A DNA stretch of 37,193 bases. It comes from a virus. Shown here in pieces: positions 1 through 37,193 of this stretch. The stretch covers positions 1 through 37,193 of IMG/VR virus record IMGVR_UViG_3300042396_000308. One strand, written 5' to 3'. Each line of letters begins with the position of its first letter. The stretch's first letter is position 1. The notes under the pieces were generated by a model. It had not been told where the DNA came from, did no database searches, and saw only the letters and a list, made by a program, of their open reading frames with translations. A program made the position numbers and the translations under genes.

Positions 1-1323
1 ACTAAAATAATTGTAATCATTTGAACCGCCCCAATAATCGGCCCAGTATCTTTCAGCGGGGGCACGTGCTGAAACCAAATTTACTTCGTCGCCAGTCTTC
101 CACCTACTATCAACTTTTATTTTGTATACGTTAAATTCCATGCCGGAACCGCTAGAGGTCAACCAAGTGGTATTAGACTCTATCGGGTTATCAAACAAGT
201 TTTGTTTGTATGAATACTGCCCATAATAAGTTCCCGCAGTTGTTGAATAATAACTTCGGTATCTGCTCCATTCAATTTTTTCAATTGTTTTTCTTGCTAC
301 GTACTTACCGGTATTAGTTTTCTTAAAGTTTACTCCACGAAATGGCTGAGTGCCTATATAACTACCTACGGAAGTAGTTCCAACGAAAGAGGCTGGAACC
401 CTTATATTCATAGTGTTTTTGCCATCTTTCCAATATTCTGTTACTCCAAGCCGTACGTTGTTCATTAAAGAAAAAACGGTGTTAGGAATAGCCGTGATTA
501 CCGGGCTAATTGTCAATGGTTTGTTTTCATTGTTTTCAATGTAAAAGAATTTGGGAACTAAATAGACAAACTCGCCTTCTTTAAGTTTGTTTCCAATAGA
601 GTCGGGAAAGTCAAGGGATTGTTCTGAAACATTAAAAGCAGAATTGGTTACCGTGCCTAATAAATTGTAGTTGTCGTAATCTTCAATCGGAAGTTTTTTG
701 TATTCTAAGTTTCTTTGATCATAAACAGTCACTAGACTTTCATAATCAATACGAGGCGTTTTAATTACTACTTCTTTTAATTCTAATATGTTACCGTATC
801 CAAAGTAAGTAACCCCCGTTCTTAATGGCCCTGCGGTGTAAGTGTATTGTGGCGAATAAGGATGCCAAGCATTTCCAGAGATGTTTGAATAACTTAAATT
901 TACAACCCCGTTTGAGACAAATCCATATCCCCAATAACTAGTACCAAAACCATCTATATAAAAGTTTTCGCCGGTGTAATTTGTTGGGTTATAATTATAT
1001 CCGGGGTATCCGTCTAACCAAACTTGAGAAATTGTCTTTGGTGCAGGTAAAGCAAAGTTCATCGTAACCGGAATCCAAGTTCCGTTGTAATATATCCATT
1101 GTTGAGGGGTAGCCCCAAAAACATAGCTTTGATAATTGACCGGATTTGCAGGGAACGAAAGTGACCTTATTTCGTAAAGAAATGTGTGCCGTTCTGGGTT
1201 CTTGATTCTTGCCCTTCCGTTTACAAACTCGTTTGTATCTGGCAAAAACTCGTCAGAAAAAACATTGTATTCTTGCGTTTCAGTAGACGGCTTATATTCA
1301 CTATAGCTTGTTGAATTGTTCAC
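1..1323 (-). CDS. Fibre-like tail protein, 3' part outside window
   Basis: A reading frame of 441 codons without a stop runs from a GTG at 1323 to the left window edge, so the C-terminus is missing. The GTG overlaps the TGA of the upstream fibre gene (GTGA), which indicates translational coupling. The product is rich in Tyr, Asn, Thr and Gly with repeated aromatic patches such as YWGYGF and YFGYGN, and looks beta-rich. I recognise no domain. Its place as the last visible gene of the tail-fibre module suggests a host-contact or fibre-tip protein (inference). Codons are more A/T-rich than in the neighbouring genes, which is common for exchanged receptor-binding genes. Confidence 0.7.
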   Translation of the reverse strand, partial: MNNSTSYSEYKPSTETQEYNVFSDEFLPDTNEFVNGRARIKNPERHTFLYEIRSLSFPANPVNYQSYVFGATPQQWIYYNGTWIPVTMNFALPAPKTISQVWLDGYPGYNYNPTNYTGENFYIDGFGTSYWGYGFVSNGVVNLSYSNISGNAWHPYSPQYTYTAGPLRTGVTYFGYGNILELKEVVIKTPRIDYESLVTVYDQRNLEYKKLPIEDYDNYNLLGTVTNSAFNVSEQSLDFPDSIGNKLKEGEFVYLVPKFFYIENNENKPLTISPVITAIPNTVFSLMNNVRLGVTEYWKDGKNTMNIRVPASFVGTTSVGSYIGTQPFRGVNFKKTNTGKYVARKTIEKIEWSRYRSYYSTTAGTYYGQYSYKQNLFDNPIESNTTWLTSSGSGMEFNVYKIKVDSRWKTGDEVNLVSARAPAERYWADYWGGSNDYNYFS

Positions 1324-2183
1324 GGTCTAGCCTCTAAGGTTGTTACCCTTCCCTCTAATATCGTTACCTTTGCTTCCGTGGCGGTCACCTTTTCTTCAAG
1401 GACGGTAACTTTTGTTTCTAGGGCTAGTACCCTTGCGTTAGTAGTATTCAACGCCGTTGTTAAACTGTTGATTGCAGTTTGCAGCGTAGCGGCCGCAGCA
1501 ATAAAAACGCCCGTGCCGGAATTTTCAACCACACTGGCCCCAAACTCAAAGCCGGTTTCCGAATTGTTCACGCAAAGAACTTTGTTTTTTTGCCCTGCAA
1601 GGCTTTTTGGTATTACATCGGTGCTGGCCATAACCGTTGGGCTGAATGTGTAGTCGGCCCCATAACTAGAAAACTTATGCTTGGTTTGAATGATTCCAGC
1701 GGGGCTTGCTGATATGTTGGTGACAACTTCTTGGGCAACCGTATCCCCTCCATAACTAAAACAATTAAAGCCGTAAATGTTGTGCTGGTTATTTTCTATG
1801 TCGTTGTAGGAAGTTAAAAAGATAAGCTGAACTATTGACCCACTTGGAACAACCAAACTACCGTTTACTTCAACGGCATAATCTCCGGTTCCGCTACTTT
1901 TCCGAAGTGTTCTTGCTTCAACATTTATATTGTTTTCATTCCAGCCCCGTTGCGGTACTGATTTTTGTACTTCTTTGAATCCGTAGTTGTATCCATCACG
2001 CCCGGTAATCATTGCAAAGAACCCATTCGGTGCATCTGCCGATAGGTGAACCCCGCCAGCCTCGTGCGACAATGTGCCGCCCTCAAAGAAAGTATTTCCC
2101 TGCCTGCGTAGCTCGTTTGACTGAGCATTAAGGTCGCTCGCTCTTAACGGTTGACCCGGGCTTGCTGGTTGAATTGGCTGCAT
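1320..2183 (-). CDS. Putative tail fibre protein with C-terminal coiled coil
   Basis: 287 residues, ATG start. The N-terminal 60 residues (QPASPGQPLRASDLNAQSNE) resemble the short N-terminal motif seen in other phage tail proteins that list position-like 'ASDLN' segments. The middle is beta-rich. The last 60 residues form clear heptads (repeats of the type LETKVTVLEEKV), predicting a trimeric or dimeric coiled coil. No receptor-binding domain is recognisable. It sits between a small gene (3-base gap) and the truncated fibre-like gene it overlaps by 4 bases, so it is part of the late tail operon. A fibre stalk or adhesin-adaptor role is inferred from position and coiled coil. Confidence 0.7.
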   Translation of the reverse strand: MQPIQPASPGQPLRASDLNAQSNELRRQGNTFFEGGTLSHEAGGVHLSADAPNGFFAMITGRDGYNYGFKEVQKSVPQRGWNENNINVEARTLRKSSGTGDYAVEVNGSLVVPSGSIVQLIFLTSYNDIENNQHNIYGFNCFSYGGDTVAQEVVTNISASPAGIIQTKHKFSSYGADYTFSPTVMASTDVIPKSLAGQKNKVLCVNNSETGFEFGASVVENSGTGVFIAAAATLQTAINSLTTALNTTNARVLALETKVTVLEEKVTATEAKVTILEGRVTTLEARP

Positions 2184-2185
2184 CG

Positions 2186-2383
2186 TTATACCTGTGCATC
2201 GAAGTATAGTTTTAATAACCGCTTAAGCTGCTGAACCTTGATTTCAATCTCGCTGCCATCTGCGAAAAAGTCTTGCTCATTCATTGTCTTTTTTTTATTG
2301 CGATTAACGAAGGTGATGGAATAGCCTGTGCTTGGTGATCCATTTTCATTGCTTCTGGTCTGTTCGCTGATTAAAATTTCCAT
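2186..2383 (-). CDS. Small hypothetical protein in fibre module
   Basis: 65 residues. The start ATG at 2383 has a TAGGAG Shine-Dalgarno 5 bases upstream, and the gene fits tightly between a collar-domain gene (8-base gap) and the coiled-coil fibre gene (2-base gap). The product is polar, with a lysine run (NRNKKK) and a C-terminal amphipathic stretch (IEIKVQQLKRLLKLYF). No known domain is visible. It could be a small fibre-assembly or attachment accessory protein, but that rests only on position. Confidence 0.65.
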   Translation of the reverse strand: MEILISEQTRSNENGSPSTGYSITFVNRNKKKTMNEQDFFADGSEIEIKVQQLKRLLKLYFDAQV

Positions 2384-2391
2384 TTTATCTC

Positions 2392-3153
2392 CTAGGTTTT
2401 GATGATGAAATTCATTACTAAAACTGGTGGTATCGTATCATGTCGGCTACCGCTTGGAGTATTCGCCACATTGTTAATACCAATGTTGTGGGTGTGGGAT
2501 GTGTCTGCCGTATTGGTTGACAGCACATCATTGTCATTGCCGAGTTTGTTAGCAATGTTATACACCCCACCCGCTGGCCCTGCTGCTTTATTAACTAGGG
2601 TGTGAAAATGTGTTGCATTCTGACTCATCGGCCCTGTGATCTGATTGCTTCCGCCAGAAGATGAACCAACCGTGTTTGCGTGTGTATGACTTGCCAATTC
2701 TGTTGCTGTTAACAAATGTGTTTCTTCACCAAACCACGCACCCAATGCCCTTGCAGTCATAGCCGTTCCAGAGGTCACGCCTGTTCCAGAAGCGTTTAAT
2801 CCTAAACCAGTTCCAGACCCCATCGGAAGCCTGCCAGCCATCGATGGCAAGTTGAATGTGGTTGATCCATCGCCTGTGCCATAGGTGGTTCCGATAGCTG
2901 AAAACAATGCGCTGTAAGTAGTTCTTGAAACTGCATTCCCATTTGCAAGTAGCCAACCACTAGGGCAATTAGTTGTTACCACCCCTGCACTTACTGTTTG
3001 GGTTACAGCCCCTGCATACATTTGCATCGATCCCGCTGGCAATAAAGAAACAACTGTACCACCAACCCACGCTGTACCGTTAAACACCCAAAGCTTATTG
3101 TTATAACTGTAGGTTTGATTGGTTGTCGGGGATGATGGAAAGTCTATCGGCAT
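2392..3153 (-). CDS. Tail fibre protein with phage tail collar domain
   Basis: 253 residues. The N-terminus (about 1-35) is a short 'P..P..NQTY..N.KLWVFNGTAWV' adaptor motif frequent at the start of phage fibre proteins. Residues about 40-125 match the phage tail collar pattern: a Gly/Ser-rich lead-in, CPSGWLLANG, TTYSALFSAIGTTYG, then FNLPSMAGRLPMG. The C-terminal half is rich in HTH motifs (ASHTHA, ATHFHT, TSHTHN), typical of the metal-coordinating receptor-binding tips of collar proteins, and ends with PPVLVMNFIIKT. It is one of two adjacent collar proteins, so the phage may carry two fibre tips or a fibre plus a collar. Confidence 0.9.
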   Translation of the reverse strand: MPIDFPSSPTTNQTYSYNNKLWVFNGTAWVGGTVVSLLPAGSMQMYAGAVTQTVSAGVVTTNCPSGWLLANGNAVSRTTYSALFSAIGTTYGTGDGSTTFNLPSMAGRLPMGSGTGLGLNASGTGVTSGTAMTARALGAWFGEETHLLTATELASHTHANTVGSSSGGSNQITGPMSQNATHFHTLVNKAAGPAGGVYNIANKLGNDNDVLSTNTADTSHTHNIGINNVANTPSGSRHDTIPPVLVMNFIIKT

Positions 3154-3162
3154 ATTGTCTCG

Positions 3163-4659
3163 TTAAGTTTTAATTAGGTAATTAACCCCAATAGAGGGCT
3201 GCATATTGCTATGCGTACCGCCACCGCCAGTATTATTGTTGTTTGTAATGCTTGGGGTAAAGGTGTGGTAGTGATCGGGTGCTGTGGCTAAAGTTAATCC
3301 CGCCCCTGCTGACCCCTGCCAAACTGATCCGGGATAAGGGTCATATCTATCGCCACCCGATCCACGGTATGTTAAAACTTCTTTACTTAGCGTATGCGTG
3401 TGACTTCCTGCACTTGAAGTACCCCCGCCACTCACGGTATTAGGGTGTGTGTGTGCTGGTATTTGCGTGTAGTCCAAGGTTGTGTTTTCTGTTCCAGTTG
3501 AACCGCCAAGAGTCCTAGCAGTAAGGCCAGAGCCTGTTCCCGCCCCGATCAATACCCTTCCCCTATAGTCGGGCAAGGTAAAATTTAAAGCTGCTGCCCC
3601 AGAGTATGCGCTGCCACCATAGGTATTGCTGATCACGGAATGAAGGGCTAAATAATCCGAACTGGAAACACTCGCCCCATTGCATAGCAAGAACCCCGTA
3701 GGTGCATTTGCCCCTGCAAAAGGAATGATCGTTCCAGTAGGGTTGGAAACCATACCGCTGTTGGAAGTCTCAACCCATTGCGAGGAAGTGCCATCGCTGA
3801 AATAAATCAGATAGCAGCCTGTGCTTGTGTCATACCATCTATCGCCCGAGGCAGGCGAAGCAGGGGCTGTTGCGCTTGCTGTAAAAGAAGGGCCACCAAC
3901 CACCGCACCCCATGAAGTATTTGTGCCATTGCTGGTGAGGTATTTCCCGCTATTGCTCGCTTGCGTTGGCAGTAAAGCGTTTAGCCCTGCATTGGCCGTT
4001 GTTTGGCCTGTGCCACCCTTTGCAATCGAAACCGTTGCCAATGTCGTTGTGATTGCATTAGAACCAGAACCAGTCACATCGCCCGAAAGAGTAACCGTTT
4101 GATTTGCGGTTAAGTAGGTTGAGGTATCAAGTGACCAAGTATTGGCAGCGGTTTTTTTTAGGATTCCTGTTGTGCCTGCAATCGCTGCAATAGAATCTAT
4201 GTCGGCATCCCACGCTTGAACATTTGTGCCAATAACTAGCCCTAATGAAGTCCTACCAGTAGCAGCAATTAAATTTGTAGCCCCGCCATCCCATTGAAGC
4301 CTCTGAGTGTAACCAGAATCCCAGTTAGTTTGCGAAGATGTCGTGGGGATTGAATAGCCGGAAGTTAGAGAAAAAACACCAGTAGCAGAGGTGTAAGTTA
4401 ACCCTGTTGCGCTTGAAGAAATTGCAGCCCTTGCCAATGAATCGGCATAGAATTTATTGGTGCTACCCTGCGTTAGATTGTCGGTTGTTCCTGTGTGATC
4501 CGATATTGCCATTGAAGAAACTAAAATAACACTAGCAGCATCAGCCGAGGCCATGTAAACCTTTTTATCGGCACAATTAATGGCAAGCTCACTACCAACC
4601 AAACCAGTTGGAACTACAGAAGTTGTGTATGATCTTTTTGGCTTGATTTTGTTTGCCAT
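3163..4659 (-). CDS. Tail fibre protein with C-terminal tail collar domain
   Basis: 498 residues. The N-terminus (MANKIKPKRSYTTS...ELAIN) is shared with the next fibre gene to the right, pointing to a duplicated attachment domain. Residues about 90-270 are a Ser/Thr/Gly-rich shaft. From about 300 the collar domain appears: GTIIPFAG, GFLLCNGASV, a Tyr/Leu block, then FTLPDYRGRVLIGAG, followed by a His-rich tip (PAHTHPN, GSHTHTL, DHYHTF). It ends in QPSIGVNYLIKT, parallel to the neighbouring collar protein's PPVLVMNFIIKT. It probably forms the main side-fibre trimer, with the His motifs binding metal in the tip. Confidence 0.9.
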   Translation of the reverse strand: MANKIKPKRSYTTSVVPTGLVGSELAINCADKKVYMASADAASVILVSSMAISDHTGTTDNLTQGSTNKFYADSLARAAISSSATGLTYTSATGVFSLTSGYSIPTTSSQTNWDSGYTQRLQWDGGATNLIAATGRTSLGLVIGTNVQAWDADIDSIAAIAGTTGILKKTAANTWSLDTSTYLTANQTVTLSGDVTGSGSNAITTTLATVSIAKGGTGQTTANAGLNALLPTQASNSGKYLTSNGTNTSWGAVVGGPSFTASATAPASPASGDRWYDTSTGCYLIYFSDGTSSQWVETSNSGMVSNPTGTIIPFAGANAPTGFLLCNGASVSSSDYLALHSVISNTYGGSAYSGAAALNFTLPDYRGRVLIGAGTGSGLTARTLGGSTGTENTTLDYTQIPAHTHPNTVSGGGTSSAGSHTHTLSKEVLTYRGSGGDRYDPYPGSVWQGSAGAGLTLATAPDHYHTFTPSITNNNNTGGGGTHSNMQPSIGVNYLIKT

Positions 4660-4661
4660 GT

Positions 4662-5933
4662 TTAAAACGACCCGCCGTCAATCGTAACACCATCTAAAAC
4701 TGTTGCACTTAGCACGGTTGTGCCTGCGAACTTAATTACCTTGCCTGCAACTAGGTCAATGTTTTCGCTTGAAGTCCACGAAGTGGTAGAGGCAACATAG
4801 GTAAATAATCTATCAGAAACCGATCTTAAAGTTATACCGCCCCCATCTGCTGTGGCCTCGCTGGGTGTTGTCACATTTCCTAAAACAATGTTCTTATCTG
4901 AGATATCCAAAGTGGTAGAATTTAAAGTTGTCGTAGTGCCATTAACTGTTAGCCCGCCACTGAGTACAAGTGAAGTACCAATTGCAACCCCGATGTCGGG
5001 TGTTATAAGAACTGGACTATCATCGACCACAAACTTTGTGCCTGTTCCAGTTTGCGAAGTTATCGATGTTACACCAGAACTATTGCTAGTAATCACACCA
5101 GTTAGGTTTGGAAGATCCGCAGCGGTGATCGCTGATAGGGTTGAGTTATTACCATCTGATCGCAAGAACTTGCCTGCCCCTTGTGTGCCTGTGAGCGCAT
5201 TGATTGCAGCCTGCTGTGTGGTTTCGCCAGTACCGCCATTAACGATGGCAACAATGCCAGTTACATTCGCTGCATTGCCTGTGATGGTTCCACTAGGTAT
5301 TACATAATCAGTTCCCGCAACCGCAATGCTTGGAACCCCTGTACTTGTAGTGTTGAATAAAATACCTGTCGCTAACGATGCAAGACTTTGGCCATTGATT
5401 CTGACCACGGTTAGGGCTGTGGCCCCTGTGGCATCGCCTGTGTGGTTGGAATTTGTAATTAAATTGCTGTATTGAGAATTTGTTGCATCATCTCCGGTAT
5501 TAGTGCCACTTACAGAACCAGCGGAAGGACAGCTTAAGGTGGCCCCATCTGCAATGGTTAATGTTGAATTTGTTGCAGGCTGCGTGATGATTACTTTATT
5601 TACACTAGTAACAGTTGCCACGCCTAAGACTGGGGTAATAAGCGTAGGAGTATTATCTACCACGAATTTTGTGCCTGTTCCAGTCTGGGATGTTATCGAG
5701 GTCACATTGTTAGATGATGTGATAGGCCCAGTTAAATCAACTGGGGGGTTAAAATCTGGGCCACCAATTGGGATAACGCTGGTAGCAGTACCAAAACCAT
5801 CGTTGCCCAAACCGTAATACAATATGCGGAACCCCGAAGTTTCATTGATTGCAAGTTCTGAAGCTGCCAGCGAAGCAGGCCCGCCTGTACCACCGCCTGC
5901 TGATCGTCTTTTGATTCTGATTGTATTAGCCAT
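4662..5933 (-). CDS. Tail fibre shaft protein with internal repeats
   Basis: 423 residues from the ATG at 5933, chosen because an AAAGGGGA site lies 7 bases upstream; a start 27 bases further out has no such site. The N-terminus MANTIRIKRRS and ASELAINET matches the adjacent collar-fibre gene, so both probably bind the same tail site. Two copies of VTSITSQTGTGTKFVVD occur about 200 residues apart, each followed by LITP..GVA, showing internal duplication. The C-terminus (LSGGLTVNGTTTTLNSTTLD, then DKNIVLGN) is a motif frequent at the ends of fibre shafts. No enzymatic domain is visible. Confidence 0.8.
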   Translation of the reverse strand: MANTIRIKRRSAGGGTGGPASLAASELAINETSGFRILYYGLGNDGFGTATSVIPIGGPDFNPPVDLTGPITSSNNVTSITSQTGTGTKFVVDNTPTLITPVLGVATVTSVNKVIITQPATNSTLTIADGATLSCPSAGSVSGTNTGDDATNSQYSNLITNSNHTGDATGATALTVVRINGQSLASLATGILFNTTSTGVPSIAVAGTDYVIPSGTITGNAANVTGIVAIVNGGTGETTQQAAINALTGTQGAGKFLRSDGNNSTLSAITAADLPNLTGVITSNSSGVTSITSQTGTGTKFVVDDSPVLITPDIGVAIGTSLVLSGGLTVNGTTTTLNSTTLDISDKNIVLGNVTTPSEATADGGGITLRSVSDRLFTYVASTTSWTSSENIDLVAGKVIKFAGTTVLSATVLDGVTIDGGSF

Positions 5934-5946
5934 AACTAAATCCCCT

Positions 5947-6336
5947 TTAAAAGTTTCCACCGTCCAAAATAGAAGTATTAACCCATTGCGAAGCCGTGTT
6001 GCTGTATCTGATTAAATTGTCGGCCTGCAAACTTGTTATTGCCACATCGGTTAAATCGTCTAGGTATGCAACGGGGCCACCGGGGTTCCCTTGAATACCT
6101 TGAATACCTTGCCCGCCTTGAATTCCAACCGTTGAAATCTCGACCGCTACTTCTGAATTCGTAACACTAACCAAGGTGCTTTCGCCGACAATGGCAACAT
6201 TGCTAACGGTGTCCGTAACCGTTATAGCCCCGCTGTCATCCGTGACCGTTACCGCTCCGCTAGACGATTCAACGTAAACACTGTAGCCTGCGACAATGTC
6301 TACCGCTGCATTAGGGTCAATGATTTCTAGGGTCAT
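5947..6336 (-). CDS. Fibre-associated protein with collagen-like segment
   Basis: 129 residues. The first 75 are beta-rich with Val/Thr alternation. Residues about 73-88 are Gly-X-Y triplets (GIQGGQGIQGIQGNPGG), a collagen-like triple-helix segment common in phage fibres. The C-terminus reads LDDLTDV...LIRYSNTASQWVN, a motif often found in fibre connector proteins. Its start overlaps the upstream gene by 4 bases (ATGA). It is likely a trimeric connector between the baseplate and the fibres; the trimer is inferred from the collagen-like repeats. Confidence 0.75.
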   Translation of the reverse strand: MTLEIIDPNAAVDIVAGYSVYVESSSGAVTVTDDSGAITVTDTVSNVAIVGESTLVSVTNSEVAVEISTVGIQGGQGIQGIQGNPGGPVAYLDDLTDVAITSLQADNLIRYSNTASQWVNTSILDGGNF

Positions 6337-6683
6337 CGTGTTACCTCCGCTTTCACGGCAAATTTGCCTTCAATAAGTCGGGTGACCTTCCCACTAGGTG
6401 ACACAATTTCAAGGTCGTAAACATAGGTTGCCGCAGCGATAGAACTCATCACCGCAGCCGAAACCAATAGGCTAATCGTTCCCAAAGCCCCGCCTAGAGT
6501 AATGCCGCCATTAGCGGTGGTAAGCTCCAAAATAAAAGTAGCAGTTTCAACCGCTACCCTTATTTGCATTCGTGCCGTGTAGCTGGTTAGGTTGACTAAC
6601 GCCCCTGCGCTGTCTTTGTAGGTGATGATCCTTTCCATCGTTGCGCCCTGTTCGGCTGCAAAATTATAAGTTCCCGCTGCCAT
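6333..6683 (-). CDS. Putative baseplate/fibre-upper protein (BppU-like pattern)
   Basis: 116 residues. The pattern (GAT-ERIITYKDSAG, LTSYTARMQIR, a central ITLGGALGTISLLVSA, then ATYVYDLEI and a GKVTRLIEGKF ending) matches a small beta-sandwich family found at the start of phage baseplate or fibre modules. It shares one base with the gene on its right (TAATG) and overlaps the gene on its left by four. It most likely anchors the downstream collagen-like protein and fibres to the distal tail. Family membership is judged by eye only. Confidence 0.65.
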   Translation of the reverse strand: MAAGTYNFAAEQGATMERIITYKDSAGALVNLTSYTARMQIRVAVETATFILELTTANGGITLGGALGTISLLVSAAVMSSIAAATYVYDLEIVSPSGKVTRLIEGKFAVKAEVTR

Positions 6684-7678
6684 TAAGTAGCCCTCGGATT
6701 GAAGAGAAGATTGAAGCCGGTAGCAGCCGCTTGGACAACATCGGTATCGTAATTGTAAATGCCACGGGTTGGGGTTTTGACCTCGGAGAGCGTATCCCAG
6801 TACCCTCTATCGGGCCGGTAAATCCTGTTCCATCCCACGAATTTCATGGCTGTAGTTGAAGCGGTTATTATTTTGCCCGCACTATCAACCACCTCGGTTG
6901 AGGTTGCACAAAGATCGTAAACCGGTTGAATGCAAAATTTGTAATTGATATCAAAAAACTTGAACCCATCCGAGGTTACTTTTTGGGATATATTTGCCCC
7001 CTCGAATCGCAAGGTTTCGGCGGGCCAAATTGCAACGCCCAAGTTGAAAGCGTTCTTATTGATTCTGCCTAGCAAACTGGTGATTGCAACCAACGGTCTG
7101 CGGGCCACTTCGTGCCGCTGCAAAGCGTAGTCAATGCGGGGCATGACCTTCGTACCGTTCACCCCTTGGATCATGCTCGTACCACCAGCGGCCCCATACT
7201 TGAACTTGAGTTGGGATAGTGGAAGGGTTAGCGACTGGGCAGAAAAGTCAAAGGTTTGGGAGGCCAATTCAATTTCGCTTTTTTCGTCGCCTTCATCTTC
7301 AGCGGCCGCTTCTTTTTCTTCCGGCGTTGCCCGTTCCGGTGTCTTGTAGGTAACTGTTAGGCGGGCGAAATCGTACTCCGCTAAATTGCTAAGCACCGCA
7401 GTTGGCGTATAAGCCGAACCATCAAAGCCGTAAAATCTTCCCATGCCCTCGCTGTCAATGTTTTCGACAAAGCATTGTGGTAGCCACGGGTCACGCTCTG
7501 GCAACCTGCGCCAGATTCTTCCATTCACATACCTTGGCCCCCCTAGCATTTCATACGCTAATGGCGCAGCCTGTTTGAAAGGATAAACATCAAGCACTCG
7601 GGTAACCGTTAAACCGTCACGGCTGTAAGTTGCTTTCCTTGATATTTCTTTAATTGTGCAGTTTGTAATTACTGGCAT
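6683..7678 (-). CDS. Distal tail-region hypothetical protein
   Basis: 331 residues, directly after the tape measure gene (4-base gap) and before the fibre genes, where siphophages carry distal tail or hub proteins. The sequence has many aromatic residues and a charged loop (about 115-135, EEKEAAAEDEGDEKSE). I see no peptidase, lysozyme or carbohydrate-binding motif. The motif CTIKEISRKATYSRDGLTVT at the N-terminus and GWNRIYRPDRGYW near the C-terminus would be useful search anchors. A hub or distal tail role is inferred from position. Confidence 0.75.
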   Translation of the reverse strand: MPVITNCTIKEISRKATYSRDGLTVTRVLDVYPFKQAAPLAYEMLGGPRYVNGRIWRRLPERDPWLPQCFVENIDSEGMGRFYGFDGSAYTPTAVLSNLAEYDFARLTVTYKTPERATPEEKEAAAEDEGDEKSEIELASQTFDFSAQSLTLPLSQLKFKYGAAGGTSMIQGVNGTKVMPRIDYALQRHEVARRPLVAITSLLGRINKNAFNLGVAIWPAETLRFEGANISQKVTSDGFKFFDINYKFCIQPVYDLCATSTEVVDSAGKIITASTTAMKFVGWNRIYRPDRGYWDTLSEVKTPTRGIYNYDTDVVQAAATGFNLLFNPRAT

Positions 7679-7682
7679 TATT

Positions 7683-10625
7683 TTACCTCACCGCCGGTAC
7701 TTTGTCTTTGATGGTAACTAACGCCGCAGCCGCTATTTGCATATTTGCGTTAATGCCCTTCATTTCCCCTAATTGCGCTTTGTCGATGTTAGGGCCAACA
7801 TTGTTAGCAAACGCCAATTGAAGACGGTCAAAGGTTGCCCCCAAGCCCTCCATTGAAACATTTGCCTTAATCTGAAACCCACCCGGCTTTTCCAATCCGC
7901 CCTTAATCGTGCCAACTATTGCCCGAGCCATTTTCTTTGCCCGCTCGGTATTTTCTTCAAGCCTTTTTCCTAGTTCATTTCCTACGGGCGGGTTAACAAA
8001 GTCGCTAATCGCTGCGCCTACTTCCTTCGCTTTCTTTTTGTTTTCTTCCATGCCAACTTGCATTCCGTCAAGGTAGCTATCCATCTTCTTGCGCATTGCA
8101 GCGGTATCAAATATATCGGTATCGCCCTTGCCCGCCTGCCTCATTTTGTCGGCTGTATCTTTACTGATTAGCCCCATCTTTTCCATGATCCACGCCGCCG
8201 CTTTTGCAAGCTTGTTGATCATCCCCCACCAAAGGGCCGATATCGTATTAACAATTTCGGCAAACTTTTCAGCAATGGTAAAAATAAGGCTTACAACAAC
8301 TGAGGTAAAATTTTTCCAGCTTGAAAACATAAATTTGATCGCCCCGCCAACGCTTGAAATAATACCCCCGGTAGCATCCTCAAATGCGCCAAAGATGCCG
8401 TCGGCAACCTCCTTGACATAACCCCAAACTAATTTGAAAGCGTCAAGGATGAATGAAATCGTTGGCTTAACGGCCTTCTCGTATATCCACATGAAGCCAT
8501 CGGAAAGCGCACTAATCACCGCATCTGCCGCTGTTTGCAAATCAAGCCATGCTTCCACAACGGTAGACATGACCCCCTCGAAGCTTGAAGCATCCTCAAC
8601 GCTCGTACCAAAAAAGCTGGCTATTGATTCGGCAAGATAATCGACAACCCCGCCAATGGATTCGCTAACCGAGTTCCAACTTTCTTCCATACCTTCAAGC
8701 ATTGGCTTAACGGTTGAATCGTATTGGGAAACTACGCCCCCGCAGAACTTGTCAAACGCATCCCCCGCCCTTGTCCAAGCGTCCAAAAAGAATTCAATAA
8801 AGCTTGCAAGCACTTCTTCCCACGACTTGGTTGCATCAAACACCCCTGCAAAGTATCCCGCCATTGCCACGATTGCAGCCCCGGCCAATCCGATAGGGGA
8901 TAACAATGCAAAGACCGCCCCCGATAGCGCAGCAACGCCCGCAAGTAGGGTTGGTATCAACGCAGCAAAAGCCGCAACCGCAGCCGTTACCATTGCCCAG
9001 TTTGCAATGCTCGCCTTGGTTGATGCCGATAGCGTTTTAAAGTAGGCTGTAAACCTGTTTACCAAGTCTGTCGCAAGTCTGACATAGGGCGCAAACATAT
9101 CACCCACCACACGGCCCGCATACTCATACGACTTGGCCAACTGTTCCCCTTCAACGGTTCCAGCGGAAGCCGCCCGGGTAAGTGTTCCAACTGCTCCACC
9201 AATTGCTCCGCCTACGACAAGGGCCACCACCTGCATTTTTTGTAGCTTCCCGGTAATAGCCGCAATACCTTTTTCCGCTGCTGGCAGGCTTTTTGTATCA
9301 ACTTTTATTTCGGTCTTACCGCCTTTAACTACCGGGGCCAATTCTTTGCTTGCTTTTTCTTCTTTAGCCGCTGGCTTTGAAACCTTGCTGACAACCTTCA
9401 TTTCTTTAGCTGCTATTTTTTCTTCCATTGCCGCCAGTGCCGCCGCTGCCTTGGTTGTCTCTTTAAAAGCCCCAGTGCTTAAATTTAACTGCCGTGCTTC
9501 AAGTTGTAATTTTTTAGTTGCGATATCCGTGGCTTGGCTCGCCTTCATTTCAGCGGCCGCAAGTTTGACTGCCTCCTTATCGGTTGCCTGCATCTTCGCT
9601 ACCAGCAATTGGCTCTCGGCCCCAAGTAACTTTTCTTTGCTGGCCAAGTTTGCAATATTATTTGCGGAAGTTCTGAACGCTTTATCCGTTTTTAGCAGTA
9701 AACTTTCAAGACTTTTTTGGCCCTCCGATAGCTTGGCCTCGCTCTCCTTAAGCCGCATTTCCTCTTGCATTAATGCCTTGGTTGCACCGGATGCCACTTG
9801 TGATTGTGCAGCGTTTAGCGATAAGCTTCTAGTGGCAATATCCGTTGCCTTGGCTGCGCCAACTTCCGTGGCTGCTAACTTGATTGCCTCTTTATCAACC
9901 GCTTGCATCTTGGCTACTAGTGCTTGATTCTCGGCGGCAAATAGCTTTTGCTTGCCCGCTGAATTAGCAATCGCTAAAGCCTGCTTTTGAAAGCTGGCAT
10001 TAGTTTTCAGCAGGGAATTTTCAAGCGACTTTTCTGCCGTTATTAAAGCCAATTCTTGCCCTTGAAGTTTCATGTCGGCTTGCAATGCTTTTTCAGTTTC
10101 GCCGGTCTTCAACCGTAATGCCTGTGCGTTAAGCCCTAAAGTCTTTGCCGCCTGCTCCGTTGATTTTGCAACCCCCATTTCCGCAGCCGTTAACGCAATA
10201 CAAGCCTTATCGGTTGCCATCATCTTCGCCACAATGGCTTGATTCTCAGCGGCAAATAACTTTTGCTTTTGGGTTGTCCTTTGGATTTCTAATGCGCTAA
10301 ACCGGAACCCCTCGCTAGTTTTTAGCAAGGAATTTTCAAGCGACTTTTCCAGCGTGATTAGCTTTTGGGTTTGGACTTCCAGCCCGATAGACGAAAGCAT
10401 CATTGCCTTCGCTTGGCCCGACAGGCTTTTTAAAGCCGTTGCCTGCAAGGTGGTTGACTGCAACGCTTCCCGGTTGCGCTGCCCATAATTCTTGAATGAC
10501 TCGGCTAGGACTGCCGTTGCCTTGTGCGCAGTTTTGCTTTGCCCTTCAACGCCCTTGATTGCGGACTCGGTTTCTTCCAAGCCTTTGGCGACGAACTCAA
10601 TATAGCTTTCAGCCAGTTTTCCCAC
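7683..10625 (-). CDS. Tail tape measure protein
   Basis: 980 residues from a GTG start with an upstream TAGGAAGG site; it is the longest gene here, as expected for a tape measure. Residues 93 to about 405 are three tandem 105-residue alanine-rich helical repeats. A Lys/Ala linker follows, then a hydrophobic block at about 545-600 (runs such as VAAFAALIPTLLAGVAAL, then GLAGAAIVAMAGYFAGVF) suited to membrane insertion during DNA ejection, and a helical region with repeated Trp and Phe. The start overlaps the frameshift-encoded chaperone by 17 bases, the usual order chaperone then tape measure. No lysozyme or peptidase motif was seen. Confidence 0.92.
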   Translation of the reverse strand: MGKLAESYIEFVAKGLEETESAIKGVEGQSKTAHKATAVLAESFKNYGQRNREALQSTTLQATALKSLSGQAKAMMLSSIGLEVQTQKLITLEKSLENSLLKTSEGFRFSALEIQRTTQKQKLFAAENQAIVAKMMATDKACIALTAAEMGVAKSTEQAAKTLGLNAQALRLKTGETEKALQADMKLQGQELALITAEKSLENSLLKTNASFQKQALAIANSAGKQKLFAAENQALVAKMQAVDKEAIKLAATEVGAAKATDIATRSLSLNAAQSQVASGATKALMQEEMRLKESEAKLSEGQKSLESLLLKTDKAFRTSANNIANLASKEKLLGAESQLLVAKMQATDKEAVKLAAAEMKASQATDIATKKLQLEARQLNLSTGAFKETTKAAAALAAMEEKIAAKEMKVVSKVSKPAAKEEKASKELAPVVKGGKTEIKVDTKSLPAAEKGIAAITGKLQKMQVVALVVGGAIGGAVGTLTRAASAGTVEGEQLAKSYEYAGRVVGDMFAPYVRLATDLVNRFTAYFKTLSASTKASIANWAMVTAAVAAFAALIPTLLAGVAALSGAVFALLSPIGLAGAAIVAMAGYFAGVFDATKSWEEVLASFIEFFLDAWTRAGDAFDKFCGGVVSQYDSTVKPMLEGMEESWNSVSESIGGVVDYLAESIASFFGTSVEDASSFEGVMSTVVEAWLDLQTAADAVISALSDGFMWIYEKAVKPTISFILDAFKLVWGYVKEVADGIFGAFEDATGGIISSVGGAIKFMFSSWKNFTSVVVSLIFTIAEKFAEIVNTISALWWGMINKLAKAAAWIMEKMGLISKDTADKMRQAGKGDTDIFDTAAMRKKMDSYLDGMQVGMEENKKKAKEVGAAISDFVNPPVGNELGKRLEENTERAKKMARAIVGTIKGGLEKPGGFQIKANVSMEGLGATFDRLQLAFANNVGPNIDKAQLGEMKGINANMQIAAAALVTIKDKVPAVR
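9405..10349 (-). repeat. Three tandem 315-bp (105-aa) coding repeats in the tape measure gene
   Basis: Residues 93-197, 198-302 and 303-about 407 align without gaps at a period of exactly 105 codons. Anchor motifs recur in each copy: EKSLENSLLKT, EKSLENSLLKT, QKSLESLLLKT; then AAENQAIVAKM, AAENQALVAKM, GAESQLLVAKM. Because tape measure length sets tail length, repeat number should change tail length in fixed steps. Confidence 0.9.
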
Positions 10626-10830
10626 GGTTCGCCTTCCTACTTTGAATGAGTTTTATCGCCTCTGCAAAGCTCAGTTCCTTGCGGTAATGTTCCAGCGCAG
10701 CTAACTGCGGTAAAGACATTTCAGAAAGCTGTTGCAGGCTGTATCGGCCCTCCGATTTTTCCATCACATCTCGATACCATTTCGGCCGATCCTGTTCGCA
10801 CCAGCCCACCAAAAAGGACGGCCAATCTAG
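10609..10830 (-). CDS. Frameshift-encoded C-terminal domain of tail assembly chaperone (gpT-like)
   Basis: This frame has no Shine-Dalgarno or ATG of its own at its start; the first possible start is a TTG at 10812. It lies in the -1 frame of the upstream chaperone and is entered at G GGA AAC, just before that gene's TAG. The fusion would read ...GDSGN-LDWPSFLVGWCEQD... and add 73 residues to the 150-residue chaperone. The segment contains RYSLQQLSEMSLPQLAALEH, a helical pattern, and its stop overlaps the tape measure start. This is the lambda G/GT arrangement. Frameshifting is inferred from frame, slippery site and gene order. Confidence 0.8.
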   Translation of the reverse strand, partial: LDWPSFLVGWCEQDRPKWYRDVMEKSEGRYSLQQLSEMSLPQLAALEHYRKELSFAEAIKLIQSRKANRGKTG

Positions 10831-11279
10831 TTTCCCGAATCACCGCCCAGTTGAACTAGGCCCGAAGCCGTTGCAAGATCGCCCATAACAACCTCGGGCG
10901 TTGCTTGCTTAACCAAGGCAATGCAGGCTTCGTGCGTAAGCTCTGGATGATTCTTTTTAGCTAACAACCAAAACAAGAAAGCGCAGCCCGCATCGGATAA
11001 CATAGCATCACGATAAAAAGCCCCGTTTCCTTCTGCCCCGCCGTTGGCTTGCATCTTCACCGCTTCGGCTATTGCAAATTTTTGCAAGTCTTCTGGCAAC
11101 CCTTTGAGGCTGTCCGCAATTGCAGCCAGCGGGGTCTTCATAGTGCGCCTAAAATAATTGTGCAGCGTTCCGGTAATCTGATCGCTGATAGGGTCAATCA
11201 GAAAGGTCTTGCCAGCAATTACAACTGAACCCTTGCCCGCTGCTACTGACGCATTGAAATCGCCTTCATTACTCAACAT
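10827..11279 (-). CDS. Tail assembly chaperone (gpG-like)
   Basis: 150 residues between the tail tube and tape measure genes, the conserved slot of the siphophage tail chaperone. Residues 15-30 (GKGSVVIAGKTFLIDPI) and a following helical region fit a chaperone with a small beta N-terminal part. The C-terminus ends in LVQLGGDSGN, and the last two codons form part of a -1 slippery site. Ribosomes that slip make a longer G-T type fusion that would bind the tape measure. No sequence family can be named with certainty; the call rests on position and the frameshift. Confidence 0.82.
   Translation of the reverse strand: MLSNEGDFNASVAAGKGSVVIAGKTFLIDPISDQITGTLHNYFRRTMKTPLAAIADSLKGLPEDLQKFAIAEAVKMQANGGAEGNGAFYRDAMLSDAGCAFLFWLLAKKNHPELTHEACIALVKQATPEVVMGDLATASGLVQLGGDSGN
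10830..10836 (-). promoter_or_regulatory. -1 frameshift slippery site GGGAAAC in tail chaperone gene
   Basis: Read on the minus strand in phase G GGA AAC, immediately followed by the in-frame TAG of the chaperone. It has the X XXY YYZ form and differs from the lambda G-T slippery heptamer (GGGAAAG) only in the last base. The -1 frame stays open to 10609. Confidence 0.82.
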
Positions 11280-11301
11280 AAATAAATACTCCCTTGCGTT
11301 A

Positions 11302-11814
11302 TTACGCTGATTGTACGGGGTCGGTAATCACGCCAGACGATTTAAACGTACAGGCAAATTTAACCACATCGGCCACGGCGTTAACCGTTACGGCCAATGA
11401 TTCAATTCGTGCGCCAAAGGTGTAAAATTTACCGCTGTCCCCAAGGGTAAGCTTTAAAGTAACTAACGCACCAACTTCAAGCTGACCCGCTTTATCCGGC
11501 CCAAAGTTGTAATCAATTGTGGCTCCATTATTGTCTGTAAATGAAGAATCGGGGATGTTTACAGAATCCCAGATTGCATTAAACGAGCCTGCGCCCCCAG
11601 TTTTAGTTGGAAGATATTCTTCAAAGCCCTTGCTTCCGCTGTTGGTGGTTTCAACCAATGTTGATGTTTTGGTGAAGTTCCAATCCAAAATGGCGTACTC
11701 TTTTTCACCGGTAGTTCCTAGTGTCTGAACACCTCCCGTAATGGTAGGCGCAGCAAAAACAGTAACCTTACCCCCGATACCCTTTGCAAAAATTGGCGTT
11801 GCTTGAGTTGGCAT
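11302..11814 (-). CDS. Major tail (tube) protein
   Basis: 170 residues from the ATG at 11814, preferred over an upstream in-frame ATG because AAGGGGG lies 7 bases before it. The sequence is beta-rich with the pattern TPIFAKGIGGKVTVF, a central ETTNSGSKGFEEYLPT (typical of tube proteins, which often carry 'T.SGS.G.' before a loop), and a strand-rich C-terminus with KFACTFKSSG. Position between the tail terminator and tail chaperone genes supports a tail tube monomer that polymerises around the tape measure. Confidence 0.8.
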   Translation of the reverse strand: MPTQATPIFAKGIGGKVTVFAAPTITGGVQTLGTTGEKEYAILDWNFTKTSTLVETTNSGSKGFEEYLPTKTGGAGSFNAIWDSVNIPDSSFTDNNGATIDYNFGPDKAGQLEVGALVTLKLTLGDSGKFYTFGARIESLAVTVNAVADVVKFACTFKSSGVITDPVQSA

Positions 11815-11824
11815 GATTGCCCCC

Positions 11825-11989
11825 TTATTTAGATTTCTTTCCGTTCCCTTTGCTTCGCACATTGCGTCGCATTAATAACTCCTTCGCCGCAGCCGTTACC
11901 AACCACGGTTGATTCGTTTCCTTGGTGCTGGTGCTTGCAGGCTTCAACTGCTCAACCATTACAACCACGGTAAATTTGTATTCGCTCAT
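11825..11989 (-). CDS. Small basic protein between tail terminator and tail tube
   Basis: 54 residues, beginning MSEYKFTVVVMVEQ and ending in a basic tail (MRRNVRSKGNGKKSK). The start ATG overlaps the stop of the upstream gene (ATGA), and the stop is 10 bases before the tail tube start, whose Shine-Dalgarno follows directly. The tight fit leaves no room for a gap and supports a real gene. No domain is visible. The basic tail hints at nucleic acid or acidic-surface binding, or it may be a tail assembly factor; both are guesses. Confidence 0.75.
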   Translation of the reverse strand: MSEYKFTVVVMVEQLKPASTSTKETNQPWLVTAAAKELLMRRNVRSKGNGKKSK

Positions 11990-12426
11990 ATTGTGTTTGC
12001 TCCACTGGCAACCACATCAAACGATGCCTTGGTGATTAGTACATCTTCAGCGTTTCGCAAGCCCGGGTCTAATTCCACGGTGTTGCTGCTAGGCTGAAAA
12101 CATATCAATCTTCCCGCAGGTAAGGTCGTTGTCTTTTCCATGAAGTCAAAAACATTGCTAAGTAATCCCGCTACCAATTTTGCACTGGTTGAACCGGGGC
12201 CACCTGCACTGTAAATCGCCACTTGGAAGACAAAATTCTGGATAAAATGACCGTTAGTCGTAAAAGTTTTCTTGCCATCTTCAACGGTTACAATGCCATA
12301 GGGTATCGCAGTATCTTGTGGAACCCTTGCGTACCAAAGGCCACCGGGAACAAGCGTTGCGCTTACCGTAATAGCTGTCCATCTGGTTTGAATGGCTTCA
12401 AGAATATCGTAGCTGAGTGTATTCAT
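11986..12426 (-). CDS. Putative tail terminator protein
   Basis: 146 residues in the position of the tail terminator (after the tail completion gene, before the tube gene). The N-terminus (NTLSYDILEAIQTRWTAI) is a helix and the middle contains LWYARVPQDTAIPYGIVTVE, a pattern of proteins such as the DUF3168/lambda gpU-like group ('P..PY.v....'). The rest is alternating beta strands and helix as in that fold. It shares one base with the upstream gene and overlaps the 54-residue gene by four. The terminator would cap the tail tube and join it to the head. Confidence 0.65.
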   Translation of the reverse strand: MNTLSYDILEAIQTRWTAITVSATLVPGGLWYARVPQDTAIPYGIVTVEDGKKTFTTNGHFIQNFVFQVAIYSAGGPGSTSAKLVAGLLSNVFDFMEKTTTLPAGRLICFQPSSNTVELDPGLRNAEDVLITKASFDVVASGANTI

Positions 12427-12860
12427 TACGATGGCCCCATATTTACGGAAGCATCTGCAAGCTGTTTCAAAAAGCTTGCATTATCGGCCAAGGTTTGCTT
12501 CAACCCTAGACGATCTTTTGCTACTTCAAGAATCGCCCCGTAAGCCGCTTCACTTCGGTAACCCACTTTGATTCGCATGGTTGTTTCAACTTCAGATAAC
12601 TTGGTCGGTTCGTGCCTAATGGAAGCTTGCAAAAAGCCAGTTCGCTTCATCGGGTATTCGCCGGGCTGTGAAAATGGGCCAACATAAACACGCCTTGATT
12701 TGCCTGCAACCTTTACATCTTTGGTTGCGGGGGTTCGTTCCCCCAGTTTGGCCATTAACTGCTGCTCTAAAAACAAAGCGGCCCGCATGAGGTTTTGCGC
12801 CAGTTGTTTTCTGGCTTCCCCCATGACTGCGCTTGCATTACTGTTATAAATCGATGGCAT
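12426..12860 (-). CDS. Putative neck/tail completion protein (HK97 gp10-like)
   Basis: 144 residues. The motif GPFSQPGEYPMKRTGFLQAS (about 60-80) followed by IRHEPTKLS...IKVGYRSEAAYGAILEV is characteristic of the HK97 gp10-like neck protein family, where PG.P....G.L..SI precedes a 'Y...E.G' segment. The N-terminal helix (EARKQLAQNLMRAALFLEQQ) is also usual for that family. It shares one base with genes on both sides, consistent with translational coupling in the neck cassette. Confidence 0.75.
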   Translation of the reverse strand: MPSIYNSNASAVMGEARKQLAQNLMRAALFLEQQLMAKLGERTPATKDVKVAGKSRRVYVGPFSQPGEYPMKRTGFLQASIRHEPTKLSEVETTMRIKVGYRSEAAYGAILEVAKDRLGLKQTLADNASFLKQLADASVNMGPS

Positions 12861-13522
12861 TATAGAATCCTTTCAAGCGTTAAAACTTGTAGGGTGTCCA
12901 TAACATCGGGGGCTGCCCCGCTAACGATCTGATAAACCAAGCCCGCCCCATCAATAATTCGATCTGTAGACTTCCAGTTCAAACGGAAACCGCAATGACA
13001 CTCGTACCGGGTTTTGACTTGCTTTTTTCCTAAAATGTCTGTGGCTTCCGTGCCTGTTTCCTGTATACGACAGGGAACTAAACCCAGTATCAAAGTGTAA
13101 TCGCTAGCGACCCTTCCACCCGCAGCATCCTTGCTGTTGGACGGTCTGTAGAGGTTGCACACCTGCTTGAGAGCCTCCGCAAGAACTAGATTTCGTGTGA
13201 CAAGTCTCCAAGTGGATTGGAGATTGTTTAATTGAGTTTCTAACACCGTCCATATTCGCCCCGCTGCATCGGTAAGATAATCGTTGGGGTTTGGTCTTAC
13301 CCCTACTGGCACAACGGCGGCAGGCAATAACCATACCAAATCGTCGGCAGTAAATATCCCTGTGCGCTGGCTAGGTACATCACGATTGCTGATTGAACGC
13401 CGCTTGGCGGTAATACCAGTGTAGCTTTCAACATAGCCAGAAGTATGCAGCGTAAGGCCGTAGACGGTGTATGTAACCGCCTCCCGGTTATCCCACGCCA
13501 GATATTCTTGGCTAGTATTCAA
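12860..13522 (-). CDS. Putative head-tail connector (head closure) protein, possibly two-domain
   Basis: 220 residues; the start is a TTG with AAGGAAG 8 bases upstream. Two segments look related: NDYLTDAAGRIWTVLETQLN...TWRLVTRNL and TDRIIDGAGLVYQIVSGAAP...TLQVLTLERIL. Each has 'D..G..Y/W.V' followed by a strand, the pattern of small head-tail joining proteins. The protein may therefore be a tandem duplication of the SPP1 gp16-like closure fold. Position between head genes and the gp10-like gene supports this. The duplication is read by eye and is uncertain. Confidence 0.6.
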   Translation of the reverse strand: MNTSQEYLAWDNREAVTYTVYGLTLHTSGYVESYTGITAKRRSISNRDVPSQRTGIFTADDLVWLLPAAVVPVGVRPNPNDYLTDAAGRIWTVLETQLNNLQSTWRLVTRNLVLAEALKQVCNLYRPSNSKDAAGGRVASDYTLILGLVPCRIQETGTEATDILGKKQVKTRYECHCGFRLNWKSTDRIIDGAGLVYQIVSGAAPDVMDTLQVLTLERIL

Positions 13523-13524
13523 AG

Positions 13525-13839
13525 TTAAACTTCCTTATAGACAATATGCCCGCCCACAGCGGCGGCAACGGTGCTATTCAGTATCAAAGCTTCGCCCGGT
13601 TGGGTTTCTAAAACCCCAATCAAGCCCCCCGGCATCAAGTCGGTATTGCCGTTGTAAATGTTGGAGTACGCCCCCACGGACATCGGGCCAGTAAGGTCGG
13701 TGCTTGAGCTTTTGAATTTCAGCTTGGTGTTGATATCGCTAGCCACAACATAGGTAATCACTCTGATTTTTAAACCGTCTACGGCTGCAACAATGGTTGA
13801 ATCGCCGCTTGCACTGATATCAATCTTGGCAAATCTCAT
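13525..13839 (-). CDS. Small beta-rich head protein (decoration-like)
   Basis: 104 residues, with ATG at 13839 preceded by AAGGATG. The sequence has the pattern DSTIVAAVDGLKIRVITYVV, a Ser/Asp loop, LTGPMSVGAYS, then PGEALILNSTVAAAVGGHIVYKE. This beta-sandwich layout is common in small head or decoration proteins near capsid genes of phages in environmental bacteria. It overlaps the upstream gene by 4 bases. Its ribosome binding site contains CAAGGATG, the core CsrA binding sequence, and the phage encodes a CsrA. Confidence 0.6.
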   Translation of the reverse strand: MRFAKIDISASGDSTIVAAVDGLKIRVITYVVASDINTKLKFKSSSTDLTGPMSVGAYSNIYNGNTDLMPGGLIGVLETQPGEALILNSTVAAAVGGHIVYKEV

Positions 13840-14054
13840 GTTCTCATCCTTGTTATTTTTTGGTACGGGCCTTGCAATACTTGCAATGAAGTTTGCAATG
13901 CCACTAGGGAAGCGGTAAGACTTGTAAGGTAGCTTTCATGGCTGTAGCTTTCGCCGTCCACGCTGTAGGTGGGCTTGTAGGTGGCGGTTACCTCCACGAT
14001 GCGCTGGCTTACTTGGTCTATCGCTGTTTTGATTCGTTCGGTAGCGGTTGACAA
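13836..14054 (-). CDS. Small hypothetical head-module protein
   Basis: 72 residues from a TTG start that follows a good GGAGG site. The N-terminal half is a helix (TATERIKTAIDQVSQRIVEV), then TYSVDGESYSHESYLTSL followed by a second helix rich in Leu and Gln. This helix-strand-helix pattern resembles small proteins found after the capsid gene in other phages (similar to DUF6148 in outline), but the match is weak. The start lies in the gene upstream (37-base overlap). A head-assembly accessory role is inferred from position. Confidence 0.6.
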   Translation of the reverse strand: MSTATERIKTAIDQVSQRIVEVTATYKPTYSVDGESYSHESYLTSLTASLVALQTSLQVLQGPYQKITRMRT

Positions 14055-14212
14055 TGTACCACCTCCGAGAAAGTGACTTCAGAACGCAAGTGGAAACGCT
14101 CTTTGTAGATTGCTTCGGCCCCTGCCTTACTGATTGATTCGATAAGTAATTTGGGAAGACCGGCAACCCGAACTTCCCAAACTTGTAAACTTTCTGCTAC
14201 TCCCTTTTTCAT
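14018..14212 (-). CDS. Small hypothetical protein after the capsid gene
   Basis: 64 residues from the ATG at 14212, with AGGGG 6 bases before it; a TTG six bases further out is a less likely start. Sequence outline: KKGVAESLQVWEVRVAGLPK, a middle helix (LIESISKAGAEAIYKERFHL), and a polar end. It lies in the 13-base gap after the capsid gene stop and its end overlaps the next gene by 37 bases, a longer overlap than others here. No domain is recognised. Confidence 0.55.
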   Translation of the reverse strand: MKKGVAESLQVWEVRVAGLPKLLIESISKAGAEAIYKERFHLRSEVTFSEVVHCQPLPNESKQR

Positions 14213-14225
14213 CTTCAACCCCTAA

Positions 14226-15575
14226 TTAAGCTTTGTTGCGAACGGTGTGCCAAGGTGACCATACGGAAGGTATGCCACGCTCGTTGGCAAAGTAGGAAGC
14301 AACAATACCTTTATCCAACATTTCGTATTGGTTAGGGGCCGCTTGTTGGACATTTAAAGGGTAGTTCTGCATATATTTGAAGGACTTACCAGCCTGCATG
14401 ATCCACCAATATTCATCCGCATTGGCTTGCGAAAGATTAAGGCCATCCGCATCGGTGCAGCGCATTTCAATCAATGGACTGGAAAGCAATTTGAATTGTC
14501 CGGTGTAAGGATTGCCGGGGGTTTGACGAATCGACAGGTTGCTTGCGGTAGCTTGAGTAGCACCCGTTGCAATTCTGTTTTCCGTCATGTTTGCGCCCAA
14601 GATTAGTTGCGCATTAGTAAGCCTTGCAGGGTTAACCAAAATGGTGTCGGGCATAATCAAAATGCGTTTGCCAGAACCCGGGTCTTCCATTTTTGTAAAC
14701 CGCCCAATGGCTTTATTGATTGCCAAGTGATCTTCCAGCACATTGCTATGATCATTAATATAGCCCAATGTTTTGGAAGTCTGGTAGGTGTTGTAGGCGG
14801 TTCCGTTATATTTGAAGGAATTGTTTACACCAAGGATGGTGTCAATAACTTCAAGCTCTTTTCGGTATGCCAATTCTTCACCAACGCTGCCTGCAACATT
14901 TAACAGGTCGCCGGTAAGATCAAAGAAAATAGTCTCTTTCAAGATATCAACTGCGAGTGCATTTTCCCTTGTCTCTGGGGTTTCAATCCAACGCTCGTTG
15001 AACTGCGCCCGCTGGTGTGGCTCGCCGGGATTTCGCTTCTTGCCTTTGTCTCCCAAACGGTTAACGCCAATCACTTTTTGACCGTTTAATTTAGTCGCTT
15101 CAGAGGGCATTAACTGATCTGCAATCAAAGCTGGATTTTGAAAAGCCTCCAAAATTTTCACTTCAATTAAGCCGCCAACGACTGCGGTAAACGCATTAAT
15201 ATTTGCGAAGGCTGTAGGGTCAATACCGGTGCCGGTAGCCTCTAATAACGCCCTAGAATCGTTTGGAAACCCTTGCTCGACAAGGCTTCGTGCTACGGTA
15301 TGCCGTGCCATTGCCCCACCGTTTGCAGGGTCAAAATAATTGCGCCACGAACTGCCGATAATACCTTCAGCAAGTTCTTGAATACTGAATTGCTCGGGCT
15401 TCAATCGTGCTTCCCGTAGGGTTGCATTGCCTGCATGGTCACGATTAGGGGAACCGGACTTGTCCGAAAGGCCAAGGCCATGTTTGATATCGTTAAGGAA
15501 CGCCAGCTTGCCCCCTGCGGAGTGCTTGCGGGATTCGTATAGTTCTTTAACCTTCAGCGAATTAATTCTGGACAT
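14226..15575 (-). CDS. Major capsid protein (HK97 fold)
   Basis: 449 residues with a strong AAAGGAGG site. Features of HK97-type capsids include an N-terminal helical region (about 1-110, possibly a delta or scaffold-like segment), a central E-loop-like stretch around residues 165-200 (EATKLNGQKVIGVNRLGDKG), a P-domain helix (about 215-260), and the C-terminal pattern KRILIMPDTILVNPARLTNA, then PGNPYTGQFKLLSSPLI, then EYWWIMQAGKSFKYM typical of capsids of this type. Its position after protease/scaffold and decoration genes and before neck genes agrees. Confidence 0.9.
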   Translation of the reverse strand: MSRINSLKVKELYESRKHSAGGKLAFLNDIKHGLGLSDKSGSPNRDHAGNATLREARLKPEQFSIQELAEGIIGSSWRNYFDPANGGAMARHTVARSLVEQGFPNDSRALLEATGTGIDPTAFANINAFTAVVGGLIEVKILEAFQNPALIADQLMPSEATKLNGQKVIGVNRLGDKGKKRNPGEPHQRAQFNERWIETPETRENALAVDILKETIFFDLTGDLLNVAGSVGEELAYRKELEVIDTILGVNNSFKYNGTAYNTYQTSKTLGYINDHSNVLEDHLAINKAIGRFTKMEDPGSGKRILIMPDTILVNPARLTNAQLILGANMTENRIATGATQATASNLSIRQTPGNPYTGQFKLLSSPLIEMRCTDADGLNLSQANADEYWWIMQAGKSFKYMQNYPLNVQQAAPNQYEMLDKGIVASYFANERGIPSVWSPWHTVRNKA

Positions 15576-15594
15576 TGCGTCCTCCTTTAAAGGG

Positions 15595-16089
15595 TTATAT
15601 TTTGTTTCTTGAGGCTAAGCCAATAAGCCGAACCGTTACTTTTGTAATGTTTCCGGCTGTGTATTTGGTAACCAAGCCGATGGCCTTGGAATCGGTTGCA
15701 GTTTCAACAACTGCTTGATCGCTGATTGCCCCTGCTGCTGCTGCACCAGAAGAAACCACGGAAACCATATCGCCGGGCAGATAAGTGCTTGCAGAAGCGC
15801 AATCGGCTTCATAAATGCACTCGGTTACAACTTCGATTTCGCCTGCTGTGATTTGCTGCGCAAGCCTTGCTTGAACGGCAACACCCACAAACAAAGCTGC
15901 TAGGTCGGTATGATCGGTTCCCGCTACGCCGCTGCCAACATATGCGGATAACGGTTTAACAACTGAATTGGTTGCATCCCAATAAAGGAAGTCACCAATT
16001 GAAATTACGGTGCTTGCTGGTGCGGGGTATCTGACCAAGCGAAAGTCAACCGGCTTCACAAATCTTGAACCGCCAAAAGTGCTAGACAT
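15595..16089 (-). CDS. Putative capsid decoration protein
   Basis: 164 residues with AAGGAGAAG before the ATG. The motif VISIGDFLYWDATNSVVKPLS and ALFVGVAVQ resembles small head proteins of the DUF2190 type, where 'GD.v..d......'. Near the C-terminus 'KAIGLVTKYTAG..TKVTVRL' is a beta strand pair. Position between the protease/scaffold gene and the capsid gene is where lambda gpD-like decoration proteins are found. No enzymatic motifs. Confidence 0.65.
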   Translation of the reverse strand: MSSTFGGSRFVKPVDFRLVRYPAPASTVISIGDFLYWDATNSVVKPLSAYVGSGVAGTDHTDLAALFVGVAVQARLAQQITAGEIEVVTECIYEADCASASTYLPGDMVSVVSSGAAAAGAISDQAVVETATDSKAIGLVTKYTAGNITKVTVRLIGLASRNKI

Positions 16090-16101
16090 TGTTTCTTCTC
16101 C

Positions 16102-17211
16102 TTAGTTTTGTAGCCAATTGTAGAGGTCTTGCCCTGCTGGAATGCGGGCTTGTTTTGCTTCGGTAACGGGTACACCGCTACGAGGTTTGGTTTGCTTGTG
16201 TGCCAAGGCTAATCGCTTAGCATGGCGCAAGATGGCAGTCTTTTTCAACGGTTTAAAGTCTTCAATTAACTGCTTGGTTGCAGGCAAGCCTTCAGACTCA
16301 CAAAGGCGGCGAATGAACGCTTCCTTTTTAATACTTCGGACTTCTTCTTGGAGTTGTTCAAGCTTGGAAGATTTGCGATGACGGGAAGATTCTTCGGTAT
16401 CTTCTTCTTCGGTATCTTCTTCTTCGGCTTCGGTGGTGTCTTTTTCTTCGTCCTTGTCTTCATCGCCTTCAGCTTCGGTGGTATCTTCTTCGCCGTCAGC
16501 TTCTTCAAGGGCTTCTTTAACAAGGTCAACGATCTTTTGCGCCTTTTCTTCGTCGCTATCGTCAGCTTCTTTGAGCGCATCCATTACCTTGGAAGCTAGA
16601 TCGTCTTTTTCATCGTCTTCGCCTTCCTTGGTTGGCTCGTCGTATTCTTCCACTGGCTTTTCGTCTTTTTCTTTTTCGTCTTCTTCTTTCATGCGATTCG
16701 ACTTCTGCATTTTCTTTGCCTCCGATAAGGATGATGTGGTTGCTGGGTCTGCGACTAGGTCTACATGGCGTACTTCGGTGATTTTGGAAACGATAAAAAT
16801 ACCGCCTTCCTTTTCGCCTTCGCCTTGTGCGTTGTGTGACAAGCCAAATAAATCTGGCATTTGTTCTGCTGCGCTGAATACGCTTTCAAATATGCGATGA
16901 CCGGGGTTTAGCCAAAGGTCACCGAACAGGCCTTTGCCTTCGATAAAGCGAACATTGATTAATTTGCCGCATCGGTCATAGGCTGAACGGGTATCGCTTG
17001 GATCGTCGGGATGATCCACATTAACTTTGATGCCTTCATAAAGTGGCAGGGCTTTTTTCAAAGCTTCTGGAAGGTATTTGCGGCCGTTGTCAGAATCAAA
17101 ACCAATGATTTTAACACCGTAAATCAAGCACTTTTTACGATCCACTTTAAGCGGTTCGAAAGAAAGCTTGGCTTCGGTAAACCAGATTTTTTTGATTAAC
17201 TTAATCAGCAT
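16102..17211 (-). CDS. Prohead protease fused to acidic scaffold domain
   Basis: 369 residues. Residues 1-160 look like a phage prohead serine protease: His67 in NVDHP, Ser125 in LFGLSHNAQG, and Asp151/155 in RHVDLVADPA, an order known from viral head maturation proteases. Residues about 170-290 are extremely acidic with runs of Glu/Asp (EEEDTEEEDTEESS), a charged coiled or disordered scaffold. The final 80 residues are basic and helical (KLEQLQEEVRSIKKEAFIRR), as in capsid-binding scaffold tails. So the protease seems to be made as one chain with the scaffold. Position next to decoration and capsid genes fits. Confidence 0.8.
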   Translation of the reverse strand: MLIKLIKKIWFTEAKLSFEPLKVDRKKCLIYGVKIIGFDSDNGRKYLPEALKKALPLYEGIKVNVDHPDDPSDTRSAYDRCGKLINVRFIEGKGLFGDLWLNPGHRIFESVFSAAEQMPDLFGLSHNAQGEGEKEGGIFIVSKITEVRHVDLVADPATTSSLSEAKKMQKSNRMKEEDEKEKDEKPVEEYDEPTKEGEDDEKDDLASKVMDALKEADDSDEEKAQKIVDLVKEALEEADGEEDTTEAEGDEDKDEEKDTTEAEEEDTEEEDTEESSRHRKSSKLEQLQEEVRSIKKEAFIRRLCESEGLPATKQLIEDFKPLKKTAILRHAKRLALAHKQTKPRSGVPVTEAKQARIPAGQDLYNWLQN

Positions 17212-17260
17212 GGCGCAGAGTATGCGAAATGCAGGGGGGCAAAGTCAAATTGAGAGGGGC

Positions 17261-19108
17261 TTAACTTTTGGGCTTAGTTTTTTTGGGTGGTTCTTCATTG
17301 AACCCAAAGTCAAAGCTTAGATCGTCGGGGGTGTTGGTTTTGGGGTCGTGCTTTCGGGCGGCTTCTTCTTCGGCTCGTTCTCGCTCCCATTCTTTGGCAA
17401 GTTCTTTGTCTCGCTGTTGTTGGGCTGCAAGGCTTGCCGGGCTTTGCGGACTCCATTCAGCGAGGTCTTGAGCAACTTGCTCCTGTGCTGCAAGTATGCC
17501 AGCCGCTTTGCTGTCTCTGCGTATTTTTTTAAGGTCTCGCTCATCGTGTCCTTCCGCCTTTATCTGTGCTTGAAGTTTTGCCCACTGGTTGTATTCATCG
17601 TCAAGGTCTTTATCGTTGCGCTCTAGCAAACTACGGTGGTCGTTCTGCATTAATTCAAGTAAATAATCGTCGCCGTTTCTGTTGTCCGGTATCATTATAT
17701 GGCCGCTGGTTTGCAAGCTCTGCGCCATAACATCTAAGGAAACACCGGTCTTTCGCATGGCCCCAATCAACCCGAATTGCTTAATATCTTCCTTGTAATT
17801 GAAGTCGGCATGAATGCTTTTGGGGGTTATCCCGCCCTGCTTAATCACAATGGCCCGCAAGCTCATGTTCTGCGGCCTGCTTACTATCTTAGGCGGTAAG
17901 TAGCCGTAGGTGTAAACCTTTTGAGTAAGTTCTTTCCGTTTGGTAATCAGATACTTAAACTTGTTCAATCGATCTTTGCGACCTTCGGGGCTTTCATTGA
18001 CTAGCGTTGAAGCGTCTAAAAGCTTTCCCGATGTTGGGTTGACAAAATGCCCCCAGTTGAGACTTTGCCCCGGGGTAAGCTGCCCCCGAATAATCGACAA
18101 CCGCTTTGCACCAACTACCCTTGCCTTGTCTGCCTCTGGCGCACGATCAAACCAATCCGAATAAACAGCGGGGTTTGGGATTAGCTTGCCTGCTGCATCG
18201 CTGAATAGCTTCTTGGCGGCGGGGTCTTTCTCGATTTCTTGATTGACCGAAAGCACCGGGGTTATCCAACAACGGCAGTTATGCGCTACGGTTCCATCTT
18301 CTTCAAGCGGCGGTCTTGGCATTTTGTCCAAGCCTAATTGCCCCGATACTGGTTTCTTGTAATACACCGTACCGGATCGGGCTGCGTGTTCTGGCCGTAC
18401 TCGGGTATCCATTGTGGCGTGTATTTGATAGCCAATAACAAGGTCGCCCAAATCCTCGTAAGAATCCATCCTTGATTCGTGGGCTATTCTCATCGACTCA
18501 TTGCGGGCCACTCTTCGGGCAGTTGAGGCCACTCCCCCTACATGGTCTTTGAGTACCCGGGCCAATTCAGCGGGTGACTTTTGACCGTTAAAATCTTGGG
18601 TCAATATTGTTGCTAGGTGTTCGGGCGGGGCCAAGCTTGTTTGCTGTGCCAACCGGCTTTGCCAGCTTGCGCCTGCTGTAGTGCCTCGTACTATGGTTTG
18701 AACCTTCTCGGCTGAAAGCGGGTCAAATATCATGCCCTTGATTTCGTCTTCCATCTCGGACTTACGATCTTCAAGAATAGGCTTTTTTTCTGTGATTAAA
18801 CTTAGATGCCCCTTTGGTACGGTCTTGACTAATACGGTGGCTGCATCGGCGTGGGAACTGCTTGCCATGTGTGCTAGACCACGGGCCATGATTTCATTGG
18901 TAATCAGAATTACTTTGTATAGGTCGGATCGGATGGCGTACTTTTTCTCAGTCGGCCCCACCTTGGATCGTAGTACCCTTACCATGCGGTTAAGGATGGT
19001 TTGTAGCTTGGCATCCACGGTATCGGCAAGCCCATCGGCAACGCTTAGCTGCTTATCTTGGTGCAGGCTAAACTTGGCCGCAAGTGTGCTATTGATAATA
19101 TCGTTCAC
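17261..19108 (-). CDS. MuF-like head morphogenesis protein
   Basis: 615 residues. Residues 165-290 carry the Mu gpF-like signature: R-rich helix (ARRVARNESMRIAHESRMDSYEDL), then IHATMDTRVRPEHAARSGTVYY, and the zinc-like NCRCW at 277-281. The remaining C-terminal part includes AGKLIPNPAVYSDWFDRAPEA and AGH-like segments seen in longer MuF proteins and a charged coiled tail (about 540-615). It follows the portal gene, sharing one base with it. Such proteins enter the prohead with the portal and take part in assembly or ejection. No toxin domain was recognised. Confidence 0.85.
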   Translation of the reverse strand: MNDIINSTLAAKFSLHQDKQLSVADGLADTVDAKLQTILNRMVRVLRSKVGPTEKKYAIRSDLYKVILITNEIMARGLAHMASSSHADAATVLVKTVPKGHLSLITEKKPILEDRKSEMEDEIKGMIFDPLSAEKVQTIVRGTTAGASWQSRLAQQTSLAPPEHLATILTQDFNGQKSPAELARVLKDHVGGVASTARRVARNESMRIAHESRMDSYEDLGDLVIGYQIHATMDTRVRPEHAARSGTVYYKKPVSGQLGLDKMPRPPLEEDGTVAHNCRCWITPVLSVNQEIEKDPAAKKLFSDAAGKLIPNPAVYSDWFDRAPEADKARVVGAKRLSIIRGQLTPGQSLNWGHFVNPTSGKLLDASTLVNESPEGRKDRLNKFKYLITKRKELTQKVYTYGYLPPKIVSRPQNMSLRAIVIKQGGITPKSIHADFNYKEDIKQFGLIGAMRKTGVSLDVMAQSLQTSGHIMIPDNRNGDDYLLELMQNDHRSLLERNDKDLDDEYNQWAKLQAQIKAEGHDERDLKKIRRDSKAAGILAAQEQVAQDLAEWSPQSPASLAAQQQRDKELAKEWERERAEEEAARKHDPKTNTPDDLSFDFGFNEEPPKKTKPKS

Positions 19109-20700
19109 TATTCGCCCTCGGGTGGTGCTTCTTCCTCGGGTTCTTGCTGGTCTTGCTCATCCGGCATCTTGAGCGTACTGCCAGCGCTGCCACTGGTCGC
19201 CGCTTCGTGCTGGTTAACTTCCTCATCCTCCCAGTCGAGGCCAATTTCCTGTGCGATAGTCTGTTTGCTTTTGATACCAAGGGTTGAGTAAATTTGGTTA
19301 GCGGTTGCTTCCGCGGCTTTGTCTCGGGTTTCAACGCTTGGGGCTTTGGCTTGCAGGTCAATTAGGTTCATGGTGTTTTTGGGAAGTAGCCCGGCTTGAA
19401 TTGCGGTATTGATTGCGGCCTTAATCACCCGGCTAAAATGCCCCTTGTAAAATTCTTGCAGGCGAATGCAATGGCGGGTGAATGGGGCTTCGGCTGTCAG
19501 ACTGGAAGCGTAGTTGCCATTGCTAGAATCGCTTGAAACCAACCATTCGGGGGCGTTGTGTCGATTGCCTGCTGATCGTAGTAACCCTTGGAAGACTTCA
19601 AGATGGGCTGCACTGTTGGCCGCTGCTGGCGGTGGTACATAGGTCATGCCCTTGGGAATATCAAGGAAGCTTCCCGCCTCAATCTTCTGGAAGTCCTGTT
19701 GCCTGCCCGGGTAACTGCTGGTGCTGTAATCAACCGCATCGCTAATAAAATCTTGCACTTGGTCGATGGTGCTGGTGTCGTGCTGCCGTACTGCTGCAAT
19801 GGCTGCTTGAACTGCGGCCCCTTCCCCAAGATTCTTGCGAAGCTTTCCGGCTTGGCTGAACGCATCAAGGGTTTCAAAGCTGAAGTCGGTTAGCCCTCTT
19901 TTGATAGACCGTTTAACATTCACCTTGATGTGGCAGACATTTTCAGCGGAAACAATTTCCCCCATCGTTGGGTTGGCCTCATCTTGGCCCCCGCTTGCCC
20001 GGTAATCCACATGGTAAGCTTTGATGCTGCAAACATCGTCGGGGTCGGTTTGAATGCCGTAGCTCCACTCCGTCATATCGCTGCCACCGGGTTGGTACAC
20101 CATTTCGGGTTCAATGGTTCTAATGGTTAAACTGCCATCGGGCTGCGGGAATAAGCGCAAAAAGCTTTCGCCGTCTTCCCTGCTCCGCCAGAAGATTTCT
20201 TGCTCCATTTCTGCCCAACCGTTTTGCTCGATAAAATTGTCGATAACCGTTTGAACTGCGGTTACTAACTCATCGCTTGCCCCACTCATTTTCTTCGCCT
20301 GCACACGGTAACTGTATCCGCAGCCAATTACATAAGAGCATAGACCGTTTAGCAAACCTTGTGCGTTGGGCGATGTTGTCACGATGAACCGGGCCGAAGC
20401 TCGTAGCATGGATAGCTGAACCTCGGAAACCCAGAACGGGAAGTTTGAACCGTACCGCCTATCGGTTGGCTGTGTAATCGGGTAACTGCCTGCAAAGCCC
20501 CCTGCATAACGGTCAAGCATATCGGAGTAGTTGGTAAGCCAAAAGTCTTGGCCCACGCTGTAGCTTGATTCCGTCAACCGCTTGCCCTTCTCCAACCGTT
20601 TAATTTTGATTTGTTCAATAAGGATTTCCCGTTGTTCCCTTAACCGTTGGGCTGTGGTATCGCCGCCGAAGATATTCCACCATGCTTTTTTGCTGCTCAT
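19108..20700 (-). CDS. Portal protein (lambda gpB-like)
   Basis: 530 residues in the usual slot after the large terminase. Several portal features are visible: NAQGLLNGLCSYVIGCGY in the N-terminal domain, WRSREDGESFLRLFP, TIEPEMVYQPG, then AYHVDYRAS and the segment SFETLDAFSQAGKLRKN (central helices). The C-terminal part has APEWLVSSDSSNGNYASSLT (typical of lambda-type portals) and a highly acidic end. It begins within the terminase stop (ATGA overlap). It would form the dodecameric DNA entry ring of the capsid. Confidence 0.92.
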   Translation of the reverse strand: MSSKKAWWNIFGGDTTAQRLREQREILIEQIKIKRLEKGKRLTESSYSVGQDFWLTNYSDMLDRYAGGFAGSYPITQPTDRRYGSNFPFWVSEVQLSMLRASARFIVTTSPNAQGLLNGLCSYVIGCGYSYRVQAKKMSGASDELVTAVQTVIDNFIEQNGWAEMEQEIFWRSREDGESFLRLFPQPDGSLTIRTIEPEMVYQPGGSDMTEWSYGIQTDPDDVCSIKAYHVDYRASGGQDEANPTMGEIVSAENVCHIKVNVKRSIKRGLTDFSFETLDAFSQAGKLRKNLGEGAAVQAAIAAVRQHDTSTIDQVQDFISDAVDYSTSSYPGRQQDFQKIEAGSFLDIPKGMTYVPPPAAANSAAHLEVFQGLLRSAGNRHNAPEWLVSSDSSNGNYASSLTAEAPFTRHCIRLQEFYKGHFSRVIKAAINTAIQAGLLPKNTMNLIDLQAKAPSVETRDKAAEATANQIYSTLGIKSKQTIAQEIGLDWEDEEVNQHEAATSGSAGSTLKMPDEQDQQEPEEEAPPEGE

Positions 20701-22178
20701 GTTGTTACCCCTCTGGATGGTTGTCGCTGTCTTTTGCCGTTGTAAAGTTCGATCATAACACGCAACGCCATTTCAAGCGAATCGGGGCCATCATCGTACT
20801 CGCTTACCGGGAAGTCTCGAAGCTGATCCACCAGCAATTTAGTGCCGGGCGAGTTGGCTTTGAAACGAATATTCTTTTGCGCTAGATACGGCCCAAGCCT
20901 GCGTATGCGAATGTTTTTATTGACCGTATTAACCACTTTAACCAAGGGTACTGCATAGCCTGCAACGGCCGCCTTCTGTTGCAATTGGGTTGCTAGTAAC
21001 TCTTGGAATTGGTTAGTCTCAAAGGCTATTGCATCGGCCCTAAATTCGCCTTGGGTTTCAAGCACGGTATCAATGATGGCTTCAGAACTTCGCCGAGCAA
21101 GATCGGCCTCGCAGTACAATGTGCCATCGGTATCACGGCCAAGTTTTACGATTGCTGAGTAGTCGCCATGCTTCCCCCCTGCGCCTTTGCTTGGATCAAC
21201 GCCTATGGTTTTAATGGCTATTGTTTTGGGCCAGTAGTCAAACCAAATGTCCTTGGCAAAGTATTCATCGGGCCACTCAGTACCGCCCCCGCTTCTTGGG
21301 TGCTGCTGGTAAAGTGCGCTCCACTGGTATTCCCCCATTGAAAGTTTCATTCGTTCTAGGTCTTCAATGCCGAACATTTCTGGCCAAAGTGGTTCGCCTT
21401 CTTCTCGGATATCTCCGCTTTCTTTATCCCTGCCAGAAATAGCCGGGAAGGTGATTACCTCCCACTGGTCGGCCTTGGGGTTGTCGTTTGCGTGAGCGAT
21501 CAATCTTCCCGCTAGATCGTCCGAGTGCCAACGGGTCATAACGATTAAGATTCTTGCATCGGGGGCTTGCCTTGTGTAAAGGGTTGAAGTGTACCAATCC
21601 CAAATGTTTTCTCGCATGATTGCGCTGTCGGCTTCTTCCCTGTTTTTAATAGGGTCATCAATAAGCAACCACTTTGCGCCCATGCCGGTAATACCACCGC
21701 CAACGCCTGCACTTCGGTACACGCCTTGATGCCCGACCACTTCAAACAAATCGCTGTTTCTCAACCACGAACCCGCTATTGTTCTGGCATTGCTTTCGTT
21801 TAACCTTGTTTGCGGGAATAGTAGTTTGTACTCGGCCGAGTCCATGATTCTCTGGATATCCCTGTTCATGCGGCTTGCCATGTCGCTGGAATAGCTCGAA
21901 GCGATTATTGTTTCATTGGGGTTTTGCCCTAACAAAAAGGCCGGTAGCCTTCGGCTGATTAGCTCGCTTTTCCCGTGCCTTGGGGGCATTGATACAATCA
22001 ACCTGCGAAGCTTGCCGGTAAGCATCCTGTCCACTGCATCATTGATTGCGTGATGATGCCAACCGGGTTTATACCCGGGCATGGTGTAGCGGCTAAATTC
22101 TATTAGGTCACGCCGGGCCGATCTTCGGTCTAACACGCCATTCGCTGCTTCCCCGGGCGATTTGGCAAAGTTCTTCAT
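20697..22178 (-). CDS. Terminase large subunit
   Basis: 493 residues. N-terminal ATPase: Walker A at residues 63-72 (SMPPRHGKSE), Walker B at about 169-177 (KWLLIDDPI) and the coupling motif 'IASSYSSDMA'. C-terminal nuclease begins at 'IGVDPSKGAGGKHGDYSAI' with the first metal-binding Asp. The start ATG at 22178 is inside the small-subunit gene (71-base overlap) but has GGAGG at the right distance. It packages DNA into the prohead using ATP and cuts concatemers. Confidence 0.95.
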   Translation of the reverse strand: MKNFAKSPGEAANGVLDRRSARRDLIEFSRYTMPGYKPGWHHHAINDAVDRMLTGKLRRLIVSMPPRHGKSELISRRLPAFLLGQNPNETIIASSYSSDMASRMNRDIQRIMDSAEYKLLFPQTRLNESNARTIAGSWLRNSDLFEVVGHQGVYRSAGVGGGITGMGAKWLLIDDPIKNREEADSAIMRENIWDWYTSTLYTRQAPDARILIVMTRWHSDDLAGRLIAHANDNPKADQWEVITFPAISGRDKESGDIREEGEPLWPEMFGIEDLERMKLSMGEYQWSALYQQHPRSGGGTEWPDEYFAKDIWFDYWPKTIAIKTIGVDPSKGAGGKHGDYSAIVKLGRDTDGTLYCEADLARRSSEAIIDTVLETQGEFRADAIAFETNQFQELLATQLQQKAAVAGYAVPLVKVVNTVNKNIRIRRLGPYLAQKNIRFKANSPGTKLLVDQLRDFPVSEYDDGPDSLEMALRVMIELYNGKRQRQPSRGVTT

Positions 22179-22515
22179 CTGTCATTTCCTCGGATATGGT
22201 AACGCTTATTTTGGCTTCGGCTTTAATTTCTTGTCTCTCAACATAGCCACGGTCACGGCCTTGGGTCTTGAGCGCAAAGCACACCGCCCAAGCCTCACCC
22301 CTTGTAACTGCGTTCAACAGCGCAAGCTCGGCCGTGTCAATAAATTCTTGCCTTTCGGAATTTATTAGTTCCCTAATCCTTGGGTTCGCTTGCGCCCTCC
22401 GGTGAACGGTTGACGGGTTTATTCCAAGCATTCTTGCGGTCAAGTAAACTAACCCTTTGCATGAGCGTATTGCAGCTAGTATTTGCTTGTCGGTAACCCT
22501 AACGCCTCTTGGCAT
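22108..22515 (-). CDS. Terminase small subunit
   Basis: 135 residues with AAAGGAGAGG before the ATG. The N-terminal part is a helix-turn-helix (TDKQILAAIRSCKGLVYLTA, RMLGINPSTVHRRAQANP), then a central helix (ELINSERQEFIDTAELALLN) used for oligomer formation, and an acidic C-terminus. This is the layout of phage small terminases with a DNA-recognition HTH. It lies immediately before the large subunit. It would recognise the packaging site. Confidence 0.85.
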   Translation of the reverse strand: MPRGVRVTDKQILAAIRSCKGLVYLTARMLGINPSTVHRRAQANPRIRELINSERQEFIDTAELALLNAVTRGEAWAVCFALKTQGRDRGYVERQEIKAEAKISVTISEEMTDEELCQIARGSSEWRVRPKIGPA

Positions 22516-22566
22516 AGCCTCTCCTTTAAGTGTTGCTTAAGACGCAATACGCTAGGGTAGCAGGTT

Positions 22567-22809
22567 TTACTTGAATTTTACAAATGACCAACGCAACGCC
22601 TTCCCGCCAGAGTTGTCGAAAAGTCGTAGCAATTGTGCTGCGGGGCCGTCACAAACCTTCCTTCCGGACTCCCAATGGGATATAATTTGCCCAGTTGAGT
22701 AGCCAAGATGGGCGGCCAAGTCTATTTGCGATAGGTTAAGCTTTGCTCGGATTTCCTTCACCTCGTTTGCGGTTAAGGGGCCGGGCTGAATATTAGGGGC
22801 AGATGGCAT
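22567..22809 (-). CDS. XRE-family helix-turn-helix regulator
   Basis: 80 residues from the ATG at 22809 with CCGGAG before it. A longer upstream extension is possible, but that part is antisense to a plus-strand zinc-ribbon gene and has no known motif. The HTH spans about 14-65: LTANEVKEIRAKLNLSQIDL, then AAHLGYSTGQIISHWESGRK. This is the Cro/CI type with an MqsA/HigA-like 'LT..E....R..L.LSQ' start. The gene starts within a shared CATG with the plus-strand gene. It may control the late operon or the neighbouring genes. Confidence 0.8.
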   Translation of the reverse strand: MPSAPNIQPGPLTANEVKEIRAKLNLSQIDLAAHLGYSTGQIISHWESGRKVCDGPAAQLLRLFDNSGGKALRWSFVKFK

Positions 22810-23005
22810 GATAAATACTCCGGTAGAAAATTGTTCGCAATGTGGCACACCTGCAAAGGTTGTTGGCCAGCATTCCGAGAATAAAACAGTAACCACGGTT
22901 TGGCAGTGTGTCCAATGCGAAACCCCTTGGGTTGTCGATGGGGTCACTTTTCCCGCTGCGGTCACTTGGGAAACAACCACCCCGAAAGCTGCTGCTGTTT
23001 CCTAG
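22808..23005 (+). CDS. Plus-strand zinc-ribbon small protein
   Basis: 65 residues, the ATG follows AGGGG by 8 bases. CSQCG (about 9-13) and CVQCET (about 34-39) form a CxxC...CxxC zinc-ribbon pair around a Thr/Val-rich loop. One of only two probable plus-strand genes, and its end is antisense to the last 44 bases of the amidotransferase gene. The start codon overlaps the XRE start in reverse orientation (CATG). An MqsA-type antitoxin has a zinc N-domain and an XRE C-domain, so the two proteins could act together, but that is speculative. Confidence 0.55.
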   Translation: MINTPVENCSQCGTPAKVVGQHSENKTVTTVWQCVQCETPWVVDGVTFPAAVTWETTTPKAAAVS

Positions 23006-23696
23006 TCGGTAGGCTGTGCGGCTTTTCTGTAACGGTTTTCCCTAGCCCCCACACGGTCACGGTATTGTTCGGAACCTCGGCCCACTTTGACTTCGCCTTT
23101 CCCTTTGCTTCGGGTTGCAGGCTTGAAAGATACTTCCCCTCGCTGGTAGATAACGCCCATAGGGGATTGCCTTGCCTTACCGCTATCGCCTCGTTCTTCC
23201 ATAGCCCAAGCACCACCAGAGGTGACGGGCCACTTGGTTGACACGCCCGAAGCATCCAGTCGGCTCGCTTGGCATGGTTGTTTTGAGCGCAGTCTTCCCA
23301 CGCTTTGGCTAGTGCCTCGGAATCGCAGTCGGTCATTGGCGGGGTCGCAAAAGAATTAGCCACCTCTTTGAAATCGGGCAATGTTCCATTATGAATTAGC
23401 CAGCCCCCATCCGAAGGGTGCGGGTGGTTGTTCTCGTTGTTCTGCGGGCTTCCGTGGGTTGCGTATCTTGTATGTATGATTGCGGCTGTTGAGTCTTCAA
23501 TCAGCACCCAAAGCAAACCGGTATCAATCGCCCCGGGCTGCTTGTAGCTTCGCAACCTTCCCACCCGGTCTAACCAAGAAACGCCCCACGCATGGCCACC
23601 CCTGCGGGCCTCGTTCAATATCGCTAGCTCGGTTATTAAACCAATATCAACCCCGGCATCTTTTCCACTCGCTATAAATCCTATTACTCCACACAT
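22962..23696 (-). CDS. Class II glutamine amidotransferase
   Basis: 244 residues. It begins MCGVIGF with the N-terminal nucleophile Cys2 of Ntn-type glutaminases. Other family motifs are RGGHAWGVSWLD, AIIHTRYATHGSP, the NNHPHPSDGGWLIHNGTLPD segment, and DCDSEALAKAW. It has AAAGGGG before the ATG. It is much shorter than GlmS, PurF or asparagine synthase and is only the glutaminase domain. Directly upstream is an amidoligase-fold gene, so it probably supplies ammonia for an amide-forming reaction. Confidence 0.88.
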   Translation of the reverse strand: MCGVIGFIASGKDAGVDIGLITELAILNEARRGGHAWGVSWLDRVGRLRSYKQPGAIDTGLLWVLIEDSTAAIIHTRYATHGSPQNNENNHPHPSDGGWLIHNGTLPDFKEVANSFATPPMTDCDSEALAKAWEDCAQNNHAKRADWMLRACQPSGPSPLVVLGLWKNEAIAVRQGNPLWALSTSEGKYLSSLQPEAKGKAKSKWAEVPNNTVTVWGLGKTVTEKPHSLPTRKQQQLSGWLFPK

Positions 23697-23735
23697 GATA
23701 AACCCCTTTCGGTTAAACGGTTAAAACTTCAACGG

Positions 23736-24581
23736 TTATCGGCCTTCGTCAAAAGACTTGGCACTTTTTACCAAGACGGCCTTTGCGGCTTCGGCATTAA
23801 CATTGCCACCCTCAACCCAACCCCAGTTACCTTTTCCCCAGCTTAATTTGCCAAGTAAAGACTTCATTTGTGCTTCGCCTGTTGCGGTAGTTGGAACTGA
23901 CTTCGATTCGAATTTGAAGGGCATTTTTGAACCAACGGCATAGTCAACAATGCCAAGGCAAAGACGGATGTAGCCAAGCACTTCAGCGACCTTGAAAGTT
24001 GAAGCAAAAGATCGGAACTCAACTGCTTCTCGCACCAGACCCCAGATATTGGTTAAGTTCAGTGTTTGGTATCGGTCGGAACAGGCCAAAGCTCTTTCGC
24101 TAGGCTTGGAACGGCTAGAGTTGTAATCAGCCTTGATTCGGTTATCTTCAGCGATTGACTTGCAAAAGCGGTTGTTAAGTCTTTTCAAACCATTTTTGCC
24201 ACAAGCGGCAAACAAGGCTTTTTCATGTTGTGCGGTAATGGCCAAAACTTTCCAAGCGGTTAGCTTGTTAGCCCCGACATGAACATGAATCCCGCATGAA
24301 CTATTGCAACCGGCCCCAATGGATTTTAACCAAGTTAAAACTTCAACCACTTGCTCCAAGCCACTCGCCCCGACCAATACTGGGGAAACAATTTCGATTG
24401 CAGTCTTACCGGCAGGGGCTTGAATGGAAGCATCCCTTTGAGCATTCCAACCACGGGGCAAAGACTCAACTTGTACGCCCCGGTGATAACCACCGATTTG
24501 AATGCTTTGCGCTACCTCGTTAGGAATGTAGCATTCGATTTCGATTCCAAAGGTCAAAGTGTTTGCGGTTGAAGTTGACAT
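23736..24581 (-). CDS. Putative amidoligase (COOH-NH2 ligase family)
   Basis: 281 residues from the ATG at 24581, chosen for its GGGAG site. The signature residues of the phage-type amidoligase fold are visible: FGIEIE (11-16), SIQAPAGKTAIEIVSPVL (about 52-69), SCGIHVHVG (95-103) and EFRSFASTF near the C-terminal half. These acidic and His residues bind ATP-Mg and substrates in the glutamine synthetase-like fold. Its partner amidotransferase lies 39 bases downstream. Known family context suggests amidation of a peptide or cell-wall-like substrate; the substrate is unknown. Confidence 0.82.
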   Translation of the reverse strand: MSTSTANTLTFGIEIECYIPNEVAQSIQIGGYHRGVQVESLPRGWNAQRDASIQAPAGKTAIEIVSPVLVGASGLEQVVEVLTWLKSIGAGCNSSCGIHVHVGANKLTAWKVLAITAQHEKALFAACGKNGLKRLNNRFCKSIAEDNRIKADYNSSRSKPSERALACSDRYQTLNLTNIWGLVREAVEFRSFASTFKVAEVLGYIRLCLGIVDYAVGSKMPFKFESKSVPTTATGEAQMKSLLGKLSWGKGNWGWVEGGNVNAEAAKAVLVKSAKSFDEGR

Positions 24582-24630
24582 TTTTAAGACTCCCAAGAAA
24601 GTTTTTTCGTTCGTTAATCCTTACGCTATT

Positions 24631-24659
24631 ATCTTACTAGCAAGGTTGACCATAGTCAA
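24631..24659 (-). promoter_or_regulatory. Leftward promoter for amidoligase operon
   Basis: On the minus strand TTGACT (plus 24654-24659), 17 bases, then TAAGAT (24631-24636). The -35 box is inside the operator-like inverted repeat. It lies about 50 bases upstream of the amidoligase start. Confidence 0.72.
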
Positions 24660-24661
24660 CC
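24644..24661. promoter_or_regulatory. Operator-like inverted repeat 1
   Basis: GGTTGAC CATA GTCAACC, a perfect 7-base inverted repeat with a 4-base spacer that covers the -35 box. The same core recurs at 25279-25299. Confidence 0.65.
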
Positions 24662-24705
24662 CCTAGTGTGTAAAGATAACCATTTAATTTTGGAAGTATT
24701 TTTTT

Positions 24706-25230
24706 CTACTCCACCGAACCCTTTGGAAATAGGCTTTCGGTGTTGTTGTTTATTTCTGGATTATTTTTAATATTGTTTCTAAAAAGCACCGGTACATAAT
24801 CCGTGTACTCCATTGGGAGCGAACTCAGAAGTTCCACCGACCCCGGGTCGCCTACTTTCCCTAGCGCAAAGCTTCCCGAGCAATACTTTATGTGATACCC
24901 CCGCCAGTCGTATTTATAGAACGGTACGGGCTTGTTCCCTGCGACAATCCAAGCCATATAATCTTTAAAAACGCCGGGCCTTTTGTATCTTCCGTGTAAA
25001 GTGCAGTGGCACACAAAACATATTGGGTAATAGTTCTTCCACTCGTTATAATCTTCGAGGTGTGCCATAATGATGCCCTCGGTATTCCCGCAAACTAGGC
25101 ACTTTGACGGCCTTGGTAGCGTTCCGTTTTTGTAGGCACGGTTCTGTTTTGCACTTACTGACATCCTTGTTTTTACATCGAACCCATTGTACCAGCTTGC
25201 ATTAACTTTTTCCGTGGCTTGCTCATCCAT
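24706..25230 (-). CDS. HNH-like zinc-binding protein
   Basis: 174 residues from the ATG at 25230, chosen for the GGAGGGG site. Residues 44-80: CLVCGNTEG, then AHLEDY and PICFVCHCTLHGR. This matches the small HNH-type zinc fold C..C...aHH.DY...C..CH...H seen in phages; the second His of 'HH' is Leu, and the catalytic His/Asn is uncertain. The C-terminal 70 residues (GSVELLSSLPMEYTDYVPV) are extra. It has its own promoter and operator overlapping the end of the methyltransferase-like gene. It may be an endonuclease or zinc-binding DNA protein. Confidence 0.7.
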   Translation of the reverse strand: MDEQATEKVNASWYNGFDVKTRMSVSAKQNRAYKNGTLPRPSKCLVCGNTEGIIMAHLEDYNEWKNYYPICFVCHCTLHGRYKRPGVFKDYMAWIVAGNKPVPFYKYDWRGYHIKYCSGSFALGKVGDPGSVELLSSLPMEYTDYVPVLFRNNIKNNPEINNNTESLFPKGSVE

Positions 25231-25267
25231 TGCTAACCCCTCCGTGAATTGAATACATGACAAGGTT

Positions 25268-25295
25268 ATTGTATGCAAGGGGTGACTTAAGTCAA
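25268..25295 (-). promoter_or_regulatory. Leftward promoter for HNH-like gene
   Basis: On the minus strand TTGACT (25290-25295), 16 bases, TACAAT (25268-25273). It overlaps the stop codon of the upstream methyltransferase-like gene and is about 40 bases upstream of the HNH gene. Confidence 0.72.
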
Positions 25296-25299
25296 CCCC
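25279..25299. promoter_or_regulatory. Operator-like inverted repeat 2
   Basis: GGGGTGACTT and AAGTCAACCCC form an inverted repeat with a one-base bulge, around a perfect GACTTAAGTC core. It shares TAGGGGTTGACT (minus strand) with the site at 24644-24661. Confidence 0.65.
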
Positions 25300-25849
25300 T
25301 ACGCTTTAATACTCTTACATTTTTTTCCGAGTAGACCACGGAGTAGCCCCCCGAAAAGAACTTCGCTTGCGTGTCCACTTGCCCGAATGGGTGTGTTGAT
25401 TTGACCGACTGGTTGTTTCCTTCAAGCGCAACAACTTTGACCCCGGCGAGAAATATTAAATCGTACAAGTCTTGCAACTGAACCGACAAGGATAGTTCCG
25501 CCAAGCATCTTCGGGCGATCAATGTGTTGACCCCTTCCATCCATGAAGCGAGTTGCGGCAATGTTTCAACGGTTATTTTTAGCGGTGTTACGGGAAGTTC
25601 TGCCCCGTAAATCCCGTAGGCTGTTCCAAGCTGAATAGCGGTTTTGTCCGGTTCCAACGCTTTAACGGTAGCCCCGGCAAGTTCCTTGAACCTATGCCCG
25701 AGCAAGCCCGTACTTGAGCAAAGGTCGCCAACAACTTCGCCCGACCATTGGGAAGCGGGGAAGAAAATTGCGTCGTGTATCTTTGGATACTTTTTTGACT
25801 TTTTAAAGTCTTCCAAGTATTGCTCAGAATCAAACCGTTTGTTTATCAT
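25292..25849 (-). CDS. Methyltransferase-fold protein
   Basis: 185 residues from the ATG at 25849, which overlaps the IbrB-like stop (ATGA). Residues 39-55 (VVGDLCSSTGLLGHRFKEL) correspond to SAM-binding motif I and 63-69 (KALEPDK) to the acidic end of the second strand, so a Rossmann methyltransferase fold is likely. No NPPY or DPPY amino-methyltransferase motif or cytosine-methylase Cys was seen, so the acceptor is unclear. It lies last in an operon with two ParB-like proteins and a PAPS-reductase-like protein. It may modify the same substrate. Confidence 0.65.
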   Translation of the reverse strand: MINKRFDSEQYLEDFKKSKKYPKIHDAIFFPASQWSGEVVGDLCSSTGLLGHRFKELAGATVKALEPDKTAIQLGTAYGIYGAELPVTPLKITVETLPQLASWMEGVNTLIARRCLAELSLSVQLQDLYDLIFLAGVKVVALEGNNQSVKSTHPFGQVDTQAKFFSGGYSVVYSEKNVRVLKRRG

Positions 25850-26364
25850 TTGTAACCGGGATACCATGCCTTGGAGTACGCCCACTCCGAAACCTTCCTC
25901 AATTCAAATATCCCTTTGGTGTTTAACGCTTCTACTTCTTTCTTGGTCGCCCCGATTTCAAGGGCCACTCGCTCCGCAGTCCAACAATATTCGCCGATAA
26001 GTCTAGCGACAAGGTTGTGCATAAAAACGGCTGCGTGTTGTCCTTTGGCCCTGTTTATTCTTACGGTCAAAGCCATTGCGCAATCATCCTCTAGGTTAAT
26101 CCTCACAGCCGGAACTTTACCCCCCCATCGTTCTTTTATTTTTGGCGAGTCTTGCGACAACCTCCACCTATGAAAGCCGTCAATAATCATTACCCCAGAG
26201 TTGATTAAGATAGGTTGCAGCCAGCCGTGCTTAAGGATATTCAATTCCAGTAGTCTTAGTTCCGGTGAAAAAACACGGTTCGGGTTCCAGTCGTTCGCCC
26301 GCAAAGCTTCCGCACTAATCCACTCGATTCGCTCAATCGGCTCTTTCTCTGTTGCGCTGTTCAT
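25846..26364 (-). CDS. IbrB-like ParB/Srx-fold protein
   Basis: 172 residues with AAGGGGAG before the ATG. Residues 20-67 have the pattern LRANDWNPNR, NILKHGWLQPILI, MIIDGFHRWR (the ParB GxHR-type box), and RINRAKGQH at 102-110 is typical of the IbrB-like group. The C-terminal part has an HTH-like segment (WTAERVALEIGATKKEVEAL). It sits next to a PAPS-reductase-like gene, the combination known as IbrA/IbrB. The family may be nucleotide-binding regulators or nucleic-acid enzymes; the exact role is unknown. Confidence 0.8.
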   Translation of the reverse strand: MNSATEKEPIERIEWISAEALRANDWNPNRVFSPELRLLELNILKHGWLQPILINSGVMIIDGFHRWRLSQDSPKIKERWGGKVPAVRINLEDDCAMALTVRINRAKGQHAAVFMHNLVARLIGEYCWTAERVALEIGATKKEVEALNTKGIFELRKVSEWAYSKAWYPGYK

Positions 26365-26377
26365 TTGCTCCCCTTTA

Positions 26378-27442
26378 TTACTTTTTTCCCGGTGGCAAAA
26401 TAGCCCTCGCCCCGCCTTGCGACCGTATTTGACTCAGTACACTTTCAATAGGATAAGCCAACGGGTAAAGCCTTACCCTTTCCGACACCTTGTCAATTGC
26501 GTGCAACGCCTTTTCCTTTGCCTTTGGGTCGTCAATGTAATCCTCAACCCAAGCCCTTACGCCGTCTAGCGAGCTAATGTATTTTGGATCGCTTACGGTA
26601 GAGGATGAATCTTTGTAGTACCTTGCTTGAATCATTATGTCGGGAAATATTTGAGTTATCCGTTCCCACAAGTCGGGATCGATAGTTGCCACAATGTCCA
26701 CTATTTTTGAGGCTTGAACATTTATAGCAGTAGCCACACGCAACGGGGAACCGGCCCAACCACGGTCATCGTAATGCGGGCAGATGCCTGCGCCTTGGTC
26801 GTAAAGGTATTTAAGCACATCCATTTCTAGCCAGTCGTAGATAGGCTTGCACAAGCTGACCCGCTTGGAATTTTTGCTTTTGCAGATATGGCTTTCGTGC
26901 TTCTTTGAAAACAAGCTGGCCAACCGGTAGATAGACTCCGAAGTTCTCATGCCGTTAAAGATAGCGACCTTACCCTTGCCCATCCTAGCAGCCGCTAGGT
27001 CATCGCAACTGTACTGGTCTAAAATAGTTCCTTCCGGAATGCCGAGTTCTTTTTCAGTAATCGCCCACTCGGCCTTGGGTCTTATCCACTCCCGGCCCGG
27101 CCCCCATTGAACATATTGGAATGTCTGAGATAGGATGGAGTAGCTTCCCGCCATTGGGATACACCACCACTCGAGTTCTACCCAAGGCAAGGAACGAAAC
27201 CCTTTTACCCACTCCACCACCGAACCGTTAATAACTTCCTCATCTCGGAACCAAACTTTTATTTTTTTTGTTTCGCCCCGTTCGGTTAAGACTTCCCTAA
27301 GTAAATACAAGATGGTCATCGAGTCCTTGCCGCCCGAGAAGGAAACAATAGCCGAGTCGTGCGTATCTAGTATTTTTCGGATTCTGTTCTTTGCCTCGGT
27401 GACAACATCAACATCAATGAAGCATTGCTTGCGAGTCTTCAT
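26378..27442 (-). CDS. Phosphoadenosine phosphosulfate reductase-like protein (IbrA-like)
   Basis: 354 residues. PP-loop ATPase motif SFSGGKDS at residues 34-41. Later motifs NGMRTSES (about 168-175), CKSKNSKRVSLCKPIYDWLE and ICPHYDDRGW match the PAPS-reductase/IbrA type, in which Cys residues and a PI.DW segment follow the PP-loop. A true PAPS reductase is shorter and has a C-terminal ECGLH motif, which I do not see. It shares one base with the ParB gene on its right. Plausible chemistry: adenylation or sulfur transfer on nucleic acid. No substrate is evident. Confidence 0.85.
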   Translation of the reverse strand: MKTRKQCFIDVDVVTEAKNRIRKILDTHDSAIVSFSGGKDSMTILYLLREVLTERGETKKIKVWFRDEEVINGSVVEWVKGFRSLPWVELEWWCIPMAGSYSILSQTFQYVQWGPGREWIRPKAEWAITEKELGIPEGTILDQYSCDDLAAARMGKGKVAIFNGMRTSESIYRLASLFSKKHESHICKSKNSKRVSLCKPIYDWLEMDVLKYLYDQGAGICPHYDDRGWAGSPLRVATAINVQASKIVDIVATIDPDLWERITQIFPDIMIQARYYKDSSSTVSDPKYISSLDGVRAWVEDYIDDPKAKEKALHAIDKVSERVRLYPLAYPIESVLSQIRSQGGARAILPPGKK

Positions 27443-28044
27443 TATTCACCGTGGCTTTTCAAGTAATCGTCGATTCTTTCTGAGTGGGTTTCCGCTTCGG
27501 GGTTTTGCTCCTTTAACTTCTTAAGCCAAGCGTACCACCGGTTCTGCTGTTCTTCCGTGTCGAATATTAAAATGTAATTGATAGCCCCCTTGCTCATTGG
27601 CGGTATATCATTTTCCCCGCCTTCTTCCTTGGCGGAATATAGCCCTGCATCATTCGCCAAACTTGCCAACATTCCCGCCACCGCTTGGTTGCTGGTTTGA
27701 ACTTGCCGCATTAGACTGTCAAGCCTTTCCCCATCGGTTTCTGCCATCGCCCCGAGCGGGTCAAGGGTTGCAAGTATTTTGTAGGCTTCCGACTCGGTGA
27801 CATCTAACACTAAAACAGGAACTTCCATTTCGGGGGTTGTCTCTGCTCGCAAGTGTCCGTCGATAAGTTTTAAGCCCTCTGGTGTCTCATAGGCCAAAAG
27901 TGCATTGGCGTACCCGATCTCGTCTAGAACGCCCCGCAAGGCTTCCCTTTGCGCCTTCGGGTGCTTTCTCCAATTCTTTTCGTTCGGTATTAAGTCCGAG
28001 GCTTTTACTCGTTTAAATTCTTTGATACGGTCTTTGATCTGCAT
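27442..28044 (-). CDS. ParB N-terminal domain protein
   Basis: 200 residues with AAGGAG before the ATG. Residues 12-75: KASDLIPNEKNWRKHPKAQR, ALRGVLDEIGYANALLAYE, LIDGHLRAE. This is the ParB/Srx fold of phage-type with GHLR in place of the ParB GERR box, followed by PVLVLDVTESEAYKILATLD. No HTH segment for parS is seen, so this is unlikely to be a partition protein. The C-terminal 60 residues are acidic with a helix (EEQQNRWYAWLKKLKEQN). Its stop is coupled to the IbrA-like gene. It likely acts with the downstream enzyme. Confidence 0.82.
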   Translation of the reverse strand: MQIKDRIKEFKRVKASDLIPNEKNWRKHPKAQREALRGVLDEIGYANALLAYETPEGLKLIDGHLRAETTPEMEVPVLVLDVTESEAYKILATLDPLGAMAETDGERLDSLMRQVQTSNQAVAGMLASLANDAGLYSAKEEGGENDIPPMSKGAINYILIFDTEEQQNRWYAWLKKLKEQNPEAETHSERIDDYLKSHGE

Positions 28045-28100
28045 TGCTGTTTACTCCTTGGCCGGTAGTCTAACCAAGAGTGAAACAAAAACAAAACCGA

Positions 28101-28130
28101 CAAAAAAAGCGAGGGCCAAAAAGCCCCCGC
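28101..28130 (-). terminator. Rho-independent terminator after DUF932 gene
   Basis: On the minus strand GCGGGGGC TTTTTG GCCCTCGC (one G-T pair) followed by TTTTTTTG. It lies 22 bases after the DUF932 stop and so ends that transcript before the ParB operon. Confidence 0.9.
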
Positions 28131-28152
28131 CTTAGTTGGTTTAACCGTCTAA

Positions 28153-29106
28153 CTATTGTGCCATTGTCATCGCCATGTCGAACGCCTTGTTGGAAGTTCT
28201 GGCGGCTGCACCAGTCCAAAGGCTTGCCATTCGGTCTTCAGCACTTCGCCCTGCTGCATAGGTCAAGTATTCGGTTACACCGTTATACGCAGCCCACCAT
28301 GTACCCCGCACCCCTTGCAGGTCATTACCTAGCCCGCCTTCAAAGCGGCTAATGATTCCGGCAATTGCATCGGCCCCTTTTTCCTTGCCAGTTTTTTTGC
28401 TAACCGTCATGCCATCTGGAACAAAGCCAAGAACTTTGCGGGCAAACTTATGCAGGTCTTTGGTGTTAATATCCCTTGAAGCTAAGTATCGATATTGCTC
28501 GGCCGTCGCCTCGAATGTAGCGTTAGCCATGTTCATAATGCCTTGGATTTCAGTCACATTGCTGACAACCTGCTGGCTATGTCGCACTCGGATCAATTCG
28601 CTTGACCGGCTTTTGTGCGCCATCGTCAAAGTGTTTTTGCAAATGACTCGGATCGGAGTGAAACCAAACCGAACTGCCATTGAACCGTTATGGCCATGTG
28701 ACAAAAGTACAAACTTTTCAACCTCATCGCCCTTGCGGATAACCATTGGGTCACGGTTAATTTTAGCGAGTATCCAAACGATTCCACCGTTCTCAAATTG
28801 ACCGCAGGTGTCGATCTTGGCTTCGCCTGCATCAAGGAACGGTTGGAAGCTGGCAAAGGCTTCTGAGTTTTGCAGGGGGGTAAACCTTGTACCGACTACG
28901 CCAAGGATTCGGTTATCGGTTGAACGGCGAATCGCAAACCTACCGGTTTCCTGTTGGTTGTCGTAGCAAATTAAAGGAACCTTTGAAACGCTCCAATCCA
29001 GTTTTGCCGCCTGCATCGCTCTGGTTATATGGTCTGCGCCTTGTACGGCTTCGCTGGAAGCATTAGCCCAAGGTGCTATAGGTGCAGGCAAAGTAATCAT
29101 CGACAT
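28153..29106 (-). CDS. DUF932 phage/plasmid-like protein
   Basis: 317 residues from the ATG at 29106, chosen because AAGGGGA lies 7 bases before it. Matches the DUF932 (phage/plasmid-like TIGR03299) pattern: RRSTDNRILGVVGTRFTPLQ, NGGIVWILAKI, LLSHGHNGSMAVRFGFTPIR, VCKNTLTMA and the C-terminal region with GTWWAAYNGVTEYLTY. The function of this family is not known; members are common in phages and mobile elements. It is followed by a strong terminator and is the second gene of its short operon. Confidence 0.9.
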   Translation of the reverse strand: MSMITLPAPIAPWANASSEAVQGADHITRAMQAAKLDWSVSKVPLICYDNQQETGRFAIRRSTDNRILGVVGTRFTPLQNSEAFASFQPFLDAGEAKIDTCGQFENGGIVWILAKINRDPMVIRKGDEVEKFVLLSHGHNGSMAVRFGFTPIRVICKNTLTMAHKSRSSELIRVRHSQQVVSNVTEIQGIMNMANATFEATAEQYRYLASRDINTKDLHKFARKVLGFVPDGMTVSKKTGKEKGADAIAGIISRFEGGLGNDLQGVRGTWWAAYNGVTEYLTYAAGRSAEDRMASLWTGAAARTSNKAFDMAMTMAQ

Positions 29107-29184
29107 GGTAAATCCCCTTGTTGAGTAGTTCTGCACTCGTCAGTACGGTAAAATAACCGCATACACCCCGGGGGTGTTTCGTGC

Positions 29185-29388
29185 TTAACCAACAAAGCAA
29201 GCCCTGTTTTGATTCGATGGCAAAAGCATTTTTGACTTTGCCGTCCAGTAGCTTGTAAAAATGCAATCGTCTTTTATTTCAATCTGGCTTATTGGCAACC
29301 AAACTTTTCTTTCAAGGAAATCGACTTGAACGGCCTTTTCAGTCCTGTTAATAATTTGGTGTTTCATTGCAATTAAGATGGTTTTCAT
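29185..29388 (-). CDS. Small hypothetical protein before DUF932
   Basis: 67 residues with an AAGGG site before the ATG at 29388. The motif KAVQVDFLERKVWLPISQIE followed by TAKSK is a pattern (charged strand, W-P-S-Q, then a W...A segment) found in many small phage and plasmid proteins near DUF932. The gap to DUF932 (about 78 bases) is larger than usual here. It may be a small DNA- or RNA-binding protein, but no catalytic residues are visible. Confidence 0.6.
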   Translation of the reverse strand: MKTILIAMKHQIINRTEKAVQVDFLERKVWLPISQIEIKDDCIFTSYWTAKSKMLLPSNQNRACFVG

Positions 29389-29433
29389 TTTTGCAGCCCT
29401 TAAAAATTTGCGGGTTAATTAATGCAATTAAGC

Positions 29434-29450
29434 CATACCAATATGGTATG
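29434..29450. promoter_or_regulatory. Palindromic operator candidate
   Basis: CATACC AATAT GGTATG, perfect 6-base arms with a 5-base spacer, overlapping the predicted -10 box of a leftward promoter. Confidence 0.55.
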
Positions 29451-29471
29451 TTAACGATAACAAAATAGCAA
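29443..29471 (-). promoter_or_regulatory. Leftward promoter candidate for DUF932 operon
   Basis: On the minus strand TTGCTA (29466-29471), 17 bases, TACCAT (29443-29448). The boxes are moderate matches. It would start transcription about 45 bases upstream of the 67-residue gene. Confidence 0.5.
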
Positions 29472-29523
29472 CATAAATAACCGTTAAATTCGGAACTATT
29501 TTTTAACCGTCTAGAAACGAAAA

Positions 29524-29549
29524 TAGGGCGGGGGATTTTCCCCACCCTA
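29524..29549 (-). terminator. Terminator-like hairpin after early operon
   Basis: TAGGGTGGGG and CCCCGCCCTA arms (one mismatch) with a 6-base loop, followed on the minus strand by a T-rich ATTTTCGTTT. It lies about 130 bases after the last early gene. Confidence 0.6.
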
Positions 29550-29594
29550 AAAACTGCTGTGACTTGTAACCCCCGACCTAGTGTCATCCTCTGC

Positions 29595-29623
29595 CGGGGG
29601 TGCTTGCCCCCGCACAGGGGGGC
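29595..29623. other. Two mutually exclusive G/C hairpins
   Basis: A central CCCCC run (29607-29611) can pair with GGGGG at 29596-29600 or with GGGGGG at 29617-29622. Both stems cannot form at once, a layout of an attenuator or structural switch. It is transcribed in the leader between two leftward operons. Confidence 0.45.
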
Positions 29624-29676
29624 AATGTTATCCTATGCGGATAGAACCTTAATTCAATCTTGATTATGCGCCTTTT

Positions 29677-29946
29677 TTAATCTTGATGTTTTTCATCGCT
29701 GAAGTCAAAAAGGCTTTCGTTCTTCTCGACCCGCTGCTGGTATATTTCAACCCTTGCAGGCCCGGGCAAAGTGGGTGTTGCCCTTGGCCTTGCGCTAGGT
29801 GCAGCAAATTCTTCGGGCAACATGATCCGGCATAGCCTGCCCCACTGATCGCAATCAAGGCCGAGCTTGTCAACGACCGCATCAAGTCGCTTTTTTAGTA
29901 AGGCCGACTTAACGAAACGAATTGGCTTTGTCATACACTGGTGCAT
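29677..29946 (-). CDS. Small hypothetical protein after RusA
   Basis: 89 residues, or 84 if the second ATG (29931) is used; the first ATG is almost directly after AGAGG, so the start is not certain. N-terminal basic helix (VKSALLKKRLDAVVDKL) and C-terminal pattern PGPARVEIYQQRVEKNESLF, with the form 'PG...KV...R...G..LF', which I have seen in small proteins of environmental phages. No domain. The gene is last in the early operon, three bases after the RusA stop. Confidence 0.6.
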   Translation of the reverse strand: MHQCMTKPIRFVKSALLKKRLDAVVDKLGLDCDQWGRLCRIMLPEEFAAPSARPRATPTLPGPARVEIYQQRVEKNESLFDFSDEKHQD

Positions 29947-29949
29947 CCT

Positions 29950-30339
29950 CTACACTCCCAAAGTTTGAACCGTTATCACAACGCTTGCATCCTCCGCCCC
30001 GATGGGTAATTCCATCAAGAGGGTTATTTTTTTTACAATGGTTGAATTGTCGTCCTCGATAATCCCCGTGTGTTTTAACAAGTCAATTAGCGGCTTGGCT
30101 AGGTTGTCCAAGTCACGATTCTTGCGCCAACCTTTGCCGGAGATTGCAACGATCTGAATTTCAAGCGGCCCTGCAACCTGCCCGGGCTTGCCTACCATTA
30201 GCCCTGCAACCTGCAACCATTTGCAGTATTGCCAAGATTTAACCACCCGCTTGCGGTAGCTCTTCCAAATGCTGTTTGCGCTAGGCGGAAGCGGTAGGGT
30301 TAGCGTTACGCTTCCCTGCGGTAAAGGTGTTGTTTTTAT
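29950..30339 (-). CDS. rusA: RusA-like Holliday junction resolvase, made by -1 frameshift
   Basis: 129 residues in the -1 frame of the upstream zinc-ribbon gene. RusA signatures: TLTLPLPPSANSIWKSYR (N-terminal) and RDLDNLAKPLIDLLKHTGII, EDDNSTIVKKI with the acidic Asp residues that bind Mg2+. The first canonical start, a GTG at 30246, would cut away the conserved N-terminal strand. No ATG, GTG or TTG precedes it in this frame. The frame is entered at C CCA AAA, exactly before the TAA of the upstream gene. An ATA start overlapping that stop is a less likely alternative. It resolves four-way DNA junctions during recombination. Confidence 0.82.
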   Translation of the reverse strand: MKTTPLPQGSVTLTLPLPPSANSIWKSYRKRVVKSWQYCKWLQVAGLMVGKPGQVAGPLEIQIVAISGKGWRKNRDLDNLAKPLIDLLKHTGIIEDDNSTIVKKITLLMELPIGAEDASVVITVQTLGV

Positions 30340-30701
30340 TTTGGGTATCCGTTCTCGGTGCTGGCTTGGGGTGTCAGCGACTCGGAATCATACCACGCCC
30401 GGGGCCACGGTTCAACAAATTTCTGCTCGCTGTTTTTTTCAAGCTCGCCTACCCGTGTTACCAATTCCAAGATTCGGGCAACCAATCTTTCCTTTTGAAG
30501 CCCCAACCGTTTAAGCGCAGCTTTGTGGGTGACAACAACATTGCGGGCGGTTCCCAGTTGGTCATGTAGCAAAAACACGGTTTCAATCCCTTCAGACAAA
30601 ATAAAACTGGCGTAGCATTTTCGGCAACGCTGTTTTCCCGTGAAGGTTTTCTGCACCATGCGCCCGCACTGGCGACACATTTTGTCATTCTTTCTAATCA
30701 T
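30336..30701 (-). CDS. Zinc-ribbon protein with coiled coil
   Basis: 121 residues. Cys9, Cys12, Cys26 and Cys29 (CRQCG and CRKCY) form a C-x2-C...C-x2-C zinc ribbon, followed by helices (about 60-92, ALKRLGLQKERLVARILELV) that look like a coiled coil. It would bind DNA or protein. Its end feeds into RusA by -1 frameshift, so a minor part of the product may be a zinc-ribbon/RusA fusion of about 250 residues. It overlaps the gene on its right by 4 bases. No specific family is recognised. Confidence 0.7.
   Translation of the reverse strand: MIRKNDKMCRQCGRMVQKTFTGKQRCRKCYASFILSEGIETVFLLHDQLGTARNVVVTHKAALKRLGLQKERLVARILELVTRVGELEKNSEQKFVEPWPRAWYDSESLTPQASTENGYPK
30339..30345 (-). promoter_or_regulatory. 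Probable -1 frameshift site CCCAAAA
   Basis: On the minus strand, phase C CCA AAA, followed directly by the TAA stop of the zinc-ribbon gene. X XXY YYZ form. The -1 frame runs without a stop into RusA. Downstream AGGG and CCCT with an inner AGCG/CGCT pair could form a stem about 20 bases after the site. Confidence 0.72.
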
Positions 30702-31390
30702 TGCCCCACCTCCTTGGGTTCGCCTAGCAACCCAAATCGGACTGCCATCGCATCTCGGATTTGATCGAAAGTTCGCCTGCCGGTTACGCTGTTGAACGGG
30801 TCGGCCGCTTTATTCATGGCCCGGGCTTCGCTGCTCAGATAGTCAAGCTCATATTCAACCGCCCTTAGTTGGGCTAACTGGTCTTTCCAGTTGGGGTTTC
30901 GTGCGCTGTATTCCGTAATCCCCATCAGTTTTCTCCCGTCCTCAGTTTGCACGGCTGAATGCTTCCGGCCATCAACGCAGGTACACCACACCGCACAGGT
31001 TTTCTTGTCAATCCAATTGCGCCCCACGACTGAACGCAACAGCGGTACGCTTACCGTTCCAGCATTGAAACACATGGTGCATTCGCCCCGGGTGTAGTCG
31101 GTCATGCTGTCCGCCACATTTCGGGTTGATGCTCTATGCTCGTTAACCGCTGCATAAAGGTAGTTAATATGATCCTCTCGCTTGAATGCAGGGCTGCTTC
31201 GCTTGAGCAAAGATTCGGAAGCCTTGTACATCTCCGGTACGGTAAATTTCCAGCGGCGGAAAGTTCCAATCCAAAGGGCAACCATTTCCACTTCAGCTTC
31301 GGTTTTCCAACCATGAAGCGCACGATGGTAATTGCCCCACCCAAGCCACTGCGCCGAATCCGACGCAGGGATTGCTAGCTTAGTTTCCAT
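30698..31390 (-). CDS. Putative replication accessory protein with Cys cluster
   Basis: 230 residues. Cys104, Cys107, Cys132, Cys136 and Cys138 (CTMC and CAVWCTC) would form a zinc site like those of DnaJ or primase-loading proteins. N-terminal part has Trp-rich helices (WLGWGNYHRALHGW). No ATPase motif. It follows the replication initiator gene (11-base overlap), so a helicase loader or initiator partner is plausible. I cannot name the family. Translation is coupled to the zinc-ribbon gene. Confidence 0.65.
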   Translation of the reverse strand: METKLAIPASDSAQWLGWGNYHRALHGWKTEAEVEMVALWIGTFRRWKFTVPEMYKASESLLKRSSPAFKREDHINYLYAAVNEHRASTRNVADSMTDYTRGECTMCFNAGTVSVPLLRSVVGRNWIDKKTCAVWCTCVDGRKHSAVQTEDGRKLMGITEYSARNPNWKDQLAQLRAVEYELDYLSSEARAMNKAADPFNSVTGRRTFDQIRDAMAVRFGLLGEPKEVGQ

Positions 31391-32249
31391 ATGCCACCTC
31401 CAACATCTTTGCCTTTGCTGGATCGTCCATCATCCTTTGAAGAGTCGCTTCCATGCTGGTATTAACCGCAGCCCCCGCCCTAACCCTTGGGTGATTTCTT
31501 TCCATAAATTCCCAAAGGTATTCGGTCTTTCTTCGGACTCTAGATTTCATGTCGTGAACGGCTTTGTCGTAATCCATCCCAGTTCGCAGGGCTTCGGAAA
31601 AATGCTCTAGAACTTTGGGAACCTGTTCACTTGCACAAGTGCCACGCCTTTGAAACAACCACATTCGGGTTAACTGCGCCGCCTGCTCTGCTGGGCTGTT
31701 TTCGTTTAAAGTTTCCATATAGGACTCTTTCTCTTTCTCTAACTCTAACTCTTTCTCTAACTCTTTCTCTAACTGAAAAGCAGTCACTTTCTGTCCGCAA
31801 TCTGTCGGTAGTTCGTCCGCAATCTGTCCACAATCTGTCCTAACTTTGTCCACACTTTGTCCGTTAAGTGTCTGCAAGTCTCTGGCTTTCTTGTCCGCCT
31901 TTTCCTTCGCCCGTAAGTCTTTTGCCCGTTGATAATCCTCCGCCCTGCGCTTACCAGTCTTACCATTATGCTCGCCGTAGTTCGTTAGCCTAATACTGTT
32001 AGGGTCAATCACTTCAAGCCAACCTACCGCAGCCATTGCCTCTGCAAAGCCCGGTAGCCCCATCTCCGCATCAAGATGCTTGGGGCCAAGTTTGATGTTA
32101 CCTTCAAGGCTGCTTTCATCTGCAATCGTCCAGATGGTAAATAATGCCCCAAGGATTTCCAGCTTTGAACGGTTAAGATCCCCCGCAAGTCGAATGACTT
32201 GGGGGGCTTTGAGTAACGAGGTTCGCATTTTTATCCAGTCGCCTGCCAT
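31380..32249 (-). CDS. Phage replication initiator (replisome organiser-like)
   Basis: 289 residues with AAGGAG before the ATG. Residues 1-95 (GDWIKMRTSLLKAPQVIRLA, LFTIWTIADESS, GPKHLDAEMGLPGFAEAMAA) form the winged-helix N-domain common in phage replication initiators. A charged low-complexity stretch (about 160-175, ELEKELEKELELEKEKE) separates it from a helical C-domain (MWLFQRRGTCASEQV). It would bind the phage origin and recruit the host helicase. No polymerase is in the window, so the phage appears to use the host replisome. Confidence 0.72.
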   Translation of the reverse strand: MAGDWIKMRTSLLKAPQVIRLAGDLNRSKLEILGALFTIWTIADESSLEGNIKLGPKHLDAEMGLPGFAEAMAAVGWLEVIDPNSIRLTNYGEHNGKTGKRRAEDYQRAKDLRAKEKADKKARDLQTLNGQSVDKVRTDCGQIADELPTDCGQKVTAFQLEKELEKELELEKEKESYMETLNENSPAEQAAQLTRMWLFQRRGTCASEQVPKVLEHFSEALRTGMDYDKAVHDMKSRVRRKTEYLWEFMERNHPRVRAGAAVNTSMEATLQRMMDDPAKAKMLEVAYGN

Positions 32250-32260
32250 GATTCGACTCC

Positions 32261-32767
32261 TTATTTAATTCGTAAATGGTTGCCACGGGGTAGGACGGTT
32301 ACCCCATGAATGGTTTCGCCAAGCTTAATTTTTTCACGGATCGCATCCATGTTTGGCATAACGGTTATCTTTTGAAGCTCTGCGGGCAGGTCTTCAGTTA
32401 GGGCGGTAACCTCCAAGGGCTGCAAGCCCCCGTTAGCGCATACACTCAACTTGAAAGTTTTGGTTTCCAATTTGGTAATGCCTTGCAAGCCAAAGAAATA
32501 ATGCAGCCTTGACTTAAGATTCTTGGCAAGGTTTCCATCTTGGGAAGATAGGGCCATGATCCTGTCGGCTTCCTGTTTGCGGGCCAAGCTGTTCAACTCG
32601 CATTCCCGAATAAGCCTGCAATAGTTCTCAACCTTTTGCTCAATGTTGCCTTCCAGTTCGGCTAACAGTTGGTCAATAATTGGATCAAGTTCGCCCCCTT
32701 CCGGTAGGTCTTGGTTGACCCACTCAGATAGAATCCTTGAACCAGTATGCAAATCTAAAATGCTCAT
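32261..32767 (-). CDS. Siphovirus Gp157 family protein
   Basis: 168 residues with GGAGG before the ATG. Helical N-half (QDLPEGGELDPIIDQLLAEL, KVENYCRLIRECELNSLARK), then NLKSRLHYFFGLQGITKLET and FKLSVCANGG; the C-terminal part ends in 'LGETIHGVTVLPRGNHLRIK'. This is the characteristic Gp157 pattern, including the '..TKF..' strand and the 'G..I.GV.' end. Members often neighbour recombination genes. Its biochemical role is not settled; proposed roles link it to phage resistance or recombination. Confidence 0.87.
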   Translation of the reverse strand: MSILDLHTGSRILSEWVNQDLPEGGELDPIIDQLLAELEGNIEQKVENYCRLIRECELNSLARKQEADRIMALSSQDGNLAKNLKSRLHYFFGLQGITKLETKTFKLSVCANGGLQPLEVTALTEDLPAELQKITVMPNMDAIREKIKLGETIHGVTVLPRGNHLRIK

Positions 32768-32768
32768 G

Positions 32769-33584
32769 TTATCGTCCTCCGTTAACGGTTGCGGTTAATG
32801 CTTTGAGATCGTCAATAATAGTTTCAGCGGCTTCGTAGGAAAGTTCCTTGGGCGAATCTACACCGTAGTCTTCACGAACCATCTTGCCCCACTGAGCTTG
32901 TTCGGCTGGCGTAAAGTTCGCTGCCTTTTTCAATCGGGTTAGCTCTTTCAGTTGGGCTTCGGTTGCAAGCTCCGGTTCCATATCGTCGCCCGGCCCCATG
33001 CGTTCCACTGGTACTACTGCCACTGGCTTGGGTGCTGGTGCTGGCTTGGGTTGTTCCACTGGTTTGGCAATCGCCAAAGGTGCAGCGGGTTCGGGGATGA
33101 TCCTTGCGCTTGGAATGGTTTCAGCTTCAGTTTCATCCAGCCAACCAAGCCCGCATAGGGAAAGTGTTGCCCTGCGCTTTGCCTTCGTTATCGCTTTCAT
33201 GTGAGCATTAGCAAGCATTTCGCCCCTTAACCCATCAACGGAAACGCAACCAATGTCGCTATCTTCCCTGCCTGTTTTATCTCGTACTGTTGCAGTAACG
33301 GTAACAAGCCCGCCTGCTGCCACGGTTTGAACGGATACCACGCTTACCCCATGAATAGTGCGTAGCTGGTCGGTGCAGGCACGAAGCGCATATAGGGTTA
33401 CTTTGCCTTGCAGAAGGATATAGCCAAAGGGTTTCGTATGCGGATTAAGGCCCAAACTCTCGCATACCTGCATATAATGCTTAAGCTTTTCCTCGACTGA
33501 TAGTTTGCCCAAATCGCCTTCGATAAGTGCTGCTTCAACTCGTGAAGCAAGATTCATTGGTGCTGCTGTTACAAGGCTTGACAT
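32769..33584 (-). CDS. Putative single-strand annealing recombination protein
   Basis: 271 residues. Conserved core: HYMQVCESLGLNPHTKPFGY, ILLQGKVTLYALRACTDQLR, GRLANAHMKAITKAKRRATL (reading GEMLANAHMKAITKAKRRAT) and GLGWLDETEAETIP. This family recurs in phages and plasmids and has the look of annealing-type recombination proteins, though I cannot assign it firmly to RecT, Erf or Sak. A Pro/Ala-rich linker (about 165-205) precedes a C-terminal helical part. Its neighbours Gp157 and RusA support a recombination role. It would pair single strands and the RusA fusion would resolve junctions. Confidence 0.6.
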   Translation of the reverse strand: MSSLVTAAPMNLASRVEAALIEGDLGKLSVEEKLKHYMQVCESLGLNPHTKPFGYILLQGKVTLYALRACTDQLRTIHGVSVVSVQTVAAGGLVTVTATVRDKTGREDSDIGCVSVDGLRGEMLANAHMKAITKAKRRATLSLCGLGWLDETEAETIPSARIIPEPAAPLAIAKPVEQPKPAPAPKPVAVVPVERMGPGDDMEPELATEAQLKELTRLKKAANFTPAEQAQWGKMVREDYGVDSPKELSYEAAETIIDDLKALTATVNGGR

Positions 33585-33766
33585 TTAGAACTCCGGTTTA
33601 AAAATTTTTCTCGAACAATAACTACACTTTGGGGGGCTGAAAAAACGATCTTCGCCCGCCCCTGTTCGCAATGGGCCACACTGACCCAGCAAACCTCTCC
33701 GCCAATAGCCACTGCAATTCGTTCGCCGACTTTGCAGGTTAAAACTAGTCCTTTAATTTCTTCCAT
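33569..33766 (-). CDS. csrA: CsrA-like RNA-binding regulator
   Basis: 65 residues. Typical CsrA pattern: LVLTCKVGERIAVA (7-20), then AKIVFSAPQSVVIVREKFL (38-56). The Leu-rich first strand, GER at 14-16, AP at 44-45 and VRE at 51-53 (Arg52 corresponds to the RNA-binding Arg44) are kept. CsrA binds GGA-containing mRNA leaders, often blocking the Shine-Dalgarno site. The start of this gene is preceded by CAAGGATG, a full match to the CsrA core, so it may regulate itself. The gene overlaps the annealing protein by 16 bases. Phage-encoded CsrA is known but not common. Confidence 0.85.
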   Translation of the reverse strand: MEEIKGLVLTCKVGERIAVAIGGEVCWVSVAHCEQGRAKIVFSAPQSVVIVREKFLNRSSKCQAL

Positions 33767-33771
33767 TTTTT

Positions 33772-33779
33772 CATCCTTG
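33772..33779 (-). promoter_or_regulatory. Probable CsrA self-binding site at the csrA Shine-Dalgarno
   Basis: The minus strand reads CAAGGATG starting 13 bases before the ATG, an 8-of-8 match to the core CARGGAUG of the CsrA consensus and overlapping the AAGGA ribosome site. Confidence 0.6.
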
Positions 33780-33855
33780 ATTTGGTGTTTCCCTTTGGGG
33801 TTGGGGCTGCAAACGCAACCCAGAACAACCCCGCTGGGGAAGCCATTTGATAGCC

Positions 33856-34362
33856 CTAGAAAGGGCCGTATATTAAAACTTTTGATTGTGCGTCGGTAAT
33901 GCCGGGGTATTGATGGACATACAATTCACCAATTGCAGTCTCGGCATCGTCGGCCGGAAGAAACTGATTACCATTCCAGTACGACCACTCAACCCAAGCC
34001 TTGGGATAGTTCAACGCCACGAAAGGCATAAAAACTTGCAGCGTTCCAATACTCTTGGGGTGAATCCAAGTGTAGTAACCCTTCTCGGTTGCGCTTAATC
34101 CATCTCGGTTCCAGACTAAATAATCGGGAATAAGCTCATCGAAAAAGTCGCCCGCTTTTTCTTCAGCGTGAACGCTCGCTAAGTGGCTAGCCTTGTCTTT
34201 TTCTGCTTGCAATGCCAAGTCTTCGGCAAGCTTTTTGGCTAGCTTCTTTTCGTACAACCTGCCCACGGTTGCAATCTGCCTATCGGCTTCTTCGCCCCGT
34301 GGTCTTTTCCACTTTGCCCCCGCTGCTGCTGATATCAGTTCCGCTTCCTGTTGAGTCATCAT
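33856..34362 (-). CDS. Hypothetical protein, first gene of the early operon
   Basis: 168 residues. The ATG at 34362 (or the next codon) follows an AAGGA-type site. The N-terminal 65 residues are basic and helical (GRLYEKKLAKKLAEDLALQA), then FFDELIPDYLVWNRDGLSA and a strand-rich end (YVHQYPGITDAQSKVLIYGP). No domain is recognised. First gene after the leftward early promoter, next to the csrA gene. It may be an early regulator or anti-host protein; nothing in the sequence proves it. Confidence 0.6.
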   Translation of the reverse strand: MMTQQEAELISAAAGAKWKRPRGEEADRQIATVGRLYEKKLAKKLAEDLALQAEKDKASHLASVHAEEKAGDFFDELIPDYLVWNRDGLSATEKGYYTWIHPKSIGTLQVFMPFVALNYPKAWVEWSYWNGNQFLPADDAETAIGELYVHQYPGITDAQSKVLIYGPF

Positions 34363-34403
34363 TACAAGTTCCTTAAAAGAGGTTTCATCACTACACTATA
34401 TTT

Positions 34404-34432
34404 ATGTTAACACTTAGCAAACACAAAATCAA
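34404..34432 (-). promoter_or_regulatory. Leftward early promoter
   Basis: On the minus strand TTGATT (34427-34432), 17 bases, TAACAT (34404-34409). It is about 45 bases before the first early gene and diverges from the plus-strand promoter, so the two share one control region. Confidence 0.62.
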
Positions 34433-34455
34433 CTACAAATATTTAAAATAATATG

Positions 34456-34484
34456 TTGCGGTTTGCAATAACCCCCGCTATAAT
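34456..34484 (+). promoter_or_regulatory. Rightward promoter of the RHH gene
   Basis: TTGCGG (34456-34461), 17 bases, TATAAT (34479-34484): a perfect -10 box with ideal spacing. The -35 is within TTGC..GCAA, a small inverted repeat. The leader then runs about 35 bases to the RHH start. Confidence 0.82.
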
Positions 34485-34527
34485 GTCCGTAGTGGTTTCT
34501 CCGTTTCATTTTTAAATGAGGTGTGGT

Positions 34528-34746
34528 ATGTTTCTATCCACTATGGCACGACCAAAAAAATTCACCGAAGGCGCAATCCAACTTGGCTGGCGTTTGGATG
34601 GCAAAGACGAACCCTTGTTGAAGGGTCTTCAAGCCTATGCAGACGCACACCGGTTATCTAGGAACTCGGCCCTTACCATTGCGGTTGAGCGTTTGCTTGC
34701 CCAGTGGGAAAAGGAAAAGTCCGAAGCTAAAAAGCTGAAGTCCTAA
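34528..34746 (+). CDS. Ribbon-helix-helix regulator (CopG/Arc-like)
   Basis: 72 residues from the ATG at 34528, which follows TGAGGTG; a second ATG is five codons in. Sequence: MARPKKFTEGAIQLGWRLDG, then helix pair (LLKGLQAYADAHRLSRNSAL, TIAVERLLAQWEKE) and a basic tail. This is the CopG/Arc layout: one strand for DNA contact, two helices, and the NSAL turn. It is the only plus-strand gene with its own strong promoter. It likely represses the leftward early promoter as part of the lysogeny switch (inference). The stop converges on the gp88 gene (shared CTAA). Confidence 0.8.
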   Translation: MFLSTMARPKKFTEGAIQLGWRLDGKDEPLLKGLQAYADAHRLSRNSALTIAVERLLAQWEKEKSEAKKLKS

Positions 34747-35444
34747 TGCGCTTCCCGTTTGATTGCTCGCTCGGCCTGCCCACTCCCAAAGGTGTGGCGG
34801 GCTTGTTTTGTTTTTAAATGCTTAATGTTGTTTGCTGTTATTCCAATCCGATTGGTGGGCAAAGTTATTGCCAGTAAATCACTTTCGCTTTGATCTGAAT
34901 ACCCCGCAGCAATTAAGCTTTCAAGGTCGGGGAACACTTCCGCATGACGGTCATTTTCAAGGTCGATCAAGTTGTCTTCCTTACCCCCTAGAGAAAACAA
35001 ATACTTAAAATTCGGGGGGCAGTAGTCCTTTAAAACCCGCTTAAACATTTCAATCTGCTTGGTGTAGGCGTAGAAGGTGACCGAGGGAATATTGCTGCAA
35101 ATATTGACCCAAGCCTTAAGATAATCGTCGCTGTAAAAATCACCGGCATCGTGTATTCTTAACCATTTAATTTTGTGCAGGCCAATTTTCTCAATCTCAT
35201 CAATCATCGCCAGCTTCCAGCCGACCAAATCTTCCAGCGTGTATTCGAGGTTTGCAATGTGCTTGGCCTTAACCGTTGGGAAAAGGTAAGTGCCATTGCG
35301 GGCGTAACAAAGATGGGCGCAGTAATCAGCATTGGGGCAGGCGTTAAACCACTTGCCATCGGATAGCTGAACTTGCCAAGCCGGTAGCGACCAGTTCCAG
35401 ATGCCGTCCTTTTTTAGCTCAGAATTTTGGCTAAGTAGTTTCAT
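34743..35444 (-). CDS. Gp88-like phage protein
   Basis: 233 residues from the ATG at 35444, chosen for TTAGGGG before it. Matches the phage Gp88 family: WNWSLPAWQVQLSDGKWFNA, CPNADYCAHLCYARNGTY (Cys36, 42, 46), WLRIHDAGDFYSDDY (about 95-109), FYAYTKQIEMFKR. The Cys triad and the HDAGDFYS motif are the family hallmarks, and a metal-dependent or radical-SAM-like reaction has been suggested by analogy; the real function is unknown. The gene ends in the stop codon of the RHH gene. Confidence 0.85.
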   Translation of the reverse strand: MKLLSQNSELKKDGIWNWSLPAWQVQLSDGKWFNACPNADYCAHLCYARNGTYLFPTVKAKHIANLEYTLEDLVGWKLAMIDEIEKIGLHKIKWLRIHDAGDFYSDDYLKAWVNICSNIPSVTFYAYTKQIEMFKRVLKDYCPPNFKYLFSLGGKEDNLIDLENDRHAEVFPDLESLIAAGYSDQSESDLLAITLPTNRIGITANNIKHLKTKQARHTFGSGQAERAIKREAH

Positions 35445-35542
35445 GCTAACCCCTAATAAAAACTTGCCCCGCACCCGTGTTGCTTAAGCCGGGCCTGCCT
35501 TGCCGCCACTTGCCAGTGAGCAAAGCAGTTGCGGAGCAATGC

Positions 35543-35977
35543 TCATGTAATTTTTTTGAACTTGTCCACGGATACCAGTACGCATGGTTCCATATCTTGG
35601 GAATCGCCCCTATCGGTTCTGCCCCCGTAGACTAGATTCTCGGCAAAGAAATCGCTGATCGTTGCAACCCATATGCCGTCTTGCGTACCCACTGCCAGCA
35701 CGAACTTTAGGCCCGTGGTGTCGTAAACTTGTTTGGCGTTCATCCACTTGGTAAGGGCGATCATATAGCCGCCCATTCGCTCAATCTCAGCCATCGTATA
35801 ATTGCGCTGCTTAACCTCAACAAATGCGACAAGTCTACTATTGCGAACGGCAACAAAGTCGATTTTGTAAAGCCTTGGGGCTGCAAGTAGGGTGCAGCGG
35901 AAGTGGGTTGATACCGCTTCGCCTACACGGGCTTCGTTGGCTCGGTCTTTATCAGTTTCATGGTGTCTTAAAATAAT
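35543..35977 (-). CDS. PD-(D/E)XK nuclease-like ORF lacking a normal start
   Basis: The frame opens after a TGA at 35978 and runs 144 codons. Codes for ETDKDRANEARVGEAVSTHF, then APRLYKIDFVAVRNSRLVAF and VEVKQR. The Asp in YKID and Glu-x-Lys in VEVK form a PD-(D/E)XK (VRR-Nuc/resolvase-like) catalytic core. No ATG, GTG or TTG lies before this core; only ATT or the ATG at 35794 (after the core) exist. The frame begins at a tRNA-like element, so the 5' end may have been removed by recombination at an att site, or a rare ATT start is used. Confidence 0.55.
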   Translation of the reverse strand: MILRHHETDKDRANEARVGEAVSTHFRCTLLAAPRLYKIDFVAVRNSRLVAFVEVKQRNYTMAEIERMGGYMIALTKWMNAKQVYDTTGLKFVLAVGTQDGIWVATISDFFAENLVYGGRTDRGDSQDMEPCVLVSVDKFKKIT

Positions 35978-35978
35978 T

Positions 35979-36062
35979 CACACGCTGGGGAGTCGAACCC
36001 CATTCCAAAGCCCCACGCTAAGGTTAGCCCCACCGATAACAAACCGGGTTAGGCTGCGTGAT
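35979..36062 (-). other. tRNA-like element, possible attP core
   Basis: On the minus strand, bases 36002 to 35986 form a perfect T-arm (TGGGG TTCGACT CCCCA), followed by GCGTG, which pairs with CACGC at 36060-36056. D- and anticodon arms do not fold well, so this is not a convincing functional tRNA. A 3' tRNA half in a phage next to an integrase is typical for attP. It lies downstream of the integrase gene, as in lambda. Confidence 0.45.
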
Positions 36063-36106
36063 AAAAACAAGATAAGCCCGCATCGATTGTAATTCGATGC
36101 AGGCTT
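36061..36106 (-). terminator. Strong rho-independent terminator after integrase operon
   Basis: 13-base stem (AAGCCTGCATCGA and TCGATGCGGGCTT, one G-T pair), 7-base loop, followed on the minus strand by ATCTTGTTTTTAT. It ends the transcript of the integrase and winged-helix genes. Confidence 0.92.
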
Positions 36107-36135
36107 AGTGCTAAATTGGTGCTAACCGTTTTTGG

Positions 36136-36570
36136 CTATGTTATCTGATAGCCTCTTTTGTTGGGGCCAAGCTTTATAAAAAGCGTTGCCACAAGATCGG
36201 CAAGGCCATGTTTTACGGTAGAATCGCCGTGAAATATCCCTTTGTCCTCAAGCCCGACTTGGATTTTTGCCCCGCTTAAATATCCACTTTGTGTCCGCAA
36301 TAATTCTAAAATATCAATCTGACATTGATTGTGCTTTGCACCGTTTTGCACCATTTCTTGCACCGGTTTTGCAACTGTTGCAATGGTTCTTGCACCAAAG
36401 TCAATTGATAAAGACACCTGCCAACCTCCAAGTCCAGCCTGTTCGCTGAATGTCTTGATGTTGTTTTTAACCGCTATATTTAAAGCTTGCGTCATAAGAT
36501 AATGAAAACGCTGCGTGGGGCAGTCTATCACGGGTGGGCAACCTTCCTTAGTTTTAGCCGAGTCTTCCAA
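36136..36570 (-). CDS. Winged-helix-like protein downstream of integrase
   Basis: 144 residues from a TTG at 36570 that overlaps the integrase end by 17 bases; no strong ribosome site is seen, so the start may differ. The C-terminal 65 residues (CQIDILELLRTQSGYLSGAK, STVKHGLADLVATL, GYQI) fit a winged-helix domain. The N-terminal half is unrecognised. Given its coupling to the integrase it could be an excisionase/directionality factor or regulator (inference). Terminated by a strong hairpin. Confidence 0.65.
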   Translation of the reverse strand: MEDSAKTKEGCPPVIDCPTQRFHYLMTQALNIAVKNNIKTFSEQAGLGGWQVSLSIDFGARTIATVAKPVQEMVQNGAKHNQCQIDILELLRTQSGYLSGAKIQVGLEDKGIFHGDSTVKHGLADLVATLFIKLGPNKRGYQIT

Positions 36571-37193
36571 CGGCTGGTAGGGCTAATGATAATTCAGATT
36601 CTACATAAATCAATGTCGTATTTAAACTTTTATGCCCCAAGACTGCCCGGGCCGCTTGCCACCCGCACTCAGTGACAATGCGTGTTGCCGCAGTGTGCCT
36701 AAGTTGGTGTGGAGTAAACGGTTTAACCCCGGCTTTTATGCAGGCTCGTAGAAGCATACGACTGTACGACGTTGACAAATAACGGTTACCCGGCACACGG
36801 TCGCCGGACTTTTCCTTTATTTTTTTTGGTGAAAAAACATACTCAAAGGCGGGATCTATCCAAGGTGCAATTGCTGCTTGAGCTTTTGGCCCCAAATAGA
36901 TTTTACGGGAATGCCCCCGGTAGGCGTTCTTGTGCTTCCTAGGGGTGTAAACCCAAGGGTCAAGATTTCTGTCTATCGATGAGGGCAACATCGCTAGCAT
37001 TTCCCCGGGTCGCATTCCGGTGTATAACTGAACCAATACCATAGCCGCTTGCATGGGTTGCAAGCTTTTAACCACGGTAAGGATATCTTCCATCGCTGCT
37101 GGGGCCACGAGGGGATGATCTATCGCAGAAGTTCGCCCCGCTTTTAACGGTTCAACTAATCGAAGGTCATGGTAGGTATCGGCTGCAAGGTGG
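36554..37193 (-). CDS. int: Tyrosine integrase, 5' part outside window
   Basis: Open to the right edge: the frame continues upstream of the apparent GTG at 37108 without a stop (DTYHDLRLVEPLKAGRTSAI), so the GTG is internal. The catalytic set is complete: Arg in YTGMRPGEM, His and Arg in HQLRHTAATR, His in VLGHKS and Tyr in TLIYVES. Additional motif WVYTPRKHKNAYRGHSRKI precedes the catalytic C-domain. It would integrate the phage by strand exchange between attP and a host attB, possibly a tRNA gene. Confidence 0.93.
   Translation of the reverse strand, partial: HLAADTYHDLRLVEPLKAGRTSAIDHPLVAPAAMEDILTVVKSLQPMQAAMVLVQLYTGMRPGEMLAMLPSSIDRNLDPWVYTPRKHKNAYRGHSRKIYLGPKAQAAIAPWIDPAFEYVFSPKKIKEKSGDRVPGNRYLSTSYSRMLLRACIKAGVKPFTPHQLRHTAATRIVTECGWQAARAVLGHKSLNTTLIYVESELSLALPAVGRLG

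Follow-up and report, generated by a model that had tools for sequence, protein, structure and literature searches.

A RusA resolvase gene without a standard start codon, a candidate for -1 frameshifting or AUA initiation in an uncultured phage

A gene that possesses no standard start codon ahead of its conserved N-terminus raises the question of how ribosomes reach it. Such a gene, encoding a putative Holliday-junction resolvase of the RusA type, is found in the window analysed here, the 37,193 nucleotides of an uncultured phage in the IMG/VR virus record IMGVR_UViG_3300042396_000308 (positions 1-37,193). It belongs to a replication/recombination operon on the minus strand, which comprises a Sipho_Gp157/Mu Gam-like gene, a replication initiation protein, a 230-aa gene, a zinc ribbon, RusA and an 89-aa gene. 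The original prediction held that RusA is made by -1 frameshifting from the zinc-ribbon gene. We find that the missing start is real, and offer frameshifting as a fair hypothesis rather than as a result.

Anatomy of the zinc-ribbon/RusA junction

The features of the junction are given below, where L013 denotes IMGVR_UViG_3300010885_044250, the sole relative that covers it.

30336..30701 (-): zinc-ribbon gene starting with ATG; its 121-aa product contains two CxxC pairs
30339..30345 (-): C_CCA_AAA, a candidate slippery heptamer that abuts the stop of the zinc-ribbon frame, in which it is read; identical in L013
30336..30338 (-): TAA stop of the zinc-ribbon frame
30337..30339 (-): ATA read in the frame of RusA and a candidate non-AUG start, overlapping the stop as ATAA in the manner of an ATGA four-nucleotide overlap
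29950..30339 (-): RusA frame counted from the ATA (129 codons and the TAG)
30307..30309 (-): GTA, minor candidate start, 7 residues ahead of PPS, the place at which typical RusA proteins begin
30244..30246 (-): GTG, first standard start in the RusA frame, within the domain; GTT in L013
30262..30380 (-): block of 119 nt across the junction without a difference between window and L013

The zinc-ribbon gene ends in GGA TAC CCA AAA TAA, and the RusA frame lies exactly at -1 to it. A TGA closes the RusA frame on its upstream side, and from 30387 it is open until its own stop, the TAG at 29952-29950. It runs 127 codons beyond the 0-frame stop and carries the RusA domain. The frame positions bear out the prediction that C_CCA_AAA abuts the zinc-ribbon stop with RusA at -1 and no stop between them, and a slip would give 121 + 129 = 250 residues (...NGYPK followed by IKTTPLPQ...), in agreement with the fusion of about 250 residues that had been proposed. 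The absence of a standard start ahead of the conserved N-terminus is likewise confirmed. Between 30387 and the internal GTG at 30246, which has LTLPLPPSANSIW upstream of it, there is no ATG, GTG or TTG in this frame, and the near-cognate codons considered are ATA at 30348, ATA at 30339 and GTA at 30309. The GTG itself was rejected as the RusA start because it would delete the conserved N-terminal strand; it is GTT in L013 and therefore not a conserved start. A sequencing or assembly error at the junction was also rejected, since L013, a second contig, reads the same there letter for letter. The missing standard start is the more unusual part of the locus, and the heptamer by itself is only moderately surprising.

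Judged by profile and active-site residues, the downstream frame is a member of the RusA family. It matches the Pfam RusA domain (PF05866; E 1.8e-6, 29 bits against a cut-off of 22.8) and PHROG 34 (RusA) at 5.5e-16. Residues D76, D78, K82 and D97 align with D70, D72, K76 and D91 of E. coli RusA, which we take to be its catalytic residues, and both RDLDN..K and DD are aligned in the phmmer alignment to 1q8r. The gene shares with the RusA Holliday-junction resolvases (E. coli RusA, PDB 1q8r, 2h8c) the domain, the conserved N-terminal strand and the Asp/Lys active site, whereas it differs from them in having no standard start and a zinc-ribbon frame ahead of it at -1.

Presence of the junction in a second phage

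Wider searches for RusA/zinc-ribbon relatives yielded L013 as the one relative across the junction. A further record, 3300043468_000763, ends inside RusA at residue 47, and a 37% cousin (L005) has its own starts and a different upstream gene. No ATG version of the junction was found in viral contigs with the pattern CCNAARTRAAAACAACNCC, where L013 alone among the 17 stretches returned was RusA. The RusA of Xanthomonas phage XapPhi1 was considered as a parallel case and rejected for its ordinary ATG; that gene (L029:1010-1366) is intact, has a good Shine-Dalgarno (SD) sequence and is unannotated in the public record.

Both genes are well preserved between the window and L013. The zinc ribbons are 84% identical and keep both CxxC pairs (dN 0.09, dS 0.83), and the RusA proteins are 99% identical. 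Because only 1 of 129 RusA residues differs despite 24 synonymous codon changes (29 nucleotide differences in all, one codon change altering the amino acid; dN 0.017, dS 0.32, dN/dS about 0.05), the comparison indicates that RusA is under purifying selection and has not decayed. The upstream neighbour of the zinc ribbon differs in L013, yet the zinc-ribbon/RusA junction is kept, and thus the pair holds together, a point that we count for frameshifting. The gene inserted there, which separates the 230-aa gene from the zinc ribbon (L003:1793-2626, L003 being another handle for the same contig), encodes 277 aa with FSGGRTSGFM and by eye looks like a protein of the PAPS-reductase/ATP-pyrophosphatase type. 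An SGGKDS motif is also present in another gene of the window, 26378-27442 (-).

The heptamer, the stop and the missing start are all identical in L013. An ATG start without the heptamer, which the original prediction had named as contrary evidence in related phages, is therefore not what this relative carries, but the 119-nt identical block around the junction makes the alignment a weak test of conservation. Either constraint or recent recombination may lie behind the block, and a missing start common to both phages is thus no proof of long conservation. Across the 9,260 columns of the alignment, 15.7% of which differ, only one identical run is longer, and runs of 119 nt or more account for 2.7% of the columns. 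Similar blocks of 135, 105, 97 and 95 nt occur elsewhere in the alignment. Long identical blocks amid about 16% divergence, at 34398-34532, 35489-35593 and 32194-32290, some of them spanning gene junctions, represent either recombination or conserved signals.

The block also bears on whether RusA is expressed at all. The junction could be a recent hypomorphic or null allele in which a G-to-A change abolished an ancestral ATG and recombination then spread the junction between the two phages, leaving RusA poorly made or silent. Its position in an identical block between more divergent flanks would suit such a history, and the selection seen on the remaining RusA may predate the loss. However, both phages have an intact RusA frame that retains the catalytic residues, and the other identical blocks of like size need no special cause; we consider this explanation unlikely.

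Candidate routes to RusA translation

The reading that we hold plausible, at a little short of even confidence, is -1 frameshifting on C_CCA_AAA. From the layout of the genes we infer the slip, its rate, its product and the role of that product as follows. RusA would be a functional gene translated only by ribosomes fresh from the zinc-ribbon gene. With TAA waiting as the next codon, a low-level -1 slip would take tRNA-Pro off CCA and onto CCC, and tRNA-Lys off one AAA and onto another, so that most ribosomes would produce the 121-aa zinc ribbon and a few the 250-aa zinc-ribbon/RusA fusion. This route would keep the resolvase scarce and supply it with an N-terminal zinc ribbon, and some stand-alone RusA might arise from the overlapping AUA at the same site.

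The class of the motif, its place before the stop, the frame and the absence of a standard start all speak for the proposed slip. Without stimulators, C_CC.A_AA.A is one of 18 motifs that shift in E. coli at above 0.10%, and the top-ranking heptamer, C_CC.A_AA.G, reached 54% with a pseudoknot (PMC4066793). According to Sharma et al. (PMC4066793), cognate re-pairing in the A site defines the efficient bacterial motifs, and the slip envisaged here would be of this kind. The lack of a convincing ribosome-binding site at any candidate RusA start also counts in its favour; the SD at the ATA amounts to -3.3 kcal/mol, compared with -5 to -12.7 kcal/mol at most ordinary starts of the phage. The last value belongs to the ATG of the zinc ribbon itself, which overlaps the preceding gene as ATGA and has a very strong SD (AAGGAGGUG).

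The same phage also provides a positive control, a canonical site whose shared layout we count for frameshifting as well. A gene at 11279..10827 (-), which probably encodes a tail assembly chaperone and lies shortly before the tape measure gene, ends in G_GGA_AAC_TAG (heptamer 10836-10830) and is followed by 71 further codons at -1, the whole region being 10609-11279. Its hairpin (-27.8 kcal/mol, z -2.94) starts 6 nt after the heptamer. Two other terminal heptamers were rejected as recoding sites. C_CCT_TTC_TAG at the end of the gene 34362..33856 is probably a coincidence, as the CsrA gene downstream at -1 has its own ATG and only 38 codons are open in L013; that gene encodes a CsrA-family regulator (33569-33766, minus strand; Pfam E 9.4e-8). 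At A_AAA_AAG_TAA, which ends the gene 26378-27442 (-), the -1 frame closes after 4 codons.

Against frameshifting at RusA stand the missing stimulators, the frequency of terminal heptamers and the possible recombination block. No hairpin that satisfies published rules lies 4-10 nt after the heptamer, and the 91 nt from the heptamer end onward fold no better than shuffles (z -0.41), in contrast to the tail-chaperone site; a stimulatory RNA structure was therefore rejected within the scope of this hairpin scan and of folds free of pseudoknots. Upstream, an SD-like stimulator was sought and only GAG or GGA trinucleotides were found, a match of 3 bases. At bacterial -1 sites a downstream hairpin is common and not obligatory, and an upstream SD is optional. 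Heptamers occupy 0.7-0.8% of codons, and one stands directly before the stop in about 6% of phage ORFs (12 of 203, counting those with about 100 aa or more); orthologues of each other and of the two sites at issue are among the 12. The heptamer thus shifts the balance towards frameshifting by no more than about the inverse of 6%, and the frame alone does not favour it, because -1 is automatic in a four-nucleotide overlap. It also counts against frameshifting that the RusA enzymes characterised so far do their work with no zinc ribbon attached, and that annotated phages and plasmids yielded no zinc-ribbon relative. Elsewhere, fusions of a zinc ribbon to RusA in a single frame were not found.

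The chief rival is initiation at AUA by translational coupling. Ribosomes ending at the TAA would restart at the overlapping ATA at 30339 and make a stand-alone RusA of 129 aa with Met as residue 1, the heptamer then being a coincidence. ATAA would be an ATGA overlap with a single G-to-A change that removed the ATG and turned TGA into TAA. An AUA-initiated RusA without the zinc ribbon had been named at the outset as an alternative that would count against frameshifting, and it does fit the four-nucleotide geometry exactly, which recurs as ATGA at three further junctions of the phage, though the SD at the ATA is a weak one of 3 bases. RusA homologues stand alone with their own ATG, that of the cousin L005 aligning with the ATA of the window, and AUA initiation requires no frameshift stimulator. 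AUA starts are real in bacteria, where S. aureus infC, ccpN and citZ reach about 10-30% of the AUG version (PMC13009471); non-AUG re-initiation is possible with matching initiator tRNAs (PMC2268962), and low-level AUA initiation has been suspected in frameshift reporters (PMC4066793), all of which count for this rival. On the other side, an SD of -3 kcal/mol is reached by 41% of random positions, and the non-AUG starts of S. aureus infC, ccpN and cvfC1 have extended SDs (PMC13009471), unlike the ATA here. The adjacent heptamer of an efficient class would be left to chance (about 6% or less), and the leader from the ATA would be long, 17 residues before PPS compared with 6-10 in most phage RusA relatives checked, while L005 has 20 from its ATG. 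We regard AUA initiation as a serious contender but on balance doubtful.

Starts at other unusual codons are also conceivable. The GTA at 30309 aligns with the Met of MKLTLPFPPS-type RusA, exactly where typical RusA begins, and has the best SD among the candidates (-4.2 kcal/mol), but this SD is too close to it; the SD of the other codon, the ATA at 30348, reaches -3.0. GUA, which departs from AUG in two of its three letters, is to our knowledge not an established start. A start at either codon seems very improbable, and a small part of the weight goes to none of the readings named here.

Comparison with known systems and meaning

As an expression site, the junction resembles a -1 frameshift site or a coupled overlap and fits the full definition of neither, because the stimulators are missing for the former and the start codon for the latter. 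It shares with the tail assembly chaperones G/GT of lambda and many dsDNA phages an X_XXY_YYZ heptamer just before the 0-frame stop and a downstream -1 frame that does not use a start of its own, but those are tail morphogenesis genes with a strong downstream hairpin, which the RusA site lacks. With ATGA-type coupled pairs it shares the four-nucleotide stop/start overlap and a downstream gene at -1, whereas the start here would be ATA, in both phages, and not ATG.

The closest precedent for a combination of the two is IS911, an IS3-family element whose transposase genes orfA/orfB are described in passages of PMC4066793 and PMC5009743, citing Prere et al. (2011), as employing both AUU initiation and -1 frameshifting. 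As far as these passages go, IS911 and the RusA site have in common a slippery heptamer in the -1 arrangement, a downstream frame with a non-AUG start, which is a candidate one at RusA, and a fused product, which is predicted at RusA; both routes can thus serve one gene. IS911 differs in having a strong SD and a three-way-junction stem-loop, and its product is a transposase; a strong SD and a downstream structure that could assist both routes were not found at the RusA site, and the product there is a resolvase. At the level of sequence, the heptamer and the non-AUG start for one downstream frame are present, and the slip and the AUA restart could act together. We tentatively suggest, as something less likely than an even chance, that the resolvase is made only as a scarce C-terminal extension of the zinc-ribbon protein through a slip on C_CCA_AAA_UAA, possibly with an AUA-initiated form in addition, and that recoding sets both its dose and its targeting.

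A frameshift-expressed Holliday-junction resolvase, which the original prediction did not know from the literature, is indeed absent from the papers searched, where RusA and frameshifting occur together only as unrelated co-mentions; these papers cover little of the subscription literature, and their silence weighs little.

Established cases of -1 frameshifting are dominated by tail assembly genes in tailed phages and by transposases in mobile elements. If RusA is frameshifted, recoding would extend to phage DNA metabolism, and this would suggest dose control of a junction-cutting enzyme. If it is initiated at AUA, the gene has a rare AUA start that lacks a strong Shine-Dalgarno sequence and that two phages retain. 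On both readings, automatic annotation would cut the gene back to the internal GTG or miss it, and therefore RusA genes of this kind are probably under-counted.
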